This document shows positions 1 through 64,000 of a DNA stretch of 64,000 nt, one piece after another. A model generated the notes under the pieces. The model made no database searches, was not told the DNA's origin, and worked only from the letters and a program-made list of their open reading frames with translations. This DNA comes from Aliidongia dinghuensis. Its GTDB lineage: Bacteria; Pseudomonadota; Alphaproteobacteria; ATCC43930; CGMCC-115725. Position 1 is the stretch's first letter, and each line of letters starts with the position of its first letter. The stretch is taken from positions 310,001 to 374,000 of the forward strand of contig NZ_BMJQ01000004.1 of NCBI RefSeq assembly GCF_014643535.1, given 5' to 3'. The position numbers and the translations under genes were made by a program.

Positions 1-1
1 G

Positions 2-1627
2 GCAGCGGCGGCCGAGGGCCGGGCGCCGCGGATCATCGAGCTCATCAACGGCTGGGGCGGCGTCACCATGGCCTATCGCCGGCGCCTCGTCGATGCACCC
101 AGCTATACGCTCAATCACGAGGAGGTGGCGCTGGCGCTCGAAGAGGGCATCCGCATCGCCGAATGCCTGGCACCGGCGGAAATCGAGGTCGACGCCTGGG
201 GCCAGGCGCGCGGCATCGTCATGACGCCGCAGATCGTCGACGAGACGGGGCGCATCGCGCCGGCCGACACGACGGTGACCCTGCCGGCGCGCACCGTGCT
301 GATTGCGGCGGGGACCCAGCCCAACACCGTGCTCGGCCGTGAGGATCCGCACAACATCTCGCTCGACGGCCGCCACTTCCAGGCGTTCGACGAGACGGGC
401 CAGCCGGTCAAGCCGCAGAAGAGCGCCAAGCCCGCCGACGTCCATGTTCTGATCAGCCTGCGCCCCGACGGGCGCGCCATCAGCTTCTTCGGCGACCTGC
501 ACCCGTCCTACGCCGGCAACGTCGTGAAGGCGATGGGCAGCGCCAAGCAGGGCTATCCGGTCGTAAGCCGCGTGCTGGCGCGCCGCGCGCCGGCCGAGCC
601 TGCGCCGGCAGCGCTCGCGCGCACCATGAACGAGGGGCTGCGCCCGACCGTGCATGCGGTGACGCGGCTCACGCCGACCATCGTCGAGGTCGCGGTCAAG
701 GCGCCGTTTGCGGCGCGCGCGTTCGAGCCCGGGCAGTTCTATCGCCTGCAGAACTACGAGACGCGGGCGCTCTCGGCCGAGGGCACGCGGCTCGCCATGG
801 AGGGGCTGGCCTTGACCGGCGCCTCGGTCGACAAGGAGCAGGGGCTGCTCTCGACCATCGTGCTCGAGATGGGCGGCTCGTCCGACCTCTGCGCGCTCTT
901 GCAGCCGGGCGAGCCGATCGTGCTCATGGGCCCGACCGGCACGCCGACCGAGACGCCGGCCGGTGAGACCGTGCTGCTGGTCGGCGGTGGCCTCGGCAAC
1001 GCCGTGCTGTTCTCGATCGGCCAGGCACTGAGGCACCAGGGCTCGCGCGTCGTCTATTTCGCCGGCTACAAGCGCATGATCGACCGCTACAAGGTCGAGG
1101 AGATCGAGCGCGCGGCCGACCTCATCGTCTGGTGCTCGGACGAGGAGCCGGGCTTCGTGCCGGGCCGGCCACAGGATCGCGCGTTCGCCGGCAACATCGT
1201 CGAGGCGATGCGGGCTTATGCCTCTGGCGCGCTCGGCGGCGCGCCGGCGATCCCGCTGAGCGCGGTCGACCGCATCGTCGCGATCGGCTCCGACGGCATG
1301 ATGAACGCGGTCGCCCGCGCACGCCATGGCGTGCTGCAGCCGTACCTGAAGCCCGAGCATCATGCGGTCGGCAGCATCAATTCGCCGATGCAATGCATGA
1401 TGAAGGAGATCTGCGCCCAGTGCCTGCAGGTCCACAAGGACCCCGCGACCGGCGCCGAGACGGTGGTGTTCTCGTGCTTCAACCAGGACCAGTCGCTCGA
1501 CCAGGTCGATTTCACCAGCCTGCGCGCACGGCTCAGCCAGAACGGCGTGCAGGAGAAACTGACCAAGCAATGGATCGACCGCTGCCTGCACCAGCTGGGA
1601 CATCGCCCGGCTGTCGCGGCGGAGTAG
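2..1627 (+). CDS. GltD-like/PyrK-like fused flavoprotein oxidoreductase, 3' part
   Basis: Open from the first bases of the window, so the N-terminus is missing; 541 residues are visible. The first ~190 residues look like the end of a glutamate-synthase-small-chain type pyridine nucleotide-disulfide oxidoreductase (TVLIAAGTQPN, then ISFFGDLHPSYAGNVVKAMG, the usual closing FAD motif). From about residue 205 a ferredoxin-reductase-like module follows: GQFYRLQNY flavin loop, an NAD(P) loop VGGGLGNA near residue 327, and a cysteine set C465-x5-C471-x2-C474-x17-C492 like the [2Fe-2S] site of PyrK. Seen: the two modules in one frame. Known: GltD-like and PyrK-like subunits form NAD(P)H-ferredoxin enzymes such as NfnAB. 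Inferred: cytosolic electron transfer between NAD(P)H and an iron-sulfur partner; the physiological substrate is not evident. Confidence 0.75.
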   Translation, partial: AAAAEGRAPRIIELINGWGGVTMAYRRRLVDAPSYTLNHEEVALALEEGIRIAECLAPAEIEVDAWGQARGIVMTPQIVDETGRIAPADTTVTLPARTVLIAAGTQPNTVLGREDPHNISLDGRHFQAFDETGQPVKPQKSAKPADVHVLISLRPDGRAISFFGDLHPSYAGNVVKAMGSAKQGYPVVSRVLARRAPAEPAPAALARTMNEGLRPTVHAVTRLTPTIVEVAVKAPFAARAFEPGQFYRLQNYETRALSAEGTRLAMEGLALTGASVDKEQGLLSTIVLEMGGSSDLCALLQPGEPIVLMGPTGTPTETPAGETVLLVGGGLGNAVLFSIGQALRHQGSRVVYFAGYKRMIDRYKVEEIERAADLIVWCSDEEPGFVPGRPQDRAFAGNIVEAMRAYASGALGGAPAIPLSAVDRIVAIGSDGMMNAVARARHGVLQPYLKPEHHAVGSINSPMQCMMKEICAQCLQVHKDPATGAETVVFSCFNQDQSLDQVDFTSLRARLSQNGVQEKLTKQWIDRCLHQLGHRPAVAAE

Positions 1628-1628
1628 G

Positions 1629-1675
1629 GGCTATTCGGCGCTGGCCACGATGTCGTGTGCCAGCGCCGAATAGCC
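1629..1675. terminator. Perfect 17-bp hairpin at convergent gene ends
   Basis: Arms 1629-1645 and 1659-1675 are exact reverse complements with a 13-nt loop. The hairpin starts 2 nt after the stop of the flavoprotein gene and lies inside the last codons of the convergent lipoprotein gene, whose stop is at 1631-1633. There is no clear T-tract, so it may be a bidirectional terminator or an RNA-end stabiliser. Confidence 0.6.
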
Positions 1676-2341
1676 GGCGTCCTTCAGGCGCGCGACCTGG
1701 TCCTGGTCGCTGCTGCGCCGGCCAATCATGGCGCTCAGCTGCTCGTCGTCGATCGGCAGCGGGCGGTACATCCGCCAGTGGCCGGTAGCGACGTCGACCA
1801 GAACGGCGCGCAGCACGATGCGCATCTTCTGCGTCTGGTCCGGCACCAGCCAGCCGGCAATCGGGACCCACGACACGGCCTTGGTGACTTCGTCGGTCTT
1901 GGAGGACTCGAGCGTTCCCCAGTAACAGAGAAGTTGGCCGTAGCCGCCCTGTGCGGCAATGAGCCGGAGCTGCCGGGCGTAATCGTTGTGGGGCTGCCCC
2001 GGAACGCCGGAGAGCGAGCCGAGCGAGAAGTCAGCGCCGAGCGCGCTCAGCATTTCGCTATCGGGTGTCATGGCGCCCGACTGGATGACCAGGATCCGTT
2101 CGTTGCGATGCGGCGCCAGCTGCTTCGCCGATGCTAGGGTCTCGGCGATCTGCGTGTCGGTGATTGGGCCGGTTGCGGGCGCGCCCAAGACGTCGAAGTC
2201 GCTGAGTTCGCCGTGATAGAGCGGGTTGTTTGAGCCCGGGTAGCCGGAATTGGAAATTGATCGGGTCACGCAGCCCGCAAGCAACAGAGCGGCGATGGCG
2301 AGCACGCCCAATCGAGACGGGCGAAGGAACTTGGTCTGCAT
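1631..2341 (-). CDS. Predicted lipoprotein of unknown function
   Basis: 236 aa. A lipoprotein signal peptide runs from residue 1 to the lipobox LLAGC, with the acylated cysteine at residue 24. The mature part has alternating hydrophobic stretches and no catalytic motif I recognise. A segment near residues 150-190 (SWVPIAGWLVPDQTQKMRIV followed by a VDVATG stretch) resembles periplasmic lipoproteins that assemble on the membrane surface, but I cannot name the family. The gene is alone on its strand and its 3' end is folded into the terminator-like hairpin shared with the upstream convergent gene. Confidence 0.7.
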   Translation of the reverse strand: MQTKFLRPSRLGVLAIAALLLAGCVTRSISNSGYPGSNNPLYHGELSDFDVLGAPATGPITDTQIAETLASAKQLAPHRNERILVIQSGAMTPDSEMLSALGADFSLGSLSGVPGQPHNDYARQLRLIAAQGGYGQLLCYWGTLESSKTDEVTKAVSWVPIAGWLVPDQTQKMRIVLRAVLVDVATGHWRMYRPLPIDDEQLSAMIGRRSSDQDQVARLKDAGYSALAHDIVASAE

Positions 2342-2468
2342 CAGAAGGTTCCTGTTTTAGATCAGCCAGTTGACCAATCGCCGCCGATGCTAGCGTACGT
2401 GTATAGATGTCGCTCGTGGCAATTTTTGGATGTGTTTCCCAATCCGGCTCGCGCGATATCGCGGACAG

Positions 2469-3152
2469 CTACGCGGTTTTTGCCACGATCCACGTCTCCC
2501 TTACGTCGACGAACCGGGCGAAGCGCAGGTCTGCGGCGGTGAGGGCCTGCTCGATGTCGCTGAAGTCGATTTGCTCCGTGGTGAAGCAGTGGGTCCAGGT
2601 CTCGGCGCCGATCGTGTGCCTCAAGGTCATCCGCACGAGCGTGTCCTCGCGCACCACCGCGTCGACTTGGTTCCGCACGCCGTCCGCCTCCCAGGCGAAG
2701 CCGGGTTGGGCGCGGTCGAGCCAGCTCGGGTCGTGGCGCTGGATCAGCACCTGGCCGTCGGGCGCCAGATGCCGTCGGCAGGTCGCGAGCAGGGCGTGCC
2801 GTGTCTCGAAGCCGGGGGCATGGATCAGGCACGAGCCCATCAGCACCGCGTCGAACTGGCGGTCGAGCGCCAGGTCCTCGATGTCGGCGAGCACGGTTTC
2901 GGCGCCGCGGATCTCGGCCAGCATCTCGGGCGAATTGTCGACGGCCGTCACGCGATATCCCCGCGGCAGCAGTGGATGGGTGATGCGGCCGACGCCGGCG
3001 CCCAGCTCCAAAATGCTGCCGCCGGCCGGCACGGCTGCAGCGACGATATCCGGCTCCGGCCCCGGCTTCAGCTGCTTCCAGAAGTCGACCGAGCAGCCGT
3101 CGACGGTCCGCGCGCCCGGGCCGGTGCCGCCGTTCCTGATCATCGTTGCCAT
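2469..3152 (-). CDS. Class I SAM-dependent methyltransferase
   Basis: 227 aa from the ATG at 3152, chosen because GGAGG lies 8 nt upstream; an earlier in-frame GTG at 3161 has no such site. Motif I ILELGAGVG is near residues 47-55, followed by the acidic end of strand 2 (VTAVDNSPEML) and a motif II region (FDAVLMGSCLIHAP). This is the methyltransferase 11/25-type Rossmann fold that binds S-adenosylmethionine. The C-terminal half is rich in beta-strand-like sequence typical of small-molecule methyltransferases. The substrate cannot be read from the sequence and the neighbours give no pathway hint. Confidence 0.8.
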   Translation of the reverse strand: MATMIRNGGTGPGARTVDGCSVDFWKQLKPGPEPDIVAAAVPAGGSILELGAGVGRITHPLLPRGYRVTAVDNSPEMLAEIRGAETVLADIEDLALDRQFDAVLMGSCLIHAPGFETRHALLATCRRHLAPDGQVLIQRHDPSWLDRAQPGFAWEADGVRNQVDAVVREDTLVRMTLRHTIGAETWTHCFTTEQIDFSDIEQALTAADLRFARFVDVRETWIVAKTA

Positions 3153-3262
3153 CGCCTGCACCTCCGTCGCCGTTCCGGCCGATCTGTAGTACCGTCGTCA
3201 GGCGTCGTCCAGGCGTCGTCCCGCCCGCAAGTTGTGTTCCCACAAACGGTCGGAGGAGCGCG

Positions 3263-3508
3263 ATGCGTCTCGTCTTGCTTGGTCTTGCCCTGCTTGGTCT
3301 TGGGGGCGCGATGCTGACGCTGGCGCCGCCGGCTGAGGCGGCATCATCCGCACTGGGGCGAACGGTCCCGCCGGCATCGGTGCAGAAGCCGATCGAACAG
3401 GTCCGCATGGTGAGGCGCTGCCGCGTCGTGCGCGTCTGGCGCCGCGACCGTTACGGCCGCCGGCATCTGGTGCCGGTGCGCCGCTGCCACCGGGTTCACG
3501 TGTACTGA
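3263..3508 (+). CDS. Small secreted Arg-rich peptide
   Basis: 81 aa from the ATG at 3263, preceded by GGAGGAG at a good distance. Residues 1-26 form a signal peptide (hydrophobic Leu/Gly core ending APPAEA-A). The mature peptide of about 55 residues is strongly basic in its second half, with paired RRC elements (VRRCRVVRVWRR and VPVRRCHRVHV) that place two cysteines about 26 residues apart. Alphaproteobacterial genomes often carry such short exported basic proteins without known role. Possible disulfide bonding is inference. Codon use and the ribosome site support a real gene. Confidence 0.6.
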   Translation: MRLVLLGLALLGLGGAMLTLAPPAEAASSALGRTVPPASVQKPIEQVRMVRRCRVVRVWRRDRYGRRHLVPVRRCHRVHVY

Positions 3509-3592
3509 CGGCACATCGATCCCGGTTGTCGACGGCCGGTCCCGTGTGCTAGTCCCGGAGTCCTATACAAGTTTAGACAAGGGAGACGGCGG

Positions 3593-5140
3593 GTGGTCGA
3601 CGGTCATATCGAGCTGGTGCCGGGACATTTGTCGCTGCCGCAGCTCCGGGCACTCTACGAGAGCGACCGGCCGATCCGGCTCGCCGCGGACGCCTGGTCC
3701 GCCATCGAGCGGTCGGCGGACGCGGTCGGCGAGGTGCTGGCCGGTGGGCGCGCGACCTATGGCGTCAATACCGGCTTCGGCAGCCTCGCGACGACCCGCA
3801 TCCCGGCGGAGTCCGTCGCCACCTTGCAGCGCAACCTCGTGCTGTCGCACGCCGCCGGCACCGGGCCGCTCGTCGAGGACCGGCTCGTCCGGCTCATCCT
3901 GATCCTCAAGATCAACAGCCTGGGGCTGGGATATTCCGGCATCCGCCGGCCGACGCTCGAACTGCTGATCGAGCTCGTCAATCGCGGCATCCTGCCGTGC
4001 GTGCCGTCCCAGGGCTCGGTCGGCGCCTCCGGCGACCTGGCGCCGCTCGCCCATCTGACACTGCCGCTGATCGGCGAGGGCGAGGTGCGCGTGAACGGCG
4101 TGCGCATGCCAGCTGCCGCGGCGCTCGCCGAGGCCGGGCTCCAGCCGGTGACGCTCGGCGCCAAGGAGGGGCTGGCGCTCTTGAACGGCACCCAGGCCTC
4201 GACCGGATTCGCGCTCGCCGGCCTGTTCGCGATCGAGCATGTGCTGGCGGCGGGGCTCGTCTCGGGCGCGATGTCGGTCGACGCCATGCTGGGCAGCGAC
4301 GCGCCGTTCGAGGCCCGGATCCACGTGGTGCGCGGGCAGATCGGCCAGGGGCTGGTGGCGGAGAAGCTGGCGGCACTGCTCGCCGGCTCCGAGATCCGCA
4401 ACTCCCATCTCAATTGCGACCGGGTGCAGGACCCCTACAGCCTGCGCTGCCAGCCACAGGTGATGGGCGCCGTGCTCGATCTCATGAGCTATGCCGCGGG
4501 CGTGCTGCGCCGCGAGGCGAACGGCGTGTCCGACAATCCGCTCGTGTTCCGCAACGCGACCGACGGCACGGCCGAGATCGTGTCGGGCGGCAATTTCCAC
4601 GCCGAACCGGTCGCCTTCGCCGCCGACGCGCTCGCGATGGCAGTAGCCGAGATCGGCTCGATCTCGGAGCGGCGCATGGCGCTTCTGGTCGACGCCAAGA
4701 TGTCGAGCGGCCTGCCGGCCTTCCTTGTGGCCGAGCCAGGCCTGAACTCGGGCTTCATGATCGCCCAGGTGACCTCCTCGGCCTTGACGGCCGAGAACAA
4801 GATGCTGGCCCATCCGGCGAGTGTCGACAGCCTGCCGACCTCGGCCAACCAGGAAGACCATGTCTCGATGGCGGCCCATGGCGCGCGCCGGCTCGGCCGC
4901 ATGGCCGAGAATGCGGCGGCGATCGTCGGCATCGAGCTCCTGGCCGCGGCCCAGGGCATCGATTTCCGCACGCCGCTCCAGACGAGCCCGCGCCTCGCCG
5001 AGGCCATGGCGGCGATCCGGGCGCGCGTACCGTTCCTCGACCGCGACCGGATCATGGCGCCCGACATGGCTGCAGCATCGGCGCTGGTCGGCGAGGGCTG
5101 GTTTCGCCGGCTGGTGCCCGGTATTCTCCCGTCCGAATGA
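3593..5140 (+). CDS. hutH: Histidine ammonia-lyase
   Basis: 515 aa, GTG start. It removes ammonia from L-histidine to give trans-urocanate in the cytosol. The self-cyclising MIO triad Ala145-Ser146-Gly147 sits in [14 protein letters not shown], and YGVNTGFG carries the catalytic tyrosine. The SHAAGTGP stretch is typical of histidine rather than tyrosine/phenylalanine lyases, and NQEDHVSM supplies the late catalytic glutamate. Length matches the family (about 510). No hutU, hutI, hutG or hutC lies nearby; the next gene is a 2-hydroxyacid dehydrogenase 32 nt downstream. It may therefore be an unlinked member of the hut pathway or serve urocanate production alone. Confidence 0.93.
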
Positions 5141-5172
5141 AATCATCAGACAAATACGAGGAGAACGCCCCG

Positions 5173-6111
5173 ATGAAGCCCGAGATCCTGGTCGCCTCAC
5201 AGATGCCGGCGCCGACGATGCGCGCGCTCGAGGAGAATTTTACCCTGCACAAGCTCTACGAGGCTGAGGATCAGGCGGCGTTTCTGGCCGGGATCAAGGA
5301 TCGGGTGCGCGGCATCGCGACCTCGGGCGGCAAGGGGGCGAGTGCCGCGCTGATGGACGCCGTGCCCAAGACCGAGATCATCGCCAATTTCGGCGTCGGC
5401 TATGACGCGGTGGACGTGGGCGCGGCCAAGGCACGCAACATCGCCGTTACCAACACGCCGGACGTGCTGACCGACGACGTGGCCGACCTGGCGCTGGCCC
5501 TCTTGCTCGATGCCGCCCGGCTGGTGAGCCGGGCCGACCGCTTCGTGCGCGCGGGCCAGTGGCTGAAGGGCAATCATCCGCTCGGCCACGCGGTCGCCGG
5601 CAAGAAGCTCGGCATCGTGGGACTGGGCCGCATCGGCGCCGCCATCGCCACCCGCGCCGAGGCGTTCAAGCTCCAGGTCTCCTGGTACGGCCCGCGGCCG
5701 AAGCCGGACGTGAAATGGCCCTATGTCGCCGATCTGGTGGCGCTCGCGCGCGACGTCGATTTCCTGTGCGTCATCTGTCCCTTGACCAAGGACACGCACC
5801 ATCTCATCACCCGCGAAGTGATCGAGGCGCTGGGTCCCGAAGGCACGCTCATCAACGTGGCGCGCGGGCCGGTGGTGGACGAGCCGGCGCTGGTCGAAGC
5901 GCTCAAGGCCGGCAAGCTCGGCCACGCCGCCCTCGACGTGTTCGAGGACGAGCCCCGAGTGCCGGAGGCTCTCCTCGCCATGGACAATGTCGTGCTGCTG
6001 CCGCATCAGGGCAGCGCCACGATCGAGACCCGCACGGCCATGGGCCAACTCGTGGTTGACAATCTGGTGGCGCACTTCGCAGGCCAACCGCTGCTGACGC
6101 GGGTCGCGTAG
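5173..6111 (+). CDS. 2-hydroxyacid dehydrogenase (glyoxylate/hydroxypyruvate reductase type)
   Basis: 312 aa from ATG 5173, with a GAGGAGAA ribosome site just upstream. D-isomer-specific 2-hydroxyacid dehydrogenase fold: substrate domain with NFGVGYDAVDV, NAD(P) loop GIVGLGRIG at about residues 149-157, catalytic Arg in NVARGPVVDE, Glu in DVFEDEP and His in LPHQGSAT. The loop residues after the glycine motif resemble NADPH-preferring GhrB-like enzymes. It probably shares a transcript with hutH (32 nt gap) and ends in a terminator-like hairpin. Glyoxylate or hydroxypyruvate is the likely substrate by family. An aromatic or imidazole 2-oxoacid is possible given the neighbour, but this is speculation. 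Confidence 0.85.
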   Translation: MKPEILVASQMPAPTMRALEENFTLHKLYEAEDQAAFLAGIKDRVRGIATSGGKGASAALMDAVPKTEIIANFGVGYDAVDVGAAKARNIAVTNTPDVLTDDVADLALALLLDAARLVSRADRFVRAGQWLKGNHPLGHAVAGKKLGIVGLGRIGAAIATRAEAFKLQVSWYGPRPKPDVKWPYVADLVALARDVDFLCVICPLTKDTHHLITREVIEALGPEGTLINVARGPVVDEPALVEALKAGKLGHAALDVFEDEPRVPEALLAMDNVVLLPHQGSATIETRTAMGQLVVDNLVAHFAGQPLLTRVA

Positions 6112-6122
6112 GATCTATTCAC

Positions 6123-6157
6123 CGGGGGCAGGGGTGCTTAATACCCTGCCTCCCTTT
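6123..6157 (+). terminator. Terminator-like hairpin after the hydroxyacid dehydrogenase
   Basis: GGCAGGG (6127-6133) pairs with CCCTGCC (6144-6150), extended by GGG/CCC with one bulged T and followed by TTT. It lies 12 nt past the dehydrogenase stop and overlaps the last codons of the convergent toxin gene. Confidence 0.55.
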
Positions 6158-6428
6158 CATGCCGGACGGCCAGAAGCACGACGTCACGGCCATCGTAGCG
6201 GTACATCACGAGATAGCTGCCGCTGCCAAAGCCGACCGGCCACTCTCGAAACTCCGGCGGCATGTCTTCGGCGGGACGACCGGCCTGCGGGTGGGTTCCG
6301 AGCAGGCGGACGCCCTGCCGGATCGCCTTGACGGCGCGGGAGGCGGCATCGGGATTCTTGGGCTTGAGAAATCCATGCAATCTGGCGACGTCGCGGAGCG
6401 CGGCGGGCGACCAGATCAGTCGTGGCAC
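6138..6428 (-). CDS. RelE/ParE-family toxin
   Basis: 96 aa. Compact ParE-type fold: WSPAALRDVARLHGFL at the start, AVKAIRQGVRLLGTHPQAGRP in the middle, and the conserved closing strand pattern YLVMYRYDGRDVVLLAVRHERE. ParE toxins usually poison DNA gyrase and RelE toxins cleave mRNA on the ribosome; the sequence favours ParE. The start codon overlaps the end of the antitoxin gene by 13 nt, the usual translational coupling of such pairs. Confidence 0.85.
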   Translation of the reverse strand: MPRLIWSPAALRDVARLHGFLKPKNPDAASRAVKAIRQGVRLLGTHPQAGRPAEDMPPEFREWPVGFGSGSYLVMYRYDGRDVVLLAVRHEREAGY

Positions 6429-6700
6429 GGCGGCGGCTCTGCGTCCTCACCGGATTCGAGGCGTGCCAGCCAGGCGTCGGCTTCGTCGGCCGTCGCGTGC
6501 ATTCCCGTGGCCTGATATTCGGCCCAGGCTGCCAACGCCGACTGCCGAAACTGCTCGCGCCGTTCTTCGCGGTCGACATACTGCTCGATCGCTTCACGCA
6601 GGAGCCAGTGCGTCGAGCGACGGCGCGTCTTGGCGAGTTCTTGCACGCGACGCTTTGTTTCCTCGTCAAGCTTGACGCTCGTCGTCGATGTCGCCGCCAT
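6416..6700 (-). CDS. Ribbon-helix-helix antitoxin
   Basis: 94 aa from the ATG at 6700; the longer frame upstream runs through the operator and is rejected. The N-terminal TTSVKLDEETKRRVQELAK followed by RSTHWLLREAIEQYV is the CopG/ParD-like ribbon-helix-helix DNA-binding unit. The acidic tail (DEADAWLARLESGEDAE) would wrap the toxin. It lies first in the operon and probably represses it through the palindrome just upstream. Confidence 0.85.
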   Translation of the reverse strand: MAATSTTSVKLDEETKRRVQELAKTRRRSTHWLLREAIEQYVDREERREQFRQSALAAWAEYQATGMHATADEADAWLARLESGEDAEPPPCHD

Positions 6701-6712
6701 CGGGTGCTCCAA

Positions 6713-6731
6713 GGTGTTACCTGGCAACACC
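6713..6731. promoter_or_regulatory. Palindromic operator of the toxin-antitoxin operon
   Basis: GGTGTTaCCtGGcAACACC, a 19-bp near-perfect palindrome (one mismatched pair), centred 22 nt upstream of the antitoxin start. Ribbon-helix-helix antitoxins autoregulate through such sites, so this is the expected operator. Confidence 0.7.
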
Positions 6732-6843
6732 CTATCACATGGAGATTTGACGCGCGAGCGGGAGGGGGAACGGCGTCGAAGCGGTGCGACCCTCACTAAG
6801 TTCGCTGCCACTCATCACCCGCTCCCGCCAACCGAGGGAGGGT

Positions 6844-7857
6844 TTAATTTTCAAGCCGCGGCGTCGCGTCGAGCGGGATGATGGCCCCCCGGTGCTGGAT
6901 GACCGAGGCGGCGACGCGGCCGCCGAAGCGGGCTGATTCCGCCGGGCTTTGCCCCAGTAGGCGGGCGGCGAGATAGCCGCCGTTGAACGAGTCGCCGGCG
7001 GCGGTCGTGTCGATCGGCTTCACCAGCTCGGCGACCGGCACGGTCTCCTCGGCACCGCCAATCGAGATCAGGCTGCCGGCCTCGCCCTGCTTCACCACGA
7101 CCTCGCCGACGCCCAGGTCATGGAGCCGGGCGGCGACGTCGCGCGCGGTGCCGGGGCCGAACAGGTTCGCCTCGTCGTCGACCGAAGGGAGCGCGATGTC
7201 GACCAGCTTCAGGAAGCGCCGGAAGCAGCCGCGCGCCGCCTCGGCGCCCGGCCAGCCCGCTGGCCGGTAGTTGCCGTCATAGGCGATGGTCGTGCCTTGG
7301 GCGCGTGCCGCCGTCAGGACGTCGAAGAACCGGTCGCGCCCGGCGTCCGACAAGATCGAGAGCGTGATGCCGGAAAAGATCGCGAGGTCGGCCGCCGCGA
7401 TTTGCTCCGCAAGCGGGAAGGTCTCCGGCGCCTCGAACATCAGCTTCGCCGCCGCGGCCGAGCGCCAGTAGTAGAAGCGGCGCTCGCCGGCCGGATCGGT
7501 CTTGATCATGTAGAGGCCGGGCAGCTTGCCCGGCAGGCGTGCGACCGAGTCGGTCCCGATGCCTTCCGACTGCCAGAAGGCCAGCATCGAGTCGCTGTAG
7601 GGATCGTCACCGAGCGCCGTCAGATAATCGACCGCGATCCGGGCGCCGGCCGCGCGCTTCAGATAGACGGCGGTATTGAGCGTATCGCCGGCATATCCGA
7701 GCGCCAGCGCGCCCTGGCCGCGGTCGCTGAGCTCGATCATGCATTCGCCGATCGCGACCACCCGGGAAATCGCATTGCCGCTCCGCTCGCGGCGGACTTT
7801 CAGTCCCGGCCCCGCTTGGTTTAGGTTGGCGGCCATCGTCACTTTCGCATCACCCAT
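6844..7857 (-). CDS. kdgK: 2-keto-3-deoxygluconate kinase (PfkB family)
   Basis: 337 aa from ATG 7857; an ATG seven codons later is equally possible, and the conserved part begins near residue 33 (VVAIGECMIEL). PfkB-type sugar kinase: N-terminal GYAGDTLNTAVYLKR, then the C-terminal anion-hole signature DTTAAGDSFNGGYLAARL with the catalytic Asp. The opening ECMIEL and YAGDTLN pattern is that of KdgK, which phosphorylates 2-dehydro-3-deoxygluconate to KDPG. The gene diverges from the KDPG aldolase gene, so product and next enzyme are adjacent. The ~32-residue N-terminal extension is longer than usual. Confidence 0.85.
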   Translation of the reverse strand: MGDAKVTMAANLNQAGPGLKVRRERSGNAISRVVAIGECMIELSDRGQGALALGYAGDTLNTAVYLKRAAGARIAVDYLTALGDDPYSDSMLAFWQSEGIGTDSVARLPGKLPGLYMIKTDPAGERRFYYWRSAAAAKLMFEAPETFPLAEQIAAADLAIFSGITLSILSDAGRDRFFDVLTAARAQGTTIAYDGNYRPAGWPGAEAARGCFRRFLKLVDIALPSVDDEANLFGPGTARDVAARLHDLGVGEVVVKQGEAGSLISIGGAEETVPVAELVKPIDTTAAGDSFNGGYLAARLLGQSPAESARFGGRVAASVIQHRGAIIPLDATPRLEN

Positions 7858-7888
7858 ATCACCCAGGTCAAATTAGGGAGCCCTAGCC

Positions 7889-8512
7889 ATGCCCCAGCCG
7901 TTCGATCATACGCCGGTTATTCCGGTCCTGACCATCGAGCGGGTGGAGGATGCCATCCCGCTCGCGACCGCGCTCATCGAAGGCGGGCTCAACGCGCTCG
8001 AGGTGACCCTGCGCACGCCGAGCGCGCTCGGCGTGATCGAGAAGATCGCCCGCGACCTGCCGCATGCCCTGGTCGGCGCCGGCACGGTGCTGCGCACCGC
8101 CGACGTGACAGCGGCCAAGAATGCCGGCGCCAAGTTCCTGGTGAGCCCGGGCCTGACCCAGAGCCTCGCCGCGGCCGGCATCGCCTCGGGCCTGCCGTAC
8201 CTGCCGGGCGCCGTCACGCCGAGCGAGGTCATGATCGCCCGCGAATTCGGCTTCTCGTTCCTGAAATTCTTCCCGGCCAAGGAGTATGGCGGCGTCGCCA
8301 TGCTGAAGGCTTGGGCCCCGATCTTCCCCGGCATCGAGTTCTGCCCGACCGGCGGCGTCAGCGAGGCGAACGCCGCCGAGTACCTGGCGCTGCCGAACGT
8401 GCCGGTCGTCGGCGGCACCTGGGTCGCCAATGCCGAGGCGATTCGCAGCGGCGACTGGGCCGGCATCCGCGAGCGGGCCCTGCGCGCGTCGAAGCTGCGG
8501 CCGCCCCGGTAA
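7889..8512 (+). CDS. eda: KDPG aldolase (2-dehydro-3-deoxy-phosphogluconate aldolase)
   Basis: 207 aa, ATG start with AGGGAG upstream. Class I aldolase cleaving KDPG to pyruvate and glyceraldehyde 3-phosphate. Visible motifs: PVLTIERVEDAIPLATALIEGGLNALEVTLRT with the catalytic Glu, GAGTVL, the Schiff-base lysine in FLKFFPAKEYGG, and FCPTGGVSEANAAEYL closing the phosphate site. Length is standard for Eda. It is separated from kdgK by only 31 bp, so the two promoters must overlap, implying joint control. Confidence 0.93.
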   Translation: MPQPFDHTPVIPVLTIERVEDAIPLATALIEGGLNALEVTLRTPSALGVIEKIARDLPHALVGAGTVLRTADVTAAKNAGAKFLVSPGLTQSLAAAGIASGLPYLPGAVTPSEVMIAREFGFSFLKFFPAKEYGGVAMLKAWAPIFPGIEFCPTGGVSEANAAEYLALPNVPVVGGTWVANAEAIRSGDWAGIRERALRASKLRPPR

Positions 8513-8547
8513 CCGGCTAAGCCCCGTCCTCGACGCAGCTGATAGGG

Positions 8548-8569
8548 CGCGCGGCTAATAGACCGCGCG
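8548..8569. terminator. GC-rich hairpin between eda and the SDR gene
   Basis: CGCGCGG (8548-8554) and CCGCGCG (8563-8569) pair around an 8-nt loop that contains the SDR stop codon. It lies between two convergent genes. No T-tract is present. Confidence 0.35.
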
Positions 8570-9295
8570 GCCGCCCGACAGATCGAAGACCGCGCCGGTC
8601 GAGAACGAGCATTCCTCGGACGCGAGCCAGGCGATCATCGCGGCGATCTCGGTCACGAGCCCGAATCGGCCCATCGGGATCTTCGACAGCATGTACTGGA
8701 TATGCTGCTCGGTCATCTGGGCGAAGATCTCGGTCTTGATCGCGGCCGGCGTCACGCAATTGACGCGGATGCCGGTCTGCGCCAGCTCCTTGCCCAAGGA
8801 TTTGGTGAGCGAGATGACGCCCGCCTTGGCCGCCGAATAGGCGGCGGCGTTCGGATTGCCCTCCTTGCCGGCGATGGAGGCGATATGGACGATCCGGCCA
8901 TAGTCGCGGCGGCGCATGCCGGGGATGACGGCGCGCGAGCACAGGAACGGGCCGGTCAGGTCGACGTCGAGCACCCGGCGCCAATCCTCGACGGGATAGT
9001 CATCAACCGGCCGGTTCGGGCCGGTGATGCCGGCGCTCGTGACCAGGATATCGGTCGGGCCGATTGCCCGTTCGCTGTGTTCCAGTGCCGCGGCGATCGC
9101 GTCCGGATCGGCCACGTCGACGGCGACGCCGAACTGGCCGATCCGTTCGGCCTCAGCCGCAGCGACCGCCCCGTCACGGTCCCAAATCGCGACCCGCGCG
9201 CCGGATGCGGCGAAACGCTCAGCCACCGCAAGTCCGATGCCGCGCGCCCCACCGGTGACGATCGCCCGTCGCCCGTTCAAATCGATCCGGTTCAT
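8555..9295 (-). CDS. Short-chain dehydrogenase/reductase
   Basis: 246 aa from ATG 9295, which has GGGAGGA four nt upstream; the in-frame TTG at 9307 is inside that ribosome site. Classical SDR: cofactor loop TGGARGIG, VDVADPDA after strand 3, TSAGITG (NAG variant), catalytic Ser in IVHIASIAG, and YSAAK (Tyr/Lys). The C-terminus FSTGAVFDLSGGRAVY is typical of sugar or polyol dehydrogenases of the FabG-like group. Location between KDG enzymes and a sugar transporter suggests oxidation of an aldose or a keto-deoxy sugar acid, but the exact substrate is inference. Confidence 0.82.
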   Translation of the reverse strand: MNRIDLNGRRAIVTGGARGIGLAVAERFAASGARVAIWDRDGAVAAAEAERIGQFGVAVDVADPDAIAAALEHSERAIGPTDILVTSAGITGPNRPVDDYPVEDWRRVLDVDLTGPFLCSRAVIPGMRRRDYGRIVHIASIAGKEGNPNAAAYSAAKAGVISLTKSLGKELAQTGIRVNCVTPAAIKTEIFAQMTEQHIQYMLSKIPMGRFGLVTEIAAMIAWLASEECSFSTGAVFDLSGGRAVY

Positions 9296-9320
9296 CCGTC
9301 CTCCCAAAACTGCGCCAATA

Positions 9321-9329
9321 TGTCTGACA
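9321..9329. promoter_or_regulatory. Candidate GntR-type operator half-conserved palindrome
   Basis: TGTCTGACA (TGTC-T-GACA) lies 26 nt upstream of the SDR start in the 278-bp divergent region facing the ABC transporter genes. The size and form match FCD-type GntR sites, but the motif is short and no regulator gene is adjacent. Confidence 0.25.
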
Positions 9330-9573
9330 ATTAGTCTTCCGCTCGGCGTGCGGCTGCCTTAGGATCACGCAACGAAGGGGGTGGTCGTCAAGGGCGGCTC
9401 TCTTTTCCGAAGGCGGGCGCCTAGACCCGTCCGGGGAAAGGTTTTTTTGGGGGAGGTCGCCGGTGAAAGCTCTCGGGCTATCTTGGTGCCAGGACCGATG
9501 CGGGGTGCGGCTTAACGCCGGTCCGCAGCCGTTCGATCTCGCTCGTTGAAGGCAGCGGGAGGATAGGCGAGCA

Positions 9574-10650
<1,077 letters not shown>

Positions 10651-10716
10651 TCTGTTTCCTGACGAACGGCGCCCGCCGAAGAACGGTGCCGACGCAATGA
10701 GAGAGGGAGGACGTAC

Positions 10717-12042
10717 ATGACGGACATCACGAGACGAGATGCCATCAAGATCGGTGCCGCGGCGGCGTTGACCGCGGGGGCGGCGGGCCTGGTCGGCGGC
10801 GCTGATGCGCAGGCCCAGACGGCCTTCGCGCTGAAGCCGGAGGCTGGCGCCTCGCTCAAGGTCTTGCGCTGGAAGCGCTTTGTGCAAGGCGACGAAGACG
10901 TCTGGCTCGCCAACAGCAAGAAATACGCCGAGACGACCGGCGTGCAGGTCCGCGTCGACAGCGAGAACTGGGAGGACGTGCGTCCGAAGGCCGCCGTCGC
11001 CGCCAATGTCGGCAGCGGCCCGGACATCATCATCACGACGAACGACGACGCCCAGAAATTCCCGGGCAAGCTCCTGGACGTGAGCGACCTTGCTGACTAC
11101 CTGGGCGGCAAGTACAGCGGCTGGTATCCGGTCTGTGATCGCTATTCCAAGCGCGACGGCAAGTGGATCGGCATTCCGATGGGCTGCGCCGGCAATGCGC
11201 TCGTCTATCGCAAGAGCCATATCCAGAAGGCCGGGTTCGAGGAGATCCCGAAGGATCTGCCGGGCTTCCTGAAGCTCTGCCAGGGCCTGAAGAAGAACGG
11301 CACGCCGGCGGGCTTCGCGCTGGGTCATGCCACGGGGGACGCCAACTGCTGGACGCACTGGTGCCTGTGGGCCCACGGCGCCAAGCTGGTCGACGAGAAT
11401 AACCACGTGACACTCGACAGCCCTGAGACCGTGGCGGCGCTCGAATATGCGAAGCAGCTCTACCCGACGTTCATCGACGGCACGCTGAGCTGGCTCGACC
11501 CGTCCAACAACAAGGCGTTCCTGGCCGGCGAGTGCAGCCTGACCTCGAACGGCATCTCGATCTACTACGCGGCCAAGACCTCGACCGATCCGGCGCAGAA
11601 GGCGATGGCCGAGGACATCTACCACTCGAACTTCCCGATCGGTAAGCCCGGCATCCCGACCGAGCAGAACCTGTTCTTCAACATGGTGATCTTCAAATAT
11701 TCGAAGTATCCCAACGCGGCGAAGGACTATCTGCGCTTCATGATGGAGCAGGAGCAGTATCTGCCCTGGCAGACGGCCTCGATCGGTTACGTTGCCCATC
11801 CGCTGGCGGCCTACGCCTCGAACCCGTTCTGGACTGAAGACCCGAAGGCGACGCCTTACCGCGACGCGGTCAAGGTCATGCGCGACACGGGCTATGCCGG
11901 CGCGCTTGGCGCCGAATCGGCGCAGTGCATGGCCGACTTCCTGATCGTCGACATGTTCGCCAAGGCCTGCACCGGCGCCGTGTCGCCCGCCGAGGCGGCG
12001 AAGCAGGCGCACGAGCAGGCGAAGCGGATCTACAAGGCGTGA
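10717..12042 (+). CDS. Tat-exported sugar-binding protein of ABC transporter
   Basis: 441 aa, GAGAGGGAGGACG ribosome site. The N-terminus TRRDAIKIGAAAALTAGAAGL carries a twin-arginine signal, cleaved near GADAQA. The body is a family 1 (CUT1, MalE-like) solute-binding protein: LKVLRWKRFVQGDEDVWLAN at the start, SGPDIIITTNDDAQKF, and FFNMVIFKYSKYPNAAKDYLRFMM near the C-terminus. It delivers its ligand to the two downstream permeases in the periplasm. The ligand is probably a mono- or oligosaccharide or a sugar acid, judging from the adjoining KDG pathway genes. Confidence 0.88.
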   Translation: MTDITRRDAIKIGAAAALTAGAAGLVGGADAQAQTAFALKPEAGASLKVLRWKRFVQGDEDVWLANSKKYAETTGVQVRVDSENWEDVRPKAAVAANVGSGPDIIITTNDDAQKFPGKLLDVSDLADYLGGKYSGWYPVCDRYSKRDGKWIGIPMGCAGNALVYRKSHIQKAGFEEIPKDLPGFLKLCQGLKKNGTPAGFALGHATGDANCWTHWCLWAHGAKLVDENNHVTLDSPETVAALEYAKQLYPTFIDGTLSWLDPSNNKAFLAGECSLTSNGISIYYAAKTSTDPAQKAMAEDIYHSNFPIGKPGIPTEQNLFFNMVIFKYSKYPNAAKDYLRFMMEQEQYLPWQTASIGYVAHPLAAYASNPFWTEDPKATPYRDAVKVMRDTGYAGALGAESAQCMADFLIVDMFAKACTGAVSPAEAAKQAHEQAKRIYKA

Positions 12043-12048
12043 TGCGGC

Positions 12049-12079
12049 GGGCGGGATCGGCCGACGGTCGATCCCGCCC
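12049..12079 (+). other. Strong intergenic hairpin between binding-protein and permease genes
   Basis: Perfect 11-bp arms 12049-12059 and 12069-12079 with a 9-nt loop, starting 7 nt after the binding-protein stop and 22 nt before the permease start. Hairpins here protect or limit transcripts so the binding protein is made in excess over the membrane subunits. No T-tract follows, so it is not a simple terminator. Confidence 0.6.
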
Positions 12080-12100
12080 GAAGCCGGAGATTGAAATGTC

Positions 12101-13051
12101 ATGACGGTCGTATCGGAAGGGGTGGGCGGACGGGCCGGCCGCCGGCAGGGGTTGCTCGCGGTCATTGCCGACAGCAGCGATCTGCTCGGCTGGCTGTTCA
12201 TGGTGCCGGCCGCAGCCCTGCTGCTCGTTTTCCTGGCCTATCCGCTGGTGCTCGGCATCTGGCTGGGCCTGACCGACGCAACGCTGGGCGACCCTGGCCA
12301 TTTTACCGGGTTCGATAATTTTCTTACGCTCTTCAGCGACGACGTCTATTGGCTGAGCGTGTTCAACACGATCGTCTATACGGTCGTCGCCAGCGCCGCC
12401 AAATTCCTCTTGGGCCTGTGGCTCGCCATGCTGCTGAACGAGCATGTGCCGTTCAAGGCCTTCATCCGCGCCATCGTGCTGCTGCCCTGGATCGTGCCGA
12501 CGGTGCTGTCGGCGATCGCGTTCTGGTGGATCTACGACGCCCAGTTCTCGATCGTGTCCTGGGCCTTGAAATCCATGGGGCTTATCCACAGCAACATCGA
12601 TTTCCTGGGCGACCCGACGAACGCCCGCATCTCGGTCATCATCGCCAATGTCTGGCGCGGCATCCCGTTCGTCGCGATCTCGTTGCTCGCCGGCCTGCAG
12701 ACCATCCCGGCCTCGCTCTACGAGGCGGCGACGCTCGACGGTGCTTCCGGCTGGCAGCGCTTCCGCTTCATCACGCTACCGATGCTGACGCCGATCATCG
12801 CGGTCGTCATGACCTTCTCGGTGCTGTTCACCTTCACTGACTTCCAGCTGATCTACGTGCTGACGCGCGGCGGGCCGATCAATGCGACCCACCTGATGGC
12901 GACGCTCGCGTTCCAGCGCGCCATTCCGGGCGGCCAGCTGGGGCAGGGGGCAGCACTCGCCACCTCAATGATCCCGTTCCTGGTCGCTGCCGTCATGTTC
13001 AGCTATTTCGGCCTGCAACGCCGCAAGTGGCAACAGGGCGGACGCGACTAG
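12101..13051 (+). CDS. Sugar ABC transporter permease (MalF/UgpA type)
   Basis: 316 aa integral membrane protein with about six helices. The EAA loop is readable as YEAATLDGASGWQRFRFITLPML, the contact site for the ATPase. It starts with a short cytoplasmic segment, then a helix (LGWLFMVPAAALLLVFLAYPLVLGIWLGL) typical of CUT1 permeases. It is followed after 32 nt by the second permease. Confidence 0.9.
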   Translation: MTVVSEGVGGRAGRRQGLLAVIADSSDLLGWLFMVPAAALLLVFLAYPLVLGIWLGLTDATLGDPGHFTGFDNFLTLFSDDVYWLSVFNTIVYTVVASAAKFLLGLWLAMLLNEHVPFKAFIRAIVLLPWIVPTVLSAIAFWWIYDAQFSIVSWALKSMGLIHSNIDFLGDPTNARISVIIANVWRGIPFVAISLLAGLQTIPASLYEAATLDGASGWQRFRFITLPMLTPIIAVVMTFSVLFTFTDFQLIYVLTRGGPINATHLMATLAFQRAIPGGQLGQGAALATSMIPFLVAAVMFSYFGLQRRKWQQGGRD

Positions 13052-13083
13052 AGCCCCCTCCACGCCGACAAGGACAGCGCCCC

Positions 13084-13962
13084 ATGGCCCGTACCCTCGC
13101 CGACCAGGCTGGTGGCATGAACTATCTGGTGTCGACCCCGCGCAAGGTCGTCACCGTCTATCTGCCGCTCGCGATCTTTCTCTTCGTGCTGCTGTTCCCG
13201 TTCTACTGGATGGCGATCACCTCGATCAAAAGCAACGATGAGCTCTACGACACGAGCCACGGCAGCCCGTTCTGGGTGATCAAGCCAACCCTGCAGCACT
13301 ATTACCACCTGCTGTTTGAGACCGAATATCCAGCCTGGATGTGGAACACGATCATCGTGTCGGTCGTGTCGACCTTCCTGTCGCTGTTCGCCTCGGTGCT
13401 GGCTGCCTACGCGATCGAGCGGCTGCGCTACAGGGGTGCCAGGACGGTGGGCCTGGCGATCTTCCTCGCCTATTTGGTGCCGCCGTCGATCCTGTTTCTG
13501 CCGCTCGCCTTCATGGTGCTGCAGTTCGACATGTTCGACAGCAAGTTCGCTTTGATGCTGACCTACCCGACGTTCCTCATCCCATTTTGCACCTGGCTGC
13601 TCATGGGGTACTTCAAGTCGATCCCCTACGAGCTTGAGGAATGCGCGCTGATCGACGGCGCCTCGCGCTGGCAGATCCTGGTCAAGATCATCCTGCCGCT
13701 CGCCGTGCCCGGCCTGATCTCGGCCGGCATCTTCGGCTTCACCTTAAGCTGGAACGAGTTCATCTACGCGCTCACCTTCATCTCGTCGTCGGAGAACAAG
13801 ACGATCCCGATCGGCGTCGTGACCGAGCTGGTCGAGGGCGACGTCTATCATTGGGGGCCGCTCATGGCCGGGGCGCTGCTGGGCTCGCTGCCGGTCGCGA
13901 TCCTCTATTCCTTCTTCGTCGAGCACTACGTCTCGAGCATGACGGGGGCAGTCAAGGAATAG
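13084..13962 (+). CDS. Sugar ABC transporter permease (MalG/UgpE type)
   Basis: 292 aa from ATG 13084. Six predicted helices; the EAA loop reads YELEECALIDGASRWQILVKIILPLAVPG. The first helix (VYLPLAIFLFVLLFPFYWMAITSIK) is characteristic of MalG-like partners. It completes the ATPase, binding-protein and two-permease set. The AAC(3)-like gene begins 12 nt downstream, so the two are probably co-transcribed. Confidence 0.9.
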   Translation: MARTLADQAGGMNYLVSTPRKVVTVYLPLAIFLFVLLFPFYWMAITSIKSNDELYDTSHGSPFWVIKPTLQHYYHLLFETEYPAWMWNTIIVSVVSTFLSLFASVLAAYAIERLRYRGARTVGLAIFLAYLVPPSILFLPLAFMVLQFDMFDSKFALMLTYPTFLIPFCTWLLMGYFKSIPYELEECALIDGASRWQILVKIILPLAVPGLISAGIFGFTLSWNEFIYALTFISSSENKTIPIGVVTELVEGDVYHWGPLMAGALLGSLPVAILYSFFVEHYVSSMTGAVKE

Positions 13963-13974
13963 GGCGGACCAAGC

Positions 13975-14766
13975 TTGCAGCAGATCATCGCGGAGACCGA
14001 CCGGCCGCGGACGCGGGCGAGCCTTGCCGCCGATCTCGCGGCGCTCGGCGTGGCCCCGGGGCAGCTCGTCATGCTCCATGTCTCGCTGCGCGCGCTCGGC
14101 TTCGTCGTCGGCGGTGCCATGACCCTGCTCGATGCCGTGCTCGATCGGCTGGGGCCTGACGGCACGCTGATGATGCCGGCGCATTCGGCCGATCTCAGCG
14201 ACCCGGGCCAATGGGCGGCACCACCGGTGCCGGCGGGCTGGGTCGAGGAGATCCGCGCCGCAATGCCGGCGTACGATCCCGCCCGCACACCGACATGGGG
14301 GCTGGGTGCGGTGGCGGAGCTGTTCCGGACCTGGCCGGGCGTGATGCGCAGCAACCATCCGGCAGCCTCGGTGGCGGCGCGCGGCCCGCTGGCGGCGGAA
14401 ATCGTCGGCCGCCATCCGCTCGATGATCCCCATGGCGAGGCGTCGCCGCTCGCCCGGGCCTACGACCGCGACGTCAAGCTCCTGCTGCTGGGCGTCGGCT
14501 GGAATCGAGCGACGCTCTTGCACTTGGCGGAGCGCCGGGCCTGGCCCGATGCGGCCCCCGTATCGGCCGGCGCCCCGATAACGCGCGACGGGCGCCGGGT
14601 CTGGCAAACCTATCGCGATTACGACAGCGATCCGGAGCGGTTTGCTGCCGTGGGCGAGGCGCTGGCGGGCGACGTTGTCCGCGGCAAGGTCGGCTCGGCG
14701 GCGGCGATCCTGGTCGATGGCCGCACCGCCGTCGACACCGCGGTCAGGGTTCTGGCGCGATCCTGA
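13975..14766 (+). CDS. AAC(3)-family N-acetyltransferase
   Basis: 263 aa, TTG start preceded by GGGCGGA. The aminoglycoside 3-N-acetyltransferase fold is recognisable: VMLHVSLRALGFVVGGAMTLLDAV, GTLMMPAHS, FRTWPGVMRSNHPAASVAARGP and DVKLLLLGVGWNRATLLHLAE. The family uses acetyl-CoA on amino groups of sugars. Genomic AAC(3) homologues in sugar operons need not give drug resistance. Its position directly after a sugar permease suggests a role on an amino sugar or sugar-derived antibiotic. The 3' end overlaps the convergent gene by 23 bp. Confidence 0.8.
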   Translation: MQQIIAETDRPRTRASLAADLAALGVAPGQLVMLHVSLRALGFVVGGAMTLLDAVLDRLGPDGTLMMPAHSADLSDPGQWAAPPVPAGWVEEIRAAMPAYDPARTPTWGLGAVAELFRTWPGVMRSNHPAASVAARGPLAAEIVGRHPLDDPHGEASPLARAYDRDVKLLLLGVGWNRATLLHLAERRAWPDAAPVSAGAPITRDGRRVWQTYRDYDSDPERFAAVGEALAGDVVRGKVGSAAAILVDGRTAVDTAVRVLARS

Positions 14767-15367
14767 CCGCGTAGGTCGGCCGGCCGTCCTCGTCGATCAG
14801 GCCAAGGGCGGCGAGGCGGTGGAGGGTCGCGCGGAAGAAGTCGGCCGTGCCGGCGCGGCCGGCGCCTTCGAGCCAGTTCTGTTCCTGGAATGCCAAGATC
14901 GCCGGTTGGCCGAGCTCGACCTCCCACAGGATGCCGAGGAGCGAGGCCATGGCCTCTTCGGTCTCGCGCGTCGCGTCGTCGGCCGCGCGCGCGCCGTCGG
15001 CGATCGCGATCTCGCCGGTTTCCGGACCGGCGCCGAGCCCGAAGTCGGGCAGGAACCGGCGCGACGGTGACGCGATCTGGTAATGGGCGACCTCATGGAC
15101 CAGCACGGCTGGCTCGCTCTTGGTCCTGACGCGCGCGCCATCCCAGCTGAACGCCTGCTGCGGTGCCTCGGCGAGCGGCTGCATGCCGAAACACTCGGTC
15201 AAGGCCACGGCGTCGGCATGCCAGAGCTCGACCGGCCCGCCTTCGGCCGCCCGGCTGTCGGCGATGCGCCGGAACACGGCGGTCTCGAACGGCGCCCCAT
15301 CGAGCGCCCGCTCGAACGCCGCCAGCACCAGGTCGAGCGCATGGGGCGCGATCGGTGTCAGGATCAT
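14744..15367 (-). CDS. EF-P hydroxylase-like (EpmC/YfcM-type) protein
   Basis: 207 aa. A central VHEVAHYQIASPSRRFLPDFGLGAGPETG follows the pattern of EpmC (HEISHW...ARR..DFG), the family that hydroxylates modified elongation factor P. HExxH-like histidines and the acidic residue could bind a metal. The C-terminal part (ETEEAMASLLGILWEVELG, then WLEGAG, then FFRATLHRLAALGL) matches the family layout of a helical end. No EF-P or EpmA/B gene is adjacent. The family assignment is from pattern memory only and could be a distant metallopeptidase-like protein instead. Confidence 0.5.
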   Translation of the reverse strand: MILTPIAPHALDLVLAAFERALDGAPFETAVFRRIADSRAAEGGPVELWHADAVALTECFGMQPLAEAPQQAFSWDGARVRTKSEPAVLVHEVAHYQIASPSRRFLPDFGLGAGPETGEIAIADGARAADDATRETEEAMASLLGILWEVELGQPAILAFQEQNWLEGAGRAGTADFFRATLHRLAALGLIDEDGRPTYAVRIAPEP

Positions 15368-15476
15368 CAGGCAGGCTCGGGACGGGCGGACATGGCGGGA
15401 ATGGAAGCTTGCCGAAAGTCCAGGTCAGTGCAAGAGCCCGCCGGGCGCGGCAGCCATGAGCCAGGCCGGTTCGTGC

Positions 15477-15971
15477 CTAGGGGCGCCTCAGCCGCGCCAT
15501 GTAATAGGCGTCGACGAGCACGCCATCCCGGAGCCCGAATTGCCGGGCGACGCCCTCGCGCTCGAAGCCGCAGCTTTCATAGAGCTTGATCGCCGCCGCG
15601 TTGTCGACGAACACCGTGAGCTCGATGCGGGTCAGGCCCAGCCAATTCTCGCCGAGGTCGACGGCGGCCTCCAGAAGCTTCCGGCCGATGCCGCGTCCGT
15701 GAAAGCTGTCGTGCACGAACAGGCCGATCTCGCCAACATGCCGGCGCCGGCCTTCGCCCTGGTTGAGCGACAACAGGCCGACGACCTTGCCGTCGAGGAT
15801 GGCGGCGAGGCGATGCCGGTTCGGATCGGCCGTATCGAGCCGCTTGCGCAGCACGTCGCGCGACGCATAGGGCAGCCGCAGCGTGCCCCAGATGCAGCGC
15901 GGCTGCTGGAACAGCTCGGCCGCCGATTCCCAATCGGCCATGTCGAAGCCGCGGATCACAATGTTCTTCAT
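15477..15971 (-). CDS. GNAT-family N-acetyltransferase
   Basis: 164 aa from ATG 15971. The acetyl-CoA loop is GLFVHDSFHGRGIGRKLLEAAVD, followed by ELTVFVDNAAAIKLYESCGFEREG, a full motif A/B pair. The C-terminal YMARL is common in PhnO/RimI-like small-molecule acetyltransferases. The start overlaps the upstream MFS gene stop in an ATGA junction, so the two genes are translated together. The product could modify the substrate exported by the carrier, which is inference. Confidence 0.88.
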   Translation of the reverse strand: MKNIVIRGFDMADWESAAELFQQPRCIWGTLRLPYASRDVLRKRLDTADPNRHRLAAILDGKVVGLLSLNQGEGRRRHVGEIGLFVHDSFHGRGIGRKLLEAAVDLGENWLGLTRIELTVFVDNAAAIKLYESCGFEREGVARQFGLRDGVLVDAYYMARLRRP

Positions 15972-17248
15972 GGCGCAGGTGTCTTTCTCGGGTGGGTGCG
16001 GGGATCGAGTTCGGCCGCTGCCGGCGTCGAGTTCGAGACGAGCTGGAACGGCGTCTGGAGATACGACGGCCGTGCGCTGCGCCGTGCCATGCGGAGTGCT
16101 ACGACGCCGGCGAGTGCCGCCGAAGTAATGGTGCAATAGACGAAGAGCCCGGCCGGCCCAAGCCACTCCATGAGCGCCGCGCCCAGCAGCGGGCCGACCG
16201 TGGCGCCGATGCCGTAGGCGAACAGCAGGGCGCCGGCGGCGGCAACCCGGTCCTCCTCGGCGACATAATCGTTCGCATGGGCGGCCGTCACCGGGTAGAT
16301 CACCTGGCTGACGCCGCCGAACACCAATGCCAGGGCCAGGAGCGACCAGAGGCCGAAGCCCTCCGCGGCCGAGAGCACGCCCGAAACCGCAGTTACGCTG
16401 ATGATGACGACGAGCAGCACACTCCGCCGATCGAACCGGTCGGAGAGCCGCCCGACCGGCAGCTGGAACAGCAGCGCGCCCAGGATCGTGACGCTCATGA
16501 ACACCGAGATGCGCGGGGTCGAAAGCCCGATGCCCTGGGCATAGATCGGTGCCAAGCCGGCGAAGGCCGCGTTGATGAGCCCGGCGAACAGCGAGCCCAG
16601 CACGCCCAGGGGCGTCATGCGGAACAATTGGCCGATCGACAGCGTCGAGTGGGCGGCCGGCAGCGGCGCCTCCGCATTGGTCGCGGCGACCGGGATCAGC
16701 GCCAGGACGAACAGGCCGGCGGTCAGGATGAAGCTGCCGGTGCCGCCGGTCGGCAGCAGGTCGATGAGGTACTGGCCGAGGCCGGTCGCGACCTGCTCGA
16801 TCATGACGTAGAGCGCCAGCACCTGGCCGCGCGTCGCCTCGTCGGATCGATGGTTGAGCCAGCTCTCGGTGACGAGGAACAGGCCGGCGATGGCGAAGCC
16901 GCCGCAGGCGCGGAGCCCGGTCCAGGCGACCGGGTCGACGACGAGCGCCTGGAACAGGACCGAAGACGACAGAAGTGCCGAGAAGATCGCGAAGGCTCGG
17001 ATGTAACCGACGCGTCGGACGACCCTGCCCGACAGCATGGAGCCGGCCATGAAGCCCGCGAAATAGGCGGCGAGGATCAGGCCGATGGTGAGCTGCCCGA
17101 ACCGCTCGTAGGCCATGCGCAGGCTGAGGAACGTCTGGAACAGGCCGGCGCCGAGCAGGAGGATGCTGACGCCGAACAGCAGCGCGCCGACATTGCGCAA
17201 GATCCGCCCCAAGCCCGCCCCCGCGATTGTTTGCCGGTGCCCGATCAC
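15968..17248 (-). CDS. MFS transporter
   Basis: 426 aa from the GTG at 17248, chosen for GGAGGG 3 nt upstream; an earlier in-frame GTG at 17293 lacks a site. Twelve helices are expected. The loop 2-3 motif is reduced to GRVVRRVGYIRAFA, and GRLSDRFDRRSVLLV marks the repeated half. YcaD-like features include TESWLNHRSDEATRGQ after helix 4. An inner-membrane exporter or importer of unknown substrate, co-translated with the GNAT gene. Confidence 0.85.
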   Translation of the reverse strand: MIGHRQTIAGAGLGRILRNVGALLFGVSILLLGAGLFQTFLSLRMAYERFGQLTIGLILAAYFAGFMAGSMLSGRVVRRVGYIRAFAIFSALLSSSVLFQALVVDPVAWTGLRACGGFAIAGLFLVTESWLNHRSDEATRGQVLALYVMIEQVATGLGQYLIDLLPTGGTGSFILTAGLFVLALIPVAATNAEAPLPAAHSTLSIGQLFRMTPLGVLGSLFAGLINAAFAGLAPIYAQGIGLSTPRISVFMSVTILGALLFQLPVGRLSDRFDRRSVLLVVIISVTAVSGVLSAAEGFGLWSLLALALVFGGVSQVIYPVTAAHANDYVAEEDRVAAAGALLFAYGIGATVGPLLGAALMEWLGPAGLFVYCTITSAALAGVVALRMARRSARPSYLQTPFQLVSNSTPAAAELDPRTHPRKTPAP

Positions 17249-17364
17249 CCGCCCTCCGTGCGGACCATAGCTGAAGCATGGCGGCCTGCGCACGCACCGC
17301 TTGGCGCGGCGGCGGAAACGGCCTATGGGAACGCTGATTTTGGGTATTGCGATCGAGGACGGGA

Positions 17365-17808
17365 ATGACGGGCGAACCCTTCTGGCGTGCGAAGCCGCTG
17401 GCGGCGCTCAGTGCCGAGGAGTGGGAATCCCTCTGCGACGGCTGCGGCAAATGCTGCACCATCAAGCTGCAGGACGAGGATACCGACGAGATCCTCTATA
17501 CGGACGTGGTGTGCCATTTGCTGGACACCCACAGCTGCCGCTGCAGCCGCTATAAGGATCGGGCGCGGCTCGTGCCCGACTGCGTCAAGGTCACGCCGGA
17601 CAATATCGCCGACCTGGGCTTCATGCCCTCGACCTGCGCCTATCGGCTCCTCGCCGAGGGCAAGGATCTGCCGGATTGGCATCCGCTCGTCAGCGGCCGG
17701 CGCGATTCGGTGCATCGCGCCGGCATGTCGGTGCGCCACCGGGTCTTTTCAGAGGAAGAGATCGAAGAGGAAGACCTGCCCGGCCATATCGTCGACTGGG
17801 TGCGCTGA
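17365..17808 (+). CDS. YcgN-family cysteine-cluster protein (UPF0260)
   Basis: 147 aa from ATG 17365 with GAGGACGGG upstream. The N-terminal W-x-x-LCDGCGKCC is the family hallmark, followed by further Cys at VVCHLLD, HSCRCSRY, VPDCVKV and STCAYR. This gives eight or more cysteines likely to hold a metal or Fe-S cluster. Function is unknown in the family; it is conserved in proteobacteria. Divergent from the MFS gene. Confidence 0.9.
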   Translation: MTGEPFWRAKPLAALSAEEWESLCDGCGKCCTIKLQDEDTDEILYTDVVCHLLDTHSCRCSRYKDRARLVPDCVKVTPDNIADLGFMPSTCAYRLLAEGKDLPDWHPLVSGRRDSVHRAGMSVRHRVFSEEEIEEEDLPGHIVDWVR

Positions 17809-17815
17809 ACGGCCT

Positions 17816-18169
17816 TCAAATGTCGCGGTGGTTTTTCTCGGCCGGTTCCGCCGGCGCGGTGACGACGCGGCTGACCGGCGCCGCTTCGCCCGGCGCTGCC
17901 ACGGGCGCGCGCAGACCGCCGGATCGGGCGACACGCAAGGCAACGCCGCTCAGCCTGTTGTCCAGGCTGCGGTGTAGCATGCTGGCTTCGAGATAGGCGG
18001 GATCGCTTGCCGCGGGAGCATCGCCGACCGACAGCGACAGCTCGACGCCCATGACGCCGAGCTTGGCTTCGACGCTCGGCAAGCCGGCGCCGACCAGTAG
18101 CACAGCCGCTGCCCCGGCGCCGAAGGCGGCCGATCCGATCGCGAGCTTTCCCAAATCCCGGGCTGGCAT
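17816..18169 (-). CDS. Small membrane-anchored hypothetical protein
   Basis: 117 aa from ATG 18169, which has GGAGGTG 3 nt upstream (the upstream ATG at 18181 is part of that site). One N-terminal hydrophobic segment, LAIGSAAFGAGAAAVLLVGAGL, then a polar, Ala-rich tail with no recognised motif. Likely an inner-membrane anchor or uncleaved signal. Convergent with the cysteine-cluster gene with a 7-nt gap. Confidence 0.5.
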   Translation of the reverse strand: MPARDLGKLAIGSAAFGAGAAAVLLVGAGLPSVEAKLGVMGVELSLSVGDAPAASDPAYLEASMLHRSLDNRLSGVALRVARSGGLRAPVAAPGEAAPVSRVVTAPAEPAEKNHRDI

Positions 18170-18255
18170 CCCCACCTCCATCCCTCAGGAAGGACGCGGG
18201 TAATCTAGCGGTGAACGTGCAAGAGGGCGAGCGGTTTCGGCGCCGCAGCCTTGGG

Positions 18256-18369
18256 TCAGCGGCGGCAGCGCCGATTGCCGCGCCGGCTCTCGCCGACGCT
18301 CGAGATATAGATCGCGACCACGGCGAAGGCACCGAGATCGCAGAGTTCGCTCAAGATCATCTGCACCAT
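18256..18369 (-). CDS. Possible 37-aa membrane peptide
   Basis: ATG at 18369 with GGAGGG 9 nt upstream. The peptide has a single hydrophobic run LCDLGAFAVVAIYISSV flanked by acidic residues before and an Arg-rich tail (SRRGNRRCRR), the layout of small membrane proteins. It is too short for certainty and has no homologue I can name. Confidence 0.35.
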   Translation of the reverse strand: MVQMILSELCDLGAFAVVAIYISSVGESRRGNRRCRR

Positions 18370-18510
18370 GGCCCTAACCCTCCGAGGCCGATGTGGTGCA
18401 GGTAATACGCTCCAGCTGGCAAAAACATCCCCGGCAATGGCATGCCAGCCGCGCATTTTTCTACCGAGGCGGGTATTCCCCCATCGCACCGGTGGCAGCA
18501 CCCGCATTCC

Positions 18511-18640
18511 CTCGCCCATGAAATGGGAGAGGGAGGGGCCCAATCCGCCAGGATTGGGAGGGTGAGGGTGTTGCTGCGGCGAAACCCTCACCCTCCCGTC
18601 GCTCTGCGCCGGGGCCCTCCCTCTCCCGCAAGCGGGCGAG
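18511..18640. repeat. 130-bp imperfect inverted repeat
   Basis: Nested arms pair: CTCGCCC (18511-18517) with GGGCGAG (18634-18640), GGGAGAGGGAGGGGCCC (18525-18541) with GGGCCCTCCCTCTCCC (18612-18627), and GGGAGGGTGAGGGT (18556-18569) with ACCCTCACCCTCCC (18584-18597). It lies 24 nt downstream of gcvPB. Its purine/pyrimidine-rich style is that of dispersed intergenic palindromes in alphaproteobacteria; copy number cannot be seen here. Confidence 0.75.
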
Positions 18641-18663
18641 GGCGATAACGAACGCGATCGCCG

Positions 18664-20220
18664 CTATTCCGCAGCGGTGCGTGCCGGCTCCTCGGGCTTC
18701 CAGCGCAGGACCGGCTGGCGGGCGGCCGAGGTCTCGTCGAGCCGGCGGCGCGGCGTCAGCGTCGGGGCGGCGCGGAACTTGTCGACCTTGCCTTCCCTGG
18801 CTTCGGCCGCCAGCGCCTTCAGCACGCCGATGAACCGGTCGAGCGTTGCCTTGCTCTCGGTCTCCGTCGGCTCGATCAGGAGCGCGCCATGCACGACCAG
18901 CGGGAAATACATGGTCATGGGATGGAAGCCCTCGTCGATCAACGCCTTGGCGACGTCGAGCGTGGTGACGCCGGTGTCCTTGAGGAAGCGGTCGTCGAAC
19001 AGCGCCTCGTGCATGCACGGACCCTCGAACGGCGCCGTCAGGTCGTCCTTGAGGCCGGCCAAGACGTAGTTCGCGTTCAGCACCGCGTCGCTCGCGACCT
19101 GGCGGAGCCCGTCGGCGCCATGGCTCATCATGTAGGCGAGCGCCCGCACGAACATGCCCATCTGGCCATGGAAGCCCTTGAGCCGGCCGAGTGCCTGGGT
19201 TGCAGCACCCTCGGCCTTTTCAAGCACTTCGAAGCCGTTCTTGCCATGGACGACCCAGGGTAGCGGCGCGAACGGCGCGAGCGCGGCCGCGAGCACGACC
19301 GGACCGGCACCCGGACCGCCGCCGCCATGCGGCGTCGAGAAGGTCTTGTGCAGGTTGATGTGCATGACGTCGACGCCGAGATCGGCCGGCCGGACGCGGC
19401 CGACGATGGCGTTGAAGTTGGCGCCGTCGCAGTAGAAATAGGCGCCCGCCGCATGGACCGCGTCCGAGATCTCGCGGATCTCGGTCTCGAACAGGCCGCA
19501 GGTGTTGGGGTTGGTCAGCATGACGGCGGCCACGTCGGGCCCCAGCTGCGCCTTGAGCGCCGCGAGATCGACCCGGCCGCGTGCATTGGCCGGCACGGCC
19601 TCGACCGTGAAGCCGCAGGCGGCCGCGGTCGCGGGGTTGGTGCCGTGCGCTGATTCCGCGACCAGCACCTTGTTGCGCGTCTCGCCCTTGGCCTGGTGCG
19701 CGGCGCGGATCGCCATCATGCCGCACAGCTCGCCATGGGCGCCGGCGGCGGGGCTCATGGCGACCGCCGGCATGCCGGTCAGCACCTTCAGCCAATGGGC
19801 GAGCTGGTCGATGACCGCCAACGCGCCCTGCACGGTCGAGACCGGTTGCAGCGGATGGATGTCGGCGAAGCCGGCCAAGCGCGCCATCTTCTCGTTGAGC
19901 CGCGGGTTGTGCTTCATGGTGCACGAGCCCAGCGGATAGAGGCCGGTGTCGATCGCGTAGTTCTTCTGCGACAAGCGCGTGAAGTGCCGGACGATCTCCG
20001 GTTCCGAGATGCCGGGCAGGCCGATGCGGCCCTTGCGGGCATTGGTGCCCAAGCGGTTCTTCGCCTTGGGCGGGGCGGGCAGGTCGACGCCGCAGCGGCC
20101 CTCGCTGTCGCGCTCGAACAGCAGCGGCTCCTCGATCTGCAGGCCGCGATGGCCGCTATAGGTGCCGCTGGCACCCAGGTCGGCGGTGAAGTTGCTGATT
20201 GCCTTGCTCCACTCGTTCAT
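18664..20220 (-). CDS. gcvPB: Glycine dehydrogenase (decarboxylating) subunit 2
   Basis: 518 aa from ATG 20220, within an ATGA junction with gcvPA. C-terminal half of the P-protein that decarboxylates glycine using pyridoxal phosphate. The PLP lysine is in [19 protein letters not shown], with the glycine-rich loop after it. [15 protein letters not shown] and [12 protein letters not shown] are further family signatures. With GcvPA it forms an alpha2beta2 enzyme that hands the aminomethyl group to GcvH. Last gene of the gcv operon. A longer in-frame reading upstream overlaps gcvPA and is only a shadow. Confidence 0.96.
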
Positions 20221-21563
20221 CGCAGCACCTCCTGGAGCTTGGCAGCGAACGTGTCCATGTCCGCCTCGGTATTGGTCTCGGTCGCCGCGACCAAGAGCAG
20301 GTTCTTGAGCTCCGGCCGGTCCGGATAGAGGCGCGAGACCGGCACGCCGGCGAGCACGCCGTGGCCGACGAGCGCCTCGACCACGTCCGCCGCCGGCTTC
20401 GGCAGGGCCATGGTGAACTCGTTGAAGAAGCTGTCGTTCAGCACCGTGACGCCCGGCACGCTCTCGAGCTTCTCGGCGAGCAGCGAGGCATGGGCGTGGT
20501 TGATCTCTGCCAGGCCCGTGAAGCCGATCTCGCCCAGGAGCGACATGTGGATGGTGAAGGCGAGGGCGCAGAGCCCTGAATTCGTGCAGATATTGCTCGT
20601 CGCCTTCTCGCGCCGGATATGCTGCTCGCGCGTCGAGAGCGTCAGCACCCAGCCGCGCCTGCCATCGGCATCGACGGTCTGGCCGACGAGGCGGCCCGGC
20701 ATCTGGCGGACGTATTTGTCGCGCGTCGCGAACAGGCCCACATGCGGTCCGCCGAATGTCAGCGGGTTGCCGATCGACTGGCCCTCGGCCGCGACGATGT
20801 CCGCGCCCATCTCGCCCGGCGGCGTGATGGCGCCCAGCGAGACGATCTCGCTCACGACGACGACCAAGAGCGCGCCCTTGGCATGCGCCGCCGCAGCGAG
20901 CGCCGAGTAATCGCGGATCCGACCGAAGAAGTCCGGGTTCTGCACGACGACGCACGAGGTCTTGTCGTCGATCAGCGCCGCCAGGTCCTCGTCCGCCTCC
21001 GGATGCGGGTCGGCGGCGACGATCGTGACGCCGGCGAAGCGGGCGTTGGTCTCGGTCGTCTCGCGATAGTGCGGGTGCAGGCCGCCCGACAGCACGGCGC
21101 GGCTGCGACGCGTGACGCGGTTCGCCATCATCACCGCCTCGGCGGTGGCGCTGGCGCCGTCGTACATTGAGGCGTTCGCCACATCCATGCCGGTGATGAG
21201 CGCCACCTGCGTCTGGAACTCGAACAGGTACTGCAGCGTGCCCTGAGTCACTTCCGGCTGGTACGGCGTGTACGAGGTCATGAACTCGCCGCGCTGGATG
21301 ATGTGATCGACCGTCGCCGGCACATGGTGGCGATAGGCGCCGGCGCCGAGGAAGCTCGGCACCGATCCGGCCGGAACGTTCTGGGCGGCGAGCCGGGCGA
21401 GCGCACGCTCGACCTCGAGCTCACCCTGGTGCGGCGGCAGGTCGAAAGGTTCGTCGCGCCAGGCGGCCTTCGGCACGTCGCGGAACAGCGCGTCGACCGA
21501 GGGGACGCCGATGGCGACAAGCATCTCCCGACGTTCCGCCTCCGTCAGCGGAAGGTAGCGCAT
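20217..21563 (-). CDS. gcvPA: Glycine dehydrogenase (decarboxylating) subunit 1
   Basis: 448 aa. N-terminal half of the split P-protein. Signatures: [15 protein letters not shown] at the start, [52 protein letters not shown] and [11 protein letters not shown]. The start overlaps the gcvH stop by one base (TGATG), and the stop overlaps gcvPB by four. The tight coupling fits equal stoichiometry of the two subunits. Confidence 0.96.
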
Positions 21564-21943
21564 CAGTTGCTCTCCGCGACCATGGCTTCGTAGGCCGCCT
21601 CGTCGAGCAGATCGGCGAGCTCGCCCTTGTCGGCAACGGTCATCTTGAAGAACCAGCCGTCGCCCGTCGGGTCGCGGTTGACCAGCGCCGGGTCGTCGGC
21701 CAGCGCCTGGTTGCCCTCGGTCACTGTGCCGGAGACCGGCGCATAGATCTCGCTCGCGGCCTTCACCGACTCGACGACGGCCGCTTCCTTGGCCTTGGCG
21801 ACGACCTTGCCGGCGGCCGGCACCTCGACATAGACGACGTCGCCCAGCGCCTCGGCAGCGTGGGCCGTGATGCCGACGGTCGCCGTGTCGCCGTCGACCC
21901 GGATCCATTCATGGCTCTTGGTGTAACGGATCTCGCTCATCAT
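21563..21943 (-). CDS. gcvH: Glycine cleavage system H protein
   Basis: 126 aa; ATG 21943 has AAGGAG 5 nt upstream (a second ATG follows directly). The lipoyl carrier shuttles the aminomethyl intermediate between P and T proteins. The lipoylated lysine is in [37 protein letters not shown] is the usual N-terminus. Length is normal. Confidence 0.97.
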
Positions 21944-21969
21944 TCGAACTCCTTGGGGACGGCGGCGTG

Positions 21970-22006
21970 AGCCGCGGTAGTAACCGCGGCATTAGCCGCG
22001 GTAGTA
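21970..22006. repeat. 13-bp direct repeat across the gcvT stop
   Basis: AGCCGCGGTAGTA occurs at 21970-21982 and again at 21994-22006, separated by 11 nt holding a further CCGCGG. The second copy encodes the end of GcvT (RYYRG-stop), so the first looks like a duplicated gene end. Confidence 0.6.
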
Positions 22007-23107
22007 GCGGTGGGGAACGAAGGGTAGGGCCACGACCTGCGCCGGCCGCGGCACGCCGCGCACCATGAGCGTCACGGCCGTGCCGACTTCGGCGTACTTG
22101 GCGTCGACATACCCCATGGCGACCGGGCCGCCCTGGCTCGGGCCGAAGCCGCCGGAGGTGATTTCGCCGATCTTCTGGGTGCCGTCGGTGATCTCGGTAT
22201 GCTCGCGCGCAGGCGCCTTGCCCTCGGGCAGGATGCCGACGCGGCAGCGCGGCGCCCCTCCGGCCAACTGCTGCTGGATGATCGCGGCGCCGGGGAAGCC
22301 GCCCTCGGTGCGGCGGCGCTTGCCGATCGCCCAGGCTAGATCGGCCTCGATCACAGTGGTCGTCTCATCGATGTCGTTGCCGTAGAGGCAGAGGCCGGCC
22401 TCGAGTCTCAGCGAGTCGCGGGCGCCGAGACCGATCGCGGCCACTTCCTCGTGCTTGAGCAGCAGGCGGGCGAAGCGCTCGGCGTCCTTGGCCGGCACCG
22501 AGATCTCGTAGCCGTCCTCGCCGGTGTAGCCCGAGCGGGTGACGAAACAATCGATGCCGTCGAACGTGACGTTAGCGGCGGTCATGAACGCCATCGTGGC
22601 GACCGACGGCGCCAGGCGTGCCAGCACGGTCACGGCGGCCGGCCCCTGCAGCGCCAGGAGTGCGCGATCCGACAGCGGCTCGACCGTCGCTTGGGTCCCG
22701 AGCCTCGCCTTCAGATGGGCGATGTCGGCGTCCTTGGTCGCGGCATTGACGATCAGGAACAGGTGATCCTCGAGGTTGGTCACCATCAGGTCGTCGAGGA
22801 CGCCGCCCTTATCGTTGGTCAAGAGCGTGTAGCGGGTGCGCCAGGGCTTGAGTGCCTGGATGTCGCCCGGCACCAGCGTTTCGAGCGCGGCCGCGGGATT
22901 GGCGCCGCGGAGGCGCAGCTGGCCCATGTGCGAGACATCGAACAGGCCGGCCTTGGCCCGGGTATGGAGATGCTCGCCCAGCACGCCCAGCTTGTACTGC
23001 ACCGGCATGTCGTAGCCGGCGAAGGGCACGAATTTGGCGCCGAGCTCGGCATGGAGCTCATGGAGCGGCACGCGCTTCAGGGCTGTTTCGGTCGGGGCGG
23101 CGCTCAT
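21992..23107 (-). CDS. gcvT: Aminomethyltransferase (glycine cleavage T protein)
   Basis: 371 aa, ATG with GAGAGGAACC upstream. It transfers the methylene group from the H protein to tetrahydrofolate and releases ammonia. Visible: FDVSHMGQLRLRG with the catalytic Asp region, SGYTGEDGYEISVP, and the C-terminal GGFGPSQGGPVAMGYVD barrel. First gene of the operon, directly behind the glycine riboswitch, with an approximately 50-bp gap to gcvH that contains a direct repeat. Confidence 0.96.
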   Translation of the reverse strand: MSAAPTETALKRVPLHELHAELGAKFVPFAGYDMPVQYKLGVLGEHLHTRAKAGLFDVSHMGQLRLRGANPAAALETLVPGDIQALKPWRTRYTLLTNDKGGVLDDLMVTNLEDHLFLIVNAATKDADIAHLKARLGTQATVEPLSDRALLALQGPAAVTVLARLAPSVATMAFMTAANVTFDGIDCFVTRSGYTGEDGYEISVPAKDAERFARLLLKHEEVAAIGLGARDSLRLEAGLCLYGNDIDETTTVIEADLAWAIGKRRRTEGGFPGAAIIQQQLAGGAPRCRVGILPEGKAPAREHTEITDGTQKIGEITSGGFGPSQGGPVAMGYVDAKYAEVGTAVTLMVRGVPRPAQVVALPFVPHRYYRG

Positions 23108-23154
23108 GGTTCCTCTCGGGACGAACAGTGTGGACGCGTAGAGACCCGTGCTTG

Positions 23155-23350
23155 CACGGTTCGCGCCCCCTCTGTCCTGGGAACCTGAAAGATTGGCCGC
23201 GGCCGCGGCTTACCTCGTCGGTGAGGCGCCGATGGATCGGTGCCTGCTTTCCAGAGTCGCCGTCCCCTCGCGGTCCTTTTGCCTGAGAGTTTCCGGGGCG
23301 GTTGCTCCTTCGGCGCGGCAGAGCGATGCTGGCTCTCCCGTCTCTCCCAC
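23155..23350 (-). ncRNA. Tandem glycine riboswitch
   Basis: Read on the minus strand, the first aptamer has GCCGAAGGAGCAAC (23301-23314) and CTCTCAGGCAAAAGGAC (23275-23291), then ACTCTGG closing. The second has CGACGAGGTAAGC (23208-23220) and CTTTCAGGTTCCCAGGACAGAGG (23169-23191). These are the conserved cores of the two glycine aptamers. The switch ends about 50 nt before gcvT and should turn on the operon when glycine is high. I see no clear terminator after it, so control may be at translation. Confidence 0.93.
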
Positions 23351-23420
23351 GAGGCTCAGTGGCTGGCGTCACCCGTCGCATTTTCGGGTTCCGCTGTCAA
23401 CGCGCGAGGTCACCCCGGCG

Positions 23421-23861
23421 ATGGAAATCTGGACGATCGGCTATGAGAAGGCGGCGCAGAGCGACGTCATCGCCGCCCTCGAGCGTGCCGGCATCCGCAC
23501 CGTGATCGACGTGCGCGACCGGCCGCAGTCGCGCCGCGCCGGATTCTCGAAGAGCATGCTTGCGGGTTCGCTCAACGCGGCCGGCATCGGCTATGTCCAC
23601 CTGAAGGCGCTCGGCACGCCCAAGGAGGGGCGGGTTGCCCATCATACGGGCGATCAGGTGACGTTCTGGCGTATCGTCGACGAGTCGCTCTCGACCGAGG
23701 CGGCTGGCGAGGCGCTCGAGGAGATTGCGGTCCGCGCCAAGGCTGAGCGCTGCTGCCTGCTTTGCTACGAGGCGGACTGGCGCCAGTGCCATCGCGCCCG
23801 CATCGTCGAGCGACTCGGCTGCCCCGCGCACCACCTGGAGGCGGTCGCGAGCTTTCTCTGA
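23421..23861 (+). CDS. DUF488 family protein
   Basis: 146 aa from ATG 23421; a longer frame runs back into the riboswitch and is rejected. DUF488 pattern: IWTIGYEKAAQSDVIAAL, VIDVRDRPQSRR, then ERCCLLCYEADWRQCHRARI with the conserved Cys and His. Function unknown in the family. It starts about 70 bp beyond the outer edge of the riboswitch on the opposite strand. Confidence 0.85.
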   Translation: MEIWTIGYEKAAQSDVIAALERAGIRTVIDVRDRPQSRRAGFSKSMLAGSLNAAGIGYVHLKALGTPKEGRVAHHTGDQVTFWRIVDESLSTEAAGEALEEIAVRAKAERCCLLCYEADWRQCHRARIVERLGCPAHHLEAVASFL

Positions 23862-23882
23862 GCGTCAAGCACCCTCTGAGCG

Positions 23883-24797
23883 TCAAGCACCGGCCGTCTT
23901 CGGACGGGGCAGGAACCGCCGGGCGAGCGCCGCCAGCGCCGGCACCGTGGTCGGCCGCAGCAGGCGCGCGTCATAGCCGGCCATGCGCCGCTCGTTCTCG
24001 CTGAGACAGAGCGCGATGAGGGCCTGCGGGCTCAGGTCGCTGCCGACGGCGCTGCCGCCGGTCATGGCGAAGTTCGCGTCCTGCGCCGTGCCGTCGGCGT
24101 CGATGCCGCGGGCAATGCCGATCCGCTCCCAGATGAGAAACGCCCAGACGGCAACGACGCGCGCCTCGAACGCGATGCGGCGCCACCAGGGCAGATTGCG
24201 CCGATGCCAGGCCACCCAGTTCGCGAAGAACAGGATGTGGCGCGCCTCTTCCTGGATGACCGGCTCGAAGGTCTCGACCAGCTCGGGCGGAAAGAAGCCC
24301 GATTGCTTGGCGAGCGCGAACAGGCCAAAGGCGAAGAAACTGTCGACGCATTCGCTGTAGCCGGTAACGAGCCAGGCCCATTCCGCATCGGCCGGCGGCG
24401 GGTAGGCGGGCTCGGGCGCGAGCTTGATGCCGTAGGACGCGACGAGGTGACCCAGCACGACCTTGTGCCGCGCTTCCTCGCCCGCATCCATGTCGAGCGC
24501 CTGGCGCAACAGCGGCTCGCTGATCCGCTCGGCGAAGGTCTTGACCCGAATCGAGGCGCGGCCCTCGGTCTGCACCGCGATGTCCCAGATCGGCAGGGAC
24601 GTCAGGCGCTGGAACGCGTCCGGCTCGAGCGTCGGCCAGACCATGACCGCCGGCTTATAGGGATTATGCGTCTCGAGCAGCATGCGGCAGAACAAGCGGA
24701 GGTGCTCGGCCGAGCCGATGCGGACCGGCCCCGCTTCGGGCGCTGCCCAATGGCGCATCACATGGTCGGCGGTAGCAATGGCGGCGGCGTCGGTCAT
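23883..24797 (-). CDS. Ferritin-like domain protein
   Basis: 304 aa from ATG 24797 (MTDAAAIATADHVM); the start is preceded by a weak GGGAA. Two E-E-x-R-H elements, DAGEEARHKVVLGHL near residue 115 and IQEEARHILFFANW about 85 residues later, give the carboxylate/histidine set of a diiron four-helix bundle. The conserved inner helices are hydrophobic. Function not assignable; related proteins include oxidases and storage-type folds. No partner gene is evident. Confidence 0.65.
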   Translation of the reverse strand: MTDAAAIATADHVMRHWAAPEAGPVRIGSAEHLRLFCRMLLETHNPYKPAVMVWPTLEPDAFQRLTSLPIWDIAVQTEGRASIRVKTFAERISEPLLRQALDMDAGEEARHKVVLGHLVASYGIKLAPEPAYPPPADAEWAWLVTGYSECVDSFFAFGLFALAKQSGFFPPELVETFEPVIQEEARHILFFANWVAWHRRNLPWWRRIAFEARVVAVWAFLIWERIGIARGIDADGTAQDANFAMTGGSAVGSDLSPQALIALCLSENERRMAGYDARLLRPTTVPALAALARRFLPRPKTAGA

Positions 24798-25094
24798 CCA
24801 GGTTCCCTGCGGCAATCCAAATCCCGCAGAGCTATGGGCGCTAAGTGCTTGAGGAAAAGCCGTTGCGACCCCGTGCCACAGCAGCGCCGGATGGGTACTG
24901 AGGGAGTGCGGGGCATTCGCCGAGGGCCTCATCGGCGCCGCGCTCGACGCAATACCTTCGGAATCCCGTAAGTAATCGGGAACCGCTTAATCGCTGGCCG
25001 ATGCAGTTTTCCGGCGGGACAATCGCCCGTTGGCCCGTGGCGGTAATCGGGCCTGACATTCCCGTCGCAGCGAGAGCGCATTGGGGGGAAACTC
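24798..25094. other. Divergent intergenic region, no feature found
   Basis: 297 bp between the ferritin-like and DUF2334 genes. It must hold both promoters. I find no clear -35/-10 pair, repeat or ORF in it beyond the GGGGGGAA ribosome site next to 25095. Confidence 0.5.
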
Positions 25095-26864
25095 ATGGCA
25101 CGAGATCAATCCCTTTCCCGCCGCTTCGTCCTTCTGTCCGGCGGCGCAGCGCTCGCCGGGGCCGCACTTCCGACCGGCGCCGCCGCGGCCCTGGGGCCTG
25201 AGATAAACAAGCTGCCGGCACCGAACTATGCCGTCCACGACTATCCTGGGAACCCCTACCTGCGGCCGCAGGGCGGGCCGCTCGCGAGCCCATGGCCGGC
25301 GCCCAGGACCGTGAAGAGCGGCCCCGCGCTCGCCACGCGCCGCATGCGGAGGACGGCGTCGACCCCGCGGCCCCTCGCGGTCCCGCTGGCCCCGACGACG
25401 GCAGACTGGATGCCCTCGACGCTCGTGCTCTACGACACGACGGGCCAATCGGGCTGGCTCGGCGAGCTCTACGCCATCATGGCCGTCAACCTGGCGAGCC
25501 ATTTCGGTAACTGGACCGCCATGCCGGTCGTCCAGTACGAATCTGGCGAGCTCAGCCAGTATTCCTGCGTGATCTATATCGGCTCGACCTATGGCGAACC
25601 GATCCCGACCGCGTTCCTCGACGACGTGCTGGCGGGGACCCAATCGGTCATCTGGGTCTATGACAACATCTGGCAATTGACCGCGCGCGCCGCGAACTTT
25701 ACCGCGCTCTATGGCTGGAACTGGTCGCAGCTCGATTTCTCGACGGTCGCAGAGGTCGACTACAAGGGTCAGAAGCTGAAGCGCTATTCCGCGAACGGCG
25801 CCGGCATCATGAACTACGCCGTGGTCGGCTCGAACGTGAGCGTGCTCGCGACCTGCGTCCGCTCCGACGGCACGACGTTCCCCTGGGCCTTGCGCTCGGG
25901 CAACCTCACATATACCGGCGACAACCCGCTCGTCTATATCTCGGAGGGTGACCGCTACCTGGCGTTCTGCGACCTGCTGTTCGACGCGCTCGCCCCCACC
26001 ACGCCGACCCAGCATCGGGCCCTCGTCCGGCTCGAGGACATCGACCCGACCTATGACCCCACGCAATTACGCGCAGTCGCGGATTATCTCGCGAGCCAAG
26101 GCGTGCCGTTCGGCTTCCAGATCATCCCGCGCTACCTGGATCCGAATGGCGTCTACAGCAACGGTGTGCCGCAGAACATCCCGCTCAGCAGCAAGCCGGC
26201 GATGGTCAGGGCGATCCGGTACATGCAGGACGCCGGCGGGGTCATGATCAATCATGGCTGGACCCACCAATATTCCAATGTCCCGAACCCCATCAACGCC
26301 GTGACGGGTCGAGATTGCGAATTCTTCCGCGTGACGCTGAATGCCGATTCCACGCCCAACTACCAGGGGCCGTTGCCGCCGGATTCGGACACCTGGGCGG
26401 CCGGCCGCTTCCTCTCAGCTCAAGCGGATCTCCAGGACGCGGGGCTCGACCTGCCGCCGCTCGTGACATTCCCCGACTATGCCGCCTCGGCGACCGATTA
26501 CGCAGTGGCGGCGGAGATCTTCAACGCGCGTGCCGAACGGTCGCTCTATTTCAGCGGGCTGCTGACGGACGGCGGGCCGATCGACTATACAAGGTTCGTC
26601 GGCCAGTATTTCCCCTATGTCGTCTACGATGTCTACGGCGGCACGACCCTGCCCGACAATCTGGGCGGCATCGCGCCCCAGGGGTTCGACGTCTCGCCGG
26701 CGCGCCTGCCGGCGGACATCCTGGCGGATGCGCAGCGTAATCTGGTCGTGCGCGACGGGTTCGCGAGCTTCTTCATTCACACCGACAACCTCAGCTACCT
26801 CCAGGCCGTCGTCACCGGGGTGCAGGGCCTGGGGTACACCTTTGTCGCGCCCGACAGCCTGTAA
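25095..26864 (+). CDS. Tat-exported DUF2334 polysaccharide-deacetylase-like protein
   Basis: 589 aa. Tat signal SRRFVLLSGGAALAGAALPTGAAAA at residues ~8-32. The central region LVYISEGDRYLAFCDLLFDAL and RALVRLEDIDPTYDPTQLRAVADYL, then GVMINHGWTHQYSN, follows DUF2334 proteins, a branch of the polysaccharide deacetylase fold. The Asp pair and the His of HGWTHQ are the probable metal ligands. Likely acts in the periplasm on a surface polymer; the substrate is unknown. A stretch before it (GELYAIMAVNLASHFG to QSVIWVYDNIW) resembles a Rossmann-like module found in the same family. Monocistronic. Confidence 0.75.
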   Translation: MARDQSLSRRFVLLSGGAALAGAALPTGAAAALGPEINKLPAPNYAVHDYPGNPYLRPQGGPLASPWPAPRTVKSGPALATRRMRRTASTPRPLAVPLAPTTADWMPSTLVLYDTTGQSGWLGELYAIMAVNLASHFGNWTAMPVVQYESGELSQYSCVIYIGSTYGEPIPTAFLDDVLAGTQSVIWVYDNIWQLTARAANFTALYGWNWSQLDFSTVAEVDYKGQKLKRYSANGAGIMNYAVVGSNVSVLATCVRSDGTTFPWALRSGNLTYTGDNPLVYISEGDRYLAFCDLLFDALAPTTPTQHRALVRLEDIDPTYDPTQLRAVADYLASQGVPFGFQIIPRYLDPNGVYSNGVPQNIPLSSKPAMVRAIRYMQDAGGVMINHGWTHQYSNVPNPINAVTGRDCEFFRVTLNADSTPNYQGPLPPDSDTWAAGRFLSAQADLQDAGLDLPPLVTFPDYAASATDYAVAAEIFNARAERSLYFSGLLTDGGPIDYTRFVGQYFPYVVYDVYGGTTLPDNLGGIAPQGFDVSPARLPADILADAQRNLVVRDGFASFFIHTDNLSYLQAVVTGVQGLGYTFVAPDSL

Positions 26865-26872
26865 AGGGTCGC

Positions 26873-26895
26873 AAGCCCTGTTGCCAGCTCGGGCT
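26873..26895. terminator. Weak hairpin between convergent genes
   Basis: AAGCCC (26873-26878) pairs with GGGCTT (26890-26895). Small stem, lying between the DUF2334 stop and the FAD oxidoreductase stop. Confidence 0.3.
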
Positions 26896-26900
26896 TCGGC

Positions 26901-28145
26901 TTAGTTCAGCCGCCCGAACCGGTCCGTCCGGCAGGCCGAGAGATCGATGTCGACCGGGCGCTCCAGTGCGAGATCGCGCGCGATCCGGCCGGTGATCGCG
27001 GCGAGCGTCAGGCCGATGTGCTGGTGGCCGAAGGCGAAGATCGCGTTGCGGGCGCGCGGGCTGGCCCCCAGCATCGGCAGATAGTCGGGCAGGGTCGGCC
27101 GGTCGCCGGTCCAGCGGCTCACCTCAGTGAGGTCCTGCCGGCCGAAGAGTGTGCGCATGTGACGCAGCAGCGCCTCGGCGCGGCGCCAGTCCGGCGCCTC
27201 GCCGGCACCGAGCTCGACCGTGCCGGCGAGGCGCAGGCCCATGGCCATGGGCACCGCGATGAAGCCGCGTTCGGCGAAGGTCGTCGGCAGCTCGAGCGGC
27301 GGGCCGTTCTCGAGCATGACGTGATAGCCGCGCTCGCCGCTGATCGGCGTGCGTGCGCCCAGCTGTTCGGCAAGGGTGCGCGACGCGATGCCGGTCGCGA
27401 GCACGACCGCGTCGACCGGCGTGTTGCGCTGGTCGGTGTGGATGCCGATGACGCGGCCGTCGCTGAGGTTGAAACCCGTCACCCGCTCGCGCCGGATCGT
27501 GCCGCCCTCGGCGATGAAGCGCTCGGCCAGGCGGTTCACGACGCCGTACGGATCGACCGTGTGGGCGGCATCGGGATAGAACCGGCCGCCCGCTGCCGGC
27601 CGGGTGAGGCCCGGGACCAGTGCGTTGATCCGCTCGGCCGACAGCAGCTCGACCCTGACGCCGTTGTCGCGCAGGATCCGGGCATCGTCGGCGCTGGCGG
27701 TGAACGCCTCGGGTTGTTCGTAGGCGACGAGCGCGCCGGCGGTATGAAACAGATCGCCCAGCCCGGAAAGCCGGATCTCCTCGTCCCAGGCGGTGCGGGC
27801 GCGGCCGAGGAGGGCGGCCAGCGCCTGCGTGCCGAGCCGCTCCTGGCCCGGCAGCGAGGCCCTGGCCGCGCGCCAGAGCCAGGGCCAGACGCGCGGCACG
27901 CCCGCGAACTTGAGACAGAGTGGCGCCAGCGGATCCGCCAGCATGCGCGGCACGCTCGCCAGGATATCGAGCCGGGTCAGCGGCCGGACATGATCGATCG
28001 CGATGTTGCCGGCATTGCCGAACGAGCAGACGGAGCCCGGCTCCGCCGGGTCATAGACGGTGACGGCGGCGCCCGCGCGCTGGAGCGCACGGGCGGTGCT
28101 CATGCCGATAATGCCGGCGCCGGCGATCGCGATCTGTGGGGGCAT
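26901..28145 (-). CDS. FAD-dependent oxidoreductase, probable D-hydroxyproline dehydrogenase
   Basis: 414 aa from ATG 28145. DadA/glycine-oxidase fold: N-terminal dinucleotide motif IAIAGAGIIGMSTARALQRAG, and C-terminal EVSRWTGDRPTLPDYLPMLG and IFAFGHQHIGLTLAAITGR. Located 10 nt behind the 4-hydroxyproline epimerase gene and two genes behind a DHDPS-like gene. In that pathway the flavoprotein oxidises cis-4-hydroxy-D-proline to 1-pyrroline-4-hydroxy-2-carboxylate. Substrate comes from context; the family alone would only say D-amino-acid or amine dehydrogenase. Longer frame upstream overlaps the epimerase and is rejected. Confidence 0.8.
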   Translation of the reverse strand: MPPQIAIAGAGIIGMSTARALQRAGAAVTVYDPAEPGSVCSFGNAGNIAIDHVRPLTRLDILASVPRMLADPLAPLCLKFAGVPRVWPWLWRAARASLPGQERLGTQALAALLGRARTAWDEEIRLSGLGDLFHTAGALVAYEQPEAFTASADDARILRDNGVRVELLSAERINALVPGLTRPAAGGRFYPDAAHTVDPYGVVNRLAERFIAEGGTIRRERVTGFNLSDGRVIGIHTDQRNTPVDAVVLATGIASRTLAEQLGARTPISGERGYHVMLENGPPLELPTTFAERGFIAVPMAMGLRLAGTVELGAGEAPDWRRAEALLRHMRTLFGRQDLTEVSRWTGDRPTLPDYLPMLGASPRARNAIFAFGHQHIGLTLAAITGRIARDLALERPVDIDLSACRTDRFGRLN

Positions 28146-28155
28146 GGCGCGCAAC

Positions 28156-29181
28156 TCAGGCGAGCTGGAAGCCGCCGGCAAGCGGATCGCGGCTGTCGAC
28201 GAAGATCGTATTGAGCCCGTGCTGCCGCGCCCAGCCGGCGATGCTGGGCACGATCGCATCCGTCGTGCCGATCCGGTCGGCGGCCTCGACCCGGCCTTCG
28301 AACAGCGTGCCGATGATGCTCTCGTGGATGAAGTCCTGGCCGACCGCGAGACGGCCGCGTGCCACCAACTGCGCCATGCGGGCTGAAGTGCCGGTGCCGC
28401 ACGGCGAGCGGTCGATCGCCTTGTCGCCATAGAACACCGCATTGCGGGCATGGGCGCGGGCGTTCTGCGGCTTGTCGGTCCATTGTACGTGGCCGACGCC
28501 GCGGATCGTCGGGTCGAGTGGATGGACCGCGTCGAACGCCCGGTTGACCGCGGCGCGCACGCGCGGGCTCAGGCTCACGATCTTGCCTGCGCCGAGCGCA
28601 TCGATGCCGGCGTAATTCTTCTGCGGCTCGACGATCGCATAGAAATTGCCGCCATAGGCGATGTCGACCACGAGCTCGCCCAGCCCCTCGACCTCGATCT
28701 TGAGGTCGGCGGCGGCGAGGAACGACGGCACGTTGCGGATGCGCACGCTGTCGATATGGGCGCCGTCGCGCACATAGGTCGCGGTCACGGGACCGGCGGG
28801 CGCGTCGAGCCGGAGCGTGCCTTCGACGGCCGGCGTCACGAGGCCGTTCTCGAGCGCCATGGTGACCGTGCCGATCGTGCCGTGGCCGCACATGGGCAGG
28901 CAGCCCGAGACCTCGATGAACAGGATCGCGATGTCGCAATCCGCCCGCGTCGGCGGATAGAGGATCGAGCCGGACATGACGTCATGGCCGCGCGGCTCGA
29001 ACATCAGCGCGCGCCGGACCCAGTCGAAGCGGGCCAGGAAATCCTGGCGCCGCTCGCTCATGGTCGCCCCCTTGAGCAGGGGGCCGCCGCCCGTGACCAG
29101 GCGGACCGGGTTGCCGCAGGTGTGGCCGTCGATGCACGAGAATGTGTGCCGGCCTTCCGGCACGCCGCCGAAGGTCGGCAT
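28156..29181 (-). CDS. 4-hydroxyproline 2-epimerase (proline racemase family)
   Basis: 341 aa. Two active-site cysteines: in VSGCLPMCGHGTIG and in DRSPCGTGTSARMA. DGHTCGNPVRLV near the N-terminus is the substrate-binding loop. It interconverts trans-4-hydroxy-L-proline and cis-4-hydroxy-D-proline. The MCGHGTIG cysteine separates hydroxyproline epimerases and proline racemases (Cys) from trans-3-hydroxyproline dehydratases (Thr/Ser). Start overlaps the upstream gene stop as TGATG, with GGAG 8 nt before it. Confidence 0.9.
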   Translation of the reverse strand: MPTFGGVPEGRHTFSCIDGHTCGNPVRLVTGGGPLLKGATMSERRQDFLARFDWVRRALMFEPRGHDVMSGSILYPPTRADCDIAILFIEVSGCLPMCGHGTIGTVTMALENGLVTPAVEGTLRLDAPAGPVTATYVRDGAHIDSVRIRNVPSFLAAADLKIEVEGLGELVVDIAYGGNFYAIVEPQKNYAGIDALGAGKIVSLSPRVRAAVNRAFDAVHPLDPTIRGVGHVQWTDKPQNARAHARNAVFYGDKAIDRSPCGTGTSARMAQLVARGRLAVGQDFIHESIIGTLFEGRVEAADRIGTTDAIVPSIAGWARQHGLNTIFVDSRDPLAGGFQLA

Positions 29182-30095
29182 CAGGCGATCTCCGCGATCC
29201 GGGCCCTCGTTTCGAGCGCCGTCTTCATCAGGCCCTCGACCAAGGCGCGCTCGGCACCTTCCAGCATCAGGCGCGGCGGGCGGGTCCGCTCGGAGCCGCG
29301 GCCCATGATCTGCTCGCACAGCTTGATGCATTGCACGAGGTCGGCGCGGGCATCCAGGTGCAGGAGCGGCATCAGCCAGCGATAGAGCGGCATCGCCTGC
29401 TGGGCACGGCCCTCGCGCACCATGGTGAAGAGCCGGTGGCACTCGACCGGGAAGACGTTGGACAGACCCGAGATCCAGCCGACGGCGCCCAAGGTGCCGG
29501 TCTCGAGGATCACGTCGTCCAAGCCGCAGAACAGCTGGAACCGGTCGCCGATCAGGTTCTGCAGATCGACGAAGCGGCGCGTGTCGCCCGAGGATTCCTT
29601 GATCGCGACGATCGTGTCGACGTCGGTCAGCTGCTGGACCATTGCCGGCGTCACGTCGTTCCGATAGGCCGGCGGGTTGTTGTAGATCATGATCGGCAGG
29701 TCGGAGACGGCGGCGACGCTCTTGAAGAAGGCGACGATCTCGCGCGGGCTCGCCGAATAGACCATCGGCGGCATCAGCATGAGCCCATCCGCGCCGAGCT
29801 TCTCGACGTCGCGGGCATAGGTCTCGGCTGCCTTCGTCGAATTCTCCGCGACGCCGGTGATGACCGGCACCTTGCCGGCCGCCGCCTCCTTGATGGCCGC
29901 CACGACCTCGCGCTTCTCGCCGGCGGTCAGTGCCGAGTTCTCGCCGACCGAGCCGCAGGCGATGAGCCCGTCGATGCCGTCCGCGACAAGAGCGCGCACG
30001 ACCTTCTGGGTCGCCGCGAAATCGATGCTGTCATCGGCATGGAACTGGGTCGTGACCGCCGGGAAAACGCCCGTCCAAGTGACCTGCTTCGCCAT
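29181..30095 (-). CDS. DHDPS-family protein, probable Pyr4H2C deaminase
   Basis: 304 aa from ATG 30095. Class I aldolase barrel with the Schiff-base lysine in VDTIVAIKESSGD and the tyrosine in IMIYNNPPAYRND; GSVGENSALTAGEK is the pyruvate-binding loop. In hydroxyproline catabolism this family member deaminates 1-pyrroline-4-hydroxy-2-carboxylate to 2-ketoglutarate semialdehyde. True dapA enzymes for lysine synthesis usually lie elsewhere, so context favours catabolism. First gene of the three-gene operon. The last step, semialdehyde dehydrogenase, is not in the window. Confidence 0.82.
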   Translation of the reverse strand: MAKQVTWTGVFPAVTTQFHADDSIDFAATQKVVRALVADGIDGLIACGSVGENSALTAGEKREVVAAIKEAAAGKVPVITGVAENSTKAAETYARDVEKLGADGLMLMPPMVYSASPREIVAFFKSVAAVSDLPIMIYNNPPAYRNDVTPAMVQQLTDVDTIVAIKESSGDTRRFVDLQNLIGDRFQLFCGLDDVILETGTLGAVGWISGLSNVFPVECHRLFTMVREGRAQQAMPLYRWLMPLLHLDARADLVQCIKLCEQIMGRGSERTRPPRLMLEGAERALVEGLMKTALETRARIAEIA

Positions 30096-30115
30096 GATCT
30101 CTGGTCCTGGTGTTG

Positions 30116-30151
30116 GATTGGATAAAGGCGTATCGCATATTTTATCCAATC
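30116..30151. promoter_or_regulatory. Long palindromic operator between hydroxyproline operon and GntR gene
   Basis: GATTGGATAAA (30116-30126) and TTTATCCAATC (30141-30151) are perfect inverted arms of 11 bp with a 14-bp spacer. It lies 20 bp upstream of the DHDPS-family start and about 93 bp upstream of the GntR start, in a divergent promoter region. Most likely bound by the adjacent GntR regulator, controlling both sides. Confidence 0.65.
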
Positions 30152-30244
30152 TTACAATCCGTCGATCGACCTGTTATGGTGCCATCGTCGATCGGCGGAA
30201 CGGCCGGCATAACGAACGTGGGCGCAACGAACGAGGGGAGCGGT

Positions 30245-30955
30245 GTGGCTGTAACGGCGACGGTTTCACGGGCGCAGGTGTCCCGGGCGCGCGGCGGGAC
30301 GCTGAAGCGGCAGACGGTGACGGAGGCCGCGGCCGAGGCGATCCGCGAGCGCATCCTCGCCGGCGACTATGCCGAGGGCGAGAGCCTGCGCCAGGACGCG
30401 CTCGCGGCCGAACTGGGCGTCAGCCGCATCCCGATCCGCGAGGCGTTCCGGCAGCTCGAGGCCGAGGGGCTGGTGACGCTGCACGCTCATCGCGGCGCCG
30501 TGGTCTCGGCCCTGTCCTTGGACGAGATCGCCGAGCTGTTCGACCTTCGGGCGCTTCTGGAGCCCGACCTCTTGGCGCGCGCGATCCCGAACATGACGGA
30601 GGGCGACCTCGCCGCGGCGGAACGGATCCTGCAGAGCTACGAGAATGCGCTCAACGACGCCGACGTCCATGCCTGGGGCGAGATGAATTCCGAATTCCAT
30701 CTGACGCTCTATCGGCCGGCCGGCCGCAGCCGCTCGCTGGGCATGGTCCAGAGTTTGCTTGGCAATACCGATCGCTACACGCGGCTGCAGCTGGTGCTGA
30801 CCAGCGGCGTCGAGCGCGCCCGGGCCGAACATGCCCAATTGTTGAAACTCTGCCGGCAGCGCAATGCTCAGGAAGCGGGCGATCTAGTGCGCCGGCATGT
30901 GCACAGCGCCGGCGAGGATCTGCTGGCGTTCCTGCGGCAGCATCGTCCTGGCTAG
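30245..30955 (+). CDS. GntR-family transcriptional regulator (FCD domain)
   Basis: 236 aa from GTG 30245, preceded by GAGGGGAG; upstream in-frame codons run into the operator region. N-terminal winged helix: LRQDALAAELGVSRIPIREAFRQLEAEGLV. C-terminal FCD ligand domain of helices with metal-ligand histidines in MNSEFHLTLY and RHVHSAGEDL. Divergent from the hydroxyproline catabolic operon and directly upstream of the amidohydrolase/ABC genes, so it probably responds to hydroxyproline or a breakdown product. Confidence 0.88.
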   Translation: MAVTATVSRAQVSRARGGTLKRQTVTEAAAEAIRERILAGDYAEGESLRQDALAAELGVSRIPIREAFRQLEAEGLVTLHAHRGAVVSALSLDEIAELFDLRALLEPDLLARAIPNMTEGDLAAAERILQSYENALNDADVHAWGEMNSEFHLTLYRPAGRSRSLGMVQSLLGNTDRYTRLQLVLTSGVERARAEHAQLLKLCRQRNAQEAGDLVRRHVHSAGEDLLAFLRQHRPG

Positions 30956-31019
30956 CGAGGACATACGGCCGAATTCACGAAGACGAACTCACGAAGACAG
31001 GCGAGGGAGCTCGGGAAGT

Positions 31020-32258
31020 ATGAGTGGCATTCTGTTCACCGGCGGCCGGTTTCTCGATGTGCGCGCAGGCGTGGTGAAGGACGGCATCGACCTGCTGGTC
31101 GAGGGCGACCGGATCAAGGAAGTGAGCGACACGCCGATCAAGGCCGCGACGGCCCGGCGGGTCGATCTCGGCGGCAAGGTGCTGATGCCGGGCCTGATCG
31201 ACGCCCATATCCATATCTTCCTGTCGGAAGTGAACATCCAGCACCTGGCGGGCGTGCCGCTGACGCTGCTTGCCGCCAAGGCGGGCGTGATGATGCGCAA
31301 CATGCTGATGCGCGGCTTCACGACCGTGCGCGACACCGGCGGCGGCGACTGGGGCATGCAGGTTGCCTCCGAGACCGGCCTGGTCGAAGGGCCGCGTCTC
31401 TTCATCTCGGGCCAGGCGATCAGCCAGACCGGTGGTCACGGCGATTTCCGGAACCGGACCCAGACCGAGATCGAATGCGGCTGCTGCTCGGGCCTGACAT
31501 ACACGACGCGCATCGTGGACGGCGTGCCGGAGATGATCCGTGCCGTGCGCGACGAGCTGAGAAAAGGTGCTAACCAGATCAAGATCATGGTCTCGGGCGG
31601 CGTCGCCTCGCAGTCCGATCCGCTCGACAGCCTGCAGTTCCGCCTGGACGAGATCGCGGCCGCGACCGAAGAGGCGCGGAATTGGGGCTCCTATGTCTGC
31701 GCCCATGCCTATTCGGCCGAGGCGGTGAAGCGCGCCGTCGGCCAGGGCGTGCGCTCGATCGAGCACGGCAACCTGATCGACCAGGAAGCCGTCGACCTGA
31801 TGAAGGAAAAAGGCGCCTTCCTGGTGCCGACGCTCGTCGCCTATGACGCGATGCGCCGGCGCGGCCGGGACTTCGGCTTGACCGAATACAGCCTCGCCAA
31901 GAACGAGGTCGTGCTCGAGGCCGGCTTGCGCTCGCTCGACATGTGCCGCAAGACCGGTGTGCCGATCTGCTACGGCAGCGACCTCCTGGGTCAGCTGCAG
32001 GACGACCAGTCGCGCGAGTTCCTGATCCGCAGCGAGGTCATGCCGGCCACCGAGGTCATCCAGTCGGCGACGGTCGTCAATGCCCGCCTGCTGCAGCGCG
32101 AGGGGCAGCTGGGCGAGCTCGTGCCCGGCGCCTATGCCGACCTGCTCGTGGTCGATGGCGACCCGACCCGGGACCTCAGCCTGTTCCAGGACCAGGGTGC
32201 CCATATCCCGGCCATCATGAAGGCCGGCCGTTTCTACAAGAACGCGCTCGGCGCCTGA
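31020..32258 (+). CDS. Prolidase-like amidohydrolase
   Basis: 412 aa from ATG 31020. Metal-dependent amidohydrolase barrel: HxH in LIDAHIHIF, a lysine in NQIKIMVSGGVASQSD suitable for carbamylation, His in AHAYSAEAVKRAV and in IEHGNLID, and Asp in CYGSDLLG. The group includes imidazolonepropionase-like and Xaa-Pro dipeptidase enzymes (Sgx9260 type). Ten nt before the transporter permease gene. Release of a hydroxyproline or proline unit from a peptide or N-acyl compound is the likely role given the neighbours, but this is inference. Confidence 0.8.
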   Translation: MSGILFTGGRFLDVRAGVVKDGIDLLVEGDRIKEVSDTPIKAATARRVDLGGKVLMPGLIDAHIHIFLSEVNIQHLAGVPLTLLAAKAGVMMRNMLMRGFTTVRDTGGGDWGMQVASETGLVEGPRLFISGQAISQTGGHGDFRNRTQTEIECGCCSGLTYTTRIVDGVPEMIRAVRDELRKGANQIKIMVSGGVASQSDPLDSLQFRLDEIAAATEEARNWGSYVCAHAYSAEAVKRAVGQGVRSIEHGNLIDQEAVDLMKEKGAFLVPTLVAYDAMRRRGRDFGLTEYSLAKNEVVLEAGLRSLDMCRKTGVPICYGSDLLGQLQDDQSREFLIRSEVMPATEVIQSATVVNARLLQREGQLGELVPGAYADLLVVDGDPTRDLSLFQDQGAHIPAIMKAGRFYKNALGA

Positions 32259-32268
32259 GGATCGCCGG

Positions 32269-33093
32269 ATGGTCCCGGGCAAGCGCTTGGGCGAACGGCT
32301 CGGACGGCTGGCCTATGGTGCCGCCGTCTGGGGCGGGTTCGGCTTCCTCATCGTGCCGATCCTGCTTGTGCTGTGGCTCAGCTTCTTCTCGAACGAGATC
32401 CTGACGCTGCCGCCGGATGGCTATTCGCTGCGCTGGTACACAGGCCTGCTGGGCAAGCAGGATTTCGTCGACGGCTTCCTCCTCAGCCTGGAGGTGGCGC
32501 TGCTCGCGACCGCGGCCGGGCTCGCCGTCAGCCTGCCGGCGAGCCTCGTACTCGTGCGGGCGCGTTTCGCCGGACGCGAGGTGCTGCTCAACTTCCTGAT
32601 GGCGCCGCTCATCGTGCCGGCGATCGTCATCGGTGCGGCGCTCTACATCTTCTTCATTCAGATCGAGATCGTGACGGACATCCCGCTCGCGGGCTCGCTG
32701 CCGGGCCTGGTCGGCGCGCATGTCCTCCTGACCATCCCCTGGTGCATCCGGCTCCTGACCGCGAACCTGGTCGGCCTCGATCCGGCGATCGAGGAGGCTG
32801 CCGCGAGCCTGGGCGCGCACGGCTGGACCGTCATCCGGAAGGTGACCCTGCCGCTCGTCTGGCCGGGTCTTGTCGCAGCGGCGCTCTTCGCGTTCGTCGT
32901 CAGCTTCGGCAACCTCGAAATCTCGCTGTTCCTGGTGGCGCCCGGCGAGACGACCCTGCCGATCGCGATCCTGCAGTATCTTGAATGGAAGCTCGACCCG
33001 ACGATCGCCGCCGTCTCCACCCTGCAGGTCCTGCTGATCGGGGCGGGGCTGGTGGCGACCGATCGGATGGTCGGCCTGGCAAGGGTGGTCTAG
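32269..33093 (+). CDS. ABC transporter permease (PotC type)
   Basis: 274 aa, six predicted helices. EAA loop IEEAAASLGAHGWTVIRKVTLPLVWPG. Spermidine/putrescine-type (PotC-like) inner-membrane subunit. Starts 10 nt after the amidohydrolase and ends 4 nt before the ATPase gene. Confidence 0.88.
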   Translation: MVPGKRLGERLGRLAYGAAVWGGFGFLIVPILLVLWLSFFSNEILTLPPDGYSLRWYTGLLGKQDFVDGFLLSLEVALLATAAGLAVSLPASLVLVRARFAGREVLLNFLMAPLIVPAIVIGAALYIFFIQIEIVTDIPLAGSLPGLVGAHVLLTIPWCIRLLTANLVGLDPAIEEAAASLGAHGWTVIRKVTLPLVWPGLVAAALFAFVVSFGNLEISLFLVAPGETTLPIAILQYLEWKLDPTIAAVSTLQVLLIGAGLVATDRMVGLARVV

Positions 33094-33097
33094 AGAA

Positions 33098-34156
33098 ATG
33101 CCCGCACTGATTCTCGATCGTCTGACCAAGCTCTACGGCACCCACGCCGCGGTGGAATCGCTCTCGCTCACGGTCGATGACGGCGAGTTCCTGGTGCTGC
33201 TGGGGCCGTCCGGCTGCGGCAAGACCACGACGCTCCGCATGATTGCGGGCTTCGTCGAAGCGAGCGACGGCCGCGTCTCGCTTGGCGGCCGAGACATCAC
33301 CCAGGAACCGCCGCATCGGCGCAACATCGGCGTCGTGTTCCAGAACTACGCGCTGTTCCCGCATCTCTCGGTGTTCGAGAACGTCGCCTTCGGGCTTCGG
33401 CGGCGCAAGCGCCCGGAAGCGGAGATCAAGGAGCGCGTGACGCGCGCTCTGGGCCTGGTTCGGCTCGAGAGCTTCGCCGAGCGGATGCCGAAGCAGATGT
33501 CGGGCGGCCAGCAGCAGCGCGTCGCGATCGCCCGCGCGCTGGTGATCGAGCCGGACATCCTTTTGCTGGACGAGCCGCTCTCGGCCCTCGACGCCAAGCT
33601 CAGGCACGAGGTGCGCCAGGAGCTGAAGGCGCTGCAGCGGCTGCTCGGCATCGCGACCATCCTCGTCACCCACGACCAGGACGAGGCGATGAGCCTCGGC
33701 GACCGGCTCGTGGTGATGAACGCCGGCAAGGTCGAGCAGATCGGCACGCCCCAGGCGCTCTATCGCCGGCCGGCGAGCCGCTTCGTCGCGGGCTTCATCG
33801 GCCGCGGCAATTTTCTCGAAGGTTCGGGCCAGGGACGGCAGTTCACGACGAACAACGGCTGGACGCTCGAGGCCGAACGCTCGTTCGACGGGGTCCAGAC
33901 CCTGATGCTGCGGCCGGAGGCGCTCGCCATGGCGGCCGCAGCCGGGCCGGGACGCGTGCCGGCGCGCGTGTCGCTGGTGACCTATCTGGGGCCGATCGCG
34001 GAAGTGGCGTTGGACTTGCCGGGCGGCGATCGCCTGCTGGTCGAGCAAGCGAGCGGCGGCTGGCTCGATCGGACGGCGCCGGGCCAGGATGTCTGGGTCG
34101 AGATCCCGCCCGACGCGATCATCGGCCTTGATGCCGACGGTCTCGCCAGGGCCTGA
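33098..34156 (+). CDS. ABC transporter ATP-binding protein (PotA type)
   Basis: 352 aa. Walker A GPSGCGKTT, Q-loop VFQNYALFPHLSVFENV, signature MSGGQQQRVAIARALV, Walker B ILLLDEPLSALDAKLR, and His of VTHDQDEAMSLGDR. The C-terminal TOBE-like region (LRPEALAMA and YLGPIAEVALDLPGGDRL) is the polyamine/opine class. Energises the transporter encoded around it. Confidence 0.92.
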   Translation: MPALILDRLTKLYGTHAAVESLSLTVDDGEFLVLLGPSGCGKTTTLRMIAGFVEASDGRVSLGGRDITQEPPHRRNIGVVFQNYALFPHLSVFENVAFGLRRRKRPEAEIKERVTRALGLVRLESFAERMPKQMSGGQQQRVAIARALVIEPDILLLDEPLSALDAKLRHEVRQELKALQRLLGIATILVTHDQDEAMSLGDRLVVMNAGKVEQIGTPQALYRRPASRFVAGFIGRGNFLEGSGQGRQFTTNNGWTLEAERSFDGVQTLMLRPEALAMAAAAGPGRVPARVSLVTYLGPIAEVALDLPGGDRLLVEQASGGWLDRTAPGQDVWVEIPPDAIIGLDADGLARA

Positions 34157-34218
34157 GCAAACGAGAAACTAAATAACCGACAAAGAACGCGAAACCTTAC
34201 GGCTGGGGAGTGCTGATC

Positions 34219-35271
34219 ATGACGGGGAACATTACGCGGCGTCGTTTCGTGCAAGGGCTGGGAGCAGGGGCCGCAGTCGCCGGCCTGGCACCCAGGACCG
34301 GGCTGATCGGACAGGCGGAGGCGGCTGGCGGGCAGGTGATCGTCGGCACCTGGGGCGGCGACTACCAGAACCTGATGGATCAATACATCGCCAAGCCGCT
34401 CATGGGCCCGACCGGCTACCAGATCGTCTTCGACACAGGCATGGACACGGCGCGCAAGACCAAGCTCCTGGCCGAGAAGCCGTTGCCGCGCGGCTCGATG
34501 GACGTGGTGGCGCTGACCCATTCGGGCAGCTACGAGATGTGGAAGAACGGCACGCTCCTGGAGCTCGACACCAAGAAGATCCCGAATGCCGTCCACATCC
34601 TGGACAAGCTCAAGACCCCCTATGCGGTGCCGCACATCTATACCGGCCGCGTCATCCTCTATAACCCGAAGTACGTGAAGGAGAAGCCGACCAGCTACAA
34701 CGACCTGTGGAACCCGGCCTATAACGGCAAGGTCGGCGTCATCGACATCCAATACCAGACGACGATCGAATCGGCCGCCATGATCGCCGGCGGCTCGCTG
34801 TCGAACTACGAGCCGGGAAAGGCGAAGCTGCTCGAGCTCAAGAAGCAGGGCGTCAAGATCTACCCGACCAACGAGGCCATGGCGTCGGCGCTCAAGACCG
34901 AAGAGGTCTGGATGTGCATCATGTGGAAGGCGCGCGGCGTCATGTGGCAGAACGCCGGCATCCCGATCGAGATGGCCAATCCCAAGGAAGGGATCGTGCT
35001 CTATGTCTCGGACCAGGTCGTCGCCAAGAACGCGCGCAACAAGGACGGCGCCTATGCCTGGGTGAACGCGCTGCTCGATCCGTCGGCCCAGGTCCAGTTC
35101 GCCCGCGGCATGGGCTACAACCCGACCGTCAGCAATGTCGAGATCCCGGCCGACCTGAAGGCACGCATCGATTTCCCGCCTGACGTCATCTACCTGGCGC
35201 AAGACCAGGACTATCTCGCCAAGAACGACGCGGCGCTCAAGGACTGGTGGGACAAGGAATTCAAGGCCTGA
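34219..35271 (+). CDS. Tat-exported ABC substrate-binding protein (PotD type)
   Basis: 350 aa from ATG 34219, with GGGGAG upstream. Twin-arginine signal TRRRFVQGLGAGAAVAGLAP. Family 1/PotD-like binding protein: VIVGTWGGDYQNLMDQYIAKPL, PRGSMDVVALTHSGSYEMWKNG, and GIVLYVSDQVVAKNARNKDGAY. Binds a small cationic or amino-acid-like ligand in the periplasm. The order permease-ATPase-binding protein-permease is unusual but covers the full set. Confidence 0.87.
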   Translation: MTGNITRRRFVQGLGAGAAVAGLAPRTGLIGQAEAAGGQVIVGTWGGDYQNLMDQYIAKPLMGPTGYQIVFDTGMDTARKTKLLAEKPLPRGSMDVVALTHSGSYEMWKNGTLLELDTKKIPNAVHILDKLKTPYAVPHIYTGRVILYNPKYVKEKPTSYNDLWNPAYNGKVGVIDIQYQTTIESAAMIAGGSLSNYEPGKAKLLELKKQGVKIYPTNEAMASALKTEEVWMCIMWKARGVMWQNAGIPIEMANPKEGIVLYVSDQVVAKNARNKDGAYAWVNALLDPSAQVQFARGMGYNPTVSNVEIPADLKARIDFPPDVIYLAQDQDYLAKNDAALKDWWDKEFKA

Positions 35272-35279
35272 GCGGCGCC

Positions 35280-36179
35280 ATGGCGGACGTTGCGGCCCCA
35301 GAGCAGCGGGGCTTCTGGCAGCGCGGCTTCGGGCGGCGCAGTTTCTGGCAGCGGACGGGGGCGATGGCCCCCGCGAGCCTGCTCGTGCTCGTCTTCCTGG
35401 CCCTGCCGATGCTGTTGATGCTGCGCTTCAGCTTCAACCGCTTCATCCCCGGCCAGTTCATGGTCGAGGCGACGACGCCGGAGAACTACCTGAAGCTCGC
35501 GACCGATCCCTATTACCGCCATGTATTGGCCTTGACGCTGACCGTTTCGGTGAGCGTCACGCTGCTGGCGCTCGTCATCGGCTGGCCGGTGGCGCAGTTC
35601 CTGGCGCGCACCCAGAGCCGGCACAAGGGGCTCATGCTGCTGGCCGTGGTCCTGCCGCTCTTCGTCGGCAACGCGGTGAGGGCCGCCGGCTGGATGGTCG
35701 CGTTCGGCCGGGAGGGGCTGGTCAACGGCTTGCTCCAGGCCCTGGGCCTGATCGACGCGCCGCTCGACATCATGTTCACGCCGACCGCCGTTATTATCGG
35801 CATCGTCTCGGTCAACCTCTCCTATGTCGTGCTCACGCTCTCGAGCGTGATCGAGGGGATCGACCGCAGGGCCGAGGAGGCGGCGCTGAGCCTGGGGGCG
35901 ACGCCGTTCGAGACCTGGCGGCTCGTGACCCTGCCGATGGCGCTGCCCGGGTTACTCGCCGCCGGCGTGCTTTCCTTCATCCTGTCGATGAATGCCTACG
36001 CAACGCCGGTCCTGCTCGGTGGCCCGAGCTTCCAGATGATGGCGCCGGTCGTGGCCGACCAGGTGCTGCAGCGCGCGAACTGGCCGTTCGGCGCCAGCCT
36101 CGGCTTCGTCCTGATGCTTGTCACCCTGTCGCTGACCGCCAGCATGAACTGGCTCGTCGGGCGGCGATATGGGCGATAG
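35280..36179 (+). CDS. ABC transporter permease (PotB type)
   Basis: 299 aa from ATG 35280, 8 nt after the binding-protein stop. Six predicted helices; EAA loop AEEAALSLGATPFETWRLVTLPMALPG. An Arg- and Trp-rich N-terminal segment (GFWQRGFGRRSFWQR) precedes the first helix. Completes the heterodimeric channel with the PotC-like permease. Confidence 0.88.
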   Translation: MADVAAPEQRGFWQRGFGRRSFWQRTGAMAPASLLVLVFLALPMLLMLRFSFNRFIPGQFMVEATTPENYLKLATDPYYRHVLALTLTVSVSVTLLALVIGWPVAQFLARTQSRHKGLMLLAVVLPLFVGNAVRAAGWMVAFGREGLVNGLLQALGLIDAPLDIMFTPTAVIIGIVSVNLSYVVLTLSSVIEGIDRRAEEAALSLGATPFETWRLVTLPMALPGLLAAGVLSFILSMNAYATPVLLGGPSFQMMAPVVADQVLQRANWPFGASLGFVLMLVTLSLTASMNWLVGRRYGR

Positions 36180-36304
36180 CGTCGAAAAAGGGATTGCTCA
36201 GTGCACCGTCAAGCCCGGCCATGACGAATGAAGATGAGCAGTTGGCATGAACTGCGCTGCAGAGGCATGATCGGAAAAAGCAAATAGAAGAACGATTTGT
36301 GAAG

Positions 36305-36844
36305 ATGCCCTCTACCATTCTCGAAACCGAACGTCTGATCCTGCGCGAACTTGCCGTCGACGACGCGCCGTTCATTCTGACGCTGCTCAACGACCCGTCC
36401 TGGCTGCGCTTCATCGGCGACAAGGGCGTGCGCACGCTCGACGATGCGCGCGCCTATATCGAGCGCGGTCCGAAGGCGATGTATGCGCGGGAGGGTTTCG
36501 GCCTGTGGCTGACGGCGCTCAAGGTCGACGACACGCCAATCGGCCTCTGTGGCCTGATCAAGCGCGACACGCTGGAAGACGTCGATATCGGCTTTGCGTA
36601 CCTGCCTGCCTATGTCGGGCAAGGTCTTGCCTATGAGGCTGCGGCGGCAACGCTCGCTCATGGCCGCGACCGCGTCGGCCTCGATCGCATCGTCGCGATC
36701 ACCGCGATCGACAATATCCGCTCGATCCGCCTCTTGGAGCGGATCGGCCTTACCTTCGTGCGGCGCATTCCTTTCCCGCCCGACGGCGAGGAAGTGAACC
36801 TGTTCGGCGTCGTCTTCCAGCCGGTTCAGCGCAGTGCGTTGTGA
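36305..36844 (+). CDS. GNAT acetyltransferase (RimJ/RimL-like)
   Basis: 179 aa from ATG 36305; a GTG two codons earlier is possible. LETERLILRELAVDDAPFILTLLNDP is the RimL-like opening. Acetyl-CoA loop DIGFAYLPAYVGQGLAYEAAAATL, then ITAIDNIRSIRLLERIGLTF. Substrate may be a protein N-terminus or a small molecule. 3' end overlaps the convergent gene by 19 bp. Confidence 0.87.
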   Translation: MPSTILETERLILRELAVDDAPFILTLLNDPSWLRFIGDKGVRTLDDARAYIERGPKAMYAREGFGLWLTALKVDDTPIGLCGLIKRDTLEDVDIGFAYLPAYVGQGLAYEAAAATLAHGRDRVGLDRIVAITAIDNIRSIRLLERIGLTFVRRIPFPPDGEEVNLFGVVFQPVQRSAL

Positions 36845-37230
36845 ATGAGGAAGGCCGCGAAATCGGCCGGCTTCAGCTTGGGGGCGACAAGCTCGGCCGA
36901 TCCTTCGAGCGCGCGCGTCACGACGATGTGGTTCTCGACCTGGGCGGGCGTCACCTTGAAGATGCCGCGGACGCCCTTGATCTTGGGATAGAGCGCCGGG
37001 TCGATCATCTTGACCTTGCCGGCCAGCTTCTCGATCGCCGCCTCGTCGCTCAAGCCATCGGCCGGCGCCTGTTTCACCAGCGTCCAGCCCGGAAAGCCGG
37101 CCCAGCCGGCGGCGGCGAGCGCCTTTGGGTCCTCGTCGGTCACGCCGACCTTGTAGACATGCTTTGACAGGCCGACGTCCGAGGCCCAGTCGCTGAGGCT
37201 CGCGCTGCGCGCGACATATATCGTTGCCAT
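36826..37230 (-). CDS. Small GIY-YIG-like (T5orf172-like) hypothetical protein
   Basis: 134 aa from ATG 37230, which has GAGAA about 8 nt upstream. The start ATIYVARSASLSD and the later HVYKVGVTDEDPKALAAAGWAGFPGWTLVKQ resemble the Y-V-x... Y-K-V-G layout of GIY-YIG/T5orf172 nuclease-like domains. I do not see the full set of catalytic residues, so the similarity may be only structural. Function unknown. Confidence 0.45.
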   Translation of the reverse strand: MATIYVARSASLSDWASDVGLSKHVYKVGVTDEDPKALAAAGWAGFPGWTLVKQAPADGLSDEAAIEKLAGKVKMIDPALYPKIKGVRGIFKVTPAQVENHIVVTRALEGSAELVAPKLKPADFAAFLIHNALR

Positions 37231-37352
37231 GGACGCCATTCTCAGCCGGATCGGGCGGGGCGGTCAACCGCCGGCCGTGGTCGAACACCGGCTGTATCTT
37301 CGCACAAACCCGCTACACTCGCCCGACGCCTACCCGATTCGGAGAGGACACG

Positions 37353-37871
37353 ATGCTCGAACAGCTCATTCATCCGCTGCAGGTCGAAGAGATGCGCCTG
37401 CTGCTGCGGCTGCGCGAGACGCGGCGGCGGCGGCGTCAGACGGAGCCTGGCAACGGCCTGACGCTGGGCGAGCGCGTGTCCGATGCAGTGGCGTCGACGG
37501 TCGGGTCCTGGCGCTTCATCATCGTGCAGAGCATCATTCTCGCGATCTGGATGCTGCTGAACGTCACGGCCTATGTCGAGCATTGGGACCCGTACCCGTT
37601 CATCCTGCTCAATCTGGTGCTGTCGTTCCAGGCGGCCTACACGGCGCCGGTCATCATGATGAGCCAGAACCGCCAGGCCGAGATCGACCGGCGCTCGGCG
37701 CAGCACGACTACGACATCAACATCAAGTCCGAACTGGAGATCGAGCTGCTGCACCAGAAGCTCGACATGCTGCGCGAGAAGGAATTCGCCGACCTGATCA
37801 CGATCATCCGCGGGCTCGAAGGGCAGCTGGCGCAGACGCAAAAGGCGCTCCTGCTGCTGAGCAACAAATAG
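37353..37871 (+). CDS. DUF1003 membrane protein
   Basis: 172 aa from ATG 37353 with GGAGAGG upstream. DUF1003 features: GERVSDAVASTVGSWRFIIVQ, first helix into ILAIWMLLNV, DPYPFILLNLVLSFQAAYTAPVIMMSQNRQAEIDR as second helix, then a coiled-coil tail (ELEIELLHQKLDMLREKEF). Two transmembrane helices, cytoplasmic coiled coil. Role unknown. Confidence 0.87.
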   Translation: MLEQLIHPLQVEEMRLLLRLRETRRRRRQTEPGNGLTLGERVSDAVASTVGSWRFIIVQSIILAIWMLLNVTAYVEHWDPYPFILLNLVLSFQAAYTAPVIMMSQNRQAEIDRRSAQHDYDINIKSELEIELLHQKLDMLREKEFADLITIIRGLEGQLAQTQKALLLLSNK

Positions 37872-37966
37872 ATGCCGCGCAAGCGGGCCGCCGAACGAGT
37901 GCCTCGCCATTGCGGCTGGGGATCGCAACCTTTCGTTAGCCATGATTCAGCTAGGCTCCGCCGATC

Positions 37967-38452
37967 ATGAGCGATCCGACCCCTCAGGAACGGGCCGACT
38001 ATCTGGTGCGCCGGCTGGAGCAATTCATCCGCGACGGCCGCACCGTGCGTGGCGTGTCGTTCCGGGACTGGCAGGCGATGGCGCGGGCCGAGTTCGAGAA
38101 TGCCTTCACCGAGGTCGAGCAGCGCAAGCGCGAGATCCGGCAGGATGTGAAGCTACGCCGGCTGCTGCTGGTTGCGTCATCGACGCTCGTCACCATCGGC
38201 TTCTGGGGCGGGGTCATGGCGCTCGATCATGATCGCGGCTGGATCGCGGCCCTGATCATGCTCGCGTCGGGCACGATCCTGCTGGGCGTCGCCAGCGATT
38301 TCAGCATTCGCCGGTTGTGGGGCCGCAGGGTCGTCGAGCAGCGTCGCGCGCGCTTCGAGCGGATCGAGAGCTTCGACCGGCAACTCCGCCAGCTTGAGAC
38401 GGAAATCCACCTGAAGCTGAAGCGGGCCGAAGCCAAGGCCAGGGCAGGTTGA
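37967..38452 (+). CDS. Hypothetical two-helix membrane protein
   Basis: 161 aa. Soluble N-terminal helices with YLVRRLEQFIRDGRTVRGVSFRDWQAMA, then two hydrophobic segments (LLLVASSTLVTIGFWGGVMAL and GWIAALIMLASGTILLGVAS), ending in a charged coiled coil. No family recognised. Lies between DUF1003 and the histidine kinase on the same strand. Confidence 0.7.
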   Translation: MSDPTPQERADYLVRRLEQFIRDGRTVRGVSFRDWQAMARAEFENAFTEVEQRKREIRQDVKLRRLLLVASSTLVTIGFWGGVMALDHDRGWIAALIMLASGTILLGVASDFSIRRLWGRRVVEQRRARFERIESFDRQLRQLETEIHLKLKRAEAKARAG

Positions 38453-38533
38453 GGGGCGGGCCGAGATGAGCGCCGCGTCTTCGGGCGAACCATCCTTAAG
38501 GTTGGCTTCACGGCCGAGGCCTAGCGTGTCGCG

Positions 38534-40594
38534 GTGAGCATCGATTCGCGACCCGCCGAAGGCACGAGCATGTATCTTTATCGCGATGCGACCGAGTTTG
38601 CCGCCGCAGAGCCTCCTGTCGCCGAACCGGGGACGGCGTCGTTGCCGGCCCTGATCCTCAAGGCCTATGAGGACGCGGCGTCCGGCGGCGTCCTGGTGAT
38701 CGGTACGGACCGCCGCATTCTCTCGCGCAACCGGCGGTTTCTCGACATGTGGCGCCTGCCGGAGGCAAGTGCCGCGGAGGGTGCGTTCTGGGCCCTGCTC
38801 TCCGGCATGGGCGGGCTCGTGTCGGATCCTGCCGTCGTGCTCGACCGGCTGCGCGATCCGCGCGCGTTCTGCGACGAGGCGGGCCGTCTCGACGGGCAGG
38901 TCTTTCGCCTGATCGACGGGCGCACGCTCGAAATCGCCGGCCGCAGCCTCTGCGGCACGGCGGACGAGGCGATCGGCTGGGTCTGGTATTTTCGTGAGCT
39001 CGAGCGCGAGGCCCGGCTTGCCGCAGCCCTGCGCAAGGCGTCGGCATCGGAGCGCAAGGCGATCCGGAACGAGGCGCGGCTGCGTGACGCGATCGAGACG
39101 ATCCCCGGCGGCTTCGTGCTGTTCGACGCCGAGGAGCGCTTCGTCGTGTGCAACGAGGCCTATCGGGCCATGTGGCCGGGCGCCGCGCATCTGCTTGTCC
39201 CCGGCACACCGTTCGTCGAGATCCTGCACGGCCTCTGGGACGCCGGCTTCCGGGGCGGCCCCTCGAACCGGGAAGACTGGATCGCCGATCGGCTGGAGCG
39301 TTTCCGCAATCCGGGCGGCGCCTACGAGCAACGGCGGAGCAACGGCGGCTGGTTGCTGGTCGACGAGCGGATCACGGCCGAAGGCGGCGTCGCCGGCATC
39401 CGCGTCGACATCACCGATCTCAAGCGCCGCGAAGCGCAACTACAGGCGCTCAACGATGCGCTCGCCCAGCGCGAGGCGCAGCTGCGCCATCTCTGCGGCA
39501 ACATCCCCGGCATCGTGCTGCAGATGCGTGTTCAGGTCGACGGCAGCGTCGCCGTGCCGTTCATCAGCGACCATGTGGAAGACCTCTGCGGCCTGTCGCC
39601 CGCGGCGGTCATGGCCGACCCCATGCGGCTGTTCCGCGCCATTCACCGCGAGGATCGCCAGGCGCTGACCGCGGCGTCCCGAACAGCGTCACGGGAGGCG
39701 GCACCCTGGCGCAGCTCGTTCCGGGTGGTGCACGCCGAAAGCGGCGCCGTCACCTGGCTGCGGGGCGGCTTCGTGCCGACGCCCTCGCCGGACGGCTCCA
39801 TCCTCTGGGACGGCGTCATGGTCGACGTCACGCTCCTGAAGGCGCACGAGGAGGAACTGTCCCGCGCGATCGACCGGGCGGAGCTGGCGAACCGCGCGAA
39901 GACAGAGTTCCTGGCCAACATGAGCCACGAGCTCAGGACGCCCTTGAACGCCATCATCGGCTTTTCGGAGATCATGCTGTCGGAGCTGTTCGGCCCGCTC
40001 GGGCAGCAGCGCTACGTCGACTATGCCCGCGACATGCATGCGAGCGGCCAGCATCTGCTTGCCATCATCAACGCGCTGCTTGACGTCGCCAAGATCGAGG
40101 CGGGGCAGATGGAGCTCGACGAGCGCGCCATGTCGGTACGGGCGCTGGTCGAGGATTGCCTGCCGTTCGTGCGCGAAAAGGCGACGGAGCGTGGCATCGA
40201 GCTCGCCGTCGCGGTGCCGGACGACCTGCCGAGACTGAGCCTCGATCCCGTGCGCATGCGCCAGGTCTTGCTCAACGTGCTCTCGAACGCGGTAAAATTC
40301 ACCGAGCCCGGCGGCACGATCGCCGTTGCCGCCGACCGGACCGCCGGCGGTGGCTTGGCGCTTCGCGTCGCCGATACGGGGATCGGCATGACGGCCGAGG
40401 AGGTCGCGGTAGCGCTCCAGCCGTTCCGCCAGGTCGATCGCGCCTTGTCCCGGCGCTATGAAGGCACAGGACTCGGCCTGCCCCTGGCGCAGCGGCTGGC
40501 CGAGCTGCACGGCGGCCGGCTCGAAATCGACAGCGTACCGGGCGAGGGGACCAGGGTCACGATCCTGATCCCGCCGGAACGGGTGCTCGGCTGA
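38534..40594 (+). CDS. PAS-domain sensor histidine kinase
   Basis: 686 aa from GTG 38534; ATG 38570 is an alternative. No membrane helices, so cytosolic. PAS-like segments at about residues 35-150, 175-300 (IPGGFVLFDAEERFVVCNEAYRAMWPG) and 320-440 (IPGIVLQMRV to VTWLRGGFVPTP). Then HisKA with phospho-acceptor His465 in NMSHELRTPLNAIIGFSEIM, and HATPase with NVLSNAVKFT, DTGIGMT and GTGLGLPLAQRLAELHGG. No response regulator lies next to it. The signal is not readable; small molecules or light are usual for such PAS sets. Confidence 0.92.
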   Translation: MSIDSRPAEGTSMYLYRDATEFAAAEPPVAEPGTASLPALILKAYEDAASGGVLVIGTDRRILSRNRRFLDMWRLPEASAAEGAFWALLSGMGGLVSDPAVVLDRLRDPRAFCDEAGRLDGQVFRLIDGRTLEIAGRSLCGTADEAIGWVWYFRELEREARLAAALRKASASERKAIRNEARLRDAIETIPGGFVLFDAEERFVVCNEAYRAMWPGAAHLLVPGTPFVEILHGLWDAGFRGGPSNREDWIADRLERFRNPGGAYEQRRSNGGWLLVDERITAEGGVAGIRVDITDLKRREAQLQALNDALAQREAQLRHLCGNIPGIVLQMRVQVDGSVAVPFISDHVEDLCGLSPAAVMADPMRLFRAIHREDRQALTAASRTASREAAPWRSSFRVVHAESGAVTWLRGGFVPTPSPDGSILWDGVMVDVTLLKAHEEELSRAIDRAELANRAKTEFLANMSHELRTPLNAIIGFSEIMLSELFGPLGQQRYVDYARDMHASGQHLLAIINALLDVAKIEAGQMELDERAMSVRALVEDCLPFVREKATERGIELAVAVPDDLPRLSLDPVRMRQVLLNVLSNAVKFTEPGGTIAVAADRTAGGGLALRVADTGIGMTAEEVAVALQPFRQVDRALSRRYEGTGLGLPLAQRLAELHGGRLEIDSVPGEGTRVTILIPPERVLG

Positions 40595-40598
40595 CGCC

Positions 40599-40835
40599 TC
40601 AGCGGCGCGTCGGCGCCGCCGGGGCCGGCGGCAGATCTTCCTCGAGGATCGTCATGTGCAGCGCCCAGGAGACCTCGCCGTCCTCCTCGTCGCGATGCAG
40701 GACGCCGATGAACTCGTCGCCGATGCGCACTTCCACGGGCGCGCCGCGCTTCGCCGGCGGATCGATGCAGATGCGCTTGTTGTCGAAAGTCCGCCGCAGA
40801 TAGTCCTGCACGCGGGCGATGTCGGTCGGAGTCAT
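40599..40835 (-). CDS. DUF3126 family protein
   Basis: 78 aa. MTPTDIARVQDYLRRTFDNKRICIDPPAKRG then VEVRIGDEFIGVLHRDEEDGEVSWALHMTILEEDL is the DUF3126 pattern, a small alphaproteobacterial family of unknown function. It supports the taxonomic call. Confidence 0.85.
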   Translation of the reverse strand: MTPTDIARVQDYLRRTFDNKRICIDPPAKRGAPVEVRIGDEFIGVLHRDEEDGEVSWALHMTILEEDLPPAPAAPTRR

Positions 40836-40956
40836 GGGCCTTGTCCTTGTATGAAACGGCCGGTCCTATAACATTTGGGGAGTGCCCCTGGCCTCGGCCA
40901 ATGCCGGGACCCTCGCCCGCGCGGCAGGCACGGCTCGAGAGCCGCAGGGCCCAGGG

Positions 40957-42501
40957 TCAGTTGCCGGTCACGAGCGCGCGGAAATCGGTCATGAGCGCGT
41001 CGAACGAGGGCTCGTGCACATACATCATGTGCCCGGCGTCGTAATAGCGCATGGTGACGCGCGCCGCGTCGATGCCGTTGCCGGCGATTGTGTTCTCGGC
41101 GGCGAAGAACGGCGTTGCCAGGTCGTAGAGGCCGTTGGCCATCAACACCCGGACACCGGCATTCTCGCGCTGAATGCGCCCCAGCTCCGGCGCCACGTTG
41201 ACGTAGCCGGGCCAGCTCGGCTGGTTCTCGTTGCGCGGCCCGTGCCAGTCCCATTTGGTGAGCGCCACCCGGTTGAACACGGCATAGGGCCGGTCCATCT
41301 CGACAGCGAGCGTCCGGTCGAGATAGTCGTTGATCGCCGAGACATAGGCGCTGTCGATCGCATAGGCCGACGGATCATTGTCCGGCAGCTCGCCGACCTG
41401 GTCGTAGTCGCGCCCCTGATAGCGCGTGTCGAAACGCCCGAGCACGATGCCGCGCTCGCGCAGCAGCTCCTTGCGGAAGCGCGCGGGGTCGATGCGCAGG
41501 TTCGAGCGATCGAGCCAGGCCTCGTCGAGGCCCGAATAGCGCGCGAGCTTCTTCAGCACGCGCTTGCGCTTCGCCGGCTCGAGCCGGCTGCCGGCGAGCA
41601 GCGCCGGCGCATATTCCTCGATCGCGAAGCGCCGGACCTCGTCGAGCAGCCGGGCGCGCTCCTCAGGTGGCTCAGCGATCAGGCCGTAGTGATGGGCGGT
41701 CGCGGCATAGGTCGGCAGGTAGCTGACGTCGGGCAGCGTGTTGCCCTTCTCGAAGCGCGCGGTGTGGAAATCGAGGATGACCGAGATGAGCGCCAAGCCG
41801 TTGAAGGCGACGCCGGCGAGCCCGCCCTGCAGCTTGCCGGCGACCGCGACCGCCCGGGTCGTGCCATAGCTCTCGCCCGCGAGATAGCGCGGCGAGGCCC
41901 AGCGCTTGTTCTCGGTCAGCCAGCGCTTGATGAAATCGGCGATGATGCCGGCATCCGCATCGAGGCCCCAGGCCTCCTCGGGCTTGACCTCGCCGAGCGG
42001 CCGGCTGAAGCCGGTGCCGACCGGGTCGATGAACACGAGGTCGGTCTCGTCGAGCGGGCAATGCGGGTTGTCGACGATCTCGTAGGGCCCGACTCCGGCG
42101 CCGGTGCCGTCGCCCGGCACGACGATCCGGCGGGGACCGAAGGCACCCATATGCAGCCAGAGCGAGGCCGAGCCGGGCCCGCCGTTGAACAGGAACGTGA
42201 CCGGGCGCTTGGCCGGATCAACCATGCCGTCCCGCACATAGGCGAAGGTGAAAAGGCTCGCGCGCGGCTTGCCGTCGCCGTCGACAAGATGCGTCTCGCC
42301 GGCTGTCACCGTGTACCCGAGCTTCGTGCCGCGGAACGTGCCCTCATGCATGGTCACGAACCGCCTGGGCGCCGGCGGGGGCTCCTTGTCCTGCTTCGTG
42401 CCGTCCTTTCCGTCGCCAGCGGTCTTCTTGTCCGTGCCCACTCGGTCGGTGCCATCGAGTGGAAGCGAATGCGCAAACGAGCGATCGTCGGGAAACGGCA
42501 T
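40957..42501 (-). CDS. Serine carboxypeptidase (peptidase S10)
   Basis: 514 aa from ATG 42501; no obvious signal peptide, the first 45 residues are polar. S10 catalytic set: oxyanion region FLFNGGPGSASLWLHMG, nucleophile in YLAGESYGTTRA, Asp in NGLYDLATPF and His in YYDAGHMMYVHEP. It removes C-terminal residues from peptides, usually at acid pH. Bacterial members are less common than eukaryotic ones. Alone on its strand. Confidence 0.9.
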   Translation of the reverse strand: MPFPDDRSFAHSLPLDGTDRVGTDKKTAGDGKDGTKQDKEPPPAPRRFVTMHEGTFRGTKLGYTVTAGETHLVDGDGKPRASLFTFAYVRDGMVDPAKRPVTFLFNGGPGSASLWLHMGAFGPRRIVVPGDGTGAGVGPYEIVDNPHCPLDETDLVFIDPVGTGFSRPLGEVKPEEAWGLDADAGIIADFIKRWLTENKRWASPRYLAGESYGTTRAVAVAGKLQGGLAGVAFNGLALISVILDFHTARFEKGNTLPDVSYLPTYAATAHHYGLIAEPPEERARLLDEVRRFAIEEYAPALLAGSRLEPAKRKRVLKKLARYSGLDEAWLDRSNLRIDPARFRKELLRERGIVLGRFDTRYQGRDYDQVGELPDNDPSAYAIDSAYVSAINDYLDRTLAVEMDRPYAVFNRVALTKWDWHGPRNENQPSWPGYVNVAPELGRIQRENAGVRVLMANGLYDLATPFFAAENTIAGNGIDAARVTMRYYDAGHMMYVHEPSFDALMTDFRALVTGN

Positions 42502-42703
42502 GTGACGGACAGTCCTTCGTCGTCCTGGAGGTGGGAGCCGTGGAGCTTGCTCCCGTCCCACGGGTGGACACAAGCGCCAACCCATCCCGCACCGCAGCGG
42601 AGCCTTGCGCCTGTTTCATTTGAGTTGCGGCCGGGAGAATGCGGATACTCGCAGACGCTCAGGCCAGCAATTCCGGGTTTCCTCCATCGCAACGGGACGT
42701 TCC

Positions 42704-43945
42704 ATGACCAAACTGTCGCTCGCCAAGGACAAGATCCGCGTTCTGCTGCTCGAAGGCGTCCATGATTCTGCCATCCAGACCCTGGCGGCGAGCGGCTACA
42801 CCAACGTCAAGCGGTTGCCGAAGGCGCTCGACGAGGCGGATCTGCTCGAGAAGATCAAAGGCGTCCATCTCCTCGGCATCCGGTCGCGGACCCAGATCAC
42901 CGACCGGGTGCTGGCGGCGGCGGACCGGCTGGTGACGCTCGGCTGTTTCTGCATCGGCACCAACCAGGTCGACCTGCCGGCGGCGCGCCGGCGCGGCATC
43001 CCGGTGTTCAACGCGCCGTTCTCCAACACGCGCAGCGTCGCCGAGCTGGTGATGGGCGAGATCGTCATGCTGATGCGCGGCATCCTGCCCAAGAGTGCCG
43101 CCGCTCATCGCGGCGAATGGATCAAGTCGGCCGCCAACAGCTGGGAGGTGAGGGGCAAGACGCTCGGCATCGTCGGCTACGGCAACATCGGCGCGCAGCT
43201 GGGCATCGTGGCCGAGGCCTTCGGCATGCGGGTCGTTTACTACGACCACACCGACAAGCTGCCGCTCGGCAATGCCAGGCCGGTGCCCAGCCTCGCGGCG
43301 CTGCTCGGCGAGGCCGAGGTGGTCTCGCTTCACGTGCCGGAGACGGCCGAGACGGCCGGGATGATCGGCGCCGCCGAGATCCAGGCGATGCGCAAGGGCT
43401 CGTTTCTGATCAATGCCTCGCGCGGCACGGTTGTCGATTTGGCGGCTGCGGCCAAGGCGCTCAAGAGCGGGCATCTCCTGGGCGGCGCCTTCGACGTGTT
43501 CCCGGTCGAGCCCGCCGGCGCCGACGAGGAGTTCGCCTCGCCGCTCCGCGGCCTACCGAACGTGATCCTGACCCCGCACATCGGCGGCAGCACCGCCGAG
43601 GCGCAGGAGCGGATCGGCGTCGAGGTCGCCCGCAAGCTCGCCGACTACAGCGACGTCGGCTCGAGCCTGGGCGCTGTCAACTTTCCTCAGACGCAGCTGC
43701 CTGTGCGTCCGGCCGGCACGCGCTTCCTGCACATCCACCAGAACGTGCCGGGCTTGCTTGCCCAGCTGGTCGAGGTCTTCTCGCAGAGGGGCGCCAACAT
43801 CACCGGGCAGTACCTGCAGACGCAGGGCGAGATCGGCTACTCGGTGGTTGACGCGGAAGGCGATCTCGACACCGGCGAAATCCTGGAGGCGCTGCGCGCC
43901 ATTCCCGGCACGATCCGCGCCCGGTTCCTGTTCGAACGGCACTGA
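42704..43945 (+). CDS. serA: D-3-phosphoglycerate dehydrogenase
   Basis: 413 aa from ATG 42704. First step of serine synthesis. NAD loop GIVGYGNIGAQLG, catalytic Arg in NASRGTVVDL, Glu in DVFPVEP and His in LTPHIGGSTAEAQ. The C-terminal ACT-like regulatory domain (FLHIHQNVPGLLAQLVEVFSQRGANI) gives serine feedback. The length and the GCFCIGTNQVDL pattern match the E. coli-type short SerA. No serC or serB neighbour. Confidence 0.93.
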   Translation: MTKLSLAKDKIRVLLLEGVHDSAIQTLAASGYTNVKRLPKALDEADLLEKIKGVHLLGIRSRTQITDRVLAAADRLVTLGCFCIGTNQVDLPAARRRGIPVFNAPFSNTRSVAELVMGEIVMLMRGILPKSAAAHRGEWIKSAANSWEVRGKTLGIVGYGNIGAQLGIVAEAFGMRVVYYDHTDKLPLGNARPVPSLAALLGEAEVVSLHVPETAETAGMIGAAEIQAMRKGSFLINASRGTVVDLAAAAKALKSGHLLGGAFDVFPVEPAGADEEFASPLRGLPNVILTPHIGGSTAEAQERIGVEVARKLADYSDVGSSLGAVNFPQTQLPVRPAGTRFLHIHQNVPGLLAQLVEVFSQRGANITGQYLQTQGEIGYSVVDAEGDLDTGEILEALRAIPGTIRARFLFERH

Positions 43946-43996
43946 AGCCGGTCGAGACGACGGCGCGGCCCCGGATGAGGCCGCGCCGCTTTCTCG

Positions 43997-44569
43997 CTAC
44001 CCGCGCCGTCGATTGCGGAACGCTTCGAACGCGTCCTCGCGGTCGCCCAAACCCTTGGCGACCATCGCGCGCATGAGGTTGTCGCCGAGCCGGGCGGCGC
44101 CCACGAGCACGTCCGCCGCGACCCCCATCGTCTGGGCCAAGAGACCCGCGCGGACCGCGGGCTCGGCTGAATCGAACACGGCACGGCATTTCACGATCGA
44201 CAGGCCCTCGACCAGGTCCTGCTCGCCCGCCTCGACCAGAATGTTCCGCGCCGCCTCGTAGGCGACGAAATCGAGCATGCCGGGCTCGAGCCGCTCGACC
44301 TTGAGCAGCACCTGCTCGGCCGCGGCTCGGTCGAGCCGCGGCGCGCGCGTGTAGGCCGGCGCCTGCTTCAGGCGCGGATAGAGGTCGAGGCGCTTGGCGT
44401 CGGCGCGTTTCGCCCATTCCGCCTCGGTCATGAGGCGCGCTTCCGGGAACTCCGTCTCGGCACCGCTTGGCGACGAGCAATAGACGATGCCGTCCTCGAC
44501 CTCGTCGACGAAATAGCGCCGGCCGTCGCTCGTGTAGGCGGTGGCGCCGATGCGGAACTTCGAAGCCAT
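43997..44569 (-). CDS. Conserved hypothetical protein
   Basis: 190 aa from ATG 44569 (AAAGGG upstream); a longer frame is rejected. Starts with a small beta-rich part (FRIGATAYTSDGRRYFVDEVEDGIVYC), then helical repeats of Ala/Arg/Glu. No motif identified. Possibly a soluble cytosolic protein. Confidence 0.6.
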   Translation of the reverse strand: MASKFRIGATAYTSDGRRYFVDEVEDGIVYCSSPSGAETEFPEARLMTEAEWAKRADAKRLDLYPRLKQAPAYTRAPRLDRAAAEQVLLKVERLEPGMLDFVAYEAARNILVEAGEQDLVEGLSIVKCRAVFDSAEPAVRAGLLAQTMGVAADVLVGAARLGDNLMRAMVAKGLGDREDAFEAFRNRRRG

Positions 44570-44759
44570 GGGCGGGACCCTTTCGGAACTAGGCGGGCGG
44601 CGTCTGGGCGGCCCGCCACCATCGCCGTCGATCCTTCGGGTGTTTTTGTTACGGCAGCAAGAGGAACTATCGGACAGAATCATGACGAATGACCGTGCCG
44701 GGGTGATGAGAACGCTAAGTGTTAACGCTATGTTGATCCCTTCTACGTTGAATGATCTC

Positions 44760-44954
44760 ATGATCGCTCGCCCCATCCTCCACGGCTGCCTGCTGTCGAT
44801 GCTCGCCTTCCCGGCGATGGCGGCGGTGCCTGGGGAGTTGGATACCACATCGGCTGACTCCGACCGGTCCTGCCGGCCGTTCGACGCGGGCAAGCTGCTG
44901 GCGACTGGCGGCGGGCTCCCGACTTGGTCGGCCGTTCGTCCGACCGTGCCGTGA
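44760..44954 (+). CDS. Short secreted peptide, possible gene remnant
   Basis: 64 aa from ATG 44760. A signal-like start (MIARPILHGCLLSMLAFPAMAA) then VPGELDTTSADSDRSCRPFDAGKLLATGGG. The GKLLATGG string is reminiscent of DUF3034 outer-membrane-like proteins, whose sequence would continue for 200+ residues; here the frame ends soon after. The stop overlaps the GTG at 44951 in a GTGA junction. It could be a truncated gene or a short leader of the next gene. Confidence 0.3.
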   Translation: MIARPILHGCLLSMLAFPAMAAVPGELDTTSADSDRSCRPFDAGKLLATGGGLPTWSAVRPTVP

Positions 44955-47368
44955 GGAAACTCGGGTTGTCCCGGTTAGGCCTCTCGCGATCGATCCGGAG
45001 CAAGATGCTTCTGGCCTTCCTCGGCCTGAGCACCATCACTGGCGGGCTCGGCATCTGGGGCGCGAGCGAGATCCGCCGGGTCGGGGTGCTCGGCATCGAG
45101 ACCTATGACCGGCCGCTGATGGCGATCAGCTACGCGCGCGCGGCGAACACGACCTTCGAGCAGCTGAACAATCCGGCGCTTGCCGGCAAGATCACCACGG
45201 CTGACACCGATGGCCCGGGAAAGAGCTTCTTCGACGACCTGGATGCAGCCGAGACGCGCGCCTCGTCGCCCGACGCCGTGGCGGAGGTCCGCCACGTGCG
45301 GGTCCTGGCGAAGGCCTGGCTCGCGCTCAAGAAGGAAGCGAACCCCGACGCCGACGCGCTGCTGCGGCAATCCAACGAGCTCAGGGCCGCCTTCGACACG
45401 CTGATCGAGCAGATGGCCGCCGATGGTCTCGCCAATCGCCAGACGACAAGCGCCGTCGCCGGGCTCGCGCACCAGATGAGCCTCATGCTGACGGCGCTCG
45501 CCGTCGCCATCTCCCTGCTGCTCGCCGTCCTGTTGTCGCGCCGCATCGTGCGGCCGCTGTCCTCGGCGGCTGCCGTGGCCGACCGCATCGCCGGCGGCGA
45601 CTTCGACGCGCGCATTCCCGAAGGCGGCAACGACGAGGCGGGTGCGCTTCTGGGCTCGATGACGGCGATGCAGCAGCGCATCCGCGAGATGGTCGCCAAG
45701 GAGAAGTCGCAGCGGCGCTTCGCCGAGGGGCGCCTGGTCGAGGCGCTCGAATCTTCGACCGAAGCGATGATGCTGCTGAACCGGCACGGCGTCATCCTGG
45801 TGTGCAACAGCCGGGTCGAGGAGCTGCTGGGCCACGCGGGTTCCGGGGTGAAGGACGGCGACATTTTTCTCGAGGCGGTCGTCGGGGGTGACCGGGACCG
45901 GGCGGCCGTGCTCTGCACGCCGGGCGAGCAGCGCCTCGCCGATGGGCGCTGGCTCAAGATCAGCCGTGAGGAGACGGTTGACGGCAATGCCTTCCTGATC
46001 TGGAGCGATATCACCCAGCAGAAGGAGAACGAGCGAAAACTCGAGACGGCGGCCTACGAGGATCCGCTGACCGAGGTCAACAACCGCATCTTCTTCCTGC
46101 AGCGGCTCGACGCCCTGCCGTCCGACGCGCTGCGCGCGGTCGTCGTGGTGAACGTCGACCGCTTCCGCCGTTTCAACAATGCCTACGGCACGCGGATCGC
46201 CGACCGGATCCTGATCGAGATCGCGCGGTTCCTGAAGGGCCTGATCGGGCCGGACGAGATCTGCGCGCGTATCGGTGCCGACGAGTTCGCCCTGCTGCTG
46301 GATGCGGCCGACCCGGCGCGCGTCAGGCGGGCAATCGACACGCTCGCCGCTGCCTTCCCGATGGCGCTTGCGATCGACGAACGGGCGATCCCGGTCCACG
46401 CCAGCGTCGGTTTCGCGCTGAGCGGGCCCGAGGCGGGCACGCCGCAGGAGCTGCTGGCGTCGGCGCGTGCCGCGCACGAGCAGGCGAAGCGCGCCGGTGG
46501 CGGCCGGATCAAATTCTTCGATGCGGCGCTGCGCGAGGAGAGCCGGAGCCGGCTGCGCATCGAGACCGATCTGCCCGACGCGATCCGCAACCGCGACATT
46601 CTGCTCAATTATCAGCCGCTCATCGACCTCAATACGGGACGGCTCAGCGGCTTCGAGGCGCTGGCGCGCTGGATGCATCCCGAGCTGGGCCAGATCCCAC
46701 CGGGCCGGTTCATCCCGATCGCGGAGGAGACGCGGGCCATCCTCGATCTTGGAAAATACGTGCTCGACGCCGCCGCCGCCCAGGCGAAGTGCTGGGTCGA
46801 CCGGGTGCCGCGAACCGATCGCTTCACCGTCGCCGTCAACATGTCGCCGCGGCAGATCGCTGATCCGAACAACGCCCAGGAGATCCTTGAATTTCTTGAT
46901 CGGGATCCGGATGCGGCGCGGCTGCTCAAGATCGAGGTGACCGAGGGTGTGCTGCTCGACGACCCAGTCGGCATGGTCAAGCTGCTCAAGGACTTTAAGA
47001 ACCGCGGGGTCGAGCTGTCGCTCGACGATTTCGGCACGGGCTTTTCGTCGCTGAGCTATCTCCACCGTTTCCCGTTCGACGTGCTGAAGATCGACCGCTC
47101 CTTCGTGATCGAGATCGTCGACAACCCCGACGCGCTGCGCCTGGTGCAGACGATCATCGAGCTCGGGCAGGACCTGGGCCTCGAACTGGTGGCGGAAGGC
47201 GTCGAGACGGCGGAACAGGCGAAGATCCTGCGCGCGCTCGGCTGCGACATCGGCCAAGGCTATTATTTCTCCCGCCCGATCGATCTCGAGACCGCCACCC
47301 TGCTGCTCGACGAAGGACGTGACTGGACGCTTTACGACCAGGACCAACGACGCTTCGCCGCGTCATAA
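44924..47368 (+). CDS. HAMP-PAS-GGDEF-EAL cyclic-di-GMP protein
   Basis: 814 aa; starts possible at TTG 44924, GTG 44951 or later. Membrane sensor: first helix at MLLAFLGLSTITGGLGIWG, periplasmic helical segment, second helix HQMSLMLTALAVAISLLLAVLL, HAMP RRIVRPLSS, and a PAS region (STEAMMLLNRHGVILVCNS). The diguanylate cyclase domain has CARIGADEFALLL in place of GGDEF. The EAL domain is intact (SGFEALARWMHP, VNMSPRQIAD, SLDDFGTGFSSLSYLHRF, DRSFV, ELVAEGVET). Predicted to act mainly as c-di-GMP phosphodiesterase. GADEF may abolish or alter the cyclase function. Confidence 0.9.
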   Translation: MVGRSSDRAVRKLGLSRLGLSRSIRSKMLLAFLGLSTITGGLGIWGASEIRRVGVLGIETYDRPLMAISYARAANTTFEQLNNPALAGKITTADTDGPGKSFFDDLDAAETRASSPDAVAEVRHVRVLAKAWLALKKEANPDADALLRQSNELRAAFDTLIEQMAADGLANRQTTSAVAGLAHQMSLMLTALAVAISLLLAVLLSRRIVRPLSSAAAVADRIAGGDFDARIPEGGNDEAGALLGSMTAMQQRIREMVAKEKSQRRFAEGRLVEALESSTEAMMLLNRHGVILVCNSRVEELLGHAGSGVKDGDIFLEAVVGGDRDRAAVLCTPGEQRLADGRWLKISREETVDGNAFLIWSDITQQKENERKLETAAYEDPLTEVNNRIFFLQRLDALPSDALRAVVVVNVDRFRRFNNAYGTRIADRILIEIARFLKGLIGPDEICARIGADEFALLLDAADPARVRRAIDTLAAAFPMALAIDERAIPVHASVGFALSGPEAGTPQELLASARAAHEQAKRAGGGRIKFFDAALREESRSRLRIETDLPDAIRNRDILLNYQPLIDLNTGRLSGFEALARWMHPELGQIPPGRFIPIAEETRAILDLGKYVLDAAAAQAKCWVDRVPRTDRFTVAVNMSPRQIADPNNAQEILEFLDRDPDAARLLKIEVTEGVLLDDPVGMVKLLKDFKNRGVELSLDDFGTGFSSLSYLHRFPFDVLKIDRSFVIEIVDNPDALRLVQTIIELGQDLGLELVAEGVETAEQAKILRALGCDIGQGYYFSRPIDLETATLLLDEGRDWTLYDQDQRRFAAS

Positions 47369-47428
47369 TCCTCCAGCATTCCGCTGCGGATGCGCTAGCA
47401 TTGCATACCCGTAGTATGGAGGAACAAC

Positions 47429-48295
47429 ATGGACCGGTTCGAACAGCTGGCAATCCCGACGGGCGACGGCGATGCCGTGCATATGCGGCTGTTCCGGCCA
47501 TCGGGCGCTGCCAAAGGCGCTCCTCGGGCGGGCGTGCTGATCGTGCCGGCCATGGGCGTTACCCAGACCTTCTACGCCGCCTTCGCCGAATGGCTGGCGG
47601 GGCAGGGGTTCCTCGTCGCCACTTTCGACTATCGCGGCGTTGGGCTCTCGCGCCGGGGTGGGTTGCGCCGGCTCGACGTCGATATCCTCGACTGGGCCCG
47701 GCTCGACTGCGACGCCGTGACGACTGCGCTCGCCGAGCGGCTCGGCGCGGCACCGCTTTATTGGATCGGCCATAGTCTCGGCGGCCAGATCCTGCCGTTC
47801 GTGCCCGGTCATGAGCGCATCGCCAAGATGGTGACGATCGCGAGCGGCAGCGGCTATTGGCGCGAGAACGCCCTGCCGCTCCGGCGGTTCGCATGGTGGC
47901 TCTGGTACGTCGTGGCACCGGTTGCGACGGCGCTCTGCGGCTATTTCCCGGGACGGCGCCTGCGCAAGGTCGGCGATCTGCCGGCCGGCGTCATGTGGCA
48001 GTGGCGTCGCTGGTGCCTCGATCCCGACTATGCCGCCGGGGCCGAGGGACCGGGCGCGCGGCGCGCCTATGCGGCGCTGGCGCTGCCGATCGTCTCGCTG
48101 TCCTTTTCCGACGACGAGTTCATGTCGGCGCGCAATACCGAGGCGCTCCACGCCTGCTATGCCGGTGCGGCGCGCCGGATGAAGCGCCTCAGCCCGGCGG
48201 AGGTCGGCATGAAGCGGATCGGCCATTTCGGTTTCTTCCGCCGCGACTGCCAGGACCCGCTATGGCGTGACCACCTGCTGCCCGAACTTGCCTGA
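47429..48295 (+). CDS. Alpha/beta hydrolase
   Basis: 288 aa with GGAGGAACAAC before the ATG. Nucleophile elbow GHSLGG in LYWIGHSLGGQILPFV, oxyanion strand VLIVPAMGVTQTFYAAFAEWL, and DYRGVGLSRRGG. The late histidine is in RIGHFGFFRRD. Serine-aminopeptidase-like lipase/esterase of unknown substrate. Monocistronic. Confidence 0.85.
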   Translation: MDRFEQLAIPTGDGDAVHMRLFRPSGAAKGAPRAGVLIVPAMGVTQTFYAAFAEWLAGQGFLVATFDYRGVGLSRRGGLRRLDVDILDWARLDCDAVTTALAERLGAAPLYWIGHSLGGQILPFVPGHERIAKMVTIASGSGYWRENALPLRRFAWWLWYVVAPVATALCGYFPGRRLRKVGDLPAGVMWQWRRWCLDPDYAAGAEGPGARRAYAALALPIVSLSFSDDEFMSARNTEALHACYAGAARRMKRLSPAEVGMKRIGHFGFFRRDCQDPLWRDHLLPELA

Positions 48296-48315
48296 CAATC
48301 AAGCTTGCCGGACAA

Positions 48316-49659
48316 TCAGTCGATGAGGCTCAGGCCTTCGCGCCGCAGCCGGTCGGCGGCGTCGGGGCTGCTCGCGAGTTCGGTCATGCGGACCGCCCAG
48401 TAAAGCTCGAGCATCGCCGCTCCGCGATCGAGGAGCGTGCCGGTGCGGCCACCGACTTTGTCGAACAGGGCCTCGATCCGGCGCCGCACGTCGGCGACGA
48501 GCTTGCCGAGCGTGCCGTCGACCAGGCGGTCGAGCCCGACCCGGCCGGCGAAGGTCTGGCATTTCCGGAGTGCCAGGATGCTGTTCTCGCAGTCGACGAG
48601 TGCCGCGACCGGCGCCTCGGCGCCGAGCGCGACCGCAGTCCGCAATTGTGCCGCCGCATCATCGACCAGACGCGCCACGGCCGCCTCTGCGGTCTTGCGA
48701 GCCTCATGGAGATGCCGGCGCGTGTCCGGGTCGTTCCTCAGCACCCGCTCGGCTGCATCCAGCCCGTGGATCAAGGCGCGCGCGTGATCGGCCATGCCGA
48801 CCAGGTCTTCGCGGCGAACCGTTTCAAGCTGCCGGGCGCGATCGCTCACCTCGCCCACGACGAGGGGCGCCAGGCGATCGAACACCCGGGACCGGTCGGC
48901 CGCCGCGAGCCCGAGCGTCAGGCCCATGAAGCTGTGCAAGAATTCCATGGGCCGGGCCATCCGCACCATGACCGTGAGCACCAGGGCGTAGACCTTGTCC
49001 GGATCGGTGCCGGCGCTTTCTGTGACGATCCGCCGGACCAGCCCCATCTGCGCGTCGCTGAGCGAAGGGATGGGCCGGGCCGGCAGCGCCGCCCTCAAGG
49101 TCTCGACAGCCTCGGCGACCCGGCACAGGGTCTGGATCAGCTTCAGCTCCTCGATAAACCCGGCTTCGGACCCGAGCGCGCGCATCACGGCTACGGGCTC
49201 GGCGGCAAGGGCGGCGAGCGCGTCTGCCGCCCACGGCCAGAGCCGCCGGGCGATGGCCATCTGGCCGACCTCGTCGCCGATCTTGGTTCGGCGGAGCGCG
49301 GCCTCCAGCCGCTTGCGCGGTTCGACGTCGCCCGCCTCGAGCAGGTAGCGCCACAGCGTTGCCGGGAGGCGCCGAGGCAGCAGGCCGGAGCCGGGCGAGA
49401 CGGCGCCGTCGGTCATCAGGTCTTCGAGCGGCCGGTAGAACAGGCGCTGCAGGTTGGGCTTGCGCTGTGGCCGTACCTTCACCAGACGCGGCCGGACGTG
49501 ATCCAGCACCTGCTGAACGCCCGGCACGTGGCGGATCTCTTCGAGCAGCGTGGCGGCCGCGCCGAATTTCTCCTCCGAGATCCGCTCGAGCGGCTGCTTC
49601 AGGCCATCGACGATCGGGAGCGCGTCGCTGGGTGCCTGCTCCGTCGCGCGGTCGGTCAT
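48316..49659 (-). CDS. Unknown 447-aa helical protein coupled to PEP-CTERM gene
   Basis: 447 aa. Predominantly helical with many Ala/Arg/Leu, no membrane segment and no signal. Residues near 60-85 (RPRLVKVRPQRKPNLQRLFYRPLEDL) and a later SFMGLTLGLAAADRSRVFDRLAPLVVGEV look conserved in style but match no family I know. The start overlaps the stop of the PEP-CTERM gene as ATGA, so the two proteins are translated together. Cytosolic role unknown. Confidence 0.7.
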   Translation of the reverse strand: MTDRATEQAPSDALPIVDGLKQPLERISEEKFGAAATLLEEIRHVPGVQQVLDHVRPRLVKVRPQRKPNLQRLFYRPLEDLMTDGAVSPGSGLLPRRLPATLWRYLLEAGDVEPRKRLEAALRRTKIGDEVGQMAIARRLWPWAADALAALAAEPVAVMRALGSEAGFIEELKLIQTLCRVAEAVETLRAALPARPIPSLSDAQMGLVRRIVTESAGTDPDKVYALVLTVMVRMARPMEFLHSFMGLTLGLAAADRSRVFDRLAPLVVGEVSDRARQLETVRREDLVGMADHARALIHGLDAAERVLRNDPDTRRHLHEARKTAEAAVARLVDDAAAQLRTAVALGAEAPVAALVDCENSILALRKCQTFAGRVGLDRLVDGTLGKLVADVRRRIEALFDKVGGRTGTLLDRGAAMLELYWAVRMTELASSPDAADRLRREGLSLID

Positions 49660-50291
49660 GCCTCGGCTCCAGCCCCCTTGCAGGCACGCCGGCGCCAGGC
49701 GAGGAGGCCGGCAAGACCGAGCAGCCCCATGCCGAAGACGGCGAGCGAGCGGGGCTCCGGCAAGGTGGTAGCCGCCTGCTGCGTGATGATCTGGCTGAAG
49801 TTGAAGCTGGCGAGGACGTCGCCGGTCACGACCCCGCCCGTAGAATGGAGCGTGCCGAGACTGAGGCCGGTGACGGTCAGGGATTCAGTGCCGAGCGAGA
49901 AGGTGAGGGGTGCCGCGGTGCCAACGACCAGGGAATCCGTGGTCTTGTTGCTGGACCAGGACCACGGCAGGAGGATGCCCTCGGTCTGCCCGCCGACCGT
50001 GAGGTTGAAGCCGGTGGTGAAGCCCGACGGCGTCTGCGCACAGGTAACGCAGTGCGGGCCCACGGTGAAGGTGTAGGTGCCAAGTTCGACTGAGTCGAGA
50101 TGGGGCGTCGCGTTCGGGTTGACCTTGCCCGAGGTACCGGCGATGACAAACGAATCATAGATCGAACTGTATTCGGCGCCGATGCCGCTGATCGCGAAGC
50201 TGCTTGTCGAATAATCGATGTTGCCGGCCCGAGCGGTATTTGTGAAAGCGACAAACACTCCCGCCAGGGCGAGCAGTCGAACAATTTTCAT
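49656..50291 (-). CDS. PEP-CTERM sorting-domain exported protein
   Basis: 211 aa. Signal peptide to about residue 23 (LLALAGVFVAFTNTARA). The body is beta-rich with Ser/Thr repeats. The C-terminus has LPEP followed by a hydrophobic helix (AVFGMGLLGLAGLLAW) and RRRA, the PEP-CTERM signal read by exosortase. Such proteins are surface or matrix parts. No exosortase lies in the window. Promoter region upstream is AT-rich. Confidence 0.85.
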   Translation of the reverse strand: MKIVRLLALAGVFVAFTNTARAGNIDYSTSSFAISGIGAEYSSIYDSFVIAGTSGKVNPNATPHLDSVELGTYTFTVGPHCVTCAQTPSGFTTGFNLTVGGQTEGILLPWSWSSNKTTDSLVVGTAAPLTFSLGTESLTVTGLSLGTLHSTGGVVTGDVLASFNFSQIITQQAATTLPEPRSLAVFGMGLLGLAGLLAWRRRACKGAGAEA

Positions 50292-50461
50292 GGCGCACTA
50301 TCCTCGGGCCAGAAACAAGATTGAATATGAGATAAATCGCCACCAATGAAGCATCGGTTAAATAAGATGCGGACGCGTCGTCGACCGCCGAATATTGGCG
50401 GGAAGATGAGAGTATACTTTCAAATTTATTTAAAATGGACCGCGACGCGGGGCGGTGCGCC
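50292..50461. other. AT-rich intergenic island
   Basis: 170 bp between the PEP-CTERM start and the AraC stop, clearly AT-rich against its GC-rich surroundings (for example around 50330-50445). It must hold the PEP-CTERM promoter. No repeat or RNA recognised. Confidence 0.5.
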
Positions 50462-51439
50462 TCAGGCGATACGCCGGCGCCGCCAGTTGGCCGGGCTCAT
50501 CCGTACGATGGATGAAAATGCACGGGTGAAATGGCTCTGGTCCGAGAAGCCGCAGGCGAGCGCGATGTCGGACAGCGGCGCGTTGGTCTCGATCATCCGG
50601 ACCTTCGCATTCTCGATGCGCCGTCGCATGAGCCACTGGTACGGCGTCACGCCGCAAGTCTGCTTGAAGGCACGGGCGAAATGGCTGCGCGACAGGTCGC
50701 ACTCTGCGGCGAGGTCGGCGATGGACACGCTGCCGTCGAGACGCGCTTCGATGAACTCCTTGACCCGGCGCTCTTGCCAGGAGGCGAGTCCGCCGCGGAC
50801 CACGGCCGGGCTCTGGCGCATGCCGCCGTAGGTATGGGCGATGTGCGCCTGCAGCGCCAGCATGACATGGTCAATGAAGAAGGTCTCGACGGTCCCGGGC
50901 TGCATCAACGCCGGTTCGAGCAGCCGCGCCAGGTCGACCAGGATCGGGTCGCGCGCGCCGCGCGGCCAGGTGAGCGTCTCGATGCGCCGCGCACCGTTCT
51001 CCGCCGACATCTGGTCGAGTGCGTCGCGTGGGACATAGATCTGCAGGCAATCGAACGAGCAACTGATATGAGCACTGGGCCGGCTCTCGAGATCGACGAT
51101 GCTGACAGAGCCCTGCCGGTAGCCGTCGCTATGGACGAGGCGCCTGCCCAGCCAGAGCCGGTGGACGAGCAGATCCTGCAGGGCGAAGCCGATGCTGAAC
51201 GCCGGCTCGGGCTCGAAACTGCCGGTCGTGAGGTCGATGGGCTCGGCGCATTGCAACCGGGTCACGGCGATGCGGGCGTGGTGCATCCTGGTCGCAACCA
51301 GCGTCGGCGTCCGCTTCAGGCCGAACGCATTGCCGAACCGTTCGCCATAGGCACCCTGTTCCGGCAAGGGCCTGATTTCGGTCTGTGATTTCGCCGATAC
51401 CGCCGCCACTCGTTCCACCGCCCGCGTCCGATGAGACAT
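50462..51439 (-). CDS. AraC-family transcriptional regulator
   Basis: 325 aa. N-terminal cupin-like ligand region, then two helix-turn-helix units: SIADLAAECDLSRSHFARAFKQTCGVTPYQWLMRRR and ALACGFSDQSHFTRAFSSIVRMSPANWRR, the standard AraC/XylS arrangement. Effector unknown. It is on the same strand as, and upstream of, the PEP-CTERM gene (171 nt away) and could control it. Confidence 0.9.
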   Translation of the reverse strand: MSHRTRAVERVAAVSAKSQTEIRPLPEQGAYGERFGNAFGLKRTPTLVATRMHHARIAVTRLQCAEPIDLTTGSFEPEPAFSIGFALQDLLVHRLWLGRRLVHSDGYRQGSVSIVDLESRPSAHISCSFDCLQIYVPRDALDQMSAENGARRIETLTWPRGARDPILVDLARLLEPALMQPGTVETFFIDHVMLALQAHIAHTYGGMRQSPAVVRGGLASWQERRVKEFIEARLDGSVSIADLAAECDLSRSHFARAFKQTCGVTPYQWLMRRRIENAKVRMIETNAPLSDIALACGFSDQSHFTRAFSSIVRMSPANWRRRRIA

Positions 51440-51737
51440 CGACGCTGACGGTAGCAGACGGGCGTGGCGGAAGTTTTGCGTGTTTCGACGAAAAATTGCG
51501 CCGGGTGATCCGGGCTATTGCAGCAGGTTATTGATGAGCACGACCGCATAGATCTTCGCAACGGCGCTGGGAGTGGGAGCCGTCCACCCCATCTGGCCGA
51601 TATTTTCCCGCCATCCCCGCGCAGGCGGGGGGATGGCGGTGGAAGATCGGGTATTGGCTCGCGTGTCCCTTGCCCAAGCAGAACCGGCATCAAGCCGAGC
51701 CCGCTAGCAGCTTTCCGCTCGCGCCGCTTTCCCTAAA
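51440..51737. other. Intergenic region, no feature found
   Basis: 298 bp between the AraC start and the next convergent-side gene. It includes a run of GGCGGGGGGAT-type sequence near 51620 but no supported gene or hairpin. Confidence 0.45.
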
Positions 51738-52001
51738 CTATTGCGGGCCGAAGATCGTGTTGATGATCGAGCCGGTCACCTCCGGCACCTGCTGCTCGAG
51801 CGCAATGCGCAGGTGCAGTTCCATGCGTTCGCGCAGGTCCGCATCACCGATCAGGTCGACGATCCCACCGATGGCGATCGTCAGGCCGGCGATCATGGCG
51901 CTCTGCCGGTCGACCAGGTTGGCGAGTTCGGTCAGCGCCTGCTGCTGGGCTTCCAGCGCTTCCGCCATCGACGTGTCGTAATAATGGTTACGCTGCGCCA
52001 T
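51738..52001 (-). CDS. Small hypothetical protein
   Basis: 87 aa from ATG 52001 (MAQRNHYYDT); a longer start at 52097 is possible, neither has a clear ribosome site. Helical: ALEAQQQALTELANLVDRQSAMIAGLTIAIGGIVDLIGDAD, amphipathic with one mildly hydrophobic stretch. No family known. Confidence 0.45.
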   Translation of the reverse strand: MAQRNHYYDTSMAEALEAQQQALTELANLVDRQSAMIAGLTIAIGGIVDLIGDADLRERMELHLRIALEQQVPEVTGSIINTIFGPQ

Positions 52002-52270
52002 TCTTTGTCGCGCTCGCTCATCGTTGGATGGTTCGGCGTTCTTCGAGCCGTTGATGTTATTTTTGTTGTGTAGCACGGCCCATATCGCCGATGCCATCCG
52101 TCATTCGGACCAGACGCGGTCGAACCGGTCTTATTTAAATAAAATCAAAATAAATGGCGACAAGCTCAAAAAAATCGATGACGCAACTGCGAAATGGCCT
52201 CGGAGACCCGGCACGACGGATCGCTAAGGAGCGATCGTGCCGGATGCCCGAGGCGGAAGGTGCGCACCGC
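52002..52270. other. AT-rich intergenic region, no gene found
   Basis: 269 bp holding an AT-rich block (about 52130-52180, TTTAAATAAAATC then AAAATAAATGG). It lies past the sigma factor stop. Nothing further supported. Confidence 0.4.
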
Positions 52271-53014
52271 TCATAAAGCCCCCAGGTGTGGCGGCCGATT
52301 GGTGCTGGTGAAGACGCCGCTCTGCAATGTCGCCTGCCGCCGCCCGGCGGGGCGGGCGAGGGGAGGACGCTTGGGCGACCCGTCACAGGGCGATGCCGTC
52401 TCCGTTCCGTTGACGGCCATCCGCAGCCGCTCCCGGGCGCGTGCCAGGTGACAGCGCACGGCGGCGACCGAGATGCCCAGGCTTTCGGCGACCGCCTGAT
52501 AGGACTTGCCCTCGACGCCGACGAGCAGGATCGTCTCGCGCTGGTGCTGGCTGAGACGCGCGAGCGCCGACTGCACGTCACGAACTATAAGCCGCGTCTC
52601 GCTCTTGTCCGGCGTCTGCACGGGGCCGCTCCGTTCCATTTCCGCGACCGCGTCGGCTTCGCGACGGCCGCGGCTCCAGTTTGCCCGGAACTGGTTGCGC
52701 ATCACGGTGAAGGCCCAGGCCTGGAAGTTCGAGCCGGGCTGCCAGGCATGGGCGTTCGCCAGCATGCGGACGATGGTCTGCTGGACCAGGTCCTCGGCAT
52801 CCTCCGCCTTGCGATGCCAGCGCCGCGCGACCCTCTCGAGGAACGGCATTTCGTCGACGATGAGGGTCGAGAGCAGCGATCGTACCGGATCCGCGGACAT
52901 TTCCTCGCCGGAGTCCCCAGAGGCACTATTCAAAAAGACGCTATCCAAGTCCGCTTGCTCTACGGCGGCGGTAGACTGGCCCACGCCGCTGGCCACCTCG
53001 AATTGGACTTGCAT
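52271..53014 (-). CDS. ECF-type RNA polymerase sigma factor
   Basis: 247 aa from ATG 53014 with GGAGGG five nt upstream; ATG 52900 is an inner alternative. Region 2: LIVDEMPFLERVARRW, AEDLVQQTIVRMLANAHAW and FQAWAFTVMRNQFRANW. Region 4: RLSQHQRETILLVGVEGKSYQAVAESLGISVAAVRCHLARARERLRM. The wording is close to EcfG-like sigma factors of alphaproteobacteria, but PhyR/NepR are not adjacent. Proline-rich tail of about 45 residues. Divergent from the Tad pilus locus, which it might control. Confidence 0.88.
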   Translation of the reverse strand: MQVQFEVASGVGQSTAAVEQADLDSVFLNSASGDSGEEMSADPVRSLLSTLIVDEMPFLERVARRWHRKAEDAEDLVQQTIVRMLANAHAWQPGSNFQAWAFTVMRNQFRANWSRGRREADAVAEMERSGPVQTPDKSETRLIVRDVQSALARLSQHQRETILLVGVEGKSYQAVAESLGISVAAVRCHLARARERLRMAVNGTETASPCDGSPKRPPLARPAGRRQATLQSGVFTSTNRPPHLGAL

Positions 53015-53509
53015 GAAGCCCTCCAGGCGTCCTTCCCCGTCGCGCGGGGTGTCGCGGACGCTCAGCAGTTGGTTGTTTGGCCGTTGAGTAGCCGCAAGTA
53101 AGATCGCAGAAAAGTCATGAACAGAAAACTAAAATTTGTCACAAATGGTTACACTGTCAGAAAATCTTACACTATCGCCAGTATGCAAACAAAGTAGTGC
53201 CAATTCAGGATCGCGCCGACTGTATATCGATCGCATCTATGCGTGTAATCGGACTACAAGCGTATGTTGGCGGTGACGAATTCTGGGTGTATTCAGCGCA
53301 ATTGCCGGTTGGGTAAAATTTCCCTGAGATTATCCTAAAATTTTAGGATTGATCCTGGTGTGGGTCGGCAGGTGCCAGCCCGCCTCGTCAAACCGCATTC
53401 AAGCCTGCAGGCCCGTTCGGTGAGGCGAGCCCTGGAAGAATAATCCTTCCGGAAACCTTGGGGTTTGGCCCCGTCTGCCACGAGGCAGCCTTTGATTTGG
53501 AGAAATAGG
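53015..53509. promoter_or_regulatory. Regulatory region between sigma factor and flp
   Basis: 495 bp, AT-rich, no gene. Holds a 13-bp palindrome ATTTGT-C-ACAAAT (53134-53146), TTACACT direct repeats at 53149-53155 and 53167-53173, and an 18-bp perfect palindrome ATCCTAAAATTTTAGGAT (53332-53349). These are candidate operators for the divergent sigma factor and pilin promoters. Confidence 0.55.
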
Positions 53510-53698
53510 ATGCTGAAGCTTGTGACTCGCCTCATGAAGGATGATGCCGGTGCGACGGCTCTCGAGTATGGCCTCATCGCCGGCCTGATTTCCCTCGCGG
53601 TCGTGACGGGCGCCACGGCGGCCGGCACTGCCGTCAACACCATCTTCACGGCCATCGGCACGAGGCTCGCCACTGCGGCGACGGCGGTTTCTGCCTAA
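53510..53698 (+). CDS. flp: Flp-type pilin 1
   Basis: 62 aa from ATG 53510 with GGAGAAATAGG upstream. Type IVb prepilin: short leader then G|ATALEYGLIAG, with Glu5-Tyr6 after the cleavage site and a hydrophobic helix. It is the pilus subunit. Followed by a strong hairpin, then a near-copy. Confidence 0.93.
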   Translation: MLKLVTRLMKDDAGATALEYGLIAGLISLAVVTGATAAGTAVNTIFTAIGTRLATAATAVSA

Positions 53699-53708
53699 CT
53701 GGCCGATC

Positions 53709-53761
53709 ACGAAAGACGAAGTGGTGAGGCGGATAAGACGCCGAAGCGCTTCGTCTTTCGT
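53709..53761 (+). other. Hairpin after flp1
   Basis: Perfect 13-bp arms ACGAAAGACGAAG (53709-53721) and CTTCGTCTTTCGT (53749-53761) with a 27-nt loop, starting 10 nt after the pilin stop. Probably an RNA stabiliser or partial terminator that raises pilin level over downstream genes. Confidence 0.65.
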
Positions 53762-53796
53762 TCCCGAAGAAGAACCCACAACCGATGAGGCAGAAC

Positions 53797-53982
53797 ATGT
53801 CGACCATCGTGTTTTTTTTCCGGGACGATTCCGGTGCGACAGCTTTGGAGTATGGCCTCATTGCCGGCCTTATCTCCCTCGCCATCGTAACGGGCGCCAC
53901 GGCGGCCGGGACAGCCGTGAACAACATCTTCACAGCCGTCGGCACGGCACTCGCCAACGCAGCGGCGGGGATCGCGGCCTGA
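53797..53982 (+). CDS. flp: Flp-type pilin 2
   Basis: 61 aa from ATG 53797 with GAGG 7 nt upstream; ATG 53785 is four codons earlier. Core ATALEYGLIAGLISLA and TAAGTAVN match pilin 1 closely; the leader (STIVFFFRDDSG) differs. Recent duplicate. Followed by another hairpin and T-rich stretch. Confidence 0.92.
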   Translation: MSTIVFFFRDDSGATALEYGLIAGLISLAIVTGATAAGTAVNNIFTAVGTALANAAAGIAA

Positions 53983-53987
53983 TGAAC

Positions 53988-54048
53988 GTCGGCTGGAGGC
54001 ATGTTCATCGAGATATCGTCTTCAGCCGACCGTTTATTATTCGTTTTT
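53988..54048 (+). terminator. Hairpin and T-rich tail after flp2
   Basis: GTCGGCTG (53988-53995) pairs with CAGCCGAC (54023-54030), followed by a T-rich run to 54048. Likely attenuates transcription into cpaB. Confidence 0.5.
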
Positions 54049-54125
54049 AAATAAAAAGATCGAATTCAATAGATAATTATTTTGTCTATTTGTCTCGCAA
54101 CTGTCTGGTTTGGCAGGAGAAGCAC

Positions 54126-54968
54126 ATGAAAGCGCGAGGTCTGGCCCTGCTTGGGGTCTCCGCCCTTCTGGGATTTGTCGCGATCGCATGGGTGCAGAAG
54201 CCCCCGGCGCCGAGCGGCATGGTGAAGATCGTCGTTGCGAAGACGGCGCTGAATTTCGGCGACCGCCTTACGCCCGAAAAGCTGCAGCTCATCGAGTATC
54301 CGCCGGCGGCGGTGCCGCCGGGCGCGTTCAACGATATCGAGCAACTCGCCGGTCCCGCCGAGGACCGCGTCGTGCTGCGGACGATCGATCCGGAGGAGCC
54401 GATCCTCGCCAGCAAGGTCTCCGGGACGGGGGGACGAGCCATTCTCTCCACCGTCATCGACAAGGACATGCGGGCGGTCACGATCAGCGTGAACGATGTC
54501 AAGGGCGTCGCCGGCTTCGTGCAGCCCGGCGACCGGGTGGACGTGCTGCTTACGCGCAACACGAACAGCAATGCGCCGGAGGACCAGCGGAACGACATCC
54601 TGCTGCAGAACGTCAAGGTGTTGGGCGTCGATCAGCAGGCCGACGACAAGAAGGACAAGCCGGTCGTGGCCAAGGCGGTGACGCTCGAAGTGACGCCGGA
54701 CGACGGCCAGAAGCTGACGCTCGCGGCCTCGATCGGCAACCTCAGCCTGGCGCTGCGCAATTTCGCCAATCCAGACGCGGTCCAGCCGCGCAGCCTGTCG
54801 GTCGCCGATCTCGTGCCGAGCAAGCCGAAGAACGATCCGACACCGGTGGTCGTCCGTAAGCCCAGCCCCAAGGTGGAAATCCTGCGCGGGACGGACTCGA
54901 CGACCTACGACGTGACCAAGGAGGGCTACCAAGGCGTGCGAGGCGTGCAGACCGCAAGCCGGAAGTAG
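54126..54968 (+). CDS. cpaB: Flp pilus assembly protein CpaB
   Basis: 280 aa from ATG 54126. N-terminal membrane helix (LALLGVSALLGFVAIAWV), SAF/BEAF-like domain with MVKIVVAKTALNFGDRLTPEKL, and the CpaB signature PGDRVDVLLTRN followed by ILLQNVKVLGVDQ. Periplasmic, links the secretin to the pilus. Preceded by the flp2 hairpin. Confidence 0.93.
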   Translation: MKARGLALLGVSALLGFVAIAWVQKPPAPSGMVKIVVAKTALNFGDRLTPEKLQLIEYPPAAVPPGAFNDIEQLAGPAEDRVVLRTIDPEEPILASKVSGTGGRAILSTVIDKDMRAVTISVNDVKGVAGFVQPGDRVDVLLTRNTNSNAPEDQRNDILLQNVKVLGVDQQADDKKDKPVVAKAVTLEVTPDDGQKLTLAASIGNLSLALRNFANPDAVQPRSLSVADLVPSKPKNDPTPVVVRKPSPKVEILRGTDSTTYDVTKEGYQGVRGVQTASRK

Positions 54969-55009
54969 TGGGTTTTGTAAGGCGCTGAACCTTGAGGAAA
55001 GGGACATTC

Positions 55010-56428
55010 ATGGTCCGCAAGCTTCTTTTCGCATTGGCTGTCGCCGCTTCCTTGGCGCACCCGATGCCGGGCTTCACGGCGCAGCCGAGTCAGTCGGTCA
55101 CCGTGACGCCGCAGCCCTCCCTGCAGGCGCCCCAGGCGCTCACCATCGCATTGAACAAGTCGCAGGTGCTGCGCGTCAGCCAGACCGTCGGCCGCATCGC
55201 GGTCGGCAACGCGGCGATCGTCGATGCAGTGGCGCTCACCGACCGGTCGTTCTATCTGCTCGGCAAGGCAGTGGGCACGACCAACCTGTCGGTCTATGGG
55301 CAGAATTCGCAGCTGCTGGCCGTGCTCGACGTGACCGTCGGCGCCGACGTGGACGGCGTCAAGGCGGCGCTGCATCAGATGATGCCGGACGACCGCATCG
55401 AGGTCCGCGCGATCAATGACTCGATCGCGCTGAGCGGCACTGTCGGCAGCCCGGCCAAGGTCACTCAAGCGATGGAAATCGCGCGGAAATTCGTGACTGA
55501 GGATGACAAGGACAAGGACAAGAGCAAGGTCCTCAACAACCTGGGCGTCCGTGGCGCGCAACAGGTCATGCTGCAGGTCAAGGTGGCCGAGATGCAGCGG
55601 AACGTCTCGAAGGCGTTCAACTTCCATCCGTTCATCTCGGCAGGCAAGCCTGGCGCCGGCAACATCGGGGGCAACGGCTTCAAGCTCGCGCCGCTCGATC
55701 CGGTCGACACGAGCAACTTCGCGACCATCGCCGGTTCGGCGGTCGCCGGCAACTTCACGTTCCAGCTGCTGATCGACGCGCTCGAGTCCAAGGGCGCCGT
55801 CAAGATCCTGGCCGAGCCGAACCTGGTCGCCATGTCGGGCGATACGGCGAGCTTCCTCGCCGGCGGCGAGTTCCCGGTGCCGGTCGCGCAGAACACGGCC
55901 TCGGGCGTGCCGACCGTCACGGTCGAGTTCAAGCCCTTCGGCATCAGCCTCGCCTTCACGCCGACGGTGATCGACGATCTGATCAACCTCGTCGTGGCGC
56001 CCGAAGTGTCGCAGATCGACAAGACGAACTCGGTAACCTTCACCGGCTTCACCATCCCGGGCATCGCCACCCGCCGGGCCCGGACGACGGTCGAACTGCG
56101 CGACGGGCAGAGCTTCGCGATCGCCGGCCTGATCTCGAGCGACTTCGACGACACGGTCCGCGGCATTCCGGGGATCATGGACGTGCCGGTGCTGGGCGCG
56201 CTGTTCCGCTCGCCGTCCTATCAGAACAACGAGACCGAGCTCGTGATCATCATCACGCCCCACCTCGTGCAGCCGGCGCCCGCGGGTACGCTCAAGGCAC
56301 CGACCGACAGCTTCGTGCCGCCGTCCGACGCGCAGATCTTCCTGTTGGGCAACACCGAGAACCCGGACTCCGGTCTGCCGCCGAGCAATGGCGGGCTTAC
56401 CGGGCGCTACGGCCACATCATCCGCTAA
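55010..56428 (+). CDS. cpaC: Flp pilus secretin CpaC/RcpA
   Basis: 472 aa from ATG 55010. Signal peptide, N-terminal pilus-assembly domain (NKSQVLRVSQTVGRIAVGNAAIVDAVA), then the secretin domain: VMLQVKVAEMQRNVSKAF, LVVAPEVSQIDKTNSV, and VPVLGALFRSPSYQNNETELVIIITPHLV. It forms the outer-membrane channel. Confidence 0.94.
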   Translation: MVRKLLFALAVAASLAHPMPGFTAQPSQSVTVTPQPSLQAPQALTIALNKSQVLRVSQTVGRIAVGNAAIVDAVALTDRSFYLLGKAVGTTNLSVYGQNSQLLAVLDVTVGADVDGVKAALHQMMPDDRIEVRAINDSIALSGTVGSPAKVTQAMEIARKFVTEDDKDKDKSKVLNNLGVRGAQQVMLQVKVAEMQRNVSKAFNFHPFISAGKPGAGNIGGNGFKLAPLDPVDTSNFATIAGSAVAGNFTFQLLIDALESKGAVKILAEPNLVAMSGDTASFLAGGEFPVPVAQNTASGVPTVTVEFKPFGISLAFTPTVIDDLINLVVAPEVSQIDKTNSVTFTGFTIPGIATRRARTTVELRDGQSFAIAGLISSDFDDTVRGIPGIMDVPVLGALFRSPSYQNNETELVIIITPHLVQPAPAGTLKAPTDSFVPPSDAQIFLLGNTENPDSGLPPSNGGLTGRYGHIIR

Positions 56429-56444
56429 CGCTGGGAGTGTTCCG

Positions 56445-56720
56445 ATGAAACGCCTGATCCTCCTCGTCGGCCTCGCCCTCAGCGGCTGCGCCGATCCGCA
56501 TGAGCCGCTGTCGCGGGACTTTGGCAACGCCGTGAACAGCAACATCGCGGCCCAGGTGATCAATCCGACGCCGCAATGGAGCGGCGACCCCAGCACCAAC
56601 GGGCAGCGCGTGGACAACGCGGTCAACCGCTACCTGAACAACAAAGTCTACCGGCCGCTGCTGCCGCTCGAGGGCGGGAAGGTCTACGACCACACGTCCG
56701 AACAGTCGCAGCAGCAGTAA
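56445..56720 (+). CDS. Short CpaD-like pilus lipoprotein
   Basis: 91 aa, ATG 56445. Lipobox LALSGC with Cys15. RDFGNAVNSNIAAQVINPTP followed by NGQRVDNAVNRYLNNKVY matches the C-terminal end of CpaD, which is usually above 200 residues. The N-terminal domain is absent. It may stabilise the secretin. Family call is from pattern only. Confidence 0.6.
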   Translation: MKRLILLVGLALSGCADPHEPLSRDFGNAVNSNIAAQVINPTPQWSGDPSTNGQRVDNAVNRYLNNKVYRPLLPLEGGKVYDHTSEQSQQQ

Positions 56721-56761
56721 CGGCGGTCCCGAAACAGAGCCTCCATTTCGGAATCTCTACC

Positions 56762-58396
56762 ATGCGACGCTTCTTTGCTTGCTCCTCCGGCGGCGTGGCG
56801 GTTTCAACAGCATTCCTGCTGACCATGCTGATCGGGCTCACCGGGCTCGCCGCCGAGGCAAGCCTCTGGTTCCAGACGAAGCGCTCGATGCAGGGTGCCG
56901 CCGATGCCGCTGCGGTGAGCGCCGCGCGGGCACTCACCGCCGGCACCGGCTCCTGCGTCAGCGGTTCCGCCTGCAGCTGGACGCCGGGCCTCAACGGCCT
57001 GTCGGTGGCGGCCGAGGATGGCTGGAAGAACAGCGGCACGAACGGCGTTCAGGTGACGGTTGTCTCGCCGCCGACGAAAAGCGGTTCCCCGTTCTACGGC
57101 AACGCGAACGCCGTCGAGGTGTGGATCACCCAGACGCAGACGATCATGCTCGGCTCGGCTCTGAACGTGTCCGCGCCGAAGATCGGCGCCTATGCCATCG
57201 CCGTGAGCACGACGACGCAGACGGAGGGCGCCGACTGCGTCCTGGCGCTTGCGAACGATCCCGCCGCTGTGACGGTCACCGGCGTTGGCGACCTCAGCGC
57301 CAATTGCGGCATCGCGATCGACGGCGGCAAGGATCAGAACGTCAGCGGCACGCCGCAGGGCGGCATCTCGTTCAACGGCTCGAAGGCGAAGGTCAACATC
57401 ACCAACCTGGTGGTGGCCTCGATCAGCACCAACTGCCCCAGCGCCTCCCATTGCTTCCTCTATAATTCGTCGAGTGTCCTGCCCGCGTCGTCGGTCATCA
57501 CGAGCACCGCAACGGTCGATCCCTACGCATCGATGGTGTTCCCGACGCCGCCGCTGGGCGTGCAATCTGCCACCGTCAGTGCCCAAGGCAGCGGCTACAC
57601 CAATGGCACGCGGACCTTCACCGTGACTGGCGGGACCGGGACGGCCGCCAAGATCACCGCAACCGTCTCGGGCGGCAAGGTCACGGCCATCACCGGCATC
57701 AGCGATCCCGGCGCCTACACGGCGATGCCGACGAGCCCCGCAACGGCGACACCGGACACGGGCGGCGGGTCGGGCGCGAAGTTCACGCTGACCGAGGGCT
57801 GCTTCACTTGGGCTGGCACCGCGATCCCCGGCCGGAAATATTGCTCGATCAACCTCAATGGTTCCGGCACGACCAATTTCCCGGCGGGCAGCTATTACAT
57901 CGCCGGCGGCGACGGCGGCTGCCAGGGCTTCTGCGTCTCGAGTGCCCAGGCCACCGTTACGTCCGATAACGCCGGCGTGACGTTCTACCTGACCCACGGC
58001 GAGGGCTCGGGTACCTACGGCACAAGCTCCTATGCGACGATCGGTGTCACCAGCGGCACCATCACGCTCTGCGCGCCCGGCACGTCCTGCGGCACCGGCT
58101 GCAGCGGCACGTGCGTGCTGTTCTTCCAGGACCGGGCAGCACCGGCATCCACGTCGAACGGAGCGCCGTCGAGCACGAACAATACCTTTGCCGGCAACGG
58201 CCAGCGGACGTTCTCCGGGCTGATCTATATGCCGGAGCAGACCATCACCATGCAGGGGACCTCCGGGATCAGCGGCTGCACGGGGCTCGTGGCGAAATAT
58301 GTCTCCGTCGGCGGCACGCCGAGCTTCACGAACGGCTGCCTGCCGGGCAACGGGATCGGCGGCGGGACGATCACCACCACGTCCCTATCGGAATAG
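56762..58396 (+). CDS. TadG-like pilus-associated protein with inserted repeat module
   Basis: 544 aa from ATG 56762. N-terminal GGVAVSTAFLLTMLIGLTGLAAEASLWFQ with a membrane helix and TKRSMQGAADAAAVSAARAL is the TadE/TadG pattern without the Glu5. The rest is Ser/Thr/Gly-rich with many Cys pairs. Around residues 280-345 lies GSGYTNGTRTFTVTGGTGTAAKI and VSGGKVTAITGISDPGAYT, a repeat typical of phage tail/adhesin proteins. Likely surface-exposed or periplasmic. Confidence 0.75.
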   Translation: MRRFFACSSGGVAVSTAFLLTMLIGLTGLAAEASLWFQTKRSMQGAADAAAVSAARALTAGTGSCVSGSACSWTPGLNGLSVAAEDGWKNSGTNGVQVTVVSPPTKSGSPFYGNANAVEVWITQTQTIMLGSALNVSAPKIGAYAIAVSTTTQTEGADCVLALANDPAAVTVTGVGDLSANCGIAIDGGKDQNVSGTPQGGISFNGSKAKVNITNLVVASISTNCPSASHCFLYNSSSVLPASSVITSTATVDPYASMVFPTPPLGVQSATVSAQGSGYTNGTRTFTVTGGTGTAAKITATVSGGKVTAITGISDPGAYTAMPTSPATATPDTGGGSGAKFTLTEGCFTWAGTAIPGRKYCSINLNGSGTTNFPAGSYYIAGGDGGCQGFCVSSAQATVTSDNAGVTFYLTHGEGSGTYGTSSYATIGVTSGTITLCAPGTSCGTGCSGTCVLFFQDRAAPASTSNGAPSSTNNTFAGNGQRTFSGLIYMPEQTITMQGTSGISGCTGLVAKYVSVGGTPSFTNGCLPGNGIGGGTITTTSLSE

Positions 58397-58407
58397 GAGG
58401 CGTCAAG

Positions 58408-58878
58408 ATGAGCCTTCGACATCTGCTGCATCGGGACGAGGGGGCGGTTGCCGTTGAACTGGCGCTGATATCGCCGTTCCTGCTGCTGCTGCTCTTCGCC
58501 ATCTACGACTTCGGCACGTTGTTCGTGAACGACATGGAAGTCATACACGCGACACAGGCCGCAGCGACCTATGCACGCAAGGCCTACATCGTCAACGGCT
58601 CGGTCACGCTCAGCAACATCCAGTCGGCCGCCACGACGTCGACGCCGCTTACGGTGACGATCAGCGCAGACCCGCACCGTTCGGCCCTGGTCTGGTGCGG
58701 CGCCCCGGCGTCGGACGGCAATTCCGTTCTGACGGATAGCGGGAAAAGCCCGCCCTGTCCGAGCGGCGACCTTACGTTTTTGAGCATCGTCGGCACGGCG
58801 CCCAGCCAGAGCACGCTCGGTTCCTGGAGCGGTTTTCCGTCGACGCTCGCGTGGAAGATCCTGATCCCCGCTCAGTGA
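58408..58878 (+). CDS. tadE: TadE-family pseudopilin
   Basis: 156 aa with TAGGAGG before the ATG. Prepilin-like site EG|AVAVELALISPFLLLLLFAIYDFG with Glu5. Second half is Ser/Thr-rich. Minor pilin of the Tad machine. Confidence 0.88.
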   Translation: MSLRHLLHRDEGAVAVELALISPFLLLLLFAIYDFGTLFVNDMEVIHATQAAATYARKAYIVNGSVTLSNIQSAATTSTPLTVTISADPHRSALVWCGAPASDGNSVLTDSGKSPPCPSGDLTFLSIVGTAPSQSTLGSWSGFPSTLAWKILIPAQ

Positions 58879-58888
58879 GAGGCGACCC

Positions 58889-59287
58889 ATGCGACTTGCC
58901 CGCGACGAAAGGGGAGCAGCGGCCATCGAGGCGGCCCTGGTCCTGCCGTTCTACCTGGCCTTCATCTTCGCCACGATCGAACTCGGCAACGTCATTTGGA
59001 ACTATACAAGTATCCAGTACGTCGCCGACGAGGTTTCACGCTGCAACATGGTCAGCAACTGCAATATTTCGACCGCAGCCTATAACGGTGCCGCCAATAT
59101 TTGGGCCTCGTCCTCGGCCGCGTCGAGTGAAATTACGGTCGGCACCTGCAGTTTCCCGGGCAGCATCTCGGGCACGAAAGTCACGATCGTCCACCCGATC
59201 ACATCGCTGACCGGTTATTTCCCGAAGGTGATGCCATCGCCGTTCAGCCAGATCGCGGTGCAGTCCTGCTACCCGAATCCGAACTGA
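58889..59287 (+). CDS. tadE: TadE-family pseudopilin, second
   Basis: 132 aa. RG|AAAIEAALVLPFYLAFIFATIELGN with Glu5. Four cysteines downstream (CNMVSNCN and others). Ten nt after the previous gene. Probable minor pilin. Confidence 0.88.
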   Translation: MRLARDERGAAAIEAALVLPFYLAFIFATIELGNVIWNYTSIQYVADEVSRCNMVSNCNISTAAYNGAANIWASSSAASSEITVGTCSFPGSISGTKVTIVHPITSLTGYFPKVMPSPFSQIAVQSCYPNPN

Positions 59288-59337
59288 CGGATATGCGTGC
59301 TTAGTTTTTGGTCGACAAGCGAATTTTGGAGAGAACG

Positions 59338-60705
59338 ATGCTTGCTTCACTCTTGGGCCGGAAAGCCAACGCCGCCATCGCCGCCGACATGCAGGCGGGC
59401 ACGCCGCAAATCTGCATCGCCGCGTCGCAGCCATCGTTCGTAGACCTCAAGGTGCGGCTGCATCAGCAGCTGATCGACATCCTGGATCTGCCGGTCGTCG
59501 AGCGGACGCCGCGCGAGCAGCTGGAGCAGGAGGTCGGCGGCATCATCCGCGAGATGCTGAAGCGCGAAGCCGGGTTCCAGTTCTCCGAGCAGGATCGCCG
59601 GCAGCTGATCGCCGACGTGCTCGACGAGCTCCTGGGCTTCGGCGCGCTCGAGCCGCTGCTCAAGGACCCGACGGTGAACGACATCATCGTCAACACCTAC
59701 GGCCAGGTGTGTGTCGAGCGGTGCGGCAAGATCGAGGTCACGACCGTCCATTTCAAGGACGACGCCCATCTGCTGCGCATCATCAACAAGATGGTCGCCG
59801 AGGTCGGCCGCCGCATCGACGAGAGCCAGCCGATCGTCGACGCCCGGCTCAAGGACGGCTCGCGCATCAATGCGGTGATCTCGCCCGTTGCGGTCGACGG
59901 GCCGCTGCTCTCGATCCGCAAGTTCGCCAAGGAGCCGTTCGACCTGGCCCGCCTCATCGCGACCGGCTCGATCACGCCCGAGGTCAGCAGCGTCCTCGAC
60001 GCCATGGTGCGCGGCAAGCTCAACATCCTGATCTCGGGCGGCACCGGCTCGGGCAAGACGACGCTGCTCAACGCCATGTCGGGCTGCATTCACCACAGCG
60101 AGGCGATCGTCACGATCGAAGACGCCGCCGAACTGCAGCTGCAGCAGCCGATGGTGCGGCGCATGGAAACCCGGCCGCCGAATGTCGAGGGGCGGGGCGA
60201 AATCACCCAGCGCGATCTCGTCAAGGCAGCGCTCCGCATGCGCCCGGACCGCATCATCCTGGGCGAGGTACGCGCCGGCGAGGCGTTCGACATGCTGCAG
60301 GCGATGAACACGGGCCATGAAGGCTCGATGAGCACCATTCACGCCAACTCGCCGCGCGATGCCTTGAGCCGGCTCGAGCAGATGATCGGCATGGCCGGCT
60401 TCGACATGGCGCCCCGCACCGTCCGGCAGCAGATCGCCTCGGCCATCCACATCGTGCTGCAGCTGACGCGCGGCTCCGACGGCCGGCGGCGGGTCATCTC
60501 GGTCCAGGAAGTGACCGGCATGGAAGGCGAGGTGATTTCGATGAACGAAATCTTCCGGTTCCGCCGGACCTCGACCGACGCCGACGGCAACATCCACGGC
60601 TTCTTCGAATCGACGGGCATTCGCCCGAAATTCGCCGAAGAGCTCGACAGCCTCAACGTCTCGATCCCGACCGATCTCTTCGCGCCGCATCGGCGGCTCG
60701 AATAG
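59338..60705 (+). CDS. cpaF: Tad pilus ATPase CpaF/TadA
   Basis: 455 aa from ATG 59338. Secretion ATPase: Walker [10 protein letters not shown] at residues 234-242, [19 protein letters not shown], Asp box [13 protein letters not shown], Walker [39 protein letters not shown] with the His box. Drives pilus assembly. Confidence 0.95.
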
Positions 60706-60716
60706 GAGGGCCGCCC

Positions 60717-61649
60717 ATGAGCTCGCTCATCCTCTATGTCGTCCTGGTCGGCGCCATCTTCGCCCTGATCCAGGGCTGGTTCGTGTTTACCGAGGACATG
60801 CGCGAAGAGGCGAAGGTTGCGGCGAACCAGCTGCGGCTGAGGCGCCCAACGCTCGCCGACGGCGTCTCGCCCTGGCTGCGTGAAATCCTGCTGACGGCAC
60901 CGATCCGCGGCTTCGACAACCTGGTGCAGACCTGCGGCCTGACAGTACGCACGGAGCGGGTTCTGCTCACCATGACGCTGCTCACAGTCCTGGTGGTCGT
61001 CGTGGCGGATCTGCTGACCTTCAATCCGCTCGCCAGCGTCAGCGCCGGGGCGGGCCTCGGCATCCTGCTGCCGCTGTTCCTGCTCACCCGGCTCCGGGCG
61101 CGCCGGATGAAGAAGCTGACGCGGCAGCTGCCCGAGACGCTCGATACGATGGTGCGCTCGCTCAGGGCCGGCCATCCGATCCCGCCGTCGATCGCCATGA
61201 TCGCCCGGGAAATGCCGGCGCCGATCGGCGGCGAGTTCAAGCGGGTTTACGACGCCATGTCGTATGGCCTCGACCTGCGCGACGCGCTCACCAAGATGAC
61301 GGAGCGCCTGCACACGGTCGAGGAGCTGAAATACATCGTCTCGGCGATCCGGATTCAGTCCCAGACTGGCGGCAATCTCGCCGAAATCCTGGCGTCCTTG
61401 GCGACGCTCATGCGGGACCAGCAAAAACTCAAGATGAAGGTGAAGGCGATTTCCGCCGAAGGCCGGATGTCCGGCAATATCCTTGCGGCCCTACCGGTCG
61501 GCGTCGTGTTCCTTCTGAATATTATGAATCCTGAATACTACAGAGGGATTATGGACGACCCGATTCCGGCCTGCATCTTGGGGTTTGCCGTATTTTTGGT
61601 GGTCGTCGGCTACGTGATGATCCGGCGGGTCGTCAATATTCGGGTGTGA
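60717..61649 (+). CDS. tadB: Tad pilus inner-membrane protein TadB
   Basis: 310 aa. T2SSF domain: QLPETLDTMVRSLRAGHPIPPSIAMIARE and GGNLAEILASLATLMRDQQKLKMKVKAISAEGRMS. Several membrane helices at both ends. Partner of TadC. Confidence 0.92.
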   Translation: MSSLILYVVLVGAIFALIQGWFVFTEDMREEAKVAANQLRLRRPTLADGVSPWLREILLTAPIRGFDNLVQTCGLTVRTERVLLTMTLLTVLVVVVADLLTFNPLASVSAGAGLGILLPLFLLTRLRARRMKKLTRQLPETLDTMVRSLRAGHPIPPSIAMIAREMPAPIGGEFKRVYDAMSYGLDLRDALTKMTERLHTVEELKYIVSAIRIQSQTGGNLAEILASLATLMRDQQKLKMKVKAISAEGRMSGNILAALPVGVVFLLNIMNPEYYRGIMDDPIPACILGFAVFLVVVGYVMIRRVVNIRV

Positions 61650-61656
61650 GGGCGCC

Positions 61657-62535
61657 ATGTTCAACCTGTCGTACATTCTGATGTTCCCGGCAGCTGCGGC
61701 GTTTGTCTTCGGCATCGCCACACTGTTCGAGAAAAGGCCGGTCGTGGCGACGATTCGCCTCGGCAAGCCGTCCAGCGGTCTTCTGGCCTATTTCGGACGC
61801 CGCTTTCAGGCGAGCGAAAAGGAGCGGCTGACCAACCGCGTGTGGCTGCTTCAGGCTGGATTTGAGGGGCCGGAGACGGTGCAGGATTACACGACGATCC
61901 GGATGCTGCTGATGGTGGCGCTGCCGCTCGTCACTTCGGCGGTCCTGCCGTTCGTCAAGCCCGACATCACGCTCAGCAACACGGTCATGTTTGCGTTGTT
62001 CGCCGCCGCTCTCGGGCTCATTGCCCCGCTGATGTACGTCAGCAGCCGGCGGGCCCGCAATCAGCAGGCGGTGCGCGAAGGCCTGCCGGATGCGCTCGAT
62101 CTGCTGCTCGTCTGCGCCGAGGCCGGCCTCGGCCTCGACACCGCCATCCTCAAGGTCGGCGAGGAGCTGGCCACGATGCACCCGGTCATCTCGAAATATC
62201 TCTTGCACATCAGCAGCGAGCTGCGTGCCGGACGCCCCCGGGCCGAAGCCTTCCGCAGCTTCGGCGACCGCACCGGCATCCAGGAGACGACGTCCATGGT
62301 CAACCTGCTGGTGCAGTCCGATCAGCTCGGCACCAGCATGGCGGCGACGCTCCGGGCCTTCGCCGACGACATGCGGGCGCACCGGCTGCTCAGGGCGGAG
62401 GAGCTCGGCCAGAAGGTTGCCGTCAAGCTCACCATCATCCTGGCCACCTGCCTGCTGCCGGCGCTGATGATCGCGATCCTGACGCCGGTCGGAAACAAGA
62501 TTCTGCACACCTCCTTCAAGGCGCTCCTGCAATGA
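61657..62535 (+). CDS. tadC: Tad pilus inner-membrane protein TadC
   Basis: 292 aa. T2SSF domain: GLPDALDLLLVCAEAGLGLDTAILKVGEEL and VNLLVQSDQLGTSMAATLRAFADDMR. Stop overlaps tadD start as ATGA. Confidence 0.92.
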   Translation: MFNLSYILMFPAAAAFVFGIATLFEKRPVVATIRLGKPSSGLLAYFGRRFQASEKERLTNRVWLLQAGFEGPETVQDYTTIRMLLMVALPLVTSAVLPFVKPDITLSNTVMFALFAAALGLIAPLMYVSSRRARNQQAVREGLPDALDLLLVCAEAGLGLDTAILKVGEELATMHPVISKYLLHISSELRAGRPRAEAFRSFGDRTGIQETTSMVNLLVQSDQLGTSMAATLRAFADDMRAHRLLRAEELGQKVAVKLTIILATCLLPALMIAILTPVGNKILHTSFKALLQ

Positions 62536-63839
62536 GATACGCCCCGCTCGCCACGACCCTGCTCGTTGCCGCGTGCGGCGGCACGATGATGCCCGAAGTG
62601 CGCCCGCTGCCGATGCCGGCATCCACCGAGCTCACGCCCTTCGCCGAGGCCTACCAGGCTGGCAAGGACCACCTGAGGGCGGATCGCGCCGGCCTCGCCA
62701 TCGTGATGTTCGAGAAGGCGCTCGCCATCGACCCGACGTCGGTCGCCGCACTCAACGCAATCGGTGCCGCCTATGACGAGCTGCATCGGCCGGATGTCGC
62801 GAAGACCTATTACACGAAGGCGCTGGCCCTCGAGCCGAACGGCGCCGACACGCTCAACAACATGGCGATTTCGGCGGCGCTGGCGGGCGACGCCGCCGCG
62901 TCGCGCGAGCTGCTCGCCCAGGCGGCATCGATCGATCCGGCCAATCCGACTATCCGCGGCAACATCCAGGTCGCCGACAGCAAGCCACCGGAAGCACCTG
63001 AGCCGCCGGTCGACGAGGATGCCAATCGGCCGCGGCTCGACCGCACGGGACTGCAGGAACTGACACTGCGCCTCCCGGCCGGCGCGTTTGCGCCGAGGGA
63101 TGGCGGCGTGCCGATGGAAATCGGCTACGCGAATCGCGATCCGCTGGCACCGATAGATACGATGTCCATTACGGCCGCGGCGCTCACCGATCGGCACCCT
63201 GTCACGATCGAACGCTTCGCCGCCGACGACAAGCGGCTCGCCCCGTCCGCCAATGGCACGCCGACCCTTGCCGCCGTTCAGCTCGCGGCCCTGCGCGGTG
63301 GGCAGATCAGTCTCGCGGGCCTGGTGCCGTACGACCCGACGCCGCGCACGCCCGTCATGAGCGAGGCGCTGGCGCCGCCCCAAGGCGCCCGAGCGGAGAA
63401 CGGGCACGCGCGGGTCATCGCCGCGGCCGTCACGCTACCGGCCCCGGCAACGGTGCCGAGCCCGGTCGATGCCGCTCGCCCGACCGCCGATGTCGCAAAA
63501 CCGGCGCCCTTGGCGACGCCGGCGCCGGCGCATTGCGCGCTAGAGGTTTCGAACGGCGCCGGCCGGGACGGGATGGCGCGGCGCGTGCGGGACTTCCTGA
63601 CTGCGCACGAGATCGCCGCCGGCCGGCTGACCAACGCCACGAGCTTCGATCACGCCGAGACGACGCTGTTCCATCGTCCCGACGCTGAGGCGACGGCACG
63701 CCAGTTGGCCGGGCTCCTGCCGAATGCTGTCGTGCTTCGCGCCGACCCGGACTTGGGCTGCGCCGTCCGGCTCGAACTTGGCCGCGATCTGCTGCCGTTC
63801 GACGGCCAGCTCTCGAAGCCGAATCATGACGCCCAGTAA
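62532..63839 (+). CDS. tadD: TadD-like TPR lipoprotein with LytR_C end
   Basis: 435 aa. Lipobox VAAC. TPR repeats (AIVMFEKALAIDPTSVAALNAIGAAYDELHRPDVAKTYYTKALALEPNGAD). Long Pro/Ala-rich linker. C-terminal CALEVSNGAGRDGMARRVRDFL to LGCAVRLELG resembles LytR_C. Pilotin-like assembly factor of the secretin. Confidence 0.82.
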   Translation: MRYAPLATTLLVAACGGTMMPEVRPLPMPASTELTPFAEAYQAGKDHLRADRAGLAIVMFEKALAIDPTSVAALNAIGAAYDELHRPDVAKTYYTKALALEPNGADTLNNMAISAALAGDAAASRELLAQAASIDPANPTIRGNIQVADSKPPEAPEPPVDEDANRPRLDRTGLQELTLRLPAGAFAPRDGGVPMEIGYANRDPLAPIDTMSITAAALTDRHPVTIERFAADDKRLAPSANGTPTLAAVQLAALRGGQISLAGLVPYDPTPRTPVMSEALAPPQGARAENGHARVIAAAVTLPAPATVPSPVDAARPTADVAKPAPLATPAPAHCALEVSNGAGRDGMARRVRDFLTAHEIAAGRLTNATSFDHAETTLFHRPDAEATARQLAGLLPNAVVLRADPDLGCAVRLELGRDLLPFDGQLSKPNHDAQ

Positions 63840-63876
63840 CGCGCCCCACAGTAACGCAACCCAAAGTAACACACCC
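63832..63876. repeat. Three 15-bp tandem repeats at tadD end
   Basis: CCCAGTAACGCGCCC (63832), CACAGTAACGCAACC (63847) and CAAAGTAACACACCC (63862) follow with an exact 15-nt period. The first holds the tadD stop. Each carries AGTAAC. Confidence 0.6.
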
Positions 63877-63921
63877 CGAGGCCGGGCATGGCCTGAACGA
63901 CTAACCTCAAGAGGCTCAAGC

Positions 63922-64000
63922 ATGTTTCTGCGCCAGCTCGGAGCGGCTACGCTGCTCCTCCTCGTCGCCGCCTGCGGCACCATGCCCGGTGGCGACGGCG
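63922..64000 (+). CDS. Partial lipoprotein gene, 5' end
   Basis: 26 residues visible from ATG 63922, with GAGG upstream. Hydrophobic signal then lipobox VAAC and GTMPGG. Similar signal to TadD. Continues past the window, so function is open; location suggests a Tad component. Confidence 0.65.
   Translation, partial: MFLRQLGAATLLLLVAACGTMPGGDG

Follow-up and report, generated by a model that had tools for sequence, protein, structure and literature searches.

The TadG-like protein encoded at 56762–58396 (+) of the window, the 64,000-nucleotide stretch of Aliidongia dinghuensis DNA analysed here, carries an 80-amino-acid block that is a real and uncommon insertion. Both the insertion of this module and its homology to a GxGYT beta-repeat of phage virion proteins are well supported. 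We lean slightly towards the explanation that a Tad minor pilin, one probably placed at the pilus tip, took up a promiscuous surface module of the virion/adhesin kind, which would be displayed there as a spacer or a ligand-binding knob.

The TadG-like gene and its tad locus

The gene is an open frame with a 544-aa product, whose N-terminus (aa 10–57) matched the Pfam domain Tad (PF13400) at 26.2 bits against a cut-off of 22.3. It is encoded in a tad locus beside TadE/TadF, the position by which a TadG is recognised, and the gene order of the locus is Flp pilins, CpaB, secretin, small protein, TadG, two TadE-type genes, CpaF, TadB-like, TadC-like and a TPR protein. A sequence-only reading had placed the repeat within a pilus-associated protein, and the Tad domain and the tad locus bear this out. 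A cytosolic protein is ruled out by the same two features. The features of the locus are as follows.

53510–53698 (+): Flp-type pilin 1, from an inner ATG of the 53465 frame; G-ATALE-Y pilin signature seen by eye
53785–53982 (+): Flp-type pilin 2; pilin signature seen by eye
54090–54968 (+): CpaB/RcpC (PF16976, 116.4 bits); the start may be an inner codon
54992–56428 (+): CpaC/RcpA secretin (PF00263, 154.9 bits)
56388–56720 (+): small protein with a faint resemblance to CpaD (PF09476, 13.0 bits, below the cut-off)
56762–58396 (+): TadG-like minor pilin gene, 544 aa; open frame, Pfam Tad above the cut-off
56789–56932 (+): Tad N-terminal domain of TadG, aa 10–57, membrane/pilin-type helix (PF13400)
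57227–57559 (+): first part of the beta-helix region, aa 156–266, with a conserved DPY motif (alignment; structural match over aa 156–526)
57560–57799 (+): inserted GxGYT beta-repeat module, 80 aa, aa 267–346 (PHROG matches, shuffle controls, viral relatives, absence in relatives)
57800–58393 (+): remainder of the beta-helix region, aa 347–544, DUF7305-like near the end (Pfam, alignment, structural match)
58408–58878 (+): TadE-like minor pilin (PF07811, 38.2 bits)
58889–59287 (+): second TadE-like (TadE/TadF) minor pilin (PF07811, 46.4 bits)
59308–60705 (+): CpaF/TadA ATPase (PF00437, 209.8 bits)
60717–61649 (+): TadB-like platform protein, by position and sequence, by eye
61657–62535 (+): TadC-like platform protein, by position and sequence, by eye
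62532–63839 (+): TPR/LytR_C protein at the end of the locus (PF13399, PF07719)

Outside its own genome, the closest named relatives of CpaF were from a MAG labelled Alphaproteobacteria (63%) and from Dongia (60%). Elsewhere in the window, 49656–50291 (-) encodes a secreted-looking protein of 211 aa with a C-terminal anchor that looks PEP-CTERM-like by eye. The genome also contains a second tad locus on another contig (C6, L191 1178-8875; assigned by eye) with genes for CpaF, TadB/C-like proteins, a TPR protein, a TadG of 438 aa, a TadE-like protein, a second TadE-like protein and a CpaE-like protein, and this TadG paralogue does not contain the GxGYT block.

Beyond its pilin part, the window TadG has a large C-terminal extension that includes the beta-helix region (aa 156–526). 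Near its C-terminal end a DUF7305 match scored 17.7 bits, below the gathering cut-off of 27, and DUF7305 was matched at E ≤ 0.1 in six of 12 relatives. The protein contains 17 cysteines, compared with a median of eight and a maximum of 13 in 59 relatives; some of them lie near the block (225, 231 and 347) and several in extra loops, and the high count would fit an elaborated, disulfide-stabilised outer face.

An AlphaFold model of the whole TadG was weak (mean pLDDT 55), which we think is because the aligner misplaces the module, and a Foldseek search with it returned nothing significant. VIA-align of the Foldseek candidates, on this pLDDT-55 model, superposed aa 156–526 on ice-binding proteins in sixteen rows with Z of at least 12.1, the best being 4nuh (Z 14.0, 190 residues aligned, rmsd 3.0). 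The same model matched ComZ (6qvi) at Z 12.7 over 316 residues with an rmsd of 11.7, and the next row had a Z of 8.3. We take the matched ice-binding structures to be of the DUF3494 type, a discontinuous beta-helix, and no Pfam match to that family was found by sequence in the window TadG or the relatives tested. Outside the block, the modelled protein thus appears to resemble a pilin-like N-terminal part followed by an ice-binding/ComZ-like beta-helix. The module modelled alone was all-beta (pLDDT 65.8), and this model gave no BFVD match at E ≤ 0.001 and no PDB match at Z ≥ 2 among eight chains. Searched by sequence against solved structures, the module and the TadG profile returned only weak, unrelated rows.

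Homology and distribution of the GxGYT block

The peptides on which the sequence-only reading was based lie at aa 267–346 of the open frame, confirming a repeat block in a TadG-like protein. The view that this is a real beta-repeat also stood, and its extent was corrected to 80 aa (about 15% of the 544-aa TadG), consisting of two degenerate units of the GxGYT beta-repeat, or half-repeats. Searched alone against PHROG, the block matched 12 families at E ≤ 1, mostly virion structural ones; the best was 'tail fiber' (E 7e-5), followed by baseplate wedge, head decoration and head closure families, and two of the 12 were families of function not known. The controls (nine shuffles and one reversal) gave a single match in total, to an unrelated family. 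The first half of the block weakly matched five virion families and the second half one, also weakly. Plain pairwise alignment shows no likeness between the halves, as 618 of 2000 shuffles reach the score; the profile relatives are the basis of the two-unit reading.

A profile of the module made without the window sequence scored 55.9 bits on aa 268–339 of the window TadG, and a scan of viral contigs found four relatives (loci L167–L170). The L167 protein was identical to the block at 41 of 80 positions over its whole length, with a score of 182 compared to a maximum of 68 in 1000 shuffles, and all eight repeat segments tested, from seven loci, scored above their own shuffles. A chance low-complexity match was ruled out by the scrambled and reversed controls, the shuffle scores and the profile scores. 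The L167 carrier is a 348-aa protein encoded between the terminase and portal genes of a phage contig; gene order alone points to a virion role for it, since it matched no PHROG family and tblastn of the protein found no match in phage records. On the same contig (L167:160-2619), part of the interior of the terminase frame resembles an intein by eye. With the module alone, tblastn gave no match in phage records (E ≤ 1 and E ≤ 10) or in plasmids.

The block and the four viral repeats were combined into a profile for a class-wide search of 386 genomes at E ≤ 1e-4. The results showed carriers in four genomes: the window TadG (by construction), a protein of genome G135, and two tail sheaths with the repeat inside them (G250 and G280; phrog_23, E 4e-60 and 1e-92). 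PF13400 was found in 152 of these 386 genomes, and two of the 152 had a Tad protein with the GxGYT repeat. In the phylum, 397 sampled genomes were searched at E ≤ 1e-6 with a nine-row profile (four rows from the class hits), and seven matched. Besides the window TadG and G280, these comprised a third tail sheath with the repeat (G499, E 8e-42), an open frame of 19,427 aa in which the part read contains bacterial Ig domains (G474, L182), two frames of 15,434 and 15,251 aa with no Pfam match in the part read (G434, L184; G428, L186) and a frame with matches to DUF2460 and a phage glycoside hydrolase family (G743). The Ig-rich frame looks like an adhesin. Together with the PHROG matches, these carriers agree with the earlier assignment of the block to the tail and adhesin kind.

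Closer to the window, a search of the order matched 11 of 43 genomes at E ≤ 0.1, with a best match beyond the window's own gene of E 0.0026, and only that gene carried the repeat above a weak match. The two loci read among the order matches were L026, where the repeat ends a protein that is not a TadG, and L029, which had no evident repeat carrier; a tblastn search of phages with the L026 segment returned weak rows only (best E 0.09), some annotated as baseplate wedge. In its own genome the repeat occurs as one copy, plus a weak row on contig C39 (E 0.68). Recent acquisition of foreign DNA was considered and rejected on composition: the GC of the module is 0.704 (mean 0.670, sd 0.034) and its GC3 is 0.875 (0.889, sd 0.050).

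The G135 carrier is a 754-aa frame with a Tad match of 35.6 bits, about six GxGYT repeats and a vWA-like part recognised by eye (Pfam VWA_2 14.0, below the cut-off). The two genes preceding it matched TadE (43.9 and 45.3 bits), the second also weakly TadF; the genome is flagged as 10% contaminated, but the contig is 273 kb. As judged from its sequence, this appears to be an independent case of the repeat in a differently built TadG, at another place in the protein.

Relatives of the window TadG were gathered by a family search with the window protein (12 of 39 genomes matched), a class search with a profile of these 12 relatives (53 of 386 genomes matched) and CpaF loci, which together provided 59 full-length TadG proteins. 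The profile lacking the window sequence found nothing at E ≤ 10 in any of the 59, nor in the window TadG after removal of the block; across the 149 frames of the fetched loci that matched the TadG profile, its best score was 8.5 bits (E 0.14). A search of genome contigs yielded 29 candidate stretches, none of which was a relative. The sequence-only reading would have been contradicted by a module present in all TadG proteins, and the module was found in 0 of 59.

Placement and possible role of the module

In the explanation that we favour, the gene encodes a large TadG-type minor pilin. Together with the two TadE-type minor pilins encoded next to it, this protein would be anchored through its N-terminal helix, and the beta-helix of its C-terminal part would project from the end of the pilus. 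The two-unit repeat, drawn from a pool of accessory modules in phage virions and giant adhesins, has entered the loop that leads from the conserved DPY motif to the next beta-helix strand. There it may serve as an added weak-binding or spacing knob, changing what the pilus attaches to. Accessory repeats in phages are often thought to bind surfaces weakly. The tip position, the surface exposure and the binding or spacing role are suggested by analogy with published tip pilins and modular pilins, and the lack of the block in near relatives implies that it may change what this pilus holds on to.

The chief alternative to binding is that the module acts simply as a spacer. It would then be real and exposed and would have no ligand, being a neutral spacer kept by drift in a loop that tolerates inserts, which we consider unlikely. 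Of 61 rows of the TadG profile, 59 span 377–460 aa and the two longer ones, L147 (552 aa) and L148 (514 aa), carry unrelated large inserts in the same DPY loop, indicating that this loop is insertion-tolerant. The L147 insert (G264:C67:12500-17500), in a TadG-like frame of 598 aa from a genome flagged as 8% contaminated, is about 150 aa of almost pure Asp/His/Gly and is possibly metal-binding; that of L148 (G346:C1:2812500-2820500) is different and Thr-rich. The restriction of the module to one of 43 genomes of the order above a weak match also favours a neutral spacer, as does the fact that we know of no conserved ligand motif for the GxGYT module. However, neither the frame nor the repeat consensus is disrupted, as the profile score indicates, and the G135 TadG acquired the same type of repeat elsewhere in the protein.

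Another alternative, which we regard as rather improbable, is that this TadG is a membrane-anchored pilus-assembly helper of the periplasm or outer surface and not a tip pilin, so that the module acts in the envelope. In its favour, the prepilin-peptidase site of the window TadG has Ser at +5 of the Tad helix instead of the canonical Gly followed by Glu at +5, and Glu at +5 was found in one of 58 TadG rows (window protein included; crude first-Gly pattern), while the neighbouring TadE and TadF do show G-x4-E by eye. Against it, published models put TadG-like minor pilins in a TadE/TadF tip complex (PMC12075869, PMC12607857, PMC13170226), and the large beta-helix pilin ComZ was argued to fit only at the tip (PMC6561018).

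Profile scoring does not fix the exact insertion point: removing 68–84 aa at several sites within aa 189–354, upstream sequence included, gave similar gains in the profile score (120 to 205 or 129 to 220 bits), and MAFFT can align the second half of the module (ISDPGAYTAMP) with the DPY region of the family. Both results would fit a DPY loop of the family's own that diverged and lengthened in place, its resemblance to phage proteins being convergence of Gly/Thr-rich beta-sequence, but this is very improbable given that the true DPY is retained at aa 253–255 right before the block, with a Cys right after it as in most relatives, that native loops of the window TadG and of four relatives had no virion match in PHROG, and that the native loop aligned to L167 with a score of only 28. 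Because L167 matches the whole stretch and not the native loop, aa 267–346 is preferred as the insert.

Outside the window TadG, the repeat was found mainly in tail sheaths, in other proteins of virions and in very large frames rich in repeats, and the inserted module would therefore link pilus tips with phage structural proteins. More tentatively, and with rather less than even confidence, we propose that Tad tips and the virions of tailed phages share a mobile pool of display modules, the GxGYT repeat having been inserted at least twice independently into TadG proteins (beta-helix here, vWA in G135) as well as into sheaths, virion proteins and giant adhesins, and that bacteria may re-use virion modules to retarget pili.

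Comparison with known systems

Modular minor pilins are already known, and this protein would add to them a TadG bearing a repeat of virion type, for which G135 supplies another example of different build. The literature covered, at the level of titles and abstracts, described no phage-type repeat in TadG. The case is a concrete and testable one of Tad tip customisation: the genome has two tad loci, with the module in one TadG paralogue and not in the other.

It has been proposed that minor pilins of the TadG kind assemble with TadE and TadF into complexes at the pilus tip and display variable domains there (PMC12075869, PMC12607857, PMC13170226); AlphaFold models and genetics are the basis of this placement (PMC12075869, PMC12607857). 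The KilN/TadG tip complexes (PMC12075869) resemble the present case in having a large Tad minor pilin beside TadE/TadF with a variable C-terminal domain proposed to be tip-exposed, whereas the window protein combines an apparently ice-binding-type, beta-helix-like scaffold with a virion-type repeat, which the accessible text does not mention for KilN/TadG. CpaL of Caulobacter (PMC12607857) is likewise described there as a Tad minor pilin with a large C-terminal domain and a beta-rich stretch inserted in its main domain. That main domain is a vWA with MIDAS, whereas the window TadG showed no such CpaL-type vWA (no Pfam VWA match at E ≤ 1); the G135 protein is closer to CpaL in layout than the window TadG is.

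ComZ of Thermus thermophilus (PMC6561018; 6qvi) is a pilin with a large beta-solenoid and an argued tip location. In contrast to the window TadG, ComZ belongs to a type IV competence pilus and binds DNA, the abstract mentions no GxGYT module, and the rmsd of the structural match implies a different arrangement of domains. Attaching modules to minor pilins is an established strategy, and PilB-type modular pilins likewise display a functional module joined to a pilin; the vWA of PilB comes after the pilin module, whereas the window module lies within the C-terminal domain of a Tad minor pilin (PMC8179133). The accessory repeats of phages (tail sheath phrog_23, tail fibre phrog_5342, baseplate wedge and head closure) are the same repeat by sequence; those occur in virions, whereas the repeat of the window lies in a bacterial pilus protein.
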